IMG/VR virus record: IMGVR_UViG_3300028837_002504
Span: 1-39,640 of that record
Reading direction: 5' to 3' (one strand)
DNA from: a virus
DNA: 39,640 bases
Positions 1 to 39,640 of this stretch are shown here, in pieces. The notes under the pieces are model-generated. The model did not search any database. It was not told the DNA's origin and saw nothing but the letters and a program-made list of their open reading frames with translations. Position 1 is the first letter of the stretch. Every line of letters starts with the position of its first letter. The position numbers were made by a program, and so were the translations under genes.

Positions 1-1
1 T

Positions 2-223
2 TATAAAAGTTTAGATAGCACAACTAAAATTGCTCTTTCATTTCATTTTTATTATCATAATGATCGAGAGAAGCAACAAATTATTGAATGGGGATATGAA
101 CAAAAATTTTTGATACCAATAAATCGATGGACATTACATAGAACATTTGTCACATATTTTATTAGATATGAAAAGGAAATGTGGATGTCTGAAGAAGATA
201 TATCAAAAATAAGAACAAAATGA
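2..223 (+). CDS. Unknown protein, C-terminal part only (cut by window edge)
   Basis: An open frame enters from the left edge and stops at 221-223, giving the last 73 residues of a protein whose start lies outside the window. It overlaps the polymerase start in an ATGA arrangement, as at many junctions here, which supports it being a real upstream gene of the same operon. The visible part is rich in aromatic and charged residues (for example RTFVTYFIRYEKEMW) and has no motif I recognise. A separate proofreading exonuclease would fit this position because the next gene lacks one, but nothing in these residues demonstrates that. Confidence 0.6.
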   Translation, partial: YKSLDSTTKIALSFHFYYHNDREKQQIIEWGYEQKFLIPINRWTLHRTFVTYFIRYEKEMWMSEEDISKIRTK

Positions 224-1608
224 ACATTAATCCACGTACAGCGGAAGCTAATAAATTATTACTTGATGGCTCACTGGCACTTGCCCATGCCGAGCAGCAT
301 GGCATACGTGTGGACTTGAATTATGCCGAAAAGCGTAAGCAAAAATTGACGCAGCGCATCGAGAAGTTGGAAAAGAATCTGAAAGCAACGAACTTCTACA
401 AGCGTTGGGAGCACGTGTCAAAGCGTGTAAACATTAACAGCAATTCACAGCTGGCACACTACCTATACATAACTCGAAAACTCACGCCGGTATACAAGAC
501 AAAGTCTGGTACAGGGGCAACGGATGAAGCAGCGCTAAAAGCATTGAACATACCCGAGCTGGATACCATAATAGAAATACGCAAACTGCGGAAGATACGT
601 AATACATACCTTGAAGGATTTATACGTGAGGCTGTACGTGGATATATACATCCCTTTTTTAACTTAAACCTGGTACGCACATTCCGCAGCAGTTCGGATC
701 ATCCTAACTTCCAGAATATTCCAATACGAGACACAGAAGCAATGGAAGCAACACGGCAGGTATTATATCCGCGACCGGGACACCAGTTGCTGGAGGTTGA
801 CTTCTCAGGACTTGAAGTGCGAATAGCGGCGTGCTACCACCACGATCCGACAATGATAGAATACATAAGCAATCCAAATTCAGATATGCACCGTGACATG
901 GCTGAGCAGATATTTATGTTTAAGTATAACAATTCATCTAATCATAAAACATTACGTGCAGCAGCAAAAAATGGTTTTGTATTTCCACAGTTCTATGGTA
1001 GCTACTATGGTAATTGTGCCATAAACTTAGCATGTGACTGGGGTAAACTATCACAAGGAACATGGAAAGATGGGCAGGGAATTGACGTGTACGAAGGGAA
1101 TGTTAGTTTGTCTACACACTTGAGAAATCAAGGCATAAAATCCTTTAAAGAATTTACTGAACATATTAAAGATATAGAGGATGATTTTTGGAACCGTCGG
1201 TTTTCAGATTATCAACGTTGGAAGGATCGTTGGTGGAAAACTTATCAGAAGTATGGATACATTGACATGCTAACAGGTTTCCGTTGTAGCGGCGTAATGG
1301 ATTACAACGATGTCATAAATTATCCAGTACAAGGAGCAGCATTTCATTGCTTATTATGGACACTTATCGAAGTTGATCGTATTGCACGTGAAGAACACTG
1401 GGATAGTCGTTTGATTGGACAAATACACGATTCAGCACTTACAGATACTCATCCAAGCGAATTACAACATGTTGCACAAACGTTCAGGCGTGTGGCTTGT
1501 GAAGAATTACCAAAGGCATGGTCATGGATCATCGTTCCATTGGACGTTGAAATTGAAGTTGCTCCAGTAGATAAATCATGGGCAGAGAAAAAATTATATG
1601 TTATTTAA
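220..1608 (+). CDS. polA: Family A DNA polymerase, polymerase domain only
   Basis: Template-directed DNA synthesis at the phage fork. The 462 residues start near the thumb subdomain; both the 5'-3' and 3'-5' exonuclease domains are absent (E. coli Pol I is about 930 residues). Visible motifs are RTFRSSSDHPNFQNIP (153-168, the TGRLSSxxPNLQNIP block), motif A LEVDFSGLEVRIAA with metal-binding D194, motif B with R246, K250 and YG 259-260, and motif C IHDS with H403 and D404. Motif C has serine where Pol I has the glutamate of HDE, a change I recall from other phage enzymes. The motif B spacing is one residue longer than in E. coli. It overlaps the upstream gene by ATGA and is followed by the clamp loader. 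Proofreading, if any, must come from another gene. Confidence 0.93.
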   Translation: MNINPRTAEANKLLLDGSLALAHAEQHGIRVDLNYAEKRKQKLTQRIEKLEKNLKATNFYKRWEHVSKRVNINSNSQLAHYLYITRKLTPVYKTKSGTGATDEAALKALNIPELDTIIEIRKLRKIRNTYLEGFIREAVRGYIHPFFNLNLVRTFRSSSDHPNFQNIPIRDTEAMEATRQVLYPRPGHQLLEVDFSGLEVRIAACYHHDPTMIEYISNPNSDMHRDMAEQIFMFKYNNSSNHKTLRAAAKNGFVFPQFYGSYYGNCAINLACDWGKLSQGTWKDGQGIDVYEGNVSLSTHLRNQGIKSFKEFTEHIKDIEDDFWNRRFSDYQRWKDRWWKTYQKYGYIDMLTGFRCSGVMDYNDVINYPVQGAAFHCLLWTLIEVDRIAREEHWDSRLIGQIHDSALTDTHPSELQHVAQTFRRVACEELPKAWSWIIVPLDVEIEVAPVDKSWAEKKLYVI

Positions 1609-1636
1609 AATATTTTTTGTATAATAATATTATAAA

Positions 1637-2548
1637 ATGAATCTTTATCTTAAATATCGCCCACATACACTGGATGAAGTCCGTGGTAATTTTGAAACGC
1701 TTGAGACACTGGATAAGATGTTATCCAACCGTGATAAATGTCCTCATGCGATTATGTTCCAAGGGCAGACCGGTTGTGGGAAAACAACGCTCGCACGTAT
1801 CGTTGCCAATAGGCTGGAATGTTCACGTGAGGACTTCCGCGAGGTAGATGTAGCCGATTACCGTGGTATAGATACTATACGCGAGATACGCAAGAACGCA
1901 CAATTTATGCCAATGAATGGTCAAGTGAGAGTTTGGGTATTGGACGAGGCTCACAAGTTGACAGGTGATGCTCAAAATGCGTTACTGAAGATACTTGAGG
2001 ACACACCACAACACGTATACTTTGTATTATGTACTACAGAACTGCAAAAGATAATCCCAACAGTTCGTAGTCGTTGTCAGGTGTTTCACGTATATCCATT
2101 GTCTCACCGGCAGATGTTATCACTGTTAAGAGACGTCGTAAAGGAAGAAGGTGAGGAACTTGATAAGAAAGTTTATGATCAAATAATTGAGAGTAGCATC
2201 GGTTTACCACGCAACGCACTGCAGATACTGGAGCAAGTGCTGAGCGTAGATTCTGAAACACGTATGGAATTGGCTGAGCAAGCAACTGAAGAACAAACAC
2301 AATCTATTGAGTTGTGTCGTGCGTTGTTACAACGCAAGAAGTGGAGCGTTGTTAGCAACATATTGAAAGGATTAAAAGATCAAGATCCGGAGAGTATCCG
2401 CCGACACGTAATGGCATATTGTCAGAGCGTGTTGTTAGGAGGAGAGGACGACCAGGCAGCACATGTATTGGAAGAGTTCATGGAGCCAACGTACAACACT
2501 GGTTTCAGCGGATTAGTATATGCAAGTTATGTTGCAATAAATAAATAA
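1637..2548 (+). CDS. Clamp-loader-like AAA+ ATPase (DnaX/RFC small subunit type)
   Basis: A 303-residue AAA+ ATPase of the DNA polymerase III gamma/tau or RFC-small family, which open and load sliding clamps. It has Walker A GQTGCGKTT (43-51), Walker B with DEAH (103-106), ALLKILEDTP, and the sensor/arginine-finger SRC motif (145-147) within IIPTVRSRC. The N-terminus LKYRPHTLDEVRGN is typical of clamp loaders. Bacterial DnaX carries a four-cysteine zinc module after Walker A; here it is missing, so the protein is closer to RFC-small or phage gp44-like subunits. No clamp or second loader subunit is visible in the window, so the partner may be encoded elsewhere or by the host. Upstream sequence is AT-rich and lacks a Shine-Dalgarno site. 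Confidence 0.9.
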   Translation: MNLYLKYRPHTLDEVRGNFETLETLDKMLSNRDKCPHAIMFQGQTGCGKTTLARIVANRLECSREDFREVDVADYRGIDTIREIRKNAQFMPMNGQVRVWVLDEAHKLTGDAQNALLKILEDTPQHVYFVLCTTELQKIIPTVRSRCQVFHVYPLSHRQMLSLLRDVVKEEGEELDKKVYDQIIESSIGLPRNALQILEQVLSVDSETRMELAEQATEEQTQSIELCRALLQRKKWSVVSNILKGLKDQDPESIRRHVMAYCQSVLLGGEDDQAAHVLEEFMEPTYNTGFSGLVYASYVAINK

Positions 2549-2549
2549 G

Positions 2550-2717
2550 ATGATACAAAAACCGTTAAAGTTTAAAGTAATTTCAAGTGTATTAATCAGT
2601 AGTTTTGAAGATCAAATGAATGATTGGGTGAGTAATAACGATTTTGAACTTGTAGATATTAATTATTATGTAAAAGACAAAATATTTTGTTTTATTCTAT
2701 ATAAGGAAATATTATGA
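2550..2717 (+). CDS. Small unknown protein (55 aa), Cse60-like pattern
   Basis: A 55-codon frame starts one base after the clamp-loader stop and ends in an ATGA overlap with the next gene, filling an otherwise empty 165-base gap. Both junctions look like translational coupling, which argues for a real gene. The product begins MIQKPLKFKVISS and contains FEDQMNDWVSNNDFELVDIN followed by a hydrophobic strand FCFILYK. This strand-helix-strand pattern resembles small proteins of the Cse60/DUF2758 type, an impression by eye only. Function unknown. Confidence 0.6.
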   Translation: MIQKPLKFKVISSVLISSFEDQMNDWVSNNDFELVDINYYVKDKIFCFILYKEIL

Positions 2718-3208
2718 ACTACGAAAAAGATATTGAAATAGACGAGTCTGCTCTGGATGTTGAATGTTTGGAGCAATCAGCATTGATGTTAAAATATACC
2801 AAGTACCAAGCTGAAACAGCTCGTGATGAAGACTTAGCCAAGGAGCATTTTGAACTGGTAAAGGCTGAGTTGGATAAGGAGATTCGTAATGATCCGGACA
2901 AGTTTGATATGCCAAAGGTTACTGAGTCAGCTGTAAACAGTGCAATATTAATGCACGAAAATTATAAAAAAGCCAGTAAGCGATATATAGAAGCTAAGTT
3001 TGAGAATACCGTGGCGAAAGGAGCTGTACGTACTTTTGATCAGCGTAAGGATGAGCTTGAAAACCTTGTCCGTTTACATGGTCAACAGTATTTCGCTGGG
3101 CCTCGTGTCCCACGAGATCTATCTGATGAACGTCAGAAGAGACAAAAAAATGTTGATAAAAAAATTAAGATAAAACAAAGAAATAGTCAAATGAATAGAC
3201 AAACATAA
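2714..3208 (+). CDS. Conserved phage recombination-associated protein, UvsY-like
   Basis: A 164-residue, highly charged, mostly helical protein. The block AVRTFDQRKDELENLVRLHG followed by QQYFAGPRVPRDL resembles a family I recall from phage genomes next to single-stranded DNA-binding and RecA-like genes, sometimes labelled UvsY-like recombination mediator. Position fits: the gp32-like protein follows at once and UvsX is two genes further on. The C-terminus is a basic tail of lysine, arginine, glutamine and asparagine that could bind nucleic acid. A mediator role, helping UvsX displace gp32 from single strands, is inferred from context and family resemblance, not from catalytic residues. Confidence 0.65.
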   Translation: MNYEKDIEIDESALDVECLEQSALMLKYTKYQAETARDEDLAKEHFELVKAELDKEIRNDPDKFDMPKVTESAVNSAILMHENYKKASKRYIEAKFENTVAKGAVRTFDQRKDELENLVRLHGQQYFAGPRVPRDLSDERQKRQKNVDKKIKIKQRNSQMNRQT

Positions 3209-3221
3209 AAACTAAAACAAA

Positions 3222-4274
3222 ATGACAAAAAAACGTAGAAACTATTTTAAAGGAAAAGTCTCAGAAGACGCGCGACGTCAAAAAAGACGTAGATCTTTTG
3301 GATATCTCAACTTACCAAAGGGAATTGAAACATTAAGTATTGAAGAAGATACCCGTATGATTTACCTCGACTTTTTACCTTATGAAGTAACTGATGAAAA
3401 ACATCCTGACCGTAATGAGGCTGAAGATATAGCCACACCAGGTAGTCTTTGGTACAAGCGACCTTTTAAGGTTCATCGTAGTGTTGGTGTAGATAATGAC
3501 ACAGTTGTTTGTCCAAAGAGTATAGGTAAGCAATGTCCTATCTGTGATTACGTAAAAGAGCGTATGGATAAAGGAGGAGATTGGGATGATGTTAAAGACG
3601 CGGCCGCCAAACTACGAAACCTTTATGTTGTGGTTCCTATTGACTCAAAAGAACACGACGAAATACCTTATGTTTGGGATATGTCACAATTCTGCTTCCA
3701 GGATGTGTTGAACGAAGAACTGGAAATTAACGAGGAAAACGACGTGTTTCCTGATCTTGAAGAAGGTAAAACAGCAGCAATAAAACTCAAATGGGAGTCC
3801 TTCGGACGTAACACCTTTCCAAAAGCACGCAACATATCCTTTGAGGAACGTAAGCCTTACAAAGAATCCATCTTGGATGAAATACCGAATCTTGACGAGA
3901 TATTGGTTGTATTGAGTTATGACGAAATTAAAACAATGTTTTTTGAACTCGATACAGAGGAACCTGCTGAACAGGTCGATGAAGAACCAGTAAAACATAA
4001 ACATCGCCAAGACGATGACGAAGAGGAACCAGTCCATAGAGATAGAGATGACGAAGAAGAACAGGAAGAAAAAAAGGAAATAAAGCGTACACGAACAACC
4101 ACACCTAAAGAGGGTGAAGAACAGCAACGTCCCAGGAGAAGAAAAGACAAAGAAGAAAATCCTTGTCCACATGATCACAATTTTGGTGAAGATTGGGATA
4201 ATACTAACGATTGTGAGGATTGTGACAAGTATGATGACTGTTATGATAAATATTTGGAATTAAATAAGGACTAA
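3222..4274 (+). CDS. gp32-like single-stranded DNA-binding protein
   Basis: A 350-residue protein with gp32 architecture: a basic N-terminus (KKRRNYFKGKVSEDARRQKRRR), a core with zinc-ligand candidates H84/C97/C105/C108 (KQCPICDY), and a long acidic tail from about residue 243 with runs of E and D. Phage T4 gp32 uses its basic N-terminus for cooperative binding, a zinc-containing core for single strands and an acidic tail to recruit replication proteins; the same order is seen here. The last 40 residues add a cysteine cluster (CPHDHNFGEDWDNTNDCEDC and CYD) that might bind a second metal, which is unusual. It lies directly before the RHH candidate and UvsX. The start has an A-rich leader and no strong Shine-Dalgarno site. 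Confidence 0.85.
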   Translation: MTKKRRNYFKGKVSEDARRQKRRRSFGYLNLPKGIETLSIEEDTRMIYLDFLPYEVTDEKHPDRNEAEDIATPGSLWYKRPFKVHRSVGVDNDTVVCPKSIGKQCPICDYVKERMDKGGDWDDVKDAAAKLRNLYVVVPIDSKEHDEIPYVWDMSQFCFQDVLNEELEINEENDVFPDLEEGKTAAIKLKWESFGRNTFPKARNISFEERKPYKESILDEIPNLDEILVVLSYDEIKTMFFELDTEEPAEQVDEEPVKHKHRQDDDEEEPVHRDRDDEEEQEEKKEIKRTRTTTPKEGEEQQRPRRRKDKEENPCPHDHNFGEDWDNTNDCEDCDKYDDCYDKYLELNKD

Positions 4275-4642
4275 TGGCAATAATTAACATTCGCAAGCCG
4301 CGAACCGATCGCAGTGGTTGGAAGAACTTTGCTGCACCTCTACCACGTAAGCTCGGTGCATATCTGTCGCTTTACGCACTCACACGTAATAAGAACAAGA
4401 GTGAGGTCATGCGTGAACAGATGCAGCAGTGGTATCAGGATCATCATAAACTGTGTACCGAGGAGGAACTTTTGCAGGATTTGACCAGTAGAATCAGGAC
4501 GTTGTGGTTCGGCTACCGTTCAACTCATCCCGACATACACTATGAGGAGTTCCGTGAGCAGCTTACAGATGATCTGCGTCATAAAGGAATTGATGAAGTG
4601 CATATACAAAAAATATTACAGTGTATAGATGAAACGCATTAA
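4274..4642 (+). CDS. Small protein with a ribbon-helix-helix-like N-terminal part
   Basis: A 122-residue protein whose ATG overlaps the last base of the gp32-like stop and whose end overlaps UvsX by 14 bases. Residues about 22-55 (PLPRKLGAYLSLYALTRNKN then KSEVMREQMQQWYQ) read as a strand followed by two helices in the style of ribbon-helix-helix DNA-binding proteins. The rest is helical and charged with no motif I know. Sitting between the single-strand binding protein and the recombinase, it could be a recombination accessory factor or a small regulator. Neither is shown by the sequence. Confidence 0.6.
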   Translation: MAIINIRKPRTDRSGWKNFAAPLPRKLGAYLSLYALTRNKNKSEVMREQMQQWYQDHHKLCTEEELLQDLTSRIRTLWFGYRSTHPDIHYEEFREQLTDDLRHKGIDEVHIQKILQCIDETH

Positions 4643-5672
4643 ACAACCTGTACCATTGAGTCAACAAATGCGACGACACGCAACGAAGCTACGCCGTACC
4701 ACTGGTGAAGATAAATATGTAGGTGATGATAAAATAATGATCTCGACCGGATCAACATTATTAAATCTTGCTATCGCTGGTGGACGTGTGCATGGTGGAG
4801 GACTGCCTGGTGGAATATTAGTTGAAGTGTTTGGTCCGGCCGGAAGTGGTAAAACCGTATTGTTATGTGAAATCGCAGGTGCTGTGCAGCGACAAGGAGG
4901 AGATGTAATGTTTGGTGATCCTGAGGCAAGGTTAAATAAGCAGTTTGCGCAACAATTCGATCTTAACATTAATAAAATGCAATATTCCAATCCTGACACC
5001 GTACCTGAGATATTTAAAGCTGTACGCGAGTGGAAGCCGGAAGGTAAGAATATCAACGGAATATTTGCCGACTCACTGGCAGCATTAAGCACTGATCTTG
5101 AGTTAGATGAAGGTGACAAGATGGGTATGCGCCGTGCAAAGGAGTTTAGTGAAGAACTTCGCAAGACGTGCCGTACGCTGACACGAGAAAACTATTTGAT
5201 GGTATGCTCAAACCAGGTTCGGCAGAGTATGGAGCAATTCGGACCACGTTATCGTAGTCCCGGAGGTGAAGCTGTTGGATTTTACTCCAGCCTCAGGTTA
5301 CGTACATCCACGCCAGAAAAGATCAAACGCAAAAGTGAGGTCAGCGAACGCAGCATTACGCGTGTTATTGGTGTAAAGATTGAGGTTGAGATATTCAAAA
5401 GTACCATCTGGAAGCCTTACCATACAGCTCCACTCACTATATTGTTTGATTATGGCATAGATGACATACGTGAAAACTTGCAGTTTATTAAGGATCATAC
5501 TAAGAATACTATTTATATGATAGGTGATACGAAACTGGACAAATCACTGGAAAAATCTATTCATATTGTAGAGCAACAGAAACTTGAGCAAGAACTACAG
5601 GACAAAGTTATTGATCTTTGGGAGGATATTGAACGACGATTTAAGAGTGACCGTAAACTTAAGCAACGATGA
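4629..5672 (+). CDS. uvsX: UvsX/RecA-type recombinase
   Basis: ATP-dependent strand-exchange protein for recombination-dependent replication and repair. The 347 residues include Walker A GPAGSGKT (69-76), the RecA-like segment FGDPEARLNKQF with the probable catalytic glutamate E99, a Walker B-like strand GIFADSLAAL, and YLMVCSNQVRQSMEQFG followed by SPGGEAVGFYSSLRLR, matching the L1/L2 regions of RecA. Length matches RecA (about 350). Together with the gp32-like, UvsY-like, RuvC-like and SbcCD-like genes nearby it forms a complete recombination toolkit. The start overlaps the previous gene by 14 bases. Confidence 0.92.
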   Translation: MKRIKQPVPLSQQMRRHATKLRRTTGEDKYVGDDKIMISTGSTLLNLAIAGGRVHGGGLPGGILVEVFGPAGSGKTVLLCEIAGAVQRQGGDVMFGDPEARLNKQFAQQFDLNINKMQYSNPDTVPEIFKAVREWKPEGKNINGIFADSLAALSTDLELDEGDKMGMRRAKEFSEELRKTCRTLTRENYLMVCSNQVRQSMEQFGPRYRSPGGEAVGFYSSLRLRTSTPEKIKRKSEVSERSITRVIGVKIEVEIFKSTIWKPYHTAPLTILFDYGIDDIRENLQFIKDHTKNTIYMIGDTKLDKSLEKSIHIVEQQKLEQELQDKVIDLWEDIERRFKSDRKLKQR

Positions 5673-5860
5673 TAGTGACAAAACCTGAACTATCAGAGAT
5701 GATCATAAGGCAATTTAATCTTACAAATATTCAACGTAAGCATATTGCATATCAATTGTCATTGTTAAATGATAAAGAAATAATGCGTGAGGCTTCTGAT
5801 TCAGGACTTACAGTCCACCGGCTGCGAGCAGGAATGTTTACTTTAAACGAATTAAGATGA
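5669..5860 (+). CDS. Small unknown protein (63 aa)
   Basis: A 63-residue frame coupled to uvsX by an ATGA overlap and to the following small frame by another. The sequence contains FNLTNIQRKHIAYQLSLLND and EASDSGLTVHRLRAG, mostly helical, and could form a compact helix-turn-helix-like fold. No family is recognised. Its position between two ATGA junctions makes translation likely. Confidence 0.55.
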   Translation: MIVTKPELSEMIIRQFNLTNIQRKHIAYQLSLLNDKEIMREASDSGLTVHRLRAGMFTLNELR

Positions 5861-5982
5861 ACATATATACAATATATAAATTCACTAATGGATTGATAAT
5901 GGCTTTTGATGAAAATGGAAAACAGTGTCCTGATTACCAGGGAAAATATTCAAAAGAATTACATCTGAAATTATTTGATTAA
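5857..5982 (+). CDS. Very small unknown protein (41 aa)
   Basis: A 41-residue frame whose ATG overlaps the previous stop (ATGA). The product begins MNIYTIYKFTNGLIMAFDEN and continues with GKQCPDYQGKYSKE, a strand-turn-strand pattern. It resembles short conserved phage proteins of the form VYRF-DGLVMVFDE-G-QIPELQG that I recall from other genomes, but I cannot verify this. Function unknown. Confidence 0.5.
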   Translation: MNIYTIYKFTNGLIMAFDENGKQCPDYQGKYSKELHLKLFD

Positions 5983-6028
5983 ATGAAAAGTAAACTTCTA
6001 CCTTAAAGAAAAAGATACACTAAACTTC

Positions 6029-6034
6029 AGGAGG
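6029..6034 (+). promoter_or_regulatory. Strong Shine-Dalgarno site before the RuvC-like gene
   Basis: AGGAGG lies 7 bases before the ATG at 6042. This is the clearest ribosome binding site in the left arm, where most genes rely on stop-start overlaps, and it fixes the resolvase start although the protein then has about 28 extra N-terminal residues. Confidence 0.75.
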
Positions 6035-6041
6035 AAAAGAA

Positions 6042-6593
6042 ATGAAACGCACAGGACTTTATACACAATCAGGACATCTCGGTGATGGTGAATTATACTT
6101 GAATGGAAAGAAAACATCAAATACAAATATCTACATCGGCATTGATCCTGGTAATAAAAGTGGTGGAATGGCTGTAATAAGTGAAGGTTTGAATAGTCCA
6201 TTAATAATACGTTTCAAAGAATCTACGAATGTTGATTTATTTTGCACAATAAGCAAGTATTCAGCAAATAAACTTCCAACATGGTTAAGTCCTTGTGCAA
6301 TGATAGAAAAAGTACACTCATTTCCAGGCCAAGGAGTTGTATCGTCGTTTAACTTTGGTGAAAACTATGGTATGCTGCAAGGATTCCTAATTGCATTAAA
6401 GATACCCTTCAAGTTCGTATTACCTTCAAAATGGCAACGGCATTATGGTTTACATAAAGATAAAAACGAGAGTCAAACTGAATGGAAGCGTCGATTGCGA
6501 CAGCGGGCACAGGAGTTGTATCCAAACATAAAAATAACTGCCGAGACGGCAGATGCAATACTAATTGCTAACTATTGTAAAGAAAATTATTAA
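6042..6593 (+). CDS. RuvC-like Holliday junction resolvase
   Basis: An RNase H-fold endonuclease predicted to cut branched recombination or replication intermediates. Acidic residues fit the RuvC active site: D35 in IGIDPGNKSGG, E89 in MIEKVHSFPGQG, and E168/D171 in TAETADAILIA near the C-terminus. Length (183 aa) is close to bacterial RuvC (about 170). The first 28 residues precede the catalytic strand and are not part of the usual fold, but the Shine-Dalgarno site at 6029 supports this start. The protein lies between the UvsX group and the SbcC half gene. Phage resolvases of this type also debranch DNA before packaging; that role is inferred. Confidence 0.87.
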   Translation: MKRTGLYTQSGHLGDGELYLNGKKTSNTNIYIGIDPGNKSGGMAVISEGLNSPLIIRFKESTNVDLFCTISKYSANKLPTWLSPCAMIEKVHSFPGQGVVSSFNFGENYGMLQGFLIALKIPFKFVLPSKWQRHYGLHKDKNESQTEWKRRLRQRAQELYPNIKITAETADAILIANYCKENY

Positions 6594-6610
6594 ATTATTA
6601 AATTAACATT

Positions 6611-7006
6611 ATGGAACAAGAATTAGAATTATTTGCTTTTATTGCCATTGCAGAATTCATTCTATTAGCAATATTCATTATATTAAGTGAGGTAAGGATC
6701 CACCAGCTAAGAATCCGGTTGGACAAAGCTAACATGACTATTCAAACATTGTCACAATTTATACCCAGTCAACAACCAGGTGAACAAGTCCGGTATCGTC
6801 AATTACATCAATACAGAAAACTGATCTTCAAGGTAGAACAATGCAAGGATGGATTCTACTTTAAGATACTATCAAACGACATGAAAACAGTTATACGAGA
6901 TTGGTCGAAAGAAGCATTTAAAACACCCAAAGCAGCAAATGAAGCTGCTTACAAATACATTGACAATTATATAAGTAACATGGAAAATCAACCACCAAAT
7001 GAATAA
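6611..7006 (+). CDS. Unknown protein with one N-terminal membrane helix
   Basis: A 131-residue protein. Residues about 6-27 (LFAFIAIAEFILLAIFIILS) are a clear hydrophobic helix, followed by a short coiled-coil-like stretch and a soluble part with HQYRKLIFKVEQCKDGFYFK and KAANEAAYKYIDNY. The soluble part looks like a small alpha/beta domain similar to DUF1508 or YegP-type folds (a FKI-strand with a helix ending in NEAAYKYID); this is a guess. A membrane anchor in a replication operon could tether DNA work to the membrane. Function unknown. Confidence 0.6.
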   Translation: MEQELELFAFIAIAEFILLAIFIILSEVRIHQLRIRLDKANMTIQTLSQFIPSQQPGEQVRYRQLHQYRKLIFKVEQCKDGFYFKILSNDMKTVIRDWSKEAFKTPKAANEAAYKYIDNYISNMENQPPNE

Positions 7007-7025
7007 TCATAATAACATATTATGA
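7007..7025. repeat. Perfect 8-bp inverted repeat
   Basis: TCATAATA and TATTATGA flank a three-base ACA loop, just after the membrane-protein stop and before the SbcC half gene. It is fully AT-biased (one GC pair per arm), too weak for a standard terminator. It could be an operator or simply chance in AT-rich DNA. Confidence 0.35.
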
Positions 7026-7121
7026 TTGGCAGGAATACCTCAGTTTGAAACGTAAATGCCGATTTGGCTGCCTAATAATGCTGATCTGTATTATTATGAT
7101 TATTCTAACACTTATATTGAT

Positions 7122-8042
7122 ATGATCAAAACCATCAACATACAAAATTTCCAAAGTCACAAGGAAACTAATTTGGAATTAGCCAATGGTGTAAATGTTA
7201 TCATTGGTAGAAGTGACACAGGCAAAAGTGCCATCATTCGTGCTCTACGCTGGCTAATTTGGAATCGACCGACGGGTGAGGAATTCCGTAGTACGTGGGG
7301 TGAGAGAACTGATGTAACAATAGAAATTGATGAAGAAATTATTGGACGAATAAGAGATAAGCAACGTAATCAGTATGAATTAGGAACACCTTCGATCGTA
7401 TTTAAAGCTCTTAGTACTGATGTACCAGAAGAAATAAGTAAGTTACTTAATATAAACGAGATCAATTTACAGCAACAGTTGGATAGTCATTTTCTGTTAA
7501 GCAGTACGCCAGGTGAAGTTGCTCAGCACTTTAACCGTGTTGCACACTTAGAGAAGATAGATAGCATGCTAAAGAGCATATCTGGCTGGATCCGTCAGAT
7601 TGAGCAAGATATCCGTAGTAGTGAACGCAGACAAGAAGAATTAGAAGGAGAACTAAAGCAATTTGATCACTTAGACAAGTTCGAGGCTGACGTCGAAGTG
7701 TTAGAAAGAATGGATCAGGATCTGCAAAAAAAGTACAGGGACAAGCAACAACTAACAACATTAATCAAAAGTATTGAACAAGTCGGAGAACAAATCGAGA
7801 AGGCGTCATTTATATTGAAAGATGAAACGCTGGTGAATGATGTATTGGAACTATACGCGCGTAGAAACGATTTGAATACACACAGGCAACGATTAAATAC
7901 ATTGCTGTATAATTTAACCACCGTACAGGAAAAACTTGTTACAGGCGAGAAAAACGTGTTAAAATTTGAAAAAATATTCCGAGATAAATTTCCAGATATA
8001 TGTCCATTGTGTGGACAAACCGTAAAACATAAAACAAAATGA
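7122..8042 (+). CDS. SbcC/Rad50-type ATPase, N-terminal half with zinc hook
   Basis: N-terminal half of a Rad50/SbcC SMC-like ATPase that works with the Mre11/SbcD nuclease on DNA ends and hairpins. From the chosen start the 306 residues give the N-terminal strand IKTINIQNFQSHKETNLELA, Walker A GRSDTGKS (29-36), a Q-loop region NLQQQLDSHFLLSSTPGE, a coiled coil, and the zinc-hook motif CPLCG (C294, C297) just before the stop. The returning coiled coil, signature motif and Walker B are missing; they are in the separate gene at 10504-11124. An upstream in-frame ATG at 7056 would add 22 residues, but the family begins at the ATG at 7122. Confidence 0.88.
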   Translation: MIKTINIQNFQSHKETNLELANGVNVIIGRSDTGKSAIIRALRWLIWNRPTGEEFRSTWGERTDVTIEIDEEIIGRIRDKQRNQYELGTPSIVFKALSTDVPEEISKLLNINEINLQQQLDSHFLLSSTPGEVAQHFNRVAHLEKIDSMLKSISGWIRQIEQDIRSSERRQEELEGELKQFDHLDKFEADVEVLERMDQDLQKKYRDKQQLTTLIKSIEQVGEQIEKASFILKDETLVNDVLELYARRNDLNTHRQRLNTLLYNLTTVQEKLVTGEKNVLKFEKIFRDKFPDICPLCGQTVKHKTK

Positions 8043-8070
8043 AGCACGTACAATTAAAAAGAATAATGTA

Positions 8071-8397
8071 ATGAAAACAAAATTAAGATTAAGATATTAT
8101 TATATGACGGTATTTTATTCTAAAAAACCATCAAGCAAAACAACTACATTAGCATCTGGACATATTATTCGAGCAAATACTTTAGAAAATGCTAAAGAAA
8201 TAGCAGAACGCCATGGAATTTCTAATCCATTTAATTCTGATAAAATAATAAGAAGACATTTCAAATATGCTGATAGACGATTTAAACATTATAAGGAATT
8301 AATTGAAAGACGTAAAAGAGGAATTGGTGGTAATATATGGTATGAAGATAAAAATGGAAAACTACAAAATGAAACGTACTCAACCAATAACAAGTAA
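8071..8397 (+). CDS. Small basic unknown protein (108 aa)
   Basis: A 108-residue basic protein between the SbcC half gene and SbcD, overlapping the latter by 29 bases. It starts MKTKLRLRYYYMTVFYSK and contains ANTLENAKEIAERHGISNPF, a helix common in small alpha/beta proteins that handle a repeated unit, then a strongly basic stretch (RRHFKYADRRFKHYKELIER) that could contact nucleic acid. No family is recognised. The local codon use is more AT-rich than in the flanking SbcD gene. Confidence 0.5.
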   Translation: MKTKLRLRYYYMTVFYSKKPSSKTTTLASGHIIRANTLENAKEIAERHGISNPFNSDKIIRRHFKYADRRFKHYKELIERRKRGIGGNIWYEDKNGKLQNETYSTNNK

Positions 8398-9277
8398 ACA
8401 GGCTGATGCTATCTTAACCAGCGACTGGCACTTACGTGAGGATACACCACCATGCCGTGTAGATAACTTCTGGAATGTACAGTGGGGTAAGGTTATGTTC
8501 GTTAAAGAACTGCAACGTGAACACGACTGTCCGGTATTACATGCTGGTGATTTGTTTCATCACTGGAAGCCATCACCATACTTGTTAAGTCAAGCAATAA
8601 TATATCTACCAGATCAATTCCACACTGTATATGGACAGCATGACCTGCCACAACATAATTTGGAATTGGCATATAAGTGTGGTATCAACACATTATATCA
8701 AGCTGATGTGTTAAACATACTGACACAATGCCATTGGCAAAAAAAACCAACAGAATATTGGAAAACAGATCCTGGAAATATTGATGAAGTATTAAGAATT
8801 AAAGATAAAACAACATTAGTCTGGCATGTTATGAATTATATCGGACGTCCTCCGTGGCCAGGTTGTGAAGCTCCACGTGCCAGCCGGTTGTTGAATAAAT
8901 ATCCGCAGTTTGATCTTATCGTAACCGGTGATAACCACAAACCTTTTACTGAGAGATATGAGGGTAGGCTGCTGGTTAATCCCGGGTCGTTGACTCGCCA
9001 GAGTGCGGATGAAACACATCGTCCACGTGTACACCTTTGGTATGCTGATAGAAATACTTTAGTATCCGTATACTTACCTATCGATGAGGATGCAGTATCA
9101 CGCGATCACATTCAGCAACAAGAGCAACGCGATGAAAGAATTGAGGCGTTTGTCAAAAGGCTAAATACTGAGTTCAGAGCATCGGTAAGTTTTGAGGAGA
9201 ACCTGGAACAATTCCTGCAAACAAACCGTGTAACAGAGAACGTGAAACAAGTAATATATAAAGCAATGGAAGAATGA
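8369..9277 (+). CDS. SbcD/Mre11-type metallophosphoesterase nuclease
   Basis: Nuclease partner of SbcC/Rad50. Starting at the ATG at 8369 (302 aa) it shows the calcineurin-like phosphoesterase motifs in order: SDWHL (D19, H21), HAGDLFHHW (D61), VYGQHD (89-92, with Q where GNHD is common), VTGDNHKPF and LVNPGSLTRQSADE. An in-frame ATG at 8303 would add 22 residues lying inside the previous gene and is less likely. It sits between the two halves of the Rad50-like ATPase and its stop overlaps the GH16 start by ATGA, so all these proteins are probably made from one message. The C-terminal 60 residues are helical and may bind the ATPase coiled coil, as in Mre11. Confidence 0.92.
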   Translation: MKRTQPITSKQADAILTSDWHLREDTPPCRVDNFWNVQWGKVMFVKELQREHDCPVLHAGDLFHHWKPSPYLLSQAIIYLPDQFHTVYGQHDLPQHNLELAYKCGINTLYQADVLNILTQCHWQKKPTEYWKTDPGNIDEVLRIKDKTTLVWHVMNYIGRPPWPGCEAPRASRLLNKYPQFDLIVTGDNHKPFTERYEGRLLVNPGSLTRQSADETHRPRVHLWYADRNTLVSVYLPIDEDAVSRDHIQQQEQRDERIEAFVKRLNTEFRASVSFEENLEQFLQTNRVTENVKQVIYKAMEE

Positions 9278-9861
9278 CAGCAATTATAAATTTCTTCATC
9301 CGGTTGTGGTTTTACCCACGGTATTTCTTTGGATTTGGGACACTTCGTCATCACAAAATTAACAGTATGTTCTTTAATAGTTTCAGTGTTAACGATGGAC
9401 AATGGATAGATAAATGGGGTTGGATACGGACCAGGGAGAAATTTCGCTATGGAATAGTATGTTTTTTCGCTCAGATGGATGGTGAGTTTCAGGAGAACTA
9501 TTGGCCGGCGCTGTGGATGGCTGAAAGTGGTGATACTTTTTATAATGAAATTGATATTGAACTTACCATAAAGAGCAGTCGTCATCCTTATCTAAACCTG
9601 GCTGTTTGGGACAATCGTGTCAACAGTGATCCTCACGGTAAAGTTAGCGTACACAAAAGTTTGCAATTACGCAACCAAAGATTAATAAAACAACTACGTC
9701 AGCAGTTTCATATGTATTATATAGATTGGAGATCACGTGGCGTGAAATTCTACATAGATGGACTGTTGTGTGGAATGTTATGGCAAGCACCACAGAATGA
9801 TATGCACATAGTGGTAGGATATGCAACTGTAACACAAATAGTAATGTATAATGATATTTAA
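9274..9861 (+). CDS. GH16-type glycoside hydrolase (concanavalin A-like fold)
   Basis: A 195-residue protein with the glycoside hydrolase family 16 active-site motif ExDxE: NEIDIELT, with E92 as likely nucleophile, D94 and E96 as acid/base. Other family features are YGIVCFFAQMDG and YWPALWMAESGD before it, and FHMYYIDWRSRGVKFYIDGLL after it, equal to the FHxYxIEWtpdxixfyvDG strand pair of GH16. GH16 enzymes cut beta-1,3 or beta-1,4 bonds in glucans and galactans, including sulfated ones. It is coupled by ATGA to the SbcD nuclease and lies in the replication operon, an unexpected place for a polysaccharide enzyme. The N-terminus has hydrophobic stretches (IINFFIRLWFYPRYFFGF) but no clear signal-peptide cleavage site. 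Confidence 0.8.
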   Translation: MTAIINFFIRLWFYPRYFFGFGTLRHHKINSMFFNSFSVNDGQWIDKWGWIRTREKFRYGIVCFFAQMDGEFQENYWPALWMAESGDTFYNEIDIELTIKSSRHPYLNLAVWDNRVNSDPHGKVSVHKSLQLRNQRLIKQLRQQFHMYYIDWRSRGVKFYIDGLLCGMLWQAPQNDMHIVVGYATVTQIVMYNDI

Positions 9862-10066
9862 ATCAATGACTATAAGACAACGTATGACATTAGATGCTCA
9901 GGCACATAACCGCTGGTTGACAGAGGATGTATGTGCTCAAAAAACTGATCTTGAACTTCTACGTAACGTTCACCCACGATATCGTACACAACTTGCACGT
10001 GAACTGTACAAAGAAGGCCGGTTAACACAAAATGAAGTAAAGGAGTTTATTAATTTAAAAGATTAA
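9851..10066 (+). CDS. Small unknown protein (71 aa)
   Basis: A 71-residue helical protein overlapping the end of the GH16 gene by 11 bases; an alternative ATG at 9866 would remove the overlap and give 66 residues. Content such as NVHPRYRTQLARELYKEGRL and TQNEVKEFINLKD suggests a short helical bundle. No family is recognised. Confidence 0.5.
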   Translation: MIFKSMTIRQRMTLDAQAHNRWLTEDVCAQKTDLELLRNVHPRYRTQLARELYKEGRLTQNEVKEFINLKD

Positions 10067-10070
10067 TAAG

Positions 10071-10304
10071 ATGAATGAACAACAATTACTAAAACTAAAA
10101 CAACAGATTGACTCTGCAAAGAGTGAAGTCTCCGAACTGAAAGGACAGCAAAGACAGCTGATGCAACAGCTTAAAGATGACTGGAAATGTACAACTATTG
10201 AACAAGCTGAAAAGAAGATCCAATCCTTAGATAAGGATATTAGTACGTTGGAGGATAGAATAAATGAGAACGTAGAACAACTCGAAGAAAAATATGAACT
10301 ATGA
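10071..10304 (+). CDS. Short coiled-coil protein (77 aa)
   Basis: A 77-residue protein made almost entirely of heptad-like helix (LKLKQQIDSAKSEVSELKGQ, then IQSLDKDISTLEDRINENVE). It lies between the two half genes of the Rad50-like ATPase, just before the C-terminal half, and may contribute coiled coil to that complex; this is inferred from position and composition. It is coupled to the next gene by ATGA. Confidence 0.6.
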   Translation: MNEQQLLKLKQQIDSAKSEVSELKGQQRQLMQQLKDDWKCTTIEQAEKKIQSLDKDISTLEDRINENVEQLEEKYEL

Positions 10305-10507
10305 GAACAATTTGGAAATATCCTTTAGATGTGGTAGATTCACAATTCGTTGTAATGCCACTTGGTGCTGAAATCTTAACAGTTCAAATTCAGAACGAAG
10401 AACCTTACCTTTGGACATTAGTTGATCCACATCCACAACTGGAGAAAAAACCAGGAAATGTCGTTGAATTGATTCTATATTTCAAAGAACATCTATTTAA
10501 GAAATGA
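10301..10507 (+). CDS. Small conserved phage protein, DUF7352-like
   Basis: A 68-residue protein beginning MRTIWKYPLDVVDSQFVVMP and continuing GAEILTVQIQNEEPYLWTLV, a pattern that matches the short phage protein I know as DUF7352 (IWKYPLxxxDxQxxxMPxGAxILxVQxQ). Members I recall run to about 90 residues and end in a strand region; here the C-terminus (NVVELILYFKEHLFKK) differs and is shorter, so the gene may be trimmed or diverged. It overlaps both neighbours by ATGA. Function unknown. Confidence 0.6.
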   Translation: MRTIWKYPLDVVDSQFVVMPLGAEILTVQIQNEEPYLWTLVDPHPQLEKKPGNVVELILYFKEHLFKK

Positions 10508-11124
10508 CTAATATACAACACATACGTAATCGTCTGGAACAGCAAAAAGGGCAAAGCACCCAGGTACAGTTATCCATTGACAAGCTGAAAAAAGAGCTGA
10601 AACAACTTCATCATTCCTTACTTCGCCATGAGCAGGCACGTGAAATCGTACGTGAGATAGGATTAAAAACTCAGCAACAGCTGGAATATCACATCTCAGA
10701 CATTACCAGTATGGCTCTCAGTGCCGTGTTTGACGACCCATATGAGCTGGTAGTGGAGTTTGTACAAAGGCGTAATAAAACTGAATGCGACTTGTATTTT
10801 CATCGGGACAATCATCAAGTAGATCCACTTACGGCCAGTGGCGTTGGTGCAGTAGACGTTGCAGCATTCGCCTTACGTGTAGCATCATGGAGCATGCAAT
10901 GTCCACGATCACGCAACGTTCTTATACTGGATGAGCCGTTTAAACATCTTAAAGGTGTAGAGGAGAATCGCCGCGTATTGGAAATGGTACGACAGGTGAG
11001 TGAAAAACTAAACATACAGATCCTTATGGTTAGTGACGAGCGCATCCCACGTGAAGACATCATCGCGGCGGCAGACCGCGTGTTTGAAGTTACTATACAC
11101 AAGGGAATATCAAAAATAACATAA
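10504..11124 (+). CDS. SbcC/Rad50-type ATPase, C-terminal half
   Basis: The missing half of the gene at 7122-8042. The 206 residues begin with a coiled coil (to about 60), then show the ABC signature region TASGVGAVDVAAFALRVA (110-127, in place of LSGGE), Walker B NVLILDEPFKHL (138-149) with the catalytic glutamate E144, and the closing strand IQILMVSDER. In Rad50 the ATP site forms between Walker A/B of one head and the signature of the other, so the two gene products must assemble to make an ATPase. It has no zinc-hook cysteines of its own. ATGA overlap with the upstream gene. Confidence 0.87.
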   Translation: MTNIQHIRNRLEQQKGQSTQVQLSIDKLKKELKQLHHSLLRHEQAREIVREIGLKTQQQLEYHISDITSMALSAVFDDPYELVVEFVQRRNKTECDLYFHRDNHQVDPLTASGVGAVDVAAFALRVASWSMQCPRSRNVLILDEPFKHLKGVEENRRVLEMVRQVSEKLNIQILMVSDERIPREDIIAAADRVFEVTIHKGISKIT

Positions 11125-11213
11125 TCATAAAATTAATACGAACTCCATTAGGCTTACTGCAATTCCTGACGCAACATTACAATGTCAGCATTGACGATGT
11201 ACGTAGTAAAGAT

Positions 11214-11486
11214 ATGCATCGCAAAACAGTAAAAGTACGCCAACTATATTGTTATTTTGCAGAATGGCTGTGGCCATGGAAAGGCCAAGGGAAGCGTAAC
11301 CCGCAATTTACACAGGCCATGATCACTGCAGAAATAAATAAACATTATTCTGTAATTAATTACTCCATTAAAACAGTGCTGAATGACACCCAGACATCCG
11401 ATAATTACAAACAAGAAGTATGGGAATTGTCTAATAAAATTATGCATCTCATACCACGAAAAACTATTGTAAAACAACCGAAGTAA
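11214..11486 (+). CDS. DnaA domain IV-like DNA-binding protein (start uncertain, likely near 11121)
   Basis: From the first ATG the product is 90 residues, but the frame stays open upstream and encodes IIKLIRTPLGLLQFLTQHYN then VSIDDVRSKDMHRKTVKVRQ, a good match to the start of DnaA domain IV (a helix, then a strand of the form V-DL-SK-R--IV--RQ). Further on, MITAEINKHYSVINYSIKTV lines up with the DnaA recognition helix (IG--FGR-HSTV). The true start is thus probably non-ATG, for example ATA at 11121, which overlaps the previous stop (ATAA). There is no AAA+ domain, so it is a stand-alone DnaA-type helix-turn-helix protein, perhaps an origin-binding or regulatory factor. It is the last gene of the left arm and overlaps the convergent late gene by 23 bases. 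Confidence 0.65.
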   Translation: MHRKTVKVRQLYCYFAEWLWPWKGQGKRNPQFTQAMITAEINKHYSVINYSIKTVLNDTQTSDNYKQEVWELSNKIMHLIPRKTIVKQPK

Positions 11487-12147
11487 AAATTACTCCAACT
11501 AACACACCAAATCCTATTTTGGCTCCTGTTGTCTGATACCATTTTTTCTGTTCCTCAATTGTCAAACTTTTAAGATCTTTTAATTGAATATAAGGATTAG
11601 AATTTTCATAAATCGTTACTCTCTCAGAATGCTTAAAAAGTCCTTGCTTCATATATCCCAAAGTTAATTTAGGTTCACTGTAAACGATTAAACTATCAAG
11701 CAAAGGTATTTTATCCACTGTAATCGAAACATTGTACCAGGTGTTATAAAATGACATCTTAGCAGGTATTTTCAACCAATCAAATCCTTTAAATTTTTCT
11801 ATATAAATTGTGTCAATATACTGTCCCTGCTTTTTAAGAATAATTATTTGTTCTTTCAGTTCAATGACGTTATTAATCTCTTTGAGATATTTGTCTTTCA
11901 GTTCATCTTCCCGGATAAGTCCCATTTCGACAGCTTGTTTTTGACTTAGAATTATCTGATTTGCAACCTGAAGACTATCACCATATTTAGAAACTATCGT
12001 TTTAAACTGGTTTATTGTATCATTCAATTGATTGTGTGCTATGTAAGCATTACTCAATTCACGCTTCAACTTGTGGTTGTTATAAAAGGATATTCCTATA
12101 ATCACCAACAAGATTATCAACAATATTGAAATAAGTTTTGTTTTCAT
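11464..12147 (-). CDS. Spanin-like protein: two membrane helices around a coiled coil
   Basis: A 227-residue protein with an N-terminal membrane helix (KLISILLIILLVIIGISFY), a long coiled-coil region (to about 110), a beta-rich domain (WYNVSITVDKIPLLDSLIVY region), and a C-terminal hydrophobic helix (IGFGVLVGVIFTSVVL). This layout is like late proteins beside lysis genes in Bacteroidota phages (DUF6549 as I recall), and its membrane-spanning plan would suit a spanin that joins inner and outer membranes at lysis. It follows the endolysin and is the last gene of the late operon. The 3' end overlaps the convergent plus-strand gene by 23 bases. Function is inferred from layout and position. Confidence 0.6.
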   Translation of the reverse strand: MKTKLISILLIILLVIIGISFYNNHKLKRELSNAYIAHNQLNDTINQFKTIVSKYGDSLQVANQIILSQKQAVEMGLIREDELKDKYLKEINNVIELKEQIIILKKQGQYIDTIYIEKFKGFDWLKIPAKMSFYNTWYNVSITVDKIPLLDSLIVYSEPKLTLGYMKQGLFKHSERVTIYENSNPYIQLKDLKSLTIEEQKKWYQTTGAKIGFGVLVGVIFTSVVLQ

Positions 12148-12151
12148 AACA

Positions 12152-12604
12152 CTACATATATTCTAATGTTCTATATCCAAGCACATGTCCAGCAGGATAT
12201 GGTTTGATGTTTACCTGATTATTCTGATTTCCACCAAGGCAATATACATAATCATTAATATGTGAAATAAACAACCCAACGTGTCCTTTCCACGATTGAG
12301 GATTCTCACGCCAAAACACCACAATATTTCCAAGTTGTGGCTTTGTTGTTTCCCGTCCTATGTTAAGCCAACTACGAGCATCTAACCGGCTGGAAAATTC
12401 ACATCCACAATCGCGTGCTATCCAATTTATGAATATCGTACACCAAGCCGTTTCATCACTTTGTACCCAGGTGTGACCAAGATCATAGAACCACTGCATT
12501 ATTTCTGGGTTATTCTCCTCACCAACAATCTCAGTTAGTCCATAATAATCTGTTGCTTTCAGGTACATCGCAACACGCGGAATCAGTAAAATAGTCTTAG
12601 TCAT
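12152..12604 (-). CDS. Endolysin, NlpC/P60-CHAP-like (TIGR02594 type)
   Basis: A peptidoglycan hydrolase of the cysteine peptidase/amidase superfamily. The 150 residues contain TAWCTIFINW with the likely nucleophile C55, and WKGHVGLFI with the histidine H108, separated by LGNIVVFWRE (a P-x-GD-VVF-type strand). This matches the TIGR02594 family of phage lysins. It has no signal peptide, so it needs a holin; the two-helix membrane protein directly upstream is a candidate. The start at 12604 gives 12 residues before the usual domain start; a later Met at residue 13 is possible. Confidence 0.87.
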   Translation of the reverse strand: MTKTILLIPRVAMYLKATDYYGLTEIVGEENNPEIMQWFYDLGHTWVQSDETAWCTIFINWIARDCGCEFSSRLDARSWLNIGRETTKPQLGNIVVFWRENPQSWKGHVGLFISHINDYVYCLGGNQNNQVNIKPYPAGHVLGYRTLEYM

Positions 12605-12605
12605 T

Positions 12606-12797
12606 TTATTTGCTGTTTGTTTCTTTCATTTTACGATAATCAATGAACTGCTTACCAGTTATTAGAAACACTACAAAAGGTAATGAAAACATAAATACCG
12701 TACCAGAAAGCTCATTCATAATATCAATCATAAATGCACCACTAAGCACGACAAGTGCCATTATTTTACTCCAAGTTAGTTCGATTAAAAAGTTCAT
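12606..12797 (-). CDS. Holin-like membrane protein (two helices)
   Basis: A 63-residue protein with two hydrophobic helices (KIMALVVLSGAFMIDIM and VFMFSLPFVVFLITG) and a charged C-terminal tail (YRKMKETNSK). Size, topology and position just before the endolysin fit a class II holin, which forms the hole for endolysin release. The start overlaps the previous stop by ATGA. No holin family was recognised by sequence, so the call rests on topology and context. Confidence 0.6.
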   Translation of the reverse strand: MNFLIELTWSKIMALVVLSGAFMIDIMNELSGTVFMFSLPFVVFLITGKQFIDYRKMKETNSK

Positions 12798-12985
12798 TGT
12801 TTTTCCTCCAATTGTTTTATAAGTTTTTTAATATCAAGTTTTATACTATCAAGATCATTAGTAATCTGCTCTTGTTGCATTATCATCTCATTACGAGATG
12901 TATTTAATTCCACTGTATCAAGTAATGACGAATCCGACTCACAGACAAGCAGTGGCAATACCATTACAATTATAAACCATTTCAT
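12794..12985 (-). CDS. Small exported coiled-coil protein, spanin candidate
   Basis: A 63-residue protein with a signal-like N-terminus (MKWFIIVMVLPLLVCESD) followed by a helical, charged tail. The C15 context PLLVC resembles a lipobox, but the residue before cysteine is valine rather than the usual alanine, glycine or serine, so lipoprotein processing is doubtful. With its upstream partner it might form a two-component spanin; this is speculative. ATGA overlaps on both sides. Confidence 0.5.
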   Translation of the reverse strand: MKWFIIVMVLPLLVCESDSSLLDTVELNTSRNEMIMQQEQITNDLDSIKLDIKKLIKQLEEKQ

Positions 12986-13233
12986 TGATTTAACATATAT
13001 TCATTAAATACACGAATCAATTCTTTAACATCACCTTTTATCTCGTCAACATCTTCAGCGATATTTTTTTGATTTGTCATAATAATAGCTGGATTGTATA
13101 ATTCGTTTGTCTTTTCAAGTTCTTTGACTTTTGAGTTTAATATTTCGGTGCGAATCACGAATCCACCAACCACTATAATTATAGTAACAATCCAGCTAAT
13201 ATCACGCCGTGTGAGTTTCAATTCATTAGGCAT
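12982..13233 (-). CDS. Small membrane protein with coiled coil, inner-membrane spanin candidate
   Basis: An 83-residue protein with a short basic N-terminus, one membrane helix (ISWIVTIIIVVGGFVI, about 12-27) and a heptad-like tail (ILNSKVKELEKTNELY and VDEIKGDVKELIRVF). This is the layout of an i-spanin or a type of phage haemolysin/holin accessory protein. It lies in the lysis cluster and is coupled to the next gene by ATGA. Exact role not determined. Confidence 0.5.
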   Translation of the reverse strand: MPNELKLTRRDISWIVTIIIVVGGFVIRTEILNSKVKELEKTNELYNPAIIMTNQKNIAEDVDEIKGDVKELIRVFNEYMLNQ

Positions 13234-13261
13234 TTTCTTTATTGTTTAATATACTACAAAT

Positions 13262-13561
13262 TCATCTAATATCCTCAAGCATCTCAAAACATTGACCAAG
13301 AATCAATGGAGGATTAAATCGCCCTATCCCATTTTTTATGACAACAATCTCCTCTACTTTCAAATCTACTTCATCGTTTGCATCCCGGAGCTTTTTGAAT
13401 ATTTCGTATTTTTCCCACTTCTTTTTCTGGTCTTCACCTTCTATAGGTGCAAGAACTGCATTGATGCAGATATTGCGAAGTGTCAGAGGTTCATTTCTTT
13501 CACCAATAATTGGACTTTTATTGTCCACACTTTTTAATTGTTGATTTAGTTTAATTTTCAT
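13262..13561 (-). CDS. Conserved phage protein of unknown function (99 aa)
   Basis: A 99-residue soluble protein placed between the large tail protein and the lysis genes. It begins MKIKLNQQLKSVDNKSPIIG and includes LTLRNICINAVLAP, EIFKKLRDANDEVDLKVEEI and a C-terminal GRFNPPLILGQCFEMLE. This pattern (LTLRDVCVNAL ... VDLTVEEI-LIK--IG--Y-PL--GQ--ELLE) recurs in phage genomes as a small unknown. It may help tail assembly, but I know no function. Confidence 0.6.
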   Translation of the reverse strand: MKIKLNQQLKSVDNKSPIIGERNEPLTLRNICINAVLAPIEGEDQKKKWEKYEIFKKLRDANDEVDLKVEEIVVIKNGIGRFNPPLILGQCFEMLEDIR

Positions 13562-13579
13562 GATTAAAAATATTTTAGT

Positions 13580-16500
13580 TTACCATGCCATTGAAACATT
13601 ATCTAAAGTTGATTCTCCACCGTCATCCAACGTCCATGAGGTTCTTCCACCTGCATAAACCGCGTAAACATTTATATGTTCTGAATCTATTCTTTCAGCA
13701 TAAGAAGCAGTATACAAAACATTATTTTGATCAAACCCACCTGTAACCAACATTTTGTCACCATTGACGGGAATAGAATCTTTCATTGCATCAAACAGCG
13801 TATTATAAGTTACATCTACACCGTGAACCTGAGATGTGATTGCTGATATCCGGCAATCATTCCCGGCGTCATCAGTAAACCACAGTTGATTTGGTGTTGA
13901 ATTTTTTACCCACAATTGTCCCCATCCCCCATCATCTGCATGTGCTGAAACACTTTCTAATATATAAGTACCTCCCTCTATCTGTATTTTAGAATTTAGT
14001 AACAATGTATTTTCTGCTCCAATTGTATAAAATATCGTATTTCCTTTTCCGTCGCCTACTCCAAAATTTCTATATTTTGTTGTCCCTCCATTATACCCTT
14101 TAGAATTTACATAAATATAACCATCATCACTGTCTAATTCATTCTCCCAAATTTGTCCACCCTGTATTTTTATTCCGTAATTATCCGCATCCTGTTTAAA
14201 AACAGCTTGCTCGATTTGATTGACCCAAATATCCCCACTTTGCTCAACTCGGAATGGTGCTGTTGCTCTATCTGCATAAGCAGAACCTGCATAGATTCTT
14301 ATATCCGAATCCTGATCTCCTTCATTTGTCATGCCGGCGTTAGGCAAAACAATTCTACCTGTTAAATAAGCATTATCACTATAAAATCCATAACCTGGTG
14401 AAGCCGGGACGATATCATGAGAAGCAAGACTGCTTAAATCGCCATGTTGAAAAACGACATTATCCAAATCACTAAATGCCGCCAGTGAATCCACTCCTGT
14501 CATTATTCTCTCGAAAGGTGCATCAGCATCGGATACGGTTTTGTATATCAATGCCTGCCTATCCTCATCGGTCAAACTACCCCGCTGGACAATTACATCA
14601 CCTTCGGATATATCATTAATAGTCCCGTTTGAACCGTCAACATTCCAGCTAAGTGACAATGTAATACCCGAAATACTTACTATCTTTCCACGCACATCGG
14701 AAAAAAGGTTCTTATCGATATCGACTGTTTTTATCCAGAAAAGATCATTCACGGCGAAAGAGCACGCTTCACGGTTGTTCGGATCTTCCAGTGTGACAGT
14801 TGAATTTCCGGTGTCAATGCTTGCAACTTTGCCTCTTGCAATAGACATAAGATTGCTGCCAGCAATAATAGAAAGCTGGTCTATTATCAGTTCTCTGAAT
14901 CTTGCACTGGCACGTACAAGAAGATTTTCTATTTCAACATTACCATCAGAATCGATCTGCCAATTATTGCCAAACCAACCGGTAACAAATGAGGGATGTT
15001 CAACACCGCCGGTTATTTCTGCACCCCCTGTGACAGTTTCTAATTTCAGGGCGTTGTCATAATATAACTTCAACCCGCCATCAGGATAGAAAATTGCTAT
15101 ATTTTCGCTTGTGTCTTTTTTTCTTATATATAAATTTGCTCCAAGTTCCAAATAATTAGATGTACTATGATAAAAGTCCATATCGCTTTCTGCACCTAAA
15201 TAGAGATGATTAGCGTCTCCTAATTTTACATTACCCCCAACGGTCAGTATAGCACCCGTCCATTGCAGACCGGAAGCACCTTCTATATCCGTCACCCCTG
15301 TCCAAACAGCTATTCGATTGTTAACCGGCGTTCCCGATATCACAGCCCTTGCATTAATCTGATTCTGAACATCAGAAGTAACTCCATGCAGGTATCCCAT
15401 CTCGGTTTGAGTGACCAAGTTTCGCCAAGTATTAATCTGTGAAGCTGTATAATAATTTCCCGTAGATTGATATGCCATTGTATCAAGATTACCAACTTTC
15501 GTATGATCTCCAAGACTTAAATGGTAATAATCACTATCTCCATAAAGGCCACTAAGCTGATTATGGTTAGGCACACCACCAGCCGTGAAATGACTTACTG
15601 CAACTGAACTGCTGGCTTGTATACCGTCGATTGAATTAAGACTGCTTATTTGTATTGTACCATAATCCTGACCTGTTGTCAAAAGTTCAACTAATTCAGC
15701 AATAATGACACTATTAATCACATCTCTCTCGTATGAAATAAAAACATAATTCCGCGAATTTATCGTAAGTATCTTATTAAATCCAACGTTATTATTACGA
15801 TCATGTATTTTCAGTTTCAAATAATTTTTAAATCGATAATGGTCGTTAAGTATATTACGTGCATAAATATCCAATAATGGGATATCTTCACTACCACCAT
15901 AAGTTCGCCAATCACTTGTCAAGTGTTCAGATGAATCTTCATAAATTAATGCTCCCAGCTCAGTAGTCTGTCCACCATCGGCAAATAGCATCTCAGTCTC
16001 ATAAACATCAATGCCTTGTCCTGATGTTTGCTTGTAATATTCATCATAGGTTACGCTGGAAGATATTGAACCATCGTCGTAGTTGACAATCTTTGTAATA
16101 CGGAAATTTTTTAGTTTAAATGATGCCGTAGTCCATTGACGCGGACCTGCAAGCTGTTTAAACTCCAGTTTTACACTATAATTACCTGTAGCAACAACGT
16201 GGAAAGTCTTATAAATGGAGCTCTCGTAAGTATCCCACGACTCAGGACAAGGAAAATAACTCTCCTCAGTCGAGGAATCAGGACGTGTTATTGTTATTTT
16301 AACAATCGAAGCTTTGAAAACATCATCACTTGTGTAAGAACTAAGTATATGATCAAATGTTACTTTCAAATAATCATTATCAGTCACTTTGGTAACACCA
16401 AAAGTATCAGTCTCAATACAATCATCATAAGAGCTGTCATCACTATTCAATGTAACTACATTATCCAATACGCTGTAACCATCACTAAAATCTATTGTCC

Positions 16501-17452
16501 AGATTGCAGCGTTTGACCAATCATCCAAATCCATTCCGCCTGTTACGTCACCACCAAGGTCCTTGTTGCGGAAAGTTATATCAACATCTTTTATTGGACG
16601 TATTTTTTGTCCCTCAACAAACAAATCTACATCATAACTTGAAACATCTAAAATATTGTCAGTTTCAGTACGGCTTTGTTTAGTTAATGTAGACCAATCA
16701 TATTCAAATTCGTGGCTGTCCTCCTCATAATGATTAGTAATTTGATAATATCCTTTATATTGTTTTAACTTAACATTATAATCTTTCAATATAGATTCAA
16801 TAACCTCCCAACAAGACATTATTTCCGGCGTACCAGTTTTCCACTCAACAAACCGTCGAGTATCTACTTTCATCTCCTCCAACACACAATCATCACTATT
16901 CATATAATTACTCTCGTAAGTACCAAGTTGGATTTTAAAGTTTTTTGTAATTCCAGTTGGAGTCAATGCCTCTTTCAACACTTCAAGTTTAGTATACTTA
17001 TCACTAAATATATTAGCGTTACCAAAAGGAACATCTTTCAAGTCAGAGAGGGCATCGTTTGCCGAAAGACTTATTTCAACATAGGGTGGTGCTTTTAAGA
17101 ATTGCCGGCTAAGATTTTCAGGTTTGATATATCCCTCAAACTCCAGTTGACCATTAAGATACCAACGGATTTTATAATCTTTGTAATCACTCTCAAATAT
17201 TGCATCAAACGTATCAACGTCATCCCGTCCAATATGAAAATTAAACACCAGCTCCTGAGCCTGGATAATGTCGTCTTTATAATCTGTTTTAGATCCGCTG
17301 TGCCTGATACGTACCGGCATATCGGCAGGGTGCTCTATCGCCGTGCCCACAGCCGAACTATCACTGGCAGATTCAAGACCAAGTATCTCTATACGATTCA
17401 GTAATCCACCAATATCATAAAACTGACAATAATATTCAACTACATAAGCCAT
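13580..17452 (-). CDS. Large tail-tip/fibre protein (likely host recognition)
   Basis: A 1290-residue structural protein starting one base into the tape-measure stop. The N-terminal 260 residues (ETIRWYLNGQ-type strands, for example KDYKIRWYLNGQLEFEGYIK and VEISLSANDALSDLKDVPF) look like a baseplate hub or distal-tail domain that attaches to the tail tip. The middle (about 620-860) has fibre-like repeats such as SGLYGDSDYYHLSLGDHTKV, NYYTASQINTWRN and LYLGAESDMDFYHSTSNYLE, seen in phage tail fibres. The end has beta-rich, glycine-rich stretches. Combined hub and fibre in one chain suggests that this protein both closes the tail and binds the host surface. No enzymatic motif is visible. Confidence 0.8.
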   Translation of the reverse strand: MAYVVEYYCQFYDIGGLLNRIEILGLESASDSSAVGTAIEHPADMPVRIRHSGSKTDYKDDIIQAQELVFNFHIGRDDVDTFDAIFESDYKDYKIRWYLNGQLEFEGYIKPENLSRQFLKAPPYVEISLSANDALSDLKDVPFGNANIFSDKYTKLEVLKEALTPTGITKNFKIQLGTYESNYMNSDDCVLEEMKVDTRRFVEWKTGTPEIMSCWEVIESILKDYNVKLKQYKGYYQITNHYEEDSHEFEYDWSTLTKQSRTETDNILDVSSYDVDLFVEGQKIRPIKDVDITFRNKDLGGDVTGGMDLDDWSNAAIWTIDFSDGYSVLDNVVTLNSDDSSYDDCIETDTFGVTKVTDNDYLKVTFDHILSSYTSDDVFKASIVKITITRPDSSTEESYFPCPESWDTYESSIYKTFHVVATGNYSVKLEFKQLAGPRQWTTASFKLKNFRITKIVNYDDGSISSSVTYDEYYKQTSGQGIDVYETEMLFADGGQTTELGALIYEDSSEHLTSDWRTYGGSEDIPLLDIYARNILNDHYRFKNYLKLKIHDRNNNVGFNKILTINSRNYVFISYERDVINSVIIAELVELLTTGQDYGTIQISSLNSIDGIQASSSVAVSHFTAGGVPNHNQLSGLYGDSDYYHLSLGDHTKVGNLDTMAYQSTGNYYTASQINTWRNLVTQTEMGYLHGVTSDVQNQINARAVISGTPVNNRIAVWTGVTDIEGASGLQWTGAILTVGGNVKLGDANHLYLGAESDMDFYHSTSNYLELGANLYIRKKDTSENIAIFYPDGGLKLYYDNALKLETVTGGAEITGGVEHPSFVTGWFGNNWQIDSDGNVEIENLLVRASARFRELIIDQLSIIAGSNLMSIARGKVASIDTGNSTVTLEDPNNREACSFAVNDLFWIKTVDIDKNLFSDVRGKIVSISGITLSLSWNVDGSNGTINDISEGDVIVQRGSLTDEDRQALIYKTVSDADAPFERIMTGVDSLAAFSDLDNVVFQHGDLSSLASHDIVPASPGYGFYSDNAYLTGRIVLPNAGMTNEGDQDSDIRIYAGSAYADRATAPFRVEQSGDIWVNQIEQAVFKQDADNYGIKIQGGQIWENELDSDDGYIYVNSKGYNGGTTKYRNFGVGDGKGNTIFYTIGAENTLLLNSKIQIEGGTYILESVSAHADDGGWGQLWVKNSTPNQLWFTDDAGNDCRISAITSQVHGVDVTYNTLFDAMKDSIPVNGDKMLVTGGFDQNNVLYTASYAERIDSEHINVYAVYAGGRTSWTLDDGGESTLDNVSMAW

Positions 17453-20145
17453 TACCCGTAACTATTTTCATGTTTACGTTCAATCTCCTTAACTACATAA
17501 TGAATATCTTCACCACGTGCTACACCTTCTATGGTTACATGTATATTAACATTATTAATAGGCATCATTTCATCAAGGGGTATTACAGCCTCCGGTCCAC
17601 GTTCACCTATTAATGCTCGCGTTGGACGCGTAACAATTGCACCTTCAGCCATTGGTTCATATTTGTTTGGTTTGACAAATGTTGCCCAAACAGCTGCCAA
17701 CGTAGCAAGTCCCGCAATAGCTGTAAGTATACCAATAACGCCTTTAGCAGCCTCTTTGGCAATGATCTCTGCTGCTGCCAGAGCCCCAAGTACACTAATT
17801 GTCGTAGTAGCAGTCTTAGCAATTATATTCATTGCCTCAGCAAATGATGTTCTACTATCCTCACTTGCCTGCGCTATTGCATCTCCAAGCGTGCTGAATG
17901 AACAGGCAACGTTCATCATACTATTTCCAATTACTTCCGCAGTACTTTCTGTAGTATTACTCAATAAATCCAATGATTCAGTTGTACCTTCTACCATAGC
18001 AATCATCGCATCTCTTGCCGCATCAGCATCAGCCTCTATTGATTTTCCAATAGCTGCTTCATCCGCCAGCAGCCCGGCTAAAGTCATCTGGCTCATAAGA
18101 TATTTCATACTCCTGGCAAGATCCTGTACTCTTTCATCCGCAATATCCAGCTCCCCACGTATCAATTTGTCAATCGCTTCACTATATGCATTTATCATGT
18201 GAGTATTTTTATCAAAAGTATCTCCAAGCAATTCATGTATTTTTTCCGCGTAAATTGCTTCATCTGACACTTCTTTCAATATCATTTTTATCTCACCAAG
18301 CGATATTTTGATTTTATCATTATCTTCCTTAATTAATTGCAATACCTGATCAAGATAACTACGTAATTGATTAAGACGTTGTTCGTTTTGTCTCTTTTGT
18401 TCAATTAAATTCTCCTTCCATCCCTTAGTATCCCTTTGCCATTGCCGTATTTTTCTCGTATTTTCTATGGTCTGATCTAATGCCAAATCAGCATAATATT
18501 GCTCTTCCTTCAATCGTTTGTCCCATTCAGATTTCAATTTAATGGAAAAATCTTCTTCCGTTTCAATCCTATTTTGAAGTTGAGATTTTATATCTCTTAA
18601 CTGACGCTGATTCATTGATGCGATCTCAGCCATTTTTTCTTCTACTAAACCAGTTTCTCTTAATCTTATCCCTTCTTCCAGAATTTTGTTGTAATCATCT
18701 GCAACTTCATTAAGTTTTTTCTGCTCTTTAATAGTTGTCCCAATTCGCCTGTTAAACGTCACAAATGCCGCGGCAGCAATCGATACAACTGTCGCTATTA
18801 GCATGATCGGATTAGCTAACATGACAATTCTCAACAATTTAAACATTCGTATTGTTGCCATACCCACTTTTATGAGTCCAGGCAATATGTTTCCTACGAG
18901 AAATCCAAGCACAACTGACAATGGTCCAATAGCAGCCGTTACTGTTCCAATAATAACTCTCCATCGCCTTTGTTGTTCGGTCAATTTTTCAGTCCGTTCA
19001 GCAATCCTGAGAAACCACTCACTTAACCGCACGAGTACAGGTAAAAACACCTCTTTTATCGATCCACCTAATCCTTCAAGAGCTGATTGGAAATTTGCAA
19101 CAGCAGTATTTCGCATGAATTTTAACGTCTTGCTTGCTTCAAGAAAAGCCTTATCAGCCGATCCTGTTGCATTCTCAAGTGATTTGAATATCTTAATGTT
19201 ATCCTCGAGATTTGATCCCATCATATCCAACACGCCGGCCAGCGCCCGGATGTTTGGGAACACTTTAGCCATTATCTCCTCACCATACGTACTGGTCAAT
19301 TCACGTACCTTCATTAATGCCGTCAACAGTCCTTTCTCACGTATCGTCTTTCGCAACTCGTTACCACTTGTGCCCATCAACCGTAATGCTTCCTCTGCTT
19401 GTTGAGTAGGCTTCAAAAGTGAATTCAACATTTGCCGCAATTGCATAGACGCCGTCTGGGCGCTCGTACCGGTACGTGACATCGCGGCAATTGCGGCACC
19501 GACCTCATTAAACGCTACACCCATGTATGACGCCACGGGCAACACCATACCCATCGTACTTGCCAAAACATCTGCCTCTAACTTACCCTCACGTACAGCC
19601 GCTGTAAGTATATCAGTCGCTTCGGCGGCACTCAGGTTTGCTATACCATAAGCATTAACAGCACTTGTTACAAGATCAGCCACGACCTTTGTCTCTCCTA
19701 ATCCTGCTGCTGAAGCTCGAGCTGATGCTTCCAACACATTCATCGCCTCCGCTCCGCGTATACCAGCTGATGTAATGAAATACATGGCATCTGATAATTC
19801 TTTTACACCAACACTCGATTCATCAGCCACATACTTCAGTTCCTTTCCCCACTGTTCAACAACATCACGATTCACACCAACCAATCCGATCATCTTTGAC
19901 ATTGACGCCTCCACCTCAGAAAATGCCATTACTGCCTTACCTCCCAATAAAGTTAATGGCAATGTCACGTACATTGACATTGATCGACCAAACTGTTTCA
20001 TTGACTTTCCAGCTGTCGCAAGACTACGGCTGGTTCTGGCCATAGACGCCTGAGCTCGCGTCTCGAACGCCTTCATTTGCTGTTCGGCACGATACAAGCC
20101 CGTTGCGTCAACACCAAGAGTTGCTATAAGTGTTCCGAGATTCAT
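17452..20145 (-). CDS. Tape measure protein
   Basis: Sets tail length and is ejected with DNA. The 897 residues begin with a helical N-terminus, then the TP901-type core (about 65-320; for example SEVEASMSKMIGLVGVNRDV and TSAVNAYGIANLSAAEATDI), hydrophobic helices at about 397-465 and 785-825, a long charged coiled region between them, and the common C-terminal motif GERGPEAVIPLDEM. At about 1.5 angstrom per residue the tail would be near 130 nm, an estimate from the family rule. ATGA overlap with the chaperone's second frame upstream; its stop overlaps the next start by one base. Confidence 0.93.
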   Translation of the reverse strand: MNLGTLIATLGVDATGLYRAEQQMKAFETRAQASMARTSRSLATAGKSMKQFGRSMSMYVTLPLTLLGGKAVMAFSEVEASMSKMIGLVGVNRDVVEQWGKELKYVADESSVGVKELSDAMYFITSAGIRGAEAMNVLEASARASAAGLGETKVVADLVTSAVNAYGIANLSAAEATDILTAAVREGKLEADVLASTMGMVLPVASYMGVAFNEVGAAIAAMSRTGTSAQTASMQLRQMLNSLLKPTQQAEEALRLMGTSGNELRKTIREKGLLTALMKVRELTSTYGEEIMAKVFPNIRALAGVLDMMGSNLEDNIKIFKSLENATGSADKAFLEASKTLKFMRNTAVANFQSALEGLGGSIKEVFLPVLVRLSEWFLRIAERTEKLTEQQRRWRVIIGTVTAAIGPLSVVLGFLVGNILPGLIKVGMATIRMFKLLRIVMLANPIMLIATVVSIAAAAFVTFNRRIGTTIKEQKKLNEVADDYNKILEEGIRLRETGLVEEKMAEIASMNQRQLRDIKSQLQNRIETEEDFSIKLKSEWDKRLKEEQYYADLALDQTIENTRKIRQWQRDTKGWKENLIEQKRQNEQRLNQLRSYLDQVLQLIKEDNDKIKISLGEIKMILKEVSDEAIYAEKIHELLGDTFDKNTHMINAYSEAIDKLIRGELDIADERVQDLARSMKYLMSQMTLAGLLADEAAIGKSIEADADAARDAMIAMVEGTTESLDLLSNTTESTAEVIGNSMMNVACSFSTLGDAIAQASEDSRTSFAEAMNIIAKTATTTISVLGALAAAEIIAKEAAKGVIGILTAIAGLATLAAVWATFVKPNKYEPMAEGAIVTRPTRALIGERGPEAVIPLDEMMPINNVNIHVTIEGVARGEDIHYVVKEIERKHENSYG

Positions 20146-20348
20146 CGTTTTCTACCTATTTCATGTACTATCTGCTTCATTTCACTAACGGTCTGCCGGC
20201 GATGTTTAACCCAACCATATTTACTAAGTGACCAAATAATATTCGGATTATCATCATCTTGAGGTTTTGAATCAACTTCTTCAGTTTCACCCCAGTGTGG
20301 AATAAAATCGTTCGGTGAAGTTAATTGTACCCCTTTCTTACCAACTCT
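20142..20348 (-). CDS. Second frame of the tail assembly chaperone (no ATG start; frameshift product)
   Basis: Between the chaperone stop and the tape measure lies an open frame of 68 codons, beginning just after an in-frame TAA (20349-20351) and ending in ATGA overlap with the tape measure start. It encodes RVGKKGVQLTSPNDFIPHWG, ETEEVDSKPQ and a basic end (WVKHRRQTVSEMKQIVHEIG). The first ATG is only 13 codons from the end, so independent initiation is unlikely. Position and size match the T part of lambda gpG/gpGT-type chaperones. Relative to the upstream gene it lies +1 (equivalently -2); the shift must occur within the codons AAG AGT TGG before the TAA at 20338-20340. No classic slippery heptamer is present, so the exact site is unresolved. 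Confidence 0.65.
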   Translation of the reverse strand, partial: RVGKKGVQLTSPNDFIPHWGETEEVDSKPQDDDNPNIIWSLSKYGWVKHRRQTVSEMKQIVHEIGRKR

Positions 20349-20763
20349 TTACTGAGCCGGAACCAGAATAGTCGCCTTGGTCGGCTCCTGAGTGCTTTAC
20401 CAACTCTTCCTCATCCTCACGCGTGATGCGATTGATACGCTGTGCTACTTCAATGATCTGCTCCAATCGTGCAGCACTCATATTTTCACTCAACTGTGTG
20501 TAATCATCAAAGGCGAGTAACAACTCACCTTTTTCGTCACACATTGTACAGGCTGCCAATTTAGCACGAAAATCCTGCGTATCGGTTTCAAAGTCCATTT
20601 TTCCTCCTCCACGATTAACGCGCTTGAGGATGGACGCTTCAAACCTGTCACGCTCACGACCAGTCATCTGCCGTACATATACATATTCACCATCACCAAG
20701 ATCAACCCTGGTGATGTCAAGTTTCTGCCGTTGCAGTAACTTGTCTTTTTTTAGAAGTCCCAT
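20338..20763 (-). CDS. Tail assembly chaperone (zero-frame product)
   Basis: A 141-residue protein just upstream of the tape measure, the usual place of tail assembly chaperones that bind the tape measure and recruit major tail protein. It contains DITRVDLGDGEYVYVRQMTG and RERDRFEASILKRV, followed by the phage-typical FRAKLAACTMCDEKGELLL and helical C-terminal part. This fits families where GDGEyVyVRqmTGrErd starts the protein. The end GDYSGSGSVKSW overlaps the +1 frame described separately. A Shine-Dalgarno-like AAGGAAGG precedes its ATG. Confidence 0.8.
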   Translation of the reverse strand: MGLLKKDKLLQRQKLDITRVDLGDGEYVYVRQMTGRERDRFEASILKRVNRGGGKMDFETDTQDFRAKLAACTMCDEKGELLLAFDDYTQLSENMSAARLEQIIEVAQRINRITREDEEELVKHSGADQGDYSGSGSVKSW

Positions 20764-20793
20764 GATTAGTTCCTTCCTTTAAATTAAAATTTA

Positions 20794-20821
20794 CAAAAAA
20801 ATGATCCTTGATTAGAATCAT
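20794..20821 (-). terminator. Intrinsic terminator/attenuator after the major tail protein
   Basis: On the minus strand an 8-bp stem (ATGATTCT paired with AGGATCAT, one G-U pair, loop of five) is followed at once by seven T residues. It lies in the 64-base gap between the major tail protein and the chaperone gene. It could reduce transcription of downstream tape-measure and tip genes relative to the abundant tail tube protein. Confidence 0.6.
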
Positions 20822-20827
20822 ACTTAA

Positions 20828-21256
20828 TTAACTACCACTACCAGAGGCTACTGTTACTTCACCACTGATCTGTATTGTGACATCCACTGTGACTTTGTCA
20901 TCAGGTGGAATAGTCAAAGGCAATTCAGTTACCAATCCCTCAAACTCCAGTGATGTATTCTCATCGTCTGGTAGAACGACTTCGTAGTTTTGTAGGTCGT
21001 CACTCTCAAAATCATCCTTCATCGTATCATAAGTGTCACGACGAAAAACCATCGAGAGTGTAACCGTTCCAGCATTACGAAATCCGGCAATGAACTCGCG
21101 ATATCCAGCAGTACTATCCAATGACGTAACGTCAATGACATCACGACTCATACCCGGACCGGTAATTGACAGTACCTCGGCAATATTGCTCCAACCACTG
21201 CCAGCCGCCCAACGCCGAAATAATGTACCTTTTCCTGTTACAGCTTCACTACTCAT
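20828..21256 (-). CDS. Major tail (tube) protein
   Basis: A 142-residue beta-rich protein with features of the siphovirus tail tube family: an N-terminal GKGTLFRRWAAGSGWSNIAE, ITGPGMSRDVIDVTSLDSTA followed by GYREFIAGF, then TVTLSMVFRRDTYDTM and FEGLVTELPLTIPPDDKVTV. In this family the D-ID-TslDs-gyrefipGl block is diagnostic. It forms stacked hexamer rings around the tape measure. A strong Shine-Dalgarno (AAAGGAGG) precedes the start, and a terminator-like hairpin follows the stop, which fits high expression. Confidence 0.9.
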   Translation of the reverse strand: MSSEAVTGKGTLFRRWAAGSGWSNIAEVLSITGPGMSRDVIDVTSLDSTAGYREFIAGFRNAGTVTLSMVFRRDTYDTMKDDFESDDLQNYEVVLPDDENTSLEFEGLVTELPLTIPPDDKVTVDVTIQISGEVTVASGSGS

Positions 21257-21277
21257 ATTTTACCTCCTTTTCTCAAT

Positions 21278-21679
21278 TTAAGTTCTACGTTGAATGTTAA
21301 AGTTTACAACGAACTTCACATTCCTATTATCATCCCATTCCAGAAAGGCAGGGCCACTGGAACATTGGATGAGTGTATATAATGTAGCGTTCCACGTTTC
21401 ACCTGCCCGGCCGTGTAACGCCGCAACTATATCATGTGCAAGTGCCCATCCTACAGTATAATCCGTATTACGCACCCTGATCTGTATGGATGGACGGTAA
21501 TAATCATCTCCATCACCACCAAGGGTAAGCTGAGGTGAGAGAGAGTCAGTATCAAAAATTGTTACACAATTATCTGGCTTGGATGGTTCAAGTCCTATAA
21601 ATAAATCAGTCTCGAAAGCCAATTCTAATGAACTCTCTGCCTCCAATATATCCTTTATATCTACGCTTGGTGGGTTCAT
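21278..21679 (-). CDS. Tail terminator/minor capsid-type protein
   Basis: A 133-residue protein between the gp10-like neck protein and the major tail protein, where tail terminators sit. It begins with a helix (SVDIKDILEAESSLEL), then LFIGLEPSKPDNCVTIFDTD, IQIRVRNTDYTVGWALAHDI and a C-terminal strand pattern. This is similar to phage minor capsid/tail terminator proteins that cap the tube and join it to the head. ATGA overlap with the upstream gene. Confidence 0.72.
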   Translation of the reverse strand: MNPPSVDIKDILEAESSLELAFETDLFIGLEPSKPDNCVTIFDTDSLSPQLTLGGDGDDYYRPSIQIRVRNTDYTVGWALAHDIVAALHGRAGETWNATLYTLIQCSSGPAFLEWDDNRNVKFVVNFNIQRRT

Positions 21680-22095
21680 CGTATTCTTGCATTATTACGT
21701 ATTACTTCCAAAATCTCTTTATGATTACGGTTCAGTGCTTTCTCAAAGAATTTAGGACCACTGTTAGGACGACTCCAATCTATTTTCTTACCTGACTTAT
21801 CAACCATCTCATGTACAAATACTGCGTAATTAGCATTAAATCCACACACCAGTGATGGGCCTTGTGGCGTTTGATGAGGAGATGTAAACCAGCTCGCACG
21901 TAAATTACCACCTCCTCTTCTCCTCTTGCTTTTTTTAAGTTTACTGACTGGAATCAATGGTGGAGTAACCTCCATATCTCTCCTTACCAGTATAGCAGCC
22001 TCAATCAAACCAGCCATACTACGTCCTTTGATCTGTAGAATTTCACGACGTAAGTTCTGCTGCACTTTTTTGAATCCTGTTATCTTTGCTGCCAT
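21676..22095 (-). CDS. HK97 gp10-like neck/tail completion protein
   Basis: A 139-residue protein with the HK97 gp10 pattern: N-terminal ITGFKKVQQNLRREI, a helix with AAILVRRDMEVTPPLIP, a basic GGGNLRASWF block, then NANYAVFVHEMVDKSG and GPKFFEKALNRNHKEI. These phrases (YAxyVhE, G-kF---Al) are typical. The ATG at 22095 overlaps the upstream stop (TGATG), and a GTG three bases earlier is less likely. It links the tail to the head connector. Confidence 0.82.
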   Translation of the reverse strand: MAAKITGFKKVQQNLRREILQIKGRSMAGLIEAAILVRRDMEVTPPLIPVSKLKKSKRRRGGGNLRASWFTSPHQTPQGPSLVCGFNANYAVFVHEMVDKSGKKIDWSRPNSGPKFFEKALNRNHKEILEVIRNNARIR

Positions 22096-22454
22096 CACAA
22101 ATATACTTTACGTAAAAACTCATTCGTTGATCCTAATGCTGGTGATTTATCAAACCGTCGTATCTTATACGCTCCATCTACATTTTTTGGATCTTCATCT
22201 ATTGTACTATCCAAATCACCTAAATATAACCATCCTTCTTCATCAACATCCTCTGTAACATACACAACAGCACGACTCACAAGTTCGTTTCCTTGTGCAT
22301 CGGTAAATACCTCGCGATGATCTTCCCAGCGACAATTTATTTCCTCCGGATACTTACTTCCAAAAGTTTGCCCTCCATATCCATCATTTGTTGGATCACC
22401 CCAATAAACTGCCGTCTGCTTACAAAGCCTCACTATAAAACTCTCAATTCCCAT
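22095..22454 (-). CDS. Head-tail joining (head closure) protein
   Basis: A 119-residue protein in the neck gene set. It contains VRLCKQTAVYWGDPTNDGYG, INCRWEDHREVFTDAQGNEL followed by VSRAVVYVTEDVDEEGWLYL, and a C-terminal YKIRRFDKSPAL. The central strand pattern C-W-----v-d--G-e--s-a-VyV matches phage head closure proteins. The start at 22454 (MGIESF) is preferred over one seven residues earlier. It overlaps the previous gene by 11 bases. Confidence 0.75.
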   Translation of the reverse strand: MGIESFIVRLCKQTAVYWGDPTNDGYGGQTFGSKYPEEINCRWEDHREVFTDAQGNELVSRAVVYVTEDVDEEGWLYLGDLDSTIDEDPKNVDGAYKIRRFDKSPALGSTNEFLRKVYL

Positions 22455-22830
22455 TATCTCTTTCCTTAATAGCAATCACCCTCGCTCGTCGTTTACCGCT
22501 CTCAGCCATTTTGCCCGTGTGATCAAGTGTTAACACCATTTGTCCGTATGGTGTGGAATGTAATCCCTTGTCCCATTTGCCTGTATATTTAATGCTTGCA
22601 TCACCGAGCTTCTCTGTCTCACTTGTACGATGACGTGATGAGGCTATCATATGAGCTGTAAACCAACGCTCAATCTCCTCCTGTAAAGTACTACCTATCT
22701 CAGTGTCGTCTTCAAACACATCACTTACCAACGCACTCGCCGCCGGAATATAATGTGTCGTTATATCTAATTCTGATATCTGGCAGTCATCCATTATTGC
22801 CAGTACCTTTGCTGCTGTTGTTAATGCCAT
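22444..22830 (-). CDS. Head-tail connector protein (gp6/DUF4054-like)
   Basis: A 128-residue mostly helical protein at the head end of the neck gene set, with TAAKVLAIMDDCQISELDIT, AASALVSDVFEDDTEIGSTL then EEIERWFTAHMIASSRHR, and GDASIKYTGKW. The order helix, 'ERWFTAHMIA', then a glycine-rich tail fits connector proteins that form a ring under the portal. The start is the ATG at 22830; its first 44 bases overlap the end of the APS-kinase-like gene. This overlap shows that the carbohydrate block is tightly embedded in the structural operon. Confidence 0.72.
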   Translation of the reverse strand: MALTTAAKVLAIMDDCQISELDITTHYIPAASALVSDVFEDDTEIGSTLQEEIERWFTAHMIASSRHRTSETEKLGDASIKYTGKWDKGLHSTPYGQMVLTLDHTGKMAESGKRRARVIAIKERDNGN

Positions 22831-23218
22831 CTTCAAATTGTTTATAAGTTATCAGTTCCAGTTCATCATCAAAAGGACGTTCATAAGTTGTACCCTCCCA
22901 CAACTTACCACCAGGTATGTATATTACCCGGCTACGTATCCATCGCCGTCGCATCTCATAACGCCACTCACGCAGTGGTGCAACAAATGCCATAATTACA
23001 ATATGTCCTTTCTTTTCAAGATGAGCAGCAGCATTGGCGGCACTTATAAGATTCTTCGTCCGCCCTTCATCACTGAAGTCCTTATTACCATGTTTTTCAC
23101 GCCACTCATCACCATCTATCACCGTCACTTTACATTCGTCTTCAGTCAATTCTTTGTACAATCGCTTAGCATAAGTTGTTTTGCCTGCTCCTGGTTTACC
23201 TGTTATTAAGTATATCAT
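22787..23218 (-). CDS. APS kinase-like (CysC-type) P-loop kinase
   Basis: Predicted to phosphorylate adenylyl sulfate to PAPS, the donor used by sulfotransferases. From the ATG at 23218 (one base after the upstream stop) the 143 residues show Walker A GKPGAGKT (7-14), DGDEWR (35-40, the APS kinase DGD-LR motif), DFSDEGRTKN (47-56; the family has FS-eDR--N), MAFVAPLREWRYEMR (76-90; family sFISPyR--R), and YERP (112-115; family YE-P). The usual RDPKGLY lid is replaced by PGGKLWEGT, so the protein is a short, diverged version; another small-molecule kinase is possible. Three sulfotransferases directly upstream strongly support PAPS supply as its role. Confidence 0.75.
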   Translation of the reverse strand: MIYLITGKPGAGKTTYAKRLYKELTEDECKVTVIDGDEWREKHGNKDFSDEGRTKNLISAANAAAHLEKKGHIVIMAFVAPLREWRYEMRRRWIRSRVIYIPGGKLWEGTTYERPFDDELELITYKQFEDGINNSSKGTGNNG

Positions 23219-23219
23219 T

Positions 23220-23945
23220 TTATCGTACTGTTTTTCTTTTTTCTTCTTCCTGACGTCGTGCATGCCAAAGTTTTGGATCAATAAACTGTAATACTTTACT
23301 CACATCCCACTCCAATCCTAACCATTCAATAGTCTCGTAGATTTGTTTATAATCAGCACGTATCATACGCTCAGGCCATACCACTTTACAATTCAGTCCC
23401 TCAGTTATCATCTCATTAAAACGTTGCTCATGCTGATGTATCCACCACAACCACCCTTCCTCTTCACTATCAGCACTTACGGCACGTTGTCTATCCTGGT
23501 TGTGGAATGCCCTCATAAACCCTGTACGCTTACATGAATTAATTATATCACTGGACTTACGACGTACAATTATCCATTTTGCATCCGGGAAGGCATAATG
23601 CCAAATAGGCCACATCAAACACATCTTTGCTCCTTTATACATCCACAATCCATCAGTATACCCTTGATCCATCATTACTTGTTCAACTTTTCTACGCCAA
23701 CCCGTTGGGATTGATAAATTATTTACATCTGGTAATGGATACTGTCCCATAGGATCAACACTAATCTGACGCAAATATGGTTTAACAATATCATTTCTCA
23801 CACGCGCATTTTCAAACATACCTCGCTGATTATTTCTGGTAGCACCAGACATCTCTCCACCAAAAGCACCACAGATGTTTATTACACCTGCTACCATACT
23901 GGTACCACTACGAGCACAACCTGTTATAAGTATCGGATCTATCAT
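23220..23945 (-). CDS. Sulfotransferase C
   Basis: A PAPS-dependent sulfotransferase of the P-loop type. The ATG at 23945 overlaps the upstream glycosyltransferase stop by ATGA, giving 241 residues beginning MIDPILITGCARSGTSMVAG; GCARSGTS (9-16) is the 5'-phosphosulfate-binding loop. Later WIIVRRKSSDIINSCKRTGF is the 3'-phosphate-binding segment (R-x-x-x-D-x-x-x-S pattern). An upstream in-frame ATG at 24005 would add 20 residues inside the previous gene. The region EEEGWLWWIHQHEQRFNEMI is near other phage sulfotransferases I recall. The acceptor is unknown; neighbours suggest a glycan. Confidence 0.8.
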   Translation of the reverse strand: MIDPILITGCARSGTSMVAGVINICGAFGGEMSGATRNNQRGMFENARVRNDIVKPYLRQISVDPMGQYPLPDVNNLSIPTGWRRKVEQVMMDQGYTDGLWMYKGAKMCLMWPIWHYAFPDAKWIIVRRKSSDIINSCKRTGFMRAFHNQDRQRAVSADSEEEGWLWWIHQHEQRFNEMITEGLNCKVVWPERMIRADYKQIYETIEWLGLEWDVSKVLQFIDPKLWHARRQEEEKRKTVR

Positions 23946-24688
23946 TTCCAGTATTGTTTTATCCATTCTTTCTGTATCTGGTGAGGACGTGGTGTACCAT
24001 GACAACTTACAATTCTCGCAGCTGGTGGCAGAGGACTATCAGAATTTTTCCGAACATGACGTTTGTAGCTTACGATCTGTTTTGGTGCAACCTGATCCCA
24101 ACGATCTGCAATGTCACCGACAACACGGCGAAACCAATAACGTTCACGACCACCAGTCACTTGCTCAGCCCAACGAACATCTTTTATGAAAGGATTCCAA
24201 AGCAAGTTTTCAGTCTCCTCGCCGGCGCGGAAACCTATTATATCACCATCCAATTTCCATTCTTCACCCATCTTGAATTTACTTCTTGCACAAAACAATC
24301 CGTCATAATCCATAATTCTCTTCAAACTTCCAACTATCACGATATCCAAGTCCAAACACAGAACCTGGTGTCCAAACAACCCAGCTTCTCTGCTGAACAT
24401 GTACATACGCGGTATTATCCCTTCACGTGTTACCATCCTAAATGGCCTGACTTCAATGTCAGGATTAAGCTTCAGCGGCTCATTAGTAAAGCAAATGAAC
24501 TTGAATGGCTTGTTGGTGAATCGCTTCACTCCCTTATAAAGGTTATTCACATATTTTGCAGGTAGGTAATCCTCAACACACCCGACCTTCTCGATGAAAT
24601 GCTGCTGGCGATTAACACGTCCTTCCTGCTCTTTATAACCGTATTGTTGCCAACGGTCACCTTGCCAATAAAAACATATCACATACAT
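23942..24688 (-). CDS. Glycosyltransferase C (DxD, GT8-like fold)
   Basis: A 248-residue nucleotide-sugar transferase candidate. The start at 24688 is supported by GGAGG 8 bases upstream. The opening MYVICFYWQGDRW and the DxD strand VLCLDLDIVIVGSLKRIM (D113, D115) match the two other transferases of the block, as does FKFICFTNEP. The DxD pair usually binds Mn or Mg with the nucleotide sugar. It is the most diverged paralogue, with an insertion of about 25 residues after the first strand. Donor and acceptor cannot be told from sequence. Its end overlaps the sulfotransferase start by ATGA, pairing the two. Confidence 0.78.
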   Translation of the reverse strand: MYVICFYWQGDRWQQYGYKEQEGRVNRQQHFIEKVGCVEDYLPAKYVNNLYKGVKRFTNKPFKFICFTNEPLKLNPDIEVRPFRMVTREGIIPRMYMFSREAGLFGHQVLCLDLDIVIVGSLKRIMDYDGLFCARSKFKMGEEWKLDGDIIGFRAGEETENLLWNPFIKDVRWAEQVTGGRERYWFRRVVGDIADRWDQVAPKQIVSYKRHVRKNSDSPLPPAARIVSCHGTPRPHQIQKEWIKQYWK

Positions 24689-25365
24689 AACTGTTCCTCC
24701 TTCCCGTAAGCCCGGCGTTTTAACCATGAAGCACACTCTGGATCACGAAACGAAACATCTCCCGGCTGCCCAGTAACAATAATAATATCTTTCGACAATT
24801 CATTTTCACTAACATGCCGCAGCGTATTTAATTTTATCATCCATCCATTAGGAAACACCGGCTGGTCTGGTATCCATGCACCCATCACATCCTGATCACT
24901 GCGGTAACGTAACATGTTTGACCGTGCATTCCTGCGGAACTTATCATATACCTCTGTCGTCGAACCTGGTGTAAATAACATCGTTGCTGCCTGATAATGA
25001 AGAATCGTTTTAGCCTCGAAGCCACGAAATCCTCGTGCGCAGGTTCTAAACATCACCAAATTGCCGGGATAATCCAGTATTGGTTGTAAATTGTTCACAA
25101 CATATGTATCAAGATCAAGATACAATGTACGCCCTTCAGGTAAGTCAGAACGGTGTAACTCAATTTTACTCCACCAACCCGGCCAGTTATGCTTCAGCGG
25201 TATCTTCTCAGCAGGTATTTTGGCTTCCATATCATTTGTTAAGCAATAAAATCGATATGGACGATCAATGTGCTTATCTACCGTCTGATGCAGTCGTACT
25301 ACGTCATCTACTGAAAAATCGCGACCACGAAACTTCCCTACCCAATATAAACACATTATATTCAT
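24679..25365 (-). CDS. Glycosyltransferase B (DxD, GT8-like fold)
   Basis: A 228-residue paralogue of the neighbours. The ATG at 25365 overlaps the upstream sulfotransferase stop (ATGA), giving MNIMCLYWVGKFRGRD; a longer start at 25392 would lie inside that gene. It shares FYCLTND, KHNWPGWWSKIELHRSDLP and the DxD strand TLYLDLDTYVVNNLQPIL (D84, D86) with glycosyltransferase A, nearly block for block. Later features are YRSDQDVMGAW and FPNGWMIKLN. It ends about 10 bases into the next gene. Acts presumably in the cytoplasm on a nucleotide sugar; the product is not known. Confidence 0.78.
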   Translation of the reverse strand: MNIMCLYWVGKFRGRDFSVDDVVRLHQTVDKHIDRPYRFYCLTNDMEAKIPAEKIPLKHNWPGWWSKIELHRSDLPEGRTLYLDLDTYVVNNLQPILDYPGNLVMFRTCARGFRGFEAKTILHYQAATMLFTPGSTTEVYDKFRRNARSNMLRYRSDQDVMGAWIPDQPVFPNGWMIKLNTLRHVSENELSKDIIIVTGQPGDVSFRDPECASWLKRRAYGKEEQLCM

Positions 25366-26018
25366 TGCTTCATTCTTCCTGGTTGTATCCATTGCCGTAC
25401 TTTCCTTAAATCAACTTTAATCTTTACAAAATCAAATAACTGCTGTATTTCTTCAGTACTACCTTGTGACACTTTAAAAACATCAACAGAAAGTGTACTG
25501 TTTGCTCGTCCCAACACTTGACGCTGTCTCTCCTGCAAGGCTTCAATAAAGTTACGTTTCATATTCTCTGGTCTACGTGCCATACGTGGATGACGATTCA
25601 TACTGTTAAGTACATATTTTACATCTCGCTGTGTCAACACCCAAAGTGCATCAGGCCATGCCCACATCCAGAACTTATAAAACATCAATGTCCATGAAGT
25701 TTTAACAAGCCAACGTTCATCATTCGGTAGTATATCTCGTTTTAATTCATTTTTTATCATTTCATAATAATCCTCATCCATACTCATATCCTCAGGTATA
25801 GGTACTGTCCAATTACGGTATCCTATCTTTGCAGCCTCACGCTTCATGATGGCTTTAATATCTTGATTCTCACTACCAAACTCCGGGTTCGTCCCAGGAT
25901 ACCACGTTGTACGTGCTTGCCCCACCCAAACACCGTGAATGTTCAACAATCCAGCCAGCATCGTTGTTCCACAACGTGGCGGACCGGCTATAAATATTGG
26001 TCTCTGGTCTATTGCCAT
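25362..26018 (-). CDS. Sulfotransferase B
   Basis: A 218-residue P-loop sulfotransferase: FIAGPPRCGTTMLAGLLNI with the PAPS 5'-binding loop PPRCGTT (13-19), and the 3'-phosphate-binding region WVLTQRDVKYVLNSMNRHPR. It is similar in plan to the sulfotransferase at 23220 but not a close copy. It lies between two glycosyltransferases, overlapping one by 10 bases and the other by ATGA, so the three are likely translated together. Substrate unknown. Confidence 0.8.
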   Translation of the reverse strand: MAIDQRPIFIAGPPRCGTTMLAGLLNIHGVWVGQARTTWYPGTNPEFGSENQDIKAIMKREAAKIGYRNWTVPIPEDMSMDEDYYEMIKNELKRDILPNDERWLVKTSWTLMFYKFWMWAWPDALWVLTQRDVKYVLNSMNRHPRMARRPENMKRNFIEALQERQRQVLGRANSTLSVDVFKVSQGSTEEIQQLFDFVKIKVDLRKVRQWIQPGRMKQ

Positions 26019-26704
26019 AATTCATGTACTAAAGGATACCGATGTGCTGCCTGAATGTTTTTCTCAGGCATGCACAGCATAACTTTCATATTATTATCCA
26101 CAACGATAGAGTCCTTACCATCTTTACACATACCAAGTTTTTTAATCCATCCTTGAGGAAATTTTCCAAATCGAGGAAACATCGCTTTGAGATAATCCTG
26201 ATCACCTCTATATTTCATCATCCAATAATCTTTTCTCTTTATAAACTTTTTAAATATCCGTGCTTTAGTAGGATGTTTAAATACCATAACCGATGAGTTG
26301 TACCCACGATGCAACCCTCGTATATCTTTTTCATCTTCCCTCACAAACGTATCACAAATAGTAATATCGTTATCATATTGCAACAGCGGCATCAAATCAC
26401 CTACAATAATAACATCTAAGTCCAAGTACAACACTTTACCTTGTCTGATAGGCAAATATTCACGAAATATTTCTAACTTACTCCACCATCCAGGAAGATT
26501 ATGTTTTAACGATATTACCCTACAACCTGGAACACGAATATCAGTATTCGACAAACACACAAACTCATGTGGCACGTTTAATCTCCGACGCACCATGTTA
26601 CCCAATCGTTCAACCCAACGCTCATCATAATTAGGATTATCATACTTGTGTGCCTTAAACTTACCTTTCCACAATACACATATTACTGTTATATTGTCTT
26701 CCAT
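26009..26704 (-). CDS. Glycosyltransferase A (DxD, GT8-like fold)
   Basis: A 231-residue enzyme starting at the ATG at 26704 (MEDNITVICVLWKGKF). Conserved blocks shared with its paralogues are FVCLSNT, KHNLPGWWSKLEIFREYLP and the DxD strand VLYLDLDVIIVGDLMPLL (D95, D97), then YRGDQDYLKAMFPRFGKFPQ and GWIKKLG. GT8-type enzymes use an aspartate pair for metal and nucleotide-sugar binding. The start overlaps the previous gene by 16 bases. Donor sugar and acceptor cannot be read from the sequence. Confidence 0.78.
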   Translation of the reverse strand: MEDNITVICVLWKGKFKAHKYDNPNYDERWVERLGNMVRRRLNVPHEFVCLSNTDIRVPGCRVISLKHNLPGWWSKLEIFREYLPIRQGKVLYLDLDVIIVGDLMPLLQYDNDITICDTFVREDEKDIRGLHRGYNSSVMVFKHPTKARIFKKFIKRKDYWMMKYRGDQDYLKAMFPRFGKFPQGWIKKLGMCKDGKDSIVVDNNMKVMLCMPEKNIQAAHRYPLVHELWQ

Positions 26705-27894
26705 ACATACCAAACATTATCAATTGTTAATTTAAAATCGTCTTTAAAATATTCCCTTACTGCTTGTTCAACACCAGGAAACTTCTTATGTCCAAAATCA
26801 TGTCCACAAACCAGCCCTCCTCGCCTAACTTTTAGAAACCATAAACGTATATCTTGCAAACACTCTTTGTAAGAATGATCAGCATCAATAAATACAAAAT
26901 CCAATGATCCATCTTTTACCTGACGTACAACTTGTTGACTCTTGCCTTCCAGCACAGTCACACGCTTATCGTGAACGTGATGTTTAACACGTCGCCACCA
27001 CAACCGCCGAGCCTTCTGGCAGGTGCAATATGTAATATCGTCACCTGGTAATATGTCAGGTCCCGGATAATATGCTACCTGTATAAGATGTAGTTTACTA
27101 TTGCGTTGAAGCAACTCCATTGCTGTCTTACCAGTCCCTGTACCTACCTCAGCCCCTATTTTGAAATTATGGTGCTTTATAATCTCATCCAAAAAATCAA
27201 ATCTCTTCATATCTTGATTCGCTATCTCAGAAAACCATCCCATCTCAGTCTTATAGTCCCAGTATTCCAATAAGTCAAACAATTCGTGACACTGGCTAAA
27301 TTGATCATATATTCTTACCGGACGTTCCCTCCACTGATTTATTTTATCTGTTGAAACAGGACGCACTCCATTCAAACGAACTCTCAATGGTTCAGGAATA
27401 TCATGCATATGAAAATCTTTAAACCAACCATCATATGATAACTCAAAGTATTGTCCAATTTCTTCTTGCATTCTCATAGGATCACTCACTAAATCCTCGT
27501 ACCGACAAAGAAAATAATCATCCATGTTTCTTATTGCTTTGTCAAATCCTAATAGACCTATTGTTGGATTACCACGATTGTGATAGCATAAATCCCAATC
27601 AACGCGGAAACCTGATCTACCATCTACACTTGATGTCAATACTGCCCTCGGATCACGAACACAGACAATAAAGCCAACATCGGGAATTTGTTCCCGAATC
27701 AATATTGCGTCAAAAACATCATCAGAAGATTTAGTCACTTTCGACTCTTTGGAGTGCTCTCCATACGCTTCGCGTGCCTGCATCTCCTTATCGTAAAATC
27801 TGTATCCCACAACACTACCGCGCATCATACAATACAACAGTGTTGTACCACTACGCGGGTAACCCGTTATAACTATATGATTATACTTTACCAT
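26689..27894 (-). CDS. Fusion of sulfotransferase (N) and SAM methyltransferase (C)
   Basis: A 401-residue two-domain protein. The N-terminal part (1-220) is a sulfotransferase: PAPS 5'-loop GYPRSGTT (11-18), FIVCVRDPRAVLTSS (75-89) for the 3'-phosphate, and YFLCRYEDLVSDP. The C-terminal part (about 235-401) is a class I methyltransferase of the Methyltransf_24/TylF kind: motif I KIGAEVGTGTGKTAMELL (246-262), LDFVFIDADHSYKECLQDI (331-349) and RRGGLVCGHDF. Such a fusion would let one enzyme add sulfate and methyl groups to the same or linked sugars. It lies upstream of the alternating glycosyltransferases and sulfotransferases. No internal start that would separate the halves was seen. Confidence 0.8.
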   Translation of the reverse strand: MVKYNHIVITGYPRSGTTLLYCMMRGSVVGYRFYDKEMQAREAYGEHSKESKVTKSSDDVFDAILIREQIPDVGFIVCVRDPRAVLTSSVDGRSGFRVDWDLCYHNRGNPTIGLLGFDKAIRNMDDYFLCRYEDLVSDPMRMQEEIGQYFELSYDGWFKDFHMHDIPEPLRVRLNGVRPVSTDKINQWRERPVRIYDQFSQCHELFDLLEYWDYKTEMGWFSEIANQDMKRFDFLDEIIKHHNFKIGAEVGTGTGKTAMELLQRNSKLHLIQVAYYPGPDILPGDDITYCTCQKARRLWWRRVKHHVHDKRVTVLEGKSQQVVRQVKDGSLDFVFIDADHSYKECLQDIRLWFLKVRRGGLVCGHDFGHKKFPGVEQAVREYFKDDFKLTIDNVWYVWKTI

Positions 27895-28633
27895 TGTGGA
27901 GTATCTCCTTTACTGTTACCTTCTTAAACTGTTCAATTGCACTATCCGGTGATGCATTCAGTATTGTAATTCCTCTCTTTTCAGTATCACAGGCAATATC
28001 TGGGAAGCCACGTAAATGACGAGCAAATGGCAGGTGTTTTACTTGATTAGGATTCACTATTCTCCCTCGCTTCGTTTTGTGAGGTTTACGGCCAACAACT
28101 CTGTAAAGGTCATGCCAGTGTTGTCGTTGGTCACTACCGACCTTCATATCAAAACCTAACAATATAATTCTCTCACAACCTGCATTCGCAGCAATACTTA
28201 TCGCCGCTGCTCCACTGTTACCATTCCAACTGACCATCCGCTGATTGTCACTAATACCATGTGAATGGCTCTTATCCTTCGCCACATACTTAATATTCTC
28301 ACCATCATAAGTACCACTGCTAAACTTACTGTTGCACGTAACTTTCAAACCTGGAAACTCGGCAAGCTGTTTTTGATAAGAAACAAAAAACTTATTGTCA
28401 CCGAAAAATACCATGTCGATCCAATCACCTATCAGAAATGCTACGTTAATTGCAATAACATGCTTACCATGGATTGCAGCCATGTAAGGAGAATACATAC
28501 TGGGTGGGTTATCACCTCGAACGATACTGTCAATCACATCCTCCGGAACTCCGAATTGCTGTGGCATCGAGGGACCTCCGCCAATTATCCAGCATTCTCC
28601 TCCCTCCCACATTCTCGGGACGTTCCAAGTCAT
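27881..28633 (-). CDS. MptE/DUF115-like protein, Rossmann-type
   Basis: A 250-residue protein with a GGGPSM loop (18-23), HVIAINVAFLIGDWIDMVFF, KVTCNS, RMVSWNGNSGAAAISIAANA then CERIILLGFDM and WHDLY. This order matches DUF115/MptE-like and motility-accessory-factor-like proteins, often found with sugar-handling genes and in phage head operons. Related archaeal MptE is a 6-hydroxymethylpterin kinase, but here a sugar or nucleotide-sugar role seems likelier from context. It starts in an ATGA overlap with the previous gene and overlaps the fusion gene by 14 bases. Confidence 0.68.
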   Translation of the reverse strand: MTWNVPRMWEGGECWIIGGGPSMPQQFGVPEDVIDSIVRGDNPPSMYSPYMAAIHGKHVIAINVAFLIGDWIDMVFFGDNKFFVSYQKQLAEFPGLKVTCNSKFSSGTYDGENIKYVAKDKSHSHGISDNQRMVSWNGNSGAAAISIAANAGCERIILLGFDMKVGSDQRQHWHDLYRVVGRKPHKTKRGRIVNPNQVKHLPFARHLRGFPDIACDTEKRGITILNASPDSAIEQFKKVTVKEILHNGKV

Positions 28634-28971
28634 GACAGGTCATTAACCAGCTTTTGTGCTCCTTCTTTTGTAAGGTATCCATCGTTTACGACCTTGTCGT
28701 TACCATCAACCACATTATATCTTCCTCCACCACGATGGACAGGAGTGTAAGTAGTCTTAACAACATTCTCAGGTGTGACTTCTTCAGGTAAACCATCTAA
28801 TGGTATAACCACGTCACGAAACGCTTTGGGTATCTCGTCAGGACGGGCGTGAAACACCTCTCCCGGCTTAATTATCCGGTATTTATTTCGTCCTCCTTTA
28901 TATCCTATTTTCAATCGTAATGATCCTCCACCGTCTTTACGCCAGCGGATTTTTCCATCATCTCTTTCCAT
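28630..28971 (-). CDS. Small conserved phage protein after the capsid gene (113 aa)
   Basis: A 113-residue protein starting MERDDGKIRWRKDGGGSLRL with IIKPGEVFHARPDEIPKAFR and DVVIPLDG in the middle. The GGGSLRL... IKPGEvF-ArpdEIPkaFrD-v-pld block is one I associate with small phage head proteins next to the capsid gene. It ends with a helix (LTKEGAQKLVNDLS). It may be a head completion or decoration factor; the role is not known. A Shine-Dalgarno AAAGGAG precedes the start, after the hairpin that follows the capsid gene. Confidence 0.6.
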   Translation of the reverse strand: MERDDGKIRWRKDGGGSLRLKIGYKGGRNKYRIIKPGEVFHARPDEIPKAFRDVVIPLDGLPEEVTPENVVKTTYTPVHRGGGRYNVVDGNDKVVNDGYLTKEGAQKLVNDLS

Positions 28972-29006
28972 TTTATAAACTCCTTTCTTTATTTTTTATA
29001 AATTAA

Positions 29007-29031
29007 TCACTTGATTAGTGATCTCAAGTGA
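29007..29031 (-). terminator. Hairpin after the capsid gene, weak terminator or attenuator
   Basis: A perfect 8-bp stem (TCACTTGA with TCAAGTGA, loop of nine) begins within three bases of the capsid gene stop on the minus strand. The following bases are TTAATTTATA, only partly T-rich, so termination would be incomplete. It may also protect the 3' end of the capsid message. Confidence 0.45.
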
Positions 29032-29033
29032 GC

Positions 29034-30131
29034 TTATGCCAGGTGAGTTACCCCACATCGTCCATCCCTGTCGGAACGAATCTGTGGAACCTGGATAGTC
29101 AATACTTTGTACTTAGTAACAAACTGACCTTCTTCTTTCCACTGCACGTTCTGCAACGGAAGACCTGTTATCAGCCTTACAACATCCGAGGTCATTTGTA
29201 CCAACAAAACATTATCTATAGTCAGACGATCAATAACCTTGATGTCTTTAATACCACTAATCTTCAAGATACGATCCCGAATGGTAGTGCCAGGTGTTCT
29301 TGTATCGTAATCCTTATCCAACACCGTTTCATACTCATCCGGTATGTACAGCATCCACGGTCCATGGTGACGAGCATCAATACTGGCCTGCTTCATAGCA
29401 ATCACATCAGCGAGTATTTTGGCTGCTGTCGTAGACGAGTCATTCCAGTCAACATCCATAGTCACCTGGTTACGGTCAGGATGATTTAAATAACCGTAAA
29501 TCGTATTACGATTACGGTCATCCGTTTCACCATAACTATATGTCGTGTTTGTAAATAACATATCTTCCAGTTTCTCCCTTACTCTCCTTGCTGCCATCTC
29601 AGCCGAAATGGTATCCAATGAATTTCCCAATTTACGACTTGCTTCCAACACACGAGCATTAATCTCATAATCCACATGGATTATTGGGATTGGTAAATAG
29701 TTGAATTGAAATGTCGGACGATCTCCTACGGATCGCGTAATACCATCCATAGTGATATCAGCCTCGAAGGCATCATTTACGTCGTGCCATTCCAAAACAG
29801 TTGTTCCCATCGCGTTCCCAAGCGGATATGTCAATCCATTAGAAACCAGATCATCAATCCCACCAAGACGCTCTCTGGCAACCTTCAATAAAGCATCATC
29901 CAACTGTTTCCATTCATCACGCCGCAATGTAGCGTTCGTTACAGGTACAGTATAGTAGTTCTTCTTATCGTTTGGGTCACCATTACCTTTATATACCGCG
30001 ACAAAAGCTCCTTTATCAGTAATATAAGGGCGTAATGATCCAGGATCTAACCTACCTTGTCCTTGCATGTAAGCAGCCAGTTCACCTTGTCCACCACCAC
30101 CTTTCATCAATAAATCAACACTTGTCTTCAT
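29034..30131 (-). CDS. Major capsid protein
   Basis: A 365-residue protein expected to have the HK97 fold. The start is set by AGGAGG six bases upstream of the ATG at 30131; the frame open to 30149 merely reads through that ribosome site. Features are a short basic/glycine N-terminus (VDLLMKGGGGQGELAAYMQG), FQFNYLPIPIIHVDYEINAR, TISAEMAARRVREKLEDMLF, NQVTMDVDWND and HHGPWMLYIPDEYETVLDKD, then RILKISGIKDIKVIDRL and DVVRLITGLPLQNVQWKEEG. This ordering is common in phage capsid proteins resembling encapsulins. No protease-cleaved delta domain is evident. Preceded by a decoration protein gene, followed by a hairpin. Confidence 0.9.
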   Translation of the reverse strand: MKTSVDLLMKGGGGQGELAAYMQGQGRLDPGSLRPYITDKGAFVAVYKGNGDPNDKKNYYTVPVTNATLRRDEWKQLDDALLKVARERLGGIDDLVSNGLTYPLGNAMGTTVLEWHDVNDAFEADITMDGITRSVGDRPTFQFNYLPIPIIHVDYEINARVLEASRKLGNSLDTISAEMAARRVREKLEDMLFTNTTYSYGETDDRNRNTIYGYLNHPDRNQVTMDVDWNDSSTTAAKILADVIAMKQASIDARHHGPWMLYIPDEYETVLDKDYDTRTPGTTIRDRILKISGIKDIKVIDRLTIDNVLLVQMTSDVVRLITGLPLQNVQWKEEGQFVTKYKVLTIQVPQIRSDRDGRCGVTHLA

Positions 30132-30137
30132 TTTTTT

Positions 30138-30143
30138 CCTCCT
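30138..30143 (-). promoter_or_regulatory. Shine-Dalgarno site of the major capsid gene
   Basis: On the minus strand AGGAGG within AAAGGAGGAAAAAA stands six bases before the ATG at 30131. It is among the strongest ribosome sites of the window and shows that the capsid protein begins at that ATG, not at the in-frame GTG at 30149. Confidence 0.8.
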
Positions 30144-30151
30144 TTCCACTT

Positions 30152-30661
30152 TTATAAAATTCTTACTTTAATTCTCTTATTATATCCAAGCGTTCCACTT
30201 GACTCTTCTCCACTCGACCCGGAAAGGTCTTTTGCTTCAAGTGCCTGTGCTACGATCTGGCGAGTGTACGTAGTAATAGTCCGTGCTATTTGTATACTAC
30301 CCGACTCCCAACTCTCAACATCCTCGGAGTGCTTCTGTAGATATCCAGCACCATTACTTTCCAAGAAGTCACCAATACCAACATTCTCACCGTCCGCCAG
30401 TATCATATAAGCAATATCTCCTCGTCCTGGTATCCAAACCTTAACCTTATCATCAGCTGCATAGTCATCGTCAATACCATTACCTTGCAGCTCATCTTCC
30501 AGTGCAACATATGGAAATGCATTTTGTCCAGCACTGGAGTGCGCCTGAACTTCACCTGCTGAGGTAAGTTCCAGCAACATACCCGGAGTAATCGCAGCAA
30601 CAGCATCATACTCCACCTCGATATCCGAATATTTCGTTAGCTTAACTGTATTATAAGCCAT
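30152..30661 (-). CDS. Capsid decoration (cement) protein, DUF2190-like
   Basis: A 169-residue protein just upstream of the major capsid gene. VKLTKYSDIEVEYDAVAAIT then PGMLLELTSAGEVQAHSSAG, FPYVALEDELQGNGIDDDYA and GDIAYMILADGENVGIGDFL resemble DUF2190-type decoration proteins (PG-LLEl-s-G-v--H---G----a-Ale----G). In many phages this position encodes a trimeric cement protein that strengthens the capsid. It has a Shine-Dalgarno AGGAGG about 13 bases before its ATG. The C-terminal part is longer than the minimal fold and rich in serine and glycine. Confidence 0.72.
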   Translation of the reverse strand: MAYNTVKLTKYSDIEVEYDAVAAITPGMLLELTSAGEVQAHSSAGQNAFPYVALEDELQGNGIDDDYAADDKVKVWIPGRGDIAYMILADGENVGIGDFLESNGAGYLQKHSEDVESWESGSIQIARTITTYTRQIVAQALEAKDLSGSSGEESSGTLGYNKRIKVRIL

Positions 30662-30681
30662 CTCTCAATTTACCTCCTTTC

Positions 30682-31224
30682 CTATTCTTTTTTAGTTTCA
30701 GTTTCACTTTTCTGTCCTAATCCGGTCGGCAGCATGACAAGATCGTCATCTGTTCCACCATCACCACCACTTGCAAGGGAATAATCAGCAACTTCTTCCT
30801 TGACAACGGACTTAAAGATGTTAGTTAAAAGTTCCGTTTTCATCTCCTTGAGTTTGTCTTCTGTCCATGTACCCTCTTCGGTGTTTTCCAAGATCGCTTT
30901 GACCATCCTGGCACGCTGCTCACTATGGAGCTTAAGTGCCGAATCAAATTGATCACGGACGTCATCCGGCATGTACTGTAAGTACTCTTCCGGATTTTTT
31001 AGAGTTTCCCTTAAAACCTTCTTAATATCCTCGGCGTTAACCTGAGGAGGTTTAGTAGGCTTTTCAGGCTCTTTTGGAGGAACCAGCTTTTTCAACTTAT
31101 CTTCCTCCAGTGTCATCAACCACTCTTTGTCATCTTTATCAAAGTTAGTGCGCTCATTTGTGATAAGCTCATTAACCATGTCTTCACAACAAGGAGTAGT
31201 TGTTTCATCAGTTTTCTTTGTCAT
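30682..31224 (-). CDS. Nested scaffold protein, internal start in the protease gene
   Basis: An in-frame ATG at 31224 stands eight bases after AAAGGAGG, inside the 664-residue frame. The predicted 180-residue product starts MTKKTDETTTPCCEDMVNEL, is charged and helical (NAEDIKKVLRETLKNPEEYL, ALKLHSEQRARMVKAILENT), and ends with an acidic tail. This mirrors lambda Nu3, the scaffold made from an internal start of the protease gene C. The two products share their C-terminus, which lets the protease enter the prohead by scaffold contacts. Strong evidence is the ribosome site; the role is inferred. Confidence 0.7.
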   Translation of the reverse strand: MTKKTDETTTPCCEDMVNELITNERTNFDKDDKEWLMTLEEDKLKKLVPPKEPEKPTKPPQVNAEDIKKVLRETLKNPEEYLQYMPDDVRDQFDSALKLHSEQRARMVKAILENTEEGTWTEDKLKEMKTELLTNIFKSVVKEEVADYSLASGGDGGTDDDLVMLPTGLGQKSETETKKE

Positions 31225-32676
31225 TTTTATAACCTCCTTTGTTTTTTGGTTATCATCATTAAAATTAGTTCGTTGCATCATTGCAACATAATCAACTTTC
31301 TTACGTACCTCGGCAGGTTCACCTGCCAGCTCTACGTTACCATCATTTTTCGTATAGTTTTGACGATAATATTTACTACCTTCATCCCTTGTACTTACAC
31401 GATAGACAATATAATTATCGTAAGCCTCTTCCAAAAAATGTGTACGGACACTGGTGTCTTTCTGATCCAGCATACGTTGCAACGTCTCGACCAACTGCTT
31501 GTAGCCTTCATTTTCATTAACTACGAGCAGTCTGTCAATGTTTTGTAGCTTAGCATCCTCGAGACCTTCCGGCACCTCTAACTCAGCGTTGAACTCACTG
31601 TTCAATAGCCGATAAGCACGGCGTCTTGCAGCACTACGCGTCTCAGCACTTACTCCTCCAACCGCAGCACCTCGTCCACCAATCACGGCTCGCAAGGCAC
31701 GTTCATTAAGTTTTCCCGTTCGCGGATTAACGACTGGCAACTTCAAGTCACCAAACGTCCCCGCCGTTGCACTACCTATCAGGTAATGGCTTGCCACCTT
31801 GCCTTTATCAGCTGCGCTGAGTTCATCCCAGCTTGTACCAACACCAAAGTCACCAAGTGATGGTGCTGACCATGACGTACTTTCAGTACTTGAATAACGC
31901 AATGCATTAATCGTTAATTCACTGTTTACTTCCACATCTTTACCTCCTTTCTCGTTTGTACGAATGCCACATCCGTCTTCCCACGAGCAAGCACCAACGC
32001 CGCCGGGCAACAGCGCCAGGTGATCAGGCCTGTGGTTACGGGCAATAGCATTATAATGTTCTCCGTGAAAATCACCTTCAGATTGCTCTTCATCGGTGAA
32101 TACACCCACACTGACCTCCAACGGCTCACCACTGCGGATATATTCCAGCACAGATGGAGAGACCTGCCTTAATTGTTCTTCATCCAACCATACCTCAGCC
32201 TTCAATTTAGAGTTCATGCGAGTGTTATATACACGACCAACTGCATCGTGGTCGATCATATCTGGCGTATTTGCTGATACGTTCATTCCATCCTGTTCAG
32301 GATGATAAATCATTACCGGTATTCCATTCCATATAGCAGGATACCGTCCAAGTTCCTCTGCCAAGTGCAGTATTGGACCTTGACTACCGTTGTGTACTCC
32401 TTCAACCATCATAACAACAGGTACAACGATGTAATGTTTATCTCGATGAGTAGTTTCACGAATAGTGTAATTACTATTCGCTTGTATTACATACACCATC
32501 ATATGTCCGACTACTCCGTTGGCCTGTCGTATGGCCGAGGCATCACATTCTCGTTCACTGCCACCTTTTTTGATGCATTCAGCACGTACGCTGTTAGCAA
32601 TCTCTACCCAACGACGCTTCTGTACATCAGTTAAACCATGCTTGTGGCGGTCTACATCCCGTACTGTCCAAGGCAT
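30682..32676 (-). CDS. Compound head gene: prohead protease (DUF2213-like), middle domain, scaffold
   Basis: A 664-residue polypeptide with three modules. Residues 1-245: a ChaB-like N-terminus (DVDRHKHGLTDVQKRRWVEI, GGSERECDASAIRQAN) and a DUF2213-like protease-type domain (ILHLAEELGRYPAIWNGIPV, LEYIRSGEPLEVSVGVF, NHRPDHLALLPGGVGA). Residues 248-484: a domain with WSAPSLGDFG, WDELSAADKGKVASHYLIGS and FGDLKLPVVNPRTGKLNERA seen in phage head proteins. Residues 485-664: a helical, acidic scaffold-like end. Both later modules begin with a Shine-Dalgarno site and an in-frame start, so shorter proteins are probably made too. Catalytic residues could not be assigned with certainty. Confidence 0.75.
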   Translation of the reverse strand: MPWTVRDVDRHKHGLTDVQKRRWVEIANSVRAECIKKGGSERECDASAIRQANGVVGHMMVYVIQANSNYTIRETTHRDKHYIVVPVVMMVEGVHNGSQGPILHLAEELGRYPAIWNGIPVMIYHPEQDGMNVSANTPDMIDHDAVGRVYNTRMNSKLKAEVWLDEEQLRQVSPSVLEYIRSGEPLEVSVGVFTDEEQSEGDFHGEHYNAIARNHRPDHLALLPGGVGACSWEDGCGIRTNEKGGKDVEVNSELTINALRYSSTESTSWSAPSLGDFGVGTSWDELSAADKGKVASHYLIGSATAGTFGDLKLPVVNPRTGKLNERALRAVIGGRGAAVGGVSAETRSAARRRAYRLLNSEFNAELEVPEGLEDAKLQNIDRLLVVNENEGYKQLVETLQRMLDQKDTSVRTHFLEEAYDNYIVYRVSTRDEGSKYYRQNYTKNDGNVELAGEPAEVRKKVDYVAMMQRTNFNDDNQKTKEVIKMTKKTDETTTPCCEDMVNELITNERTNFDKDDKEWLMTLEEDKLKKLVPPKEPEKPTKPPQVNAEDIKKVLRETLKNPEEYLQYMPDDVRDQFDSALKLHSEQRARMVKAILENTEEGTWTEDKLKEMKTELLTNIFKSVVKEEVADYSLASGGDGGTDDDLVMLPTGLGQKSETETKKE
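31233..31238 (-). promoter_or_regulatory. Internal Shine-Dalgarno site for the nested scaffold
   Basis: AGGAGG within AAAGGAGGTT on the minus strand, eight bases before the in-frame ATG at 31224. It lies inside a coding frame and so decides an internal start. Confidence 0.7.
31943..31948 (-). promoter_or_regulatory. Internal Shine-Dalgarno site before the middle domain (GTG at 31935)
   Basis: AGGAGG within AAAGGAGGTAAAG stands seven bases before an in-frame GTG at 31935 (codon 248), exactly where the middle domain starts (VEVNSELTINALRY). An out-of-frame ATG at 31937 also follows and would end after three codons. The site suggests that the middle domain was once a separate gene or is still made on its own. 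Confidence 0.55.
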
Positions 32677-32678
32677 AA

Positions 32679-33308
32679 TTATATACGTTTTAAACTTTTT
32701 TCATAACGGAAAAACACACACTGACACTGTTCAGGCCATTCGGCCAATCGCGTAAAACATCCTTCGTTCTCCTCAATGAACCTGACCGGTGCTTTAAACA
32801 ACTTCTGCTTACTGGGCTTGCTCTTATAAAAGTAATAATCCAGCAACCCAAGTATGGTCACACCAGGAATCCAATATTCATGTAATGCAAATACAGTAGC
32901 TGAAAATACCGGGTCACGCTTTGGAGCATCAAATATACACACCTCGATCGGCTCTCCTGTATAATGAGTTATCGTTTTCTGTATTGACCCTTTTACAGGA
33001 ATCACATTCTTGTATACCTGCGTAACATTATCAATAAACAGTGGCATCAGATCCTGATCCTGCTTTATTCTTATTCCCTGGTGTTTTGCTTTTTCAATTT
33101 CCATGTCATTAGCAATCCAGCGGTCATAAGCATAAAAAGGCAATTTATATCCAGCCTCGACCAATCCCTCCAGTAACGCCACTGCCGTAGCACCCAACCA
33201 TGAACCTAATTCCATAGCAATTCCACGGCCTGTCCATTGACGTCCTACCTCTCGCAGGTAGTCCTGAACGATCTTTGGTGTCATTGATGGTATATTATTT
33301 ACTGTCAT
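32679..33308 (-). CDS. SAM-dependent methyltransferase-like protein (class I, TylF-like)
   Basis: A 209-residue protein with a Rossmann-type start: GRGIAMELGSWLGATAVALL (motif I ELGSWLGA, 33-40), FYAYDRWIANDMEIEKA (acidic strand end), VTQVYKNVIPVKGSIQKTIT and VCIFDAPKRDPVFSATVFAL (motif with FDA), as in macrocin O-methyltransferase-like proteins. It lies between the minor head protein and the protease gene, with ATGA overlap on one side. It may act on the same sugar products as the distant sulfation block, or on a head protein. Metal ligands of TylF could not be fully placed, so the activity is not proven. Confidence 0.65.
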   Translation of the reverse strand: MTVNNIPSMTPKIVQDYLREVGRQWTGRGIAMELGSWLGATAVALLEGLVEAGYKLPFYAYDRWIANDMEIEKAKHQGIRIKQDQDLMPLFIDNVTQVYKNVIPVKGSIQKTITHYTGEPIEVCIFDAPKRDPVFSATVFALHEYWIPGVTILGLLDYYFYKSKPSKQKLFKAPVRFIEENEGCFTRLAEWPEQCQCVFFRYEKSLKRI

Positions 33309-34270
33309 AATCCTTCAATTGGTCCTAATCTTGAAACGATTTCACTTTCTTTATAAGGTAATGCAATACATCTGCACTGGGGATGAACCGGGATCATACC
33401 TTCTATCTCATCCAGTGTCCAAACAGAACTTTCCAACGCTGCACAACGATCACACACACGTTCATCAGTAGCAGTCTTAAACTCCGCCTGCACTCTTACT
33501 CCTTCAACTGCCCAATTACGGTATTCCTGTACAGTGGCTTGATGGTGAGCACGTATAACTTCGGTACGTGCCAGTATTTCAGCCCGGCGTCGTGCCGGAA
33601 TAAACCTACCAAGTGTATCAGTCAGTGCTAAATCTCCCATCTTTGTCCCATTGATTGTACCAACCAGTTTACGTGCCAACAACTGTGTACCATCACCATC
33701 GGCTATTCCTTGTGCTAAAACACGGCTGATCTGCTGATCCATCTGTTGTGAGATTCCACGCAATTCACTAAAAACACGTGTATACAACAGTCCTAAACGA
33801 TCAATATGAAATGGTGTGCTCATCGAGATCTCAATTCCACCGGTCTGATCAATCGATGGTATTCCAAATCCTGCTTTCTGTAACTCGTACCGTGCACGAA
33901 TCACTCCTCGCTTGTAACTATCATATACATACCGGTTTGTCCATGATCCTTCAATTCCCACTCCTACCTGCTCCAGTGTACGTACTTCTAACAACTCCTT
34001 ATCTATCTGTCCTTGTAACCAACGCTCAAACGCAGCTACTTTATCCGCAGAACGCGGAAAGGCAAACTGCCCCGGCGTAACCTGCATCGTCGTCATAGGA
34101 CTCATTCCAAAACAATCCTCATCTACGACAGCCTGTCGAATAGTACGAATCAGCCGGTTAAACCTTACCCGCACTTCACGTACAAACGCATTACGTAACA
34201 TAGTAGTATTAGTAGGATCAACACGACTGTTGCGTACTATTACCTGGTTGTATGTTAGTATTTCACTCAA
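33305..34270 (-). CDS. Minor head protein (SPP1 gp7 / Mu gpF-like head morphogenesis)
   Basis: A 321-residue protein next to the portal, with the characteristic C-terminal block of the family: ILARTEVIRAHHQATVQEYR, FKTATDERVCDRCAALESSV and GMIPVHPQCRCIALPY. The cysteines and histidine (C-x2-C ... H-P-x-C-R-C) may bind metal. Family members go into the head in few copies and may be ejected with DNA. The N-terminal part is helical with FVREVRVRFNRLIRTIRQAV. It overlaps the upstream gene by 8 bases and the next by ATGA. Confidence 0.88.
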   Translation of the reverse strand: MSEILTYNQVIVRNSRVDPTNTTMLRNAFVREVRVRFNRLIRTIRQAVVDEDCFGMSPMTTMQVTPGQFAFPRSADKVAAFERWLQGQIDKELLEVRTLEQVGVGIEGSWTNRYVYDSYKRGVIRARYELQKAGFGIPSIDQTGGIEISMSTPFHIDRLGLLYTRVFSELRGISQQMDQQISRVLAQGIADGDGTQLLARKLVGTINGTKMGDLALTDTLGRFIPARRRAEILARTEVIRAHHQATVQEYRNWAVEGVRVQAEFKTATDERVCDRCAALESSVWTLDEIEGMIPVHPQCRCIALPYKESEIVSRLGPIEGL

Positions 34271-34478
34271 AACTTATAACCGTTCCTTTATGGTGTTTCT
34301 TCAATAATTCAATATCTACAACTTTATTGCCTTCAAGATCAAACACAACAGCATCATGGTTCTCTACATCTTCATCAGCCTGTATCTCACTGCGGTTGAA
34401 CGATCGCTCTACTCCATTCTCGTCTATCAACGAGCAGTGGTCGTGATAACGGTGTATGTATCGTACTGTTCCTCTCAT
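34263..34478 (-). CDS. Small protein, possibly OB-fold (71 aa)
   Basis: A 71-residue protein placed between portal and minor head protein with overlaps on both sides. The strand pattern GTVRYIHRYHDHCSLIDENG, RSFNRSEIQADEDVENHDAV then VFDLEGNKVVDIELL recalls a cold-shock-like OB barrel (GxV-xxxxxxxxFIxxdG---FfhxSxi----VxFe). The aromatic nucleic-acid-binding motifs of cold shock proteins are not clear. Function unknown. Confidence 0.5.
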   Translation of the reverse strand: MRGTVRYIHRYHDHCSLIDENGVERSFNRSEIQADEDVENHDAVVFDLEGNKVVDIELLKKHHKGTVISFE

Positions 34479-35902
34479 TCTTCAGTCTCCTCAATTATTT
34501 GTTCCTCTTCTTCCGTAACTTGTTCCTCCAGTTCAGTCTCTTTACGATACTGTTCCAACTCCTCTTGTATTAACTCTATATCTTCATCCTTCAGCATCAT
34601 TATATAACGCATAAATGCTGATGGTGGAATGTACAAGTCAGTACCTGGTGTACCAGCATACTTGCTTAACGCTTCACTACGAGTTTTACCAATTTCAGAG
34701 CGCTCTTTTTCACCAATAGCAAACAAGTCACTCCACTGTACATCATATTTTTCTACAGCCTTAGGTAATATACCCAGTTCAACGCAGTGATCAACAAATA
34801 AACGTACAATTCTTGGTTCAGCATACTCCTCACGGCGACTCTGGATAAATGATAGCCACTCACCACGATCCTCACTACTTGCAAGTTCACCACGCTCCGA
34901 GCCTGTCAAAATACGTTTTGGTATACCAGTCTGGGCACTTATCATTTGTAGATTGACATCAACATGACTCTTAGGATCAGATACCTGCTGTGCCAATGCT
35001 TCCCAATTTACACCCTCGTTCAATAACATACGACGTAAGTCGTGTTCATATTCACTAATCTGAACCTTAAGTTTATCTCGTTCTTCATCTGTCAATTTGT
35101 ACTCAGGATCTAAATTCCCGGAGTATCCCGGACGTGCCCCACGCCAAAACATCTCAGCCGAGCCTCCAACAAGTTTTTCCAGATCAATCAACCTGTTAAA
35201 AACAGGCTTCAATCGCGGCGTACCATGGACGTCACTCTCCAACGAATCACCTACTACGTGTACAACCCGCGTATGATGTACACGGAACTCGGCATAACTG
35301 CTGGATTCAACGTTCTTAGCTGTAATCTCGTAAACCGTTGGTAGTCCGTAACGCCGGTTGGCTGAGTGAGACTCATAACTAACAACCCCAGCAGAGTTCT
35401 GACTAAATGGTGTAATATACAACAGTTTTGCTCCCTTACGTGCCGGACGAGTAAAATCCTCACGCTTCTGTGTATCACTCAACCCCAGCAGCAGAATTGC
35501 ATATTCACCTATCCCAGCCAGTTTGTCCACCTGGACAAAACGCCGCTTCAAACTCAAGCGGTCGTCCAGCTCACGGTATTGTTTCTCCAACGCAGTATCC
35601 TTGTCATCGTTACTCTCCAATAACCCAACCTGTCCACTCCATGTTGCCGTCACCGGCCGGTCTATGATGGCACGCGCAATATCCTGACGTTCATAGTGTG
35701 TAATGTAATCATCCCACGATAACATCTTTGGATATCCTAATGAAGAATACACATCACGTTTTCCACCGTACTGGCTTCCCATACGCTCAGCGAACATAGC
35801 ACGGTCAATGACCGAACCAGCCAGCTCCACCATCACCTGCATCTGCCGTGGTGACAGGCGTCGCGGTTCACCATTTCCTCGTATGTTGGTTGTACGTATC
35901 AT
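34475..35902 (-). CDS. Portal protein (DUF1073-like)
   Basis: The dodecameric DNA gate of the head and docking site for terminase. The 475 residues contain YPKMLSWDDYITHYERQDIA and RAIIDRPVTATWSGQVGLLE, YAILLLGLSD, FRVHHTRVVHVVGDSL, ARPGYSGNLDPEYKL, and MISAQTGIPKRILTGSERGE then LASSEDRGEWLSFIQSRREE; the last block is the strongest family mark (i-sa-TGIPkriLtGse-GElass-D). The C-terminus is highly acidic (EEEEQIIEETEE). ATGA overlaps on both sides. Fits the usual order terminase, portal, minor head protein. Confidence 0.9.
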   Translation of the reverse strand: MIRTTNIRGNGEPRRLSPRQMQVMVELAGSVIDRAMFAERMGSQYGGKRDVYSSLGYPKMLSWDDYITHYERQDIARAIIDRPVTATWSGQVGLLESNDDKDTALEKQYRELDDRLSLKRRFVQVDKLAGIGEYAILLLGLSDTQKREDFTRPARKGAKLLYITPFSQNSAGVVSYESHSANRRYGLPTVYEITAKNVESSSYAEFRVHHTRVVHVVGDSLESDVHGTPRLKPVFNRLIDLEKLVGGSAEMFWRGARPGYSGNLDPEYKLTDEERDKLKVQISEYEHDLRRMLLNEGVNWEALAQQVSDPKSHVDVNLQMISAQTGIPKRILTGSERGELASSEDRGEWLSFIQSRREEYAEPRIVRLFVDHCVELGILPKAVEKYDVQWSDLFAIGEKERSEIGKTRSEALSKYAGTPGTDLYIPPSAFMRYIMMLKDEDIELIQEELEQYRKETELEEQVTEEEEQIIEETEE

Positions 35903-36198
35903 AGCTTTTTCATTTCTTCAACTGGTTCCTCGTATGTCTTAAAAACAATATTTTTTTCATCCATAACCGGGTATTTCTTCATCTCTGCATCCAGTTTAAC
36001 TTCTTTTTCATTTACAGTCCCTGCATCCAGTGTTATCTTTGCACCAAACCTACGTTCTGCCTCTCTGATTACTTCTTTTCTGAGCACGAAGTCTCCATTT
36101 TCTATTTCTATTGCCTGCAAGCCCCAGTGCCAGGCATATCTTACCTGTACTTTATAAATTTCTGCCTCGGTTTTCGGTATGATGTAATATTTACTCAT
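35899..36198 (-). CDS. Small protein upstream of the portal (99 aa)
   Basis: A 99-residue protein starting at the ATG at 36198 (MSKYYIIPKTEAEIYKVQVR), two bases after the previous stop; a start 12 residues earlier would run into that gene. It contains WHWGLQAIEIENGDFVLRKE followed by VIREAERRFGAKI, a small alpha/beta domain. Similar short proteins near the portal in other phages have no known role. Coupled to the portal by ATGA. Confidence 0.55.
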   Translation of the reverse strand: MSKYYIIPKTEAEIYKVQVRYAWHWGLQAIEIENGDFVLRKEVIREAERRFGAKITLDAGTVNEKEVKLDAEMKKYPVMDEKNIVFKTYEEPVEEMKKL

Positions 36199-36200
36199 TC

Positions 36201-37013
36201 TTAAAACACGTTTACCCCCAAAAGTTTTGCACATCCGTTCAGTGCGTTAGTTGCCTTGATTGCAAGCTCTTGCGGTAGTCCTTTCATTATGATGTGTGCA
36301 AATACCTGATCCGCCCTGAATCCATTCGGGCTGTCATCATCATCGTAGCACCCTATATAAAAGTTATGTGTTGGTACTCCCGTGCTTGTCGTTGTGCCTT
36401 CAACAATCGGAATACCATTTCGGTACAATTTCTTTATATTACTTGCAGTTCGAGTAGCAATAAATAATCCATCACCTAATAAATTTGAATTAATAACATA
36501 TGTTCCATCATTTATTCTTAAATATGCATTATCAGTAGACCACCTTTGAATAATAGCACAATCTTTTAAATCACTACTCATATAAATACCACAACCTCCC
36601 ATACATGCTATATTCGTCCTCACATATAAAATCTGGCTCGCATCATCCTGTTTGTAATTAACACCGTGAACGGAAGGATTGAAATTCGTGTCCGTGTAAC
36701 TGTCCGTGCCGTTATATTGCAGACCTTGTTTCGGTGTATGGACAGGCGAGTTTATGTTCGTGGCATCAAGTGTCCCAGGGTTCATCCAGTTTATCAGGGC
36801 TTCGCCGTTTTCATTAGTATGTGACCCTAAAAGCAGGAAATGATCCGTGTACTGCCATAGGTCAAGGCGTACCCATTCTTTTGCAAGCCAGTTTTCTGCA
36901 TATTTCTGTAAGCCCGTAGGCTTTGAGACTTTCGCAGAATAAACGGGTTTGTACTGCGCAAACATACTATTTTTCACACCTACTACCGGTCTTACTACTG
37001 ACTTTACTACCAT
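36201..37013 (-). CDS. Putative LamG/concanavalin A-like virion protein
   Basis: A 270-residue beta-rich protein. The segment FIATRTASNIKKLYRNGIPI then VEGTTTSTGVPTHNFYIGCY, with DDDDSPNGFRADQVFAHIIM, is the jelly-roll pattern of LamG/concanavalin A-like domains (traRtasn-k-l-rNG--i---t-ts---p---fyIG--). These bind sugars in many phage tails and heads. Finding it between terminase and portal is unusual; it may be a head fibre or a glycan-binding decoration. No catalytic residues are visible. The C-terminus LGVNVF ends just before the next gene. Confidence 0.65.
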   Translation of the reverse strand: MVVKSVVRPVVGVKNSMFAQYKPVYSAKVSKPTGLQKYAENWLAKEWVRLDLWQYTDHFLLLGSHTNENGEALINWMNPGTLDATNINSPVHTPKQGLQYNGTDSYTDTNFNPSVHGVNYKQDDASQILYVRTNIACMGGCGIYMSSDLKDCAIIQRWSTDNAYLRINDGTYVINSNLLGDGLFIATRTASNIKKLYRNGIPIVEGTTTSTGVPTHNFYIGCYDDDDSPNGFRADQVFAHIIMKGLPQELAIKATNALNGCAKLLGVNVF

Positions 37014-37028
37014 TTTTTTACTGTATTT

Positions 37029-37409
37029 TTACCAGTCAAATCCAAACACTACACTGCCACTGGTATACCCATCCCACTTTACACCTGCTCGCCACAAAAC
37101 TCCCTTACCATAGTCTTCAACCACCTCACGCTGCCCTATCTCAAAATCTACACCATCATTGTAATAATCCTGCCAGTCTTCATCACCAGGACACTTAAAC
37201 TGGAGTGTTACTGTAACATCACTTGCCGGCGCACCACTCGAGTCATCCAAATCCTCTTCACGAATTGAGAAAAACACCTTCTCCGACCCATATTCTTTCT
37301 TGATCTGGTAAGGATTTATAGCTTTGGTAAAATACCCCCACGTACTCTCAGGATCTGTATCTACCGTAGCATACTCGTAGAAATCACTGCTATTCTGTTT
37401 ATTTGCCAT
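37029..37409 (-). CDS. Unknown, possible structural protein (126 aa)
   Basis: A 126-residue protein with DSTWGYFTKAINPYQIKKEY-like start (residues about 20-40), SDVTVTLQFKCPGDEDWQDY, FEIGQREVVEDYGKGVLWRA and GYTSGSVVFGFDW. The strand-rich composition and the phrase VTVTLQFkcpGDedWqdY suggest a small beta sandwich, as in head fibre or decoration proteins, and it adjoins the LamG-like gene. I know no named family. Preceded by AT-rich leader without clear Shine-Dalgarno. Confidence 0.5.
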   Translation of the reverse strand: MANKQNSSDFYEYATVDTDPESTWGYFTKAINPYQIKKEYGSEKVFFSIREEDLDDSSGAPASDVTVTLQFKCPGDEDWQDYYNDGVDFEIGQREVVEDYGKGVLWRAGVKWDGYTSGSVVFGFDW

Positions 37410-37424
37410 TTTATTTATATATTT

Positions 37425-38957
37425 TTAAGTTATTCTCCTTGCATATCTCTTTACTGTCAACTTACTAAATGCTCCACTTGCAGCATCCACCTGGTCTTTG
37501 TATGTACTAAAAGGAAAATACCGGAACTCCTCCACGAAGTCATGGTTCCATTCACCTTTTAACAATACTACGTTTCCATCATTTACTTGCACTGACAGAG
37601 GATCTGCACGATATATCTTATCACCAGTTGGACGATCCTTATAACAAGCATATCCCGCCAGGTTATGCACTGTAGCTTCTGCACTCTCCTTACCTCCACT
37701 ACCAGGTTCTTGCTCGACGTACACCTTAACATTACGTCCATCCACCTCGGCCGCACTGCGGATCATCCTCTCACGATCCTCTGCTGACCATTGTCCACGT
37801 ACTACATCCTCTATGAGCCAGCGGTTACTCCAACGGTGCATCTTAACTCCCACAGTGTAAGCTCCCGCGTCCGTTGTTCCTGCCTTATCCCAGTAACGAA
37901 CCGTCTCGGTAATATTCACTGGGTTGGGCATAACGTTAATCACTATAAACCTGTTCACCTTAAACATTCCTCCACCAGGCGGTGTAGGGTCCTGTCCTAC
38001 CTGACCGGCATAGCCATATTGTCCTAATCGTGCCTTGAGTTCCTTTAATGCTATCCAAGACAAACGTACTGGATCCAACAGGTCGTCTCGATAATTCTTT
38101 ATAAATTCCTTTGGATACACCTTATCACGGTAATCTCTTATTTCACCAGGCAAACAGATAAGACGTGTTTTAAGTTCTTTGTTTTCTAACCATCGTCCAC
38201 TTGGATCATCCTGGTGTAGGCGCTGCATTATAAGTATAGTTACACTAACCTCTTTATCTACTTTACGTGTTGGTAATGTCTGCTCCATCCAGCGATTAGC
38301 AGTCTGTAATTCTTTTTCACTTACGGCCTGTTCCGGGTTTAGCGGGTCGTCCACTATCAATATATGCCCATGAAATCCTGTCAGCGTTCCACCCACGCTC
38401 GTAGAATATCGGTTACCTCCAGGCTCAAGCCGTGGTGCATGTCCTTGAGAGACGTATATTTTTTTAACGACCTTAAAATTCGACTTCGTATCCTTATCAT
38501 CTTTTATTCCTATTTCAGGATACAACTGTTGAAACATATCACTACGTATAAGGTCACGACAATACTCTGCACTTTCCAATGAAAGTGCCGCACTGTAACT
38601 GGCTGTGATAAACCGCATCCAGTACCACTTTGTCCAGCACCATGCCGGAAACATTATACTACATGTAATGGTTTTTGTTGTACCTGGTGGAATGTTTGTG
38701 ATCAGGTCATATTGTTTTGGTAGGTTGTCTGACACACGGTAGGCTAATGTTTCCAGTTCACTGCACAATTGCTTAATGTGCCAGTTTGGACGGAACTCAT
38801 CGTTGCTTACCACCGGCCAAAAATACTGTATAAAATCATATAAGCTGCGTTTCAGCCTTTCACGTCGCAACATTAATGGATAATCCAACGCCTTTTGCAT
38901 GCGATCTGGTTTTGGATCACGTTGCCTAATTGTTTTTACTTCCTCTGTTGTTTCCAT
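37425..38957 (-). CDS. terL: Terminase large subunit
   Basis: ATP-driven DNA packaging motor and nuclease. The 510 residues show the packaging ATPase Walker A-like NIPPGTTKT (88-96), Walker B ILIVDDP (199-205), a coupling region VTILIMQRLHQDDPSGRWLE, and the RNase H-like nuclease start VRYWDKAGTTDAGAYTVGVK with D357. The later VYVEQEPGSGGKESAEATVH contains the second nuclease acidic residue (EQEPGSGG is common in this family). Length is normal. It lies four bases after the small subunit stop. Confidence 0.95.
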   Translation of the reverse strand: METTEEVKTIRQRDPKPDRMQKALDYPLMLRRERLKRSLYDFIQYFWPVVSNDEFRPNWHIKQLCSELETLAYRVSDNLPKQYDLITNIPPGTTKTITCSIMFPAWCWTKWYWMRFITASYSAALSLESAEYCRDLIRSDMFQQLYPEIGIKDDKDTKSNFKVVKKIYVSQGHAPRLEPGGNRYSTSVGGTLTGFHGHILIVDDPLNPEQAVSEKELQTANRWMEQTLPTRKVDKEVSVTILIMQRLHQDDPSGRWLENKELKTRLICLPGEIRDYRDKVYPKEFIKNYRDDLLDPVRLSWIALKELKARLGQYGYAGQVGQDPTPPGGGMFKVNRFIVINVMPNPVNITETVRYWDKAGTTDAGAYTVGVKMHRWSNRWLIEDVVRGQWSAEDRERMIRSAAEVDGRNVKVYVEQEPGSGGKESAEATVHNLAGYACYKDRPTGDKIYRADPLSVQVNDGNVVLLKGEWNHDFVEEFRYFPFSTYKDQVDAASGAFSKLTVKRYARRIT

Positions 38958-38960
38958 TTA

Positions 38961-39482
38961 TTATTGAGGTGATGCTTGTACGAGGCGCTTCATACCTATT
39001 TGCTCTAACAGCCGAAGCTCCTCATCCGAGAAGTCCTCGACGTCTATATGCTGAATGTTAATTGTATTTGTTACTTCTGCCTTGTGAACGTCTGCCCAGC
39101 GGTCACGACAACGTATCGTCAACCACTTGTAGCATGCCCAGGCGTTTGGTGGATAATGTTTTATGGTAGGAACTTTAATTACTTCACCTTTATACTGAGT
39201 GATGTAGGTGTCAGGATGGCTATAACCAATGCAAACGTCGTAAAACGCTCGCTCGACGTTATTGTCCGGTATAACTTTTCCACGTTGCAAAGCTGTATAA
39301 AACTCCTCACGAGTACGCTTCCAATTATCAACCGTTTGTATACTTACTCCCAACGCCTTTGCCACATCATTGTCGGTAAAACCACGTGTACACATAAACT
39401 CTACACGGTCAGGAATATCATCTGTCCAAATGGTCTTACGTCCTGCTTTACTTCTATCTTGCGGAATTGTAGTACGAATCAT
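38961..39482 (-). CDS. terS: Terminase small subunit
   Basis: DNA-recognition subunit of packaging. The 173 residues hold a helix-turn-helix near the N-terminus (FMCTRGFTDNDVAKALGVSI and QTVDNWKRTREEFYTAL), the usual feature of small terminases, followed by AFYDVCIGYSHPDTYITQYK (a strand block common in phage TerS that precedes kHYPPna-A--kWL) and KHYPPNAWACYKWLTIRCRD. It is the first gene of the late operon, directly before the large subunit. Start ATG with a purine-rich leader (AGAAAAGAAA). Confidence 0.85.
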   Translation of the reverse strand: MIRTTIPQDRSKAGRKTIWTDDIPDRVEFMCTRGFTDNDVAKALGVSIQTVDNWKRTREEFYTALQRGKVIPDNNVERAFYDVCIGYSHPDTYITQYKGEVIKVPTIKHYPPNAWACYKWLTIRCRDRWADVHKAEVTNTINIQHIDVEDFSDEELRLLEQIGMKRLVQASPQ

Positions 39483-39640
39483 TTTCTTTTCTACTCAGAT
39501 TTTATAAATTTAATTAAAAACAGTCGTATTTTTAGACAGTTGATAATAAAGATTTTAATAGGTTTGCCATTATTCATGATAATGATACAGTTAACATATT
39601 ACATAACAACGTTTTAACACCTTATTTATATTGAATATAA
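39483..39640 (-). promoter_or_regulatory. AT-rich leader upstream of the late operon, probable promoter region
   Basis: The last 158 bases hold no gene. They stand directly upstream of the first late gene on the minus strand and are very AT-rich, so the late promoter may lie here or beyond the window edge. No -35/-10 pair convincing enough to annotate was found. The purine-rich AGAAAAGAAA before the ATG at 39482 could serve as a weak ribosome site. Confidence 0.4.

Follow-up and report, generated by a model that had tools for sequence, protein, structure and literature searches.

Related systems

A viral gene cluster uniting a PAPS-forming enzyme with a sulfotransferase has been described in the amoebal giant viruses Moumouvirus australiensis and Cotonvirus (PMC10117803). 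This cluster, containing the SAT/APS kinase Ma457 and the sulfotransferase Ma461, serves the fibril glycans of the particle, and sulfation is predicted there. Among phages, both virion glycans and glycosyltransferases within structural operons are known. Glycans are carried on the capsid protein of the mycobacteriophages Che8 and Rita (PMC11256854, citing Freeman 2023). In Corndog, MT/GT genes lie between portal and protease, inside the structural operon (PMC4351075). Modification of a structural protein is also the role of the Maf glycosyltransferases, which O-glycosylate flagellin and have a central Maf_flag10 domain (pfam01973; PMC11339370). Phage-encoded members of the APS kinase family have been reported as viral cysC auxiliary metabolic genes and read as part of sulfate assimilation (PMC10914622, PMC9529941). 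The function of phage sulfotransferases has been described as unclear (PMC10580990), and no phage paper pairing a sulfotransferase with APS kinase or PAPS was found in the open-access literature.

The locus considered here belongs to an uncultured tailed phage (IMG/VR record IMGVR_UViG_3300028837_002504) and occupies positions 22787-28633, minus strand, of the window, the whole 39,640-nucleotide stretch that was analysed. Like the giant virus cluster, this cassette places a candidate PAPS-forming enzyme beside sulfotransferases. It differs in lying within a tailed-phage head operon and in having a compact, lid-less kinase, whereas the giant virus enzyme is bifunctional and 642 aa long. The cassette has the glycosyltransferase and methyltransferase combination of Corndog, and its glycosyltransferase genes, judged by gene order and family matches, are likewise inside the structural operon. 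The slot differs, however, and the excerpted descriptions of Che8, Rita and Corndog mention no sulfotransferase or APS kinase.

The predicted product of the cassette is a sulfated sugar chain, which is probably destined for the phage's own particle. In the preferred reading, given a probability of roughly 0.57, this late-operon cassette builds a sulfated, methylated oligosaccharide on a protein of the particle, with the major capsid protein (MCP) or a head/neck component as the likeliest acceptor. The virion is the suggested target because of the position of the genes, the soluble nature of the enzymes and the kinship to Maf.

Composition of the cassette

The original prediction counted seven genes, but the enzymes that it listed add up to eight (1+1+3+2+1), and eight genes with overlapping or abutting ends are read from the window sequence. 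These comprise an MptE/Maf-like gene, a sulfotransferase-methyltransferase fusion, three DxD glycosyltransferases, two sulfotransferases and a short APS kinase. All are on the minus strand, and their identities were upheld by Pfam, PHROG, PDB profile and fold comparisons. The block is set between conserved structural genes, as proposed. At the left edge is a small conserved post-capsid protein (28630..28971, minus strand), beside the MCP (29034..30149, minus strand; DUF6260, PF19774 at 8.3e-21), the presumed acceptor. The right edge is a DUF4054 neck protein (22444..22830, minus strand), which matches PF13262 at 3.3e-4, below cut-off, and the virion structural protein family phrog_302 at 9.5e-4.

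The slot opens with the MptE-like gene (27881..28633), the product of which is presumed to be a first-step glycosyltransferase. Its match to the MptE family PF01973 is weak and below cut-off (21.7 bits against 34.6; E 1.8e-4), and the same family weakly matches 17 of 19 members of the MptE-like family. A stronger match (1.5e-28) was obtained to phrog_4603, annotated as ‘alpha-2,3-sialyltransferase’, and profile comparison with the PDB gave no significant solved relative. The Maf enzymes share the Pfam family with this gene, although the phage protein is a single domain of 250 aa and only weakly similar. If the kinship extends to function, the MptE-like protein would put on the first sugar.

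The second gene (26689..27894) encodes a sulfotransferase (Sulfotransfer_3, 2.1e-10) fused to a methyltransferase (Methyltransf_24, 2.3e-16), the latter of which may cap a sugar. The glycosyltransferases GT1 (26009..26704), GT2 (24679..25392) and GT3 (23942..24688, the start being set at 24688 on account of AGGAGG) all have matches to phrog_1962, a family of phage glycosyltransferases, at 5.8e-23, 2.1e-21 and 2.9e-20, respectively. GT1 is GT8-like (Glyco_transf_8, 1e-5) with the DxD motif LYLDLDV; GT2 and GT3 have no Pfam match. These three enzymes would lengthen the chain. The sulfotransferase ST1 (25362..26018) matches Sulfotransfer_3 at 2.2e-10 and contains the PAPS motifs PRCGTT and R...S. 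Between GT3 and the neck gene lie the sulfotransferase ST2 (23220..23966) and the compact kinase (22787..23218, the start being set by alignment of relatives). Five terminator-like sites were seen in the region against 5.2 expected from shuffles, and the promoter/terminator scan showed no excess.

A cargo slot in related phages

The corresponding interval was compared in IMG/VR relatives picked by their capsid protein, independently of the block. Lying between capsid and neck genes, this interval behaves as a cargo slot. Among 21 distinct complete slots, the MptE-like gene is present in 18 and ST2 in 15, and the remaining sugar enzymes differ between relatives, including GT2, GT11 and GT29 families, FkbM methyltransferases and GDP-mannose dehydratase/epimerases. 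It appears that the sugar enzymes of the slot are exchanged between related phages, and that the MptE-like gene and ST2 are usually retained. In an independent search for ST2, it was directly ahead of the neck gene (<700 bp) in 78 of 80 loci, the other two running off the contig, and the MptE-like gene was present in all 26 loci that show the MCP. Its recurrence across dozens of divergent phages shows that the arrangement is not due to chance.

The claim that the block displaces no structural gene was supported by slots that are empty. In one relative (L014), the MCP, post-capsid and neck genes are contiguous, and neither Brevundimonas phage MaInes nor haloarchaeal virus Hardycor1 has a sugar gene after the capsid gene; both have a small ORF at the place of the post-capsid protein. 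The parts of the cassette are not always together, since four slots (L034-L036 and L052) have ST2 without a glycosyltransferase and another (L004) has the MptE-like gene alone. Both observations count against the preferred reading.

The slot glycosyltransferases, methyltransferases and epimerases resemble surface-polysaccharide genes, and sulfotransferases acting on cell-surface glycans exist. The cassette might accordingly alter a glycan of the host surface (LPS, capsule) or its lipid-linked precursor, changing receptors and thereby blocking superinfection or aiding release, with the late-gene place only setting the timing. This is unlikely, although it survives better than the other alternatives. 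The window block encodes no flippase, GtrA/B-type membrane protein or polymerase, and its proteins have no clear membrane segments, one borderline hydrophobic stretch in the MptE-like protein aside, which suits a cytoplasmic acceptor. Across the slots, a strong hydrophobic segment was found in only 4 of 186 proteins. The strict capsid/neck placement in divergent phages also argues against a host-surface target, and the Maf-like opener indicates a protein acceptor (PMC11339370).

No cassette-bearing isolate was found. The block DNA had no match in a DNA-level search of 50,697 phage records, and tblastn against phage isolates gave none for ST2, one weak match for the MptE-like protein and two partial matches (39-40%) for the kinase. 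Capsid relatives occur in MAGs of Bacteroidota/Balneolales, Zixiibacteriota, Marinimicrobia, archaea and others. The scatter of these MAGs, and the ease with which such genomes are mis-binned, argue against naming the host of the window phage from them.

The sulfotransferase ST2

ST2 is the conserved last enzyme ahead of the neck genes, and its assignment comes from motifs, fold and linkage. The match to Sulfotransfer_3 (2.1e-4) is below the Pfam cut-off. Residues R21, S22, G23, R138 and S146 are invariant among 19 sequences, and both PAPS motifs are found, RSG[TS] as the 5'-PSB and R...S as the 3'-PSB. The predicted structure (pLDDT 94) returned sulfotransferases as all of its first 43 Foldseek matches, with E about 1e-4. 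Profile and predicted structure thus both confirm the sulfotransferase identity originally proposed. Together with ST1 and the fusion protein, ST2 would transfer sulfate from PAPS, in the preferred reading to the sugar chain.

The acceptor could instead be protein. Among solved structures, the ST2 profile matches tyrosylprotein sulfotransferases best (7.5e-4), these enzymes make up 13 of the first 16 fold matches, and ST2 is found in slots lacking glycosyltransferases, such as L034 and L052. ST2 would then sulfate tyrosine on a virion protein directly, and the neighbouring enzymes would independently modify that particle by glycosylation. However, mycobacterial STF9 shares first place in the fold search, STF1 is also near the top, all of the fold matches are distant (10-16% identity), and ST2 usually closes a row of sugar enzymes. 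By profile and fold, ST2 is roughly as similar to tyrosylprotein sulfotransferases as to those acting on sugars, which counts against the preferred reading. Direct tyrosine sulfation is nevertheless considered quite improbable.

The compact APS-kinase-family enzyme

Both the profile and the structural comparisons place the kinase in the APS kinase family, as had been proposed. It matches APS_kinase (PF01583) at 6e-18, covering only profile positions 4-95 of 152, and in the profile search of the PDB, 24 solved APS kinases come first (best 4e-18). The first 33 Foldseek matches of the model (pLDDT 89) are all to APS kinases or APS-kinase-like domains (best 1.7e-8), with close superposition limited to the first ~100 residues.

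The lid of CysC contributes Arg559 to ATP binding and Lys562 to stabilisation of the transition state (PMC4373884). The alignment and PDB profile comparison revealed no counterpart in the kinase family of this ~30-residue lid with its arginine and catalytic lysine, so activity is not assured. The family also has a C-terminal motif of its own, YIPGG.LW.GT.YE.P. These two features would fit an enzyme that phosphorylates a substrate other than APS, such as a sugar or another nucleotide, in the same glycan pathway. Against this, the family retains the P-loop glycine and lysine, the DGD motif, the aromatic residue of the DF/DY motif and the arginine contacting the APS adenine, as read against PMC4373884; all 22 sequences have D35, D37 and R53, with Phe or Tyr at position 48. 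APS kinases alone are nearest by profile and fold, and a non-APS substrate is considered very unlikely. Judging by sequence and model, the kinase may produce PAPS, the sulfate donor.

The donor was originally described as self-supplied. This holds in that an APS-kinase-family enzyme lies beside the sulfotransferases, but the phage encodes no ATP sulfurylase and can only convert host-made APS. The compact kinase would turn this APS into PAPS beside its users. It is an optional extra, absent from most ST2-bearing phages; the parts that recur are ST2 and the MptE-like gene.

Linkage of the kinase and implications

An independent search for the kinase gave 40 non-redundant clusters, and in 33 of them ST2 lies less than 1 kb away, in two gene orders, so the genes are not unlinked, an outcome that the original prediction had named as contrary to it. 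Among 20 kinase records sampled, none had ATP sulfurylase above cut-off, PF01507 (cysH/cysD) was absent from 19 with weak pieces in the other, and 15 had Sulfotransfer_3 matches; the window has neither ATP sulfurylase nor PF01507. Given the linkage to ST2 and the missing ATP sulfurylase and cysH/cysD-type domain, the kinase most likely feeds the sulfotransferases. The usual published view of viral cysC (PMC10914622, PMC9529941), by which the kinase would be an auxiliary gene of assimilatory sulfate reduction for cysteine supply with incidental sulfotransferase neighbours, is the least probable of the alternatives in light of that linkage, found in either order, and of the missing cysH and ATP sulfurylase.

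The same arrangement in dozens of relatives suggests a role in sulfation for some of the viral genes assigned to "sulfur metabolism". It is tentatively proposed, at somewhat less than even odds, that a large group of uncultured tailed phages has sulfated glycans on heads or necks, built by cassettes with a PAPS-forming kinase of their own, and that the compact cysC genes of these phages, and perhaps many of the viral cysC genes catalogued under sulfur assimilation, furnish the donor for sulfating particles instead of serving the host's sulfur metabolism. If so, the surface features known from phages would include a negatively charged glycan coat as well, and ecosystem models would have to reinterpret one class of viral auxiliary metabolic genes. 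The fixed slot ties phage sulfotransferases and viral cysC to glycosyltransferases near capsid genes and so gives them a common, testable role. ST2 ahead of the DUF4054 neck gene could serve as a marker for finding phages with sulfated particles.

In the kinase tree, the backbone is weak and the two gene orders cluster, with the kinase-first label needing about five changes; independent acquisition is not claimed on this basis. One relative (L088) has a gene order identical to that of the window, and a different APS kinase sits within the slot of another (L135). Outside this phage clade, the same kinase adjoins another Sulfotransfer_3 gene (L176).

Gene content of the block

Eight minus-strand genes, their ends overlapping or abutting, fill positions 22787-28633 of the window. 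The block is bounded on the capsid side by a small post-capsid gene (28630-28971), which follows the DUF6260 capsid gene (29034-30149), and on the other side by a DUF4054 neck gene (22444-22830). Adjacent genes had been predicted here and are present; the predicted count of seven is not correct, as the accompanying list itself named eight. The slot opens with an MptE-like gene (27881-28633; phrog_4603). The block also encodes a Sulfotransfer_3 and Methyltransf_24 fusion, three glycosyltransferases (GT1-GT3, all phrog_1962), two further sulfotransferases (ST1 and ST2, the latter at 23220-23966) and one APS_kinase member (22787-23218). Terminator-like and promoter-like sites within 22787-28633 show no excess over shuffled expectation, so the block and the structural genes are likely to share one late transcript. 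Elsewhere in the window, a Methyltransf_24-like gene (32679-33308, minus strand) lies between the genes for MuF and a DUF2213 protein, with a counterpart in only a few relatives (IMG/VR loci L083 and L132). A GH16 glycoside hydrolase (9274-9861, plus strand; Pfam 1.9e-10; nearest solved structure ULam111) ends the replication genes.

The slot as a cargo site

Recruiting relatives through the capsid protein rather than the block gave 21 distinct complete slots (hand-counted; L035 omitted as a copy of L034). The MptE-like gene is found in 18, ST2 in 15 and both in 13; L014 is the sole slot without either. The shortest slot measures 264 bases (L014) and the longest 8.7 kb (L008). Among the contents are GT2, GT11 (fucosyltransferase-type), GT29, GT47 and GT9 glycosyltransferase domains, FkbM and other methyltransferases, GDP-mannose dehydratase/epimerase and cupin domains. 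Two isolates have related capsid proteins: Brevundimonas phage MaInes and Halorubrum phage Hardycor1. In both, a series of small genes leads from the capsid gene toward the neck and tail, and no sugar gene is annotated among them. These variable contents, L014 and the two isolates mark the block as cargo at a fixed place.

Some slots hold ST2 alone, without MptE or any glycosyltransferase (L034-L036, L052). Large slot ORFs in L005 (12514-14634), L043 (12181-13125) and L032 (12280-14637) contain a stretch resembling the small post-capsid protein, as if this domain were fused to cargo. The order neck1 - MptE - ST2 - neck2 in L074 (1173-2943) and L076 (6926-8693) indicates a pair shifted past the neck gene.

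Linkage of ST2 and the kinase

With ST2 as query, IMG/VR yielded 317 relatives; the loci of 80 were retrieved. ST2 lies less than 700 bases before the neck gene in 78 loci, the other two running off the contig; MptE is present in all 26 loci where the capsid gene is visible, and the kinase in 31/80. A separate kinase search gave 59 loci. ST2 adjoins the kinase in 46, and three further loci end at the kinase with the neck gene visible. At 90% identity, with three distant 33% matches left out, the kinase loci form 40 clusters. ST2 is linked to the kinase in 33 of them, and the gene order takes one of two forms. In most clusters the kinase is thus not scattered, in agreement with the original prediction. 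The description of the block as ‘self-supplied’ applies to the APS-to-PAPS step only and does not extend to most ST2 phages, which have no kinase (1/15 complete ST2 slots in the capsid-recruited set has one).

The kinase and sulfotransferases

The kinase retains, across an alignment of 22 relatives, the P-loop, the DGD motif (D35, D37), an aromatic at position 48 and R53. Profile alignments match these to the P-loop, LDGD, Phe492 and Arg497 of Mycobacterium tuberculosis CysC, which bind ATP and APS (PMC4373884). APS kinases come first among solved structures in profile comparison, and are fold matches 1-33 of the model (pLDDT 89). The lid of approximately 30 residues carrying Arg559 and Lys562 in CysC is absent. 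An invariant Trp in the motif LW.GT.YE.P might stand in for the second stacking aromatic. Its predicted fold and APS pocket place the protein, as a putative enzyme, in the APS kinase family, although a defining element is missing.

The 5′- and 3′-PAPS-binding motifs are invariant among ST2 relatives. By predicted fold (pLDDT 94), ST2 resembles both mycobacterial STF9/STF1 and human tyrosylprotein sulfotransferases. Tyrosylprotein sulfotransferases are also the best, though weak, solved matches of its profile. The acceptor of ST2 may be a sugar or a protein.

Viral cysC has been interpreted as serving sulfate assimilation (PMC10914622, PMC9529941), including short models of 109-135 residues (PMC9529941). 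Sulfotransfer_3 occurs in 15/20 kinase records and PF01507 (cysH/cysD) is absent in 19/20; no ATP sulfurylase above cut-off was found in a slightly different set of 20, these absences being only indicative as the records may be incomplete. For the compact kinase family, the neighbourhood argues against assimilation, a rereading of this kind of viral gene that can be put to the test.

Proposed pathway and precedents

Beyond the observed families, folds, motifs and linkage, we infer the reactions, acceptor and benefit of the block. Host ATP sulfurylase would form APS, which the phage kinase would convert to PAPS beside three sulfotransferase domains. These would sulfate a sugar chain begun by the Maf-like protein and lengthened by GT1-GT3, with a methyl cap added. 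Three observations make a virion protein the probable acceptor. The enzymes seem to be soluble, with no strong membrane segment and a single borderline stretch, in MptE; their genes are placed strictly between those for head and neck; and the opener shares a family with Maf, which O-glycosylates flagellin (PMC11339370).

Phage virion glycosylation is already known for Che8 and Rita (PMC11256854, citing Freeman 2023) and the Corndog gene set (PMC4351075). A giant-virus particle-glycan cluster likewise pairs a viral sulfate-activating enzyme with a sulfotransferase, as a prediction (PMC10117803). No report of this pairing in phages was found in the open-access literature.

Kinase loci outside the usual arrangement

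In L135, the slot that ends with ST2 also contains a second and dissimilar APS kinase (155 aa; Pfam 6e-19). At 3135-4345, its gene shares 4 bases with an ORF that carries a sulfotransferase-like PQSGTW motif and goes unrecognised by Pfam. In an unrelated phage (L166, 6001-7016), the compact kinase directly follows a terminase-like gene and precedes an ORF with the sulfotransferase-like motifs QSRTGHNFI and IRDFENWLAS, also without Pfam recognition. In another unrelated phage (L176, 4183-6378), it adjoins a different Sulfotransfer_3 gene and NeuB, a nonulosonic acid synthase. The compact kinase is preceded in L170 (5346-6402) and L178 (4509-5395) by a small HxGH nucleotidyltransferase (CTP_transf_like), that of L170 with a weak ATP-sulfurylase match; the two are possibly a minimal APS/PAPS-forming pair. 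Near this kinase is a GT9 protein with sulfotransferase-like motifs in its C-terminal half.
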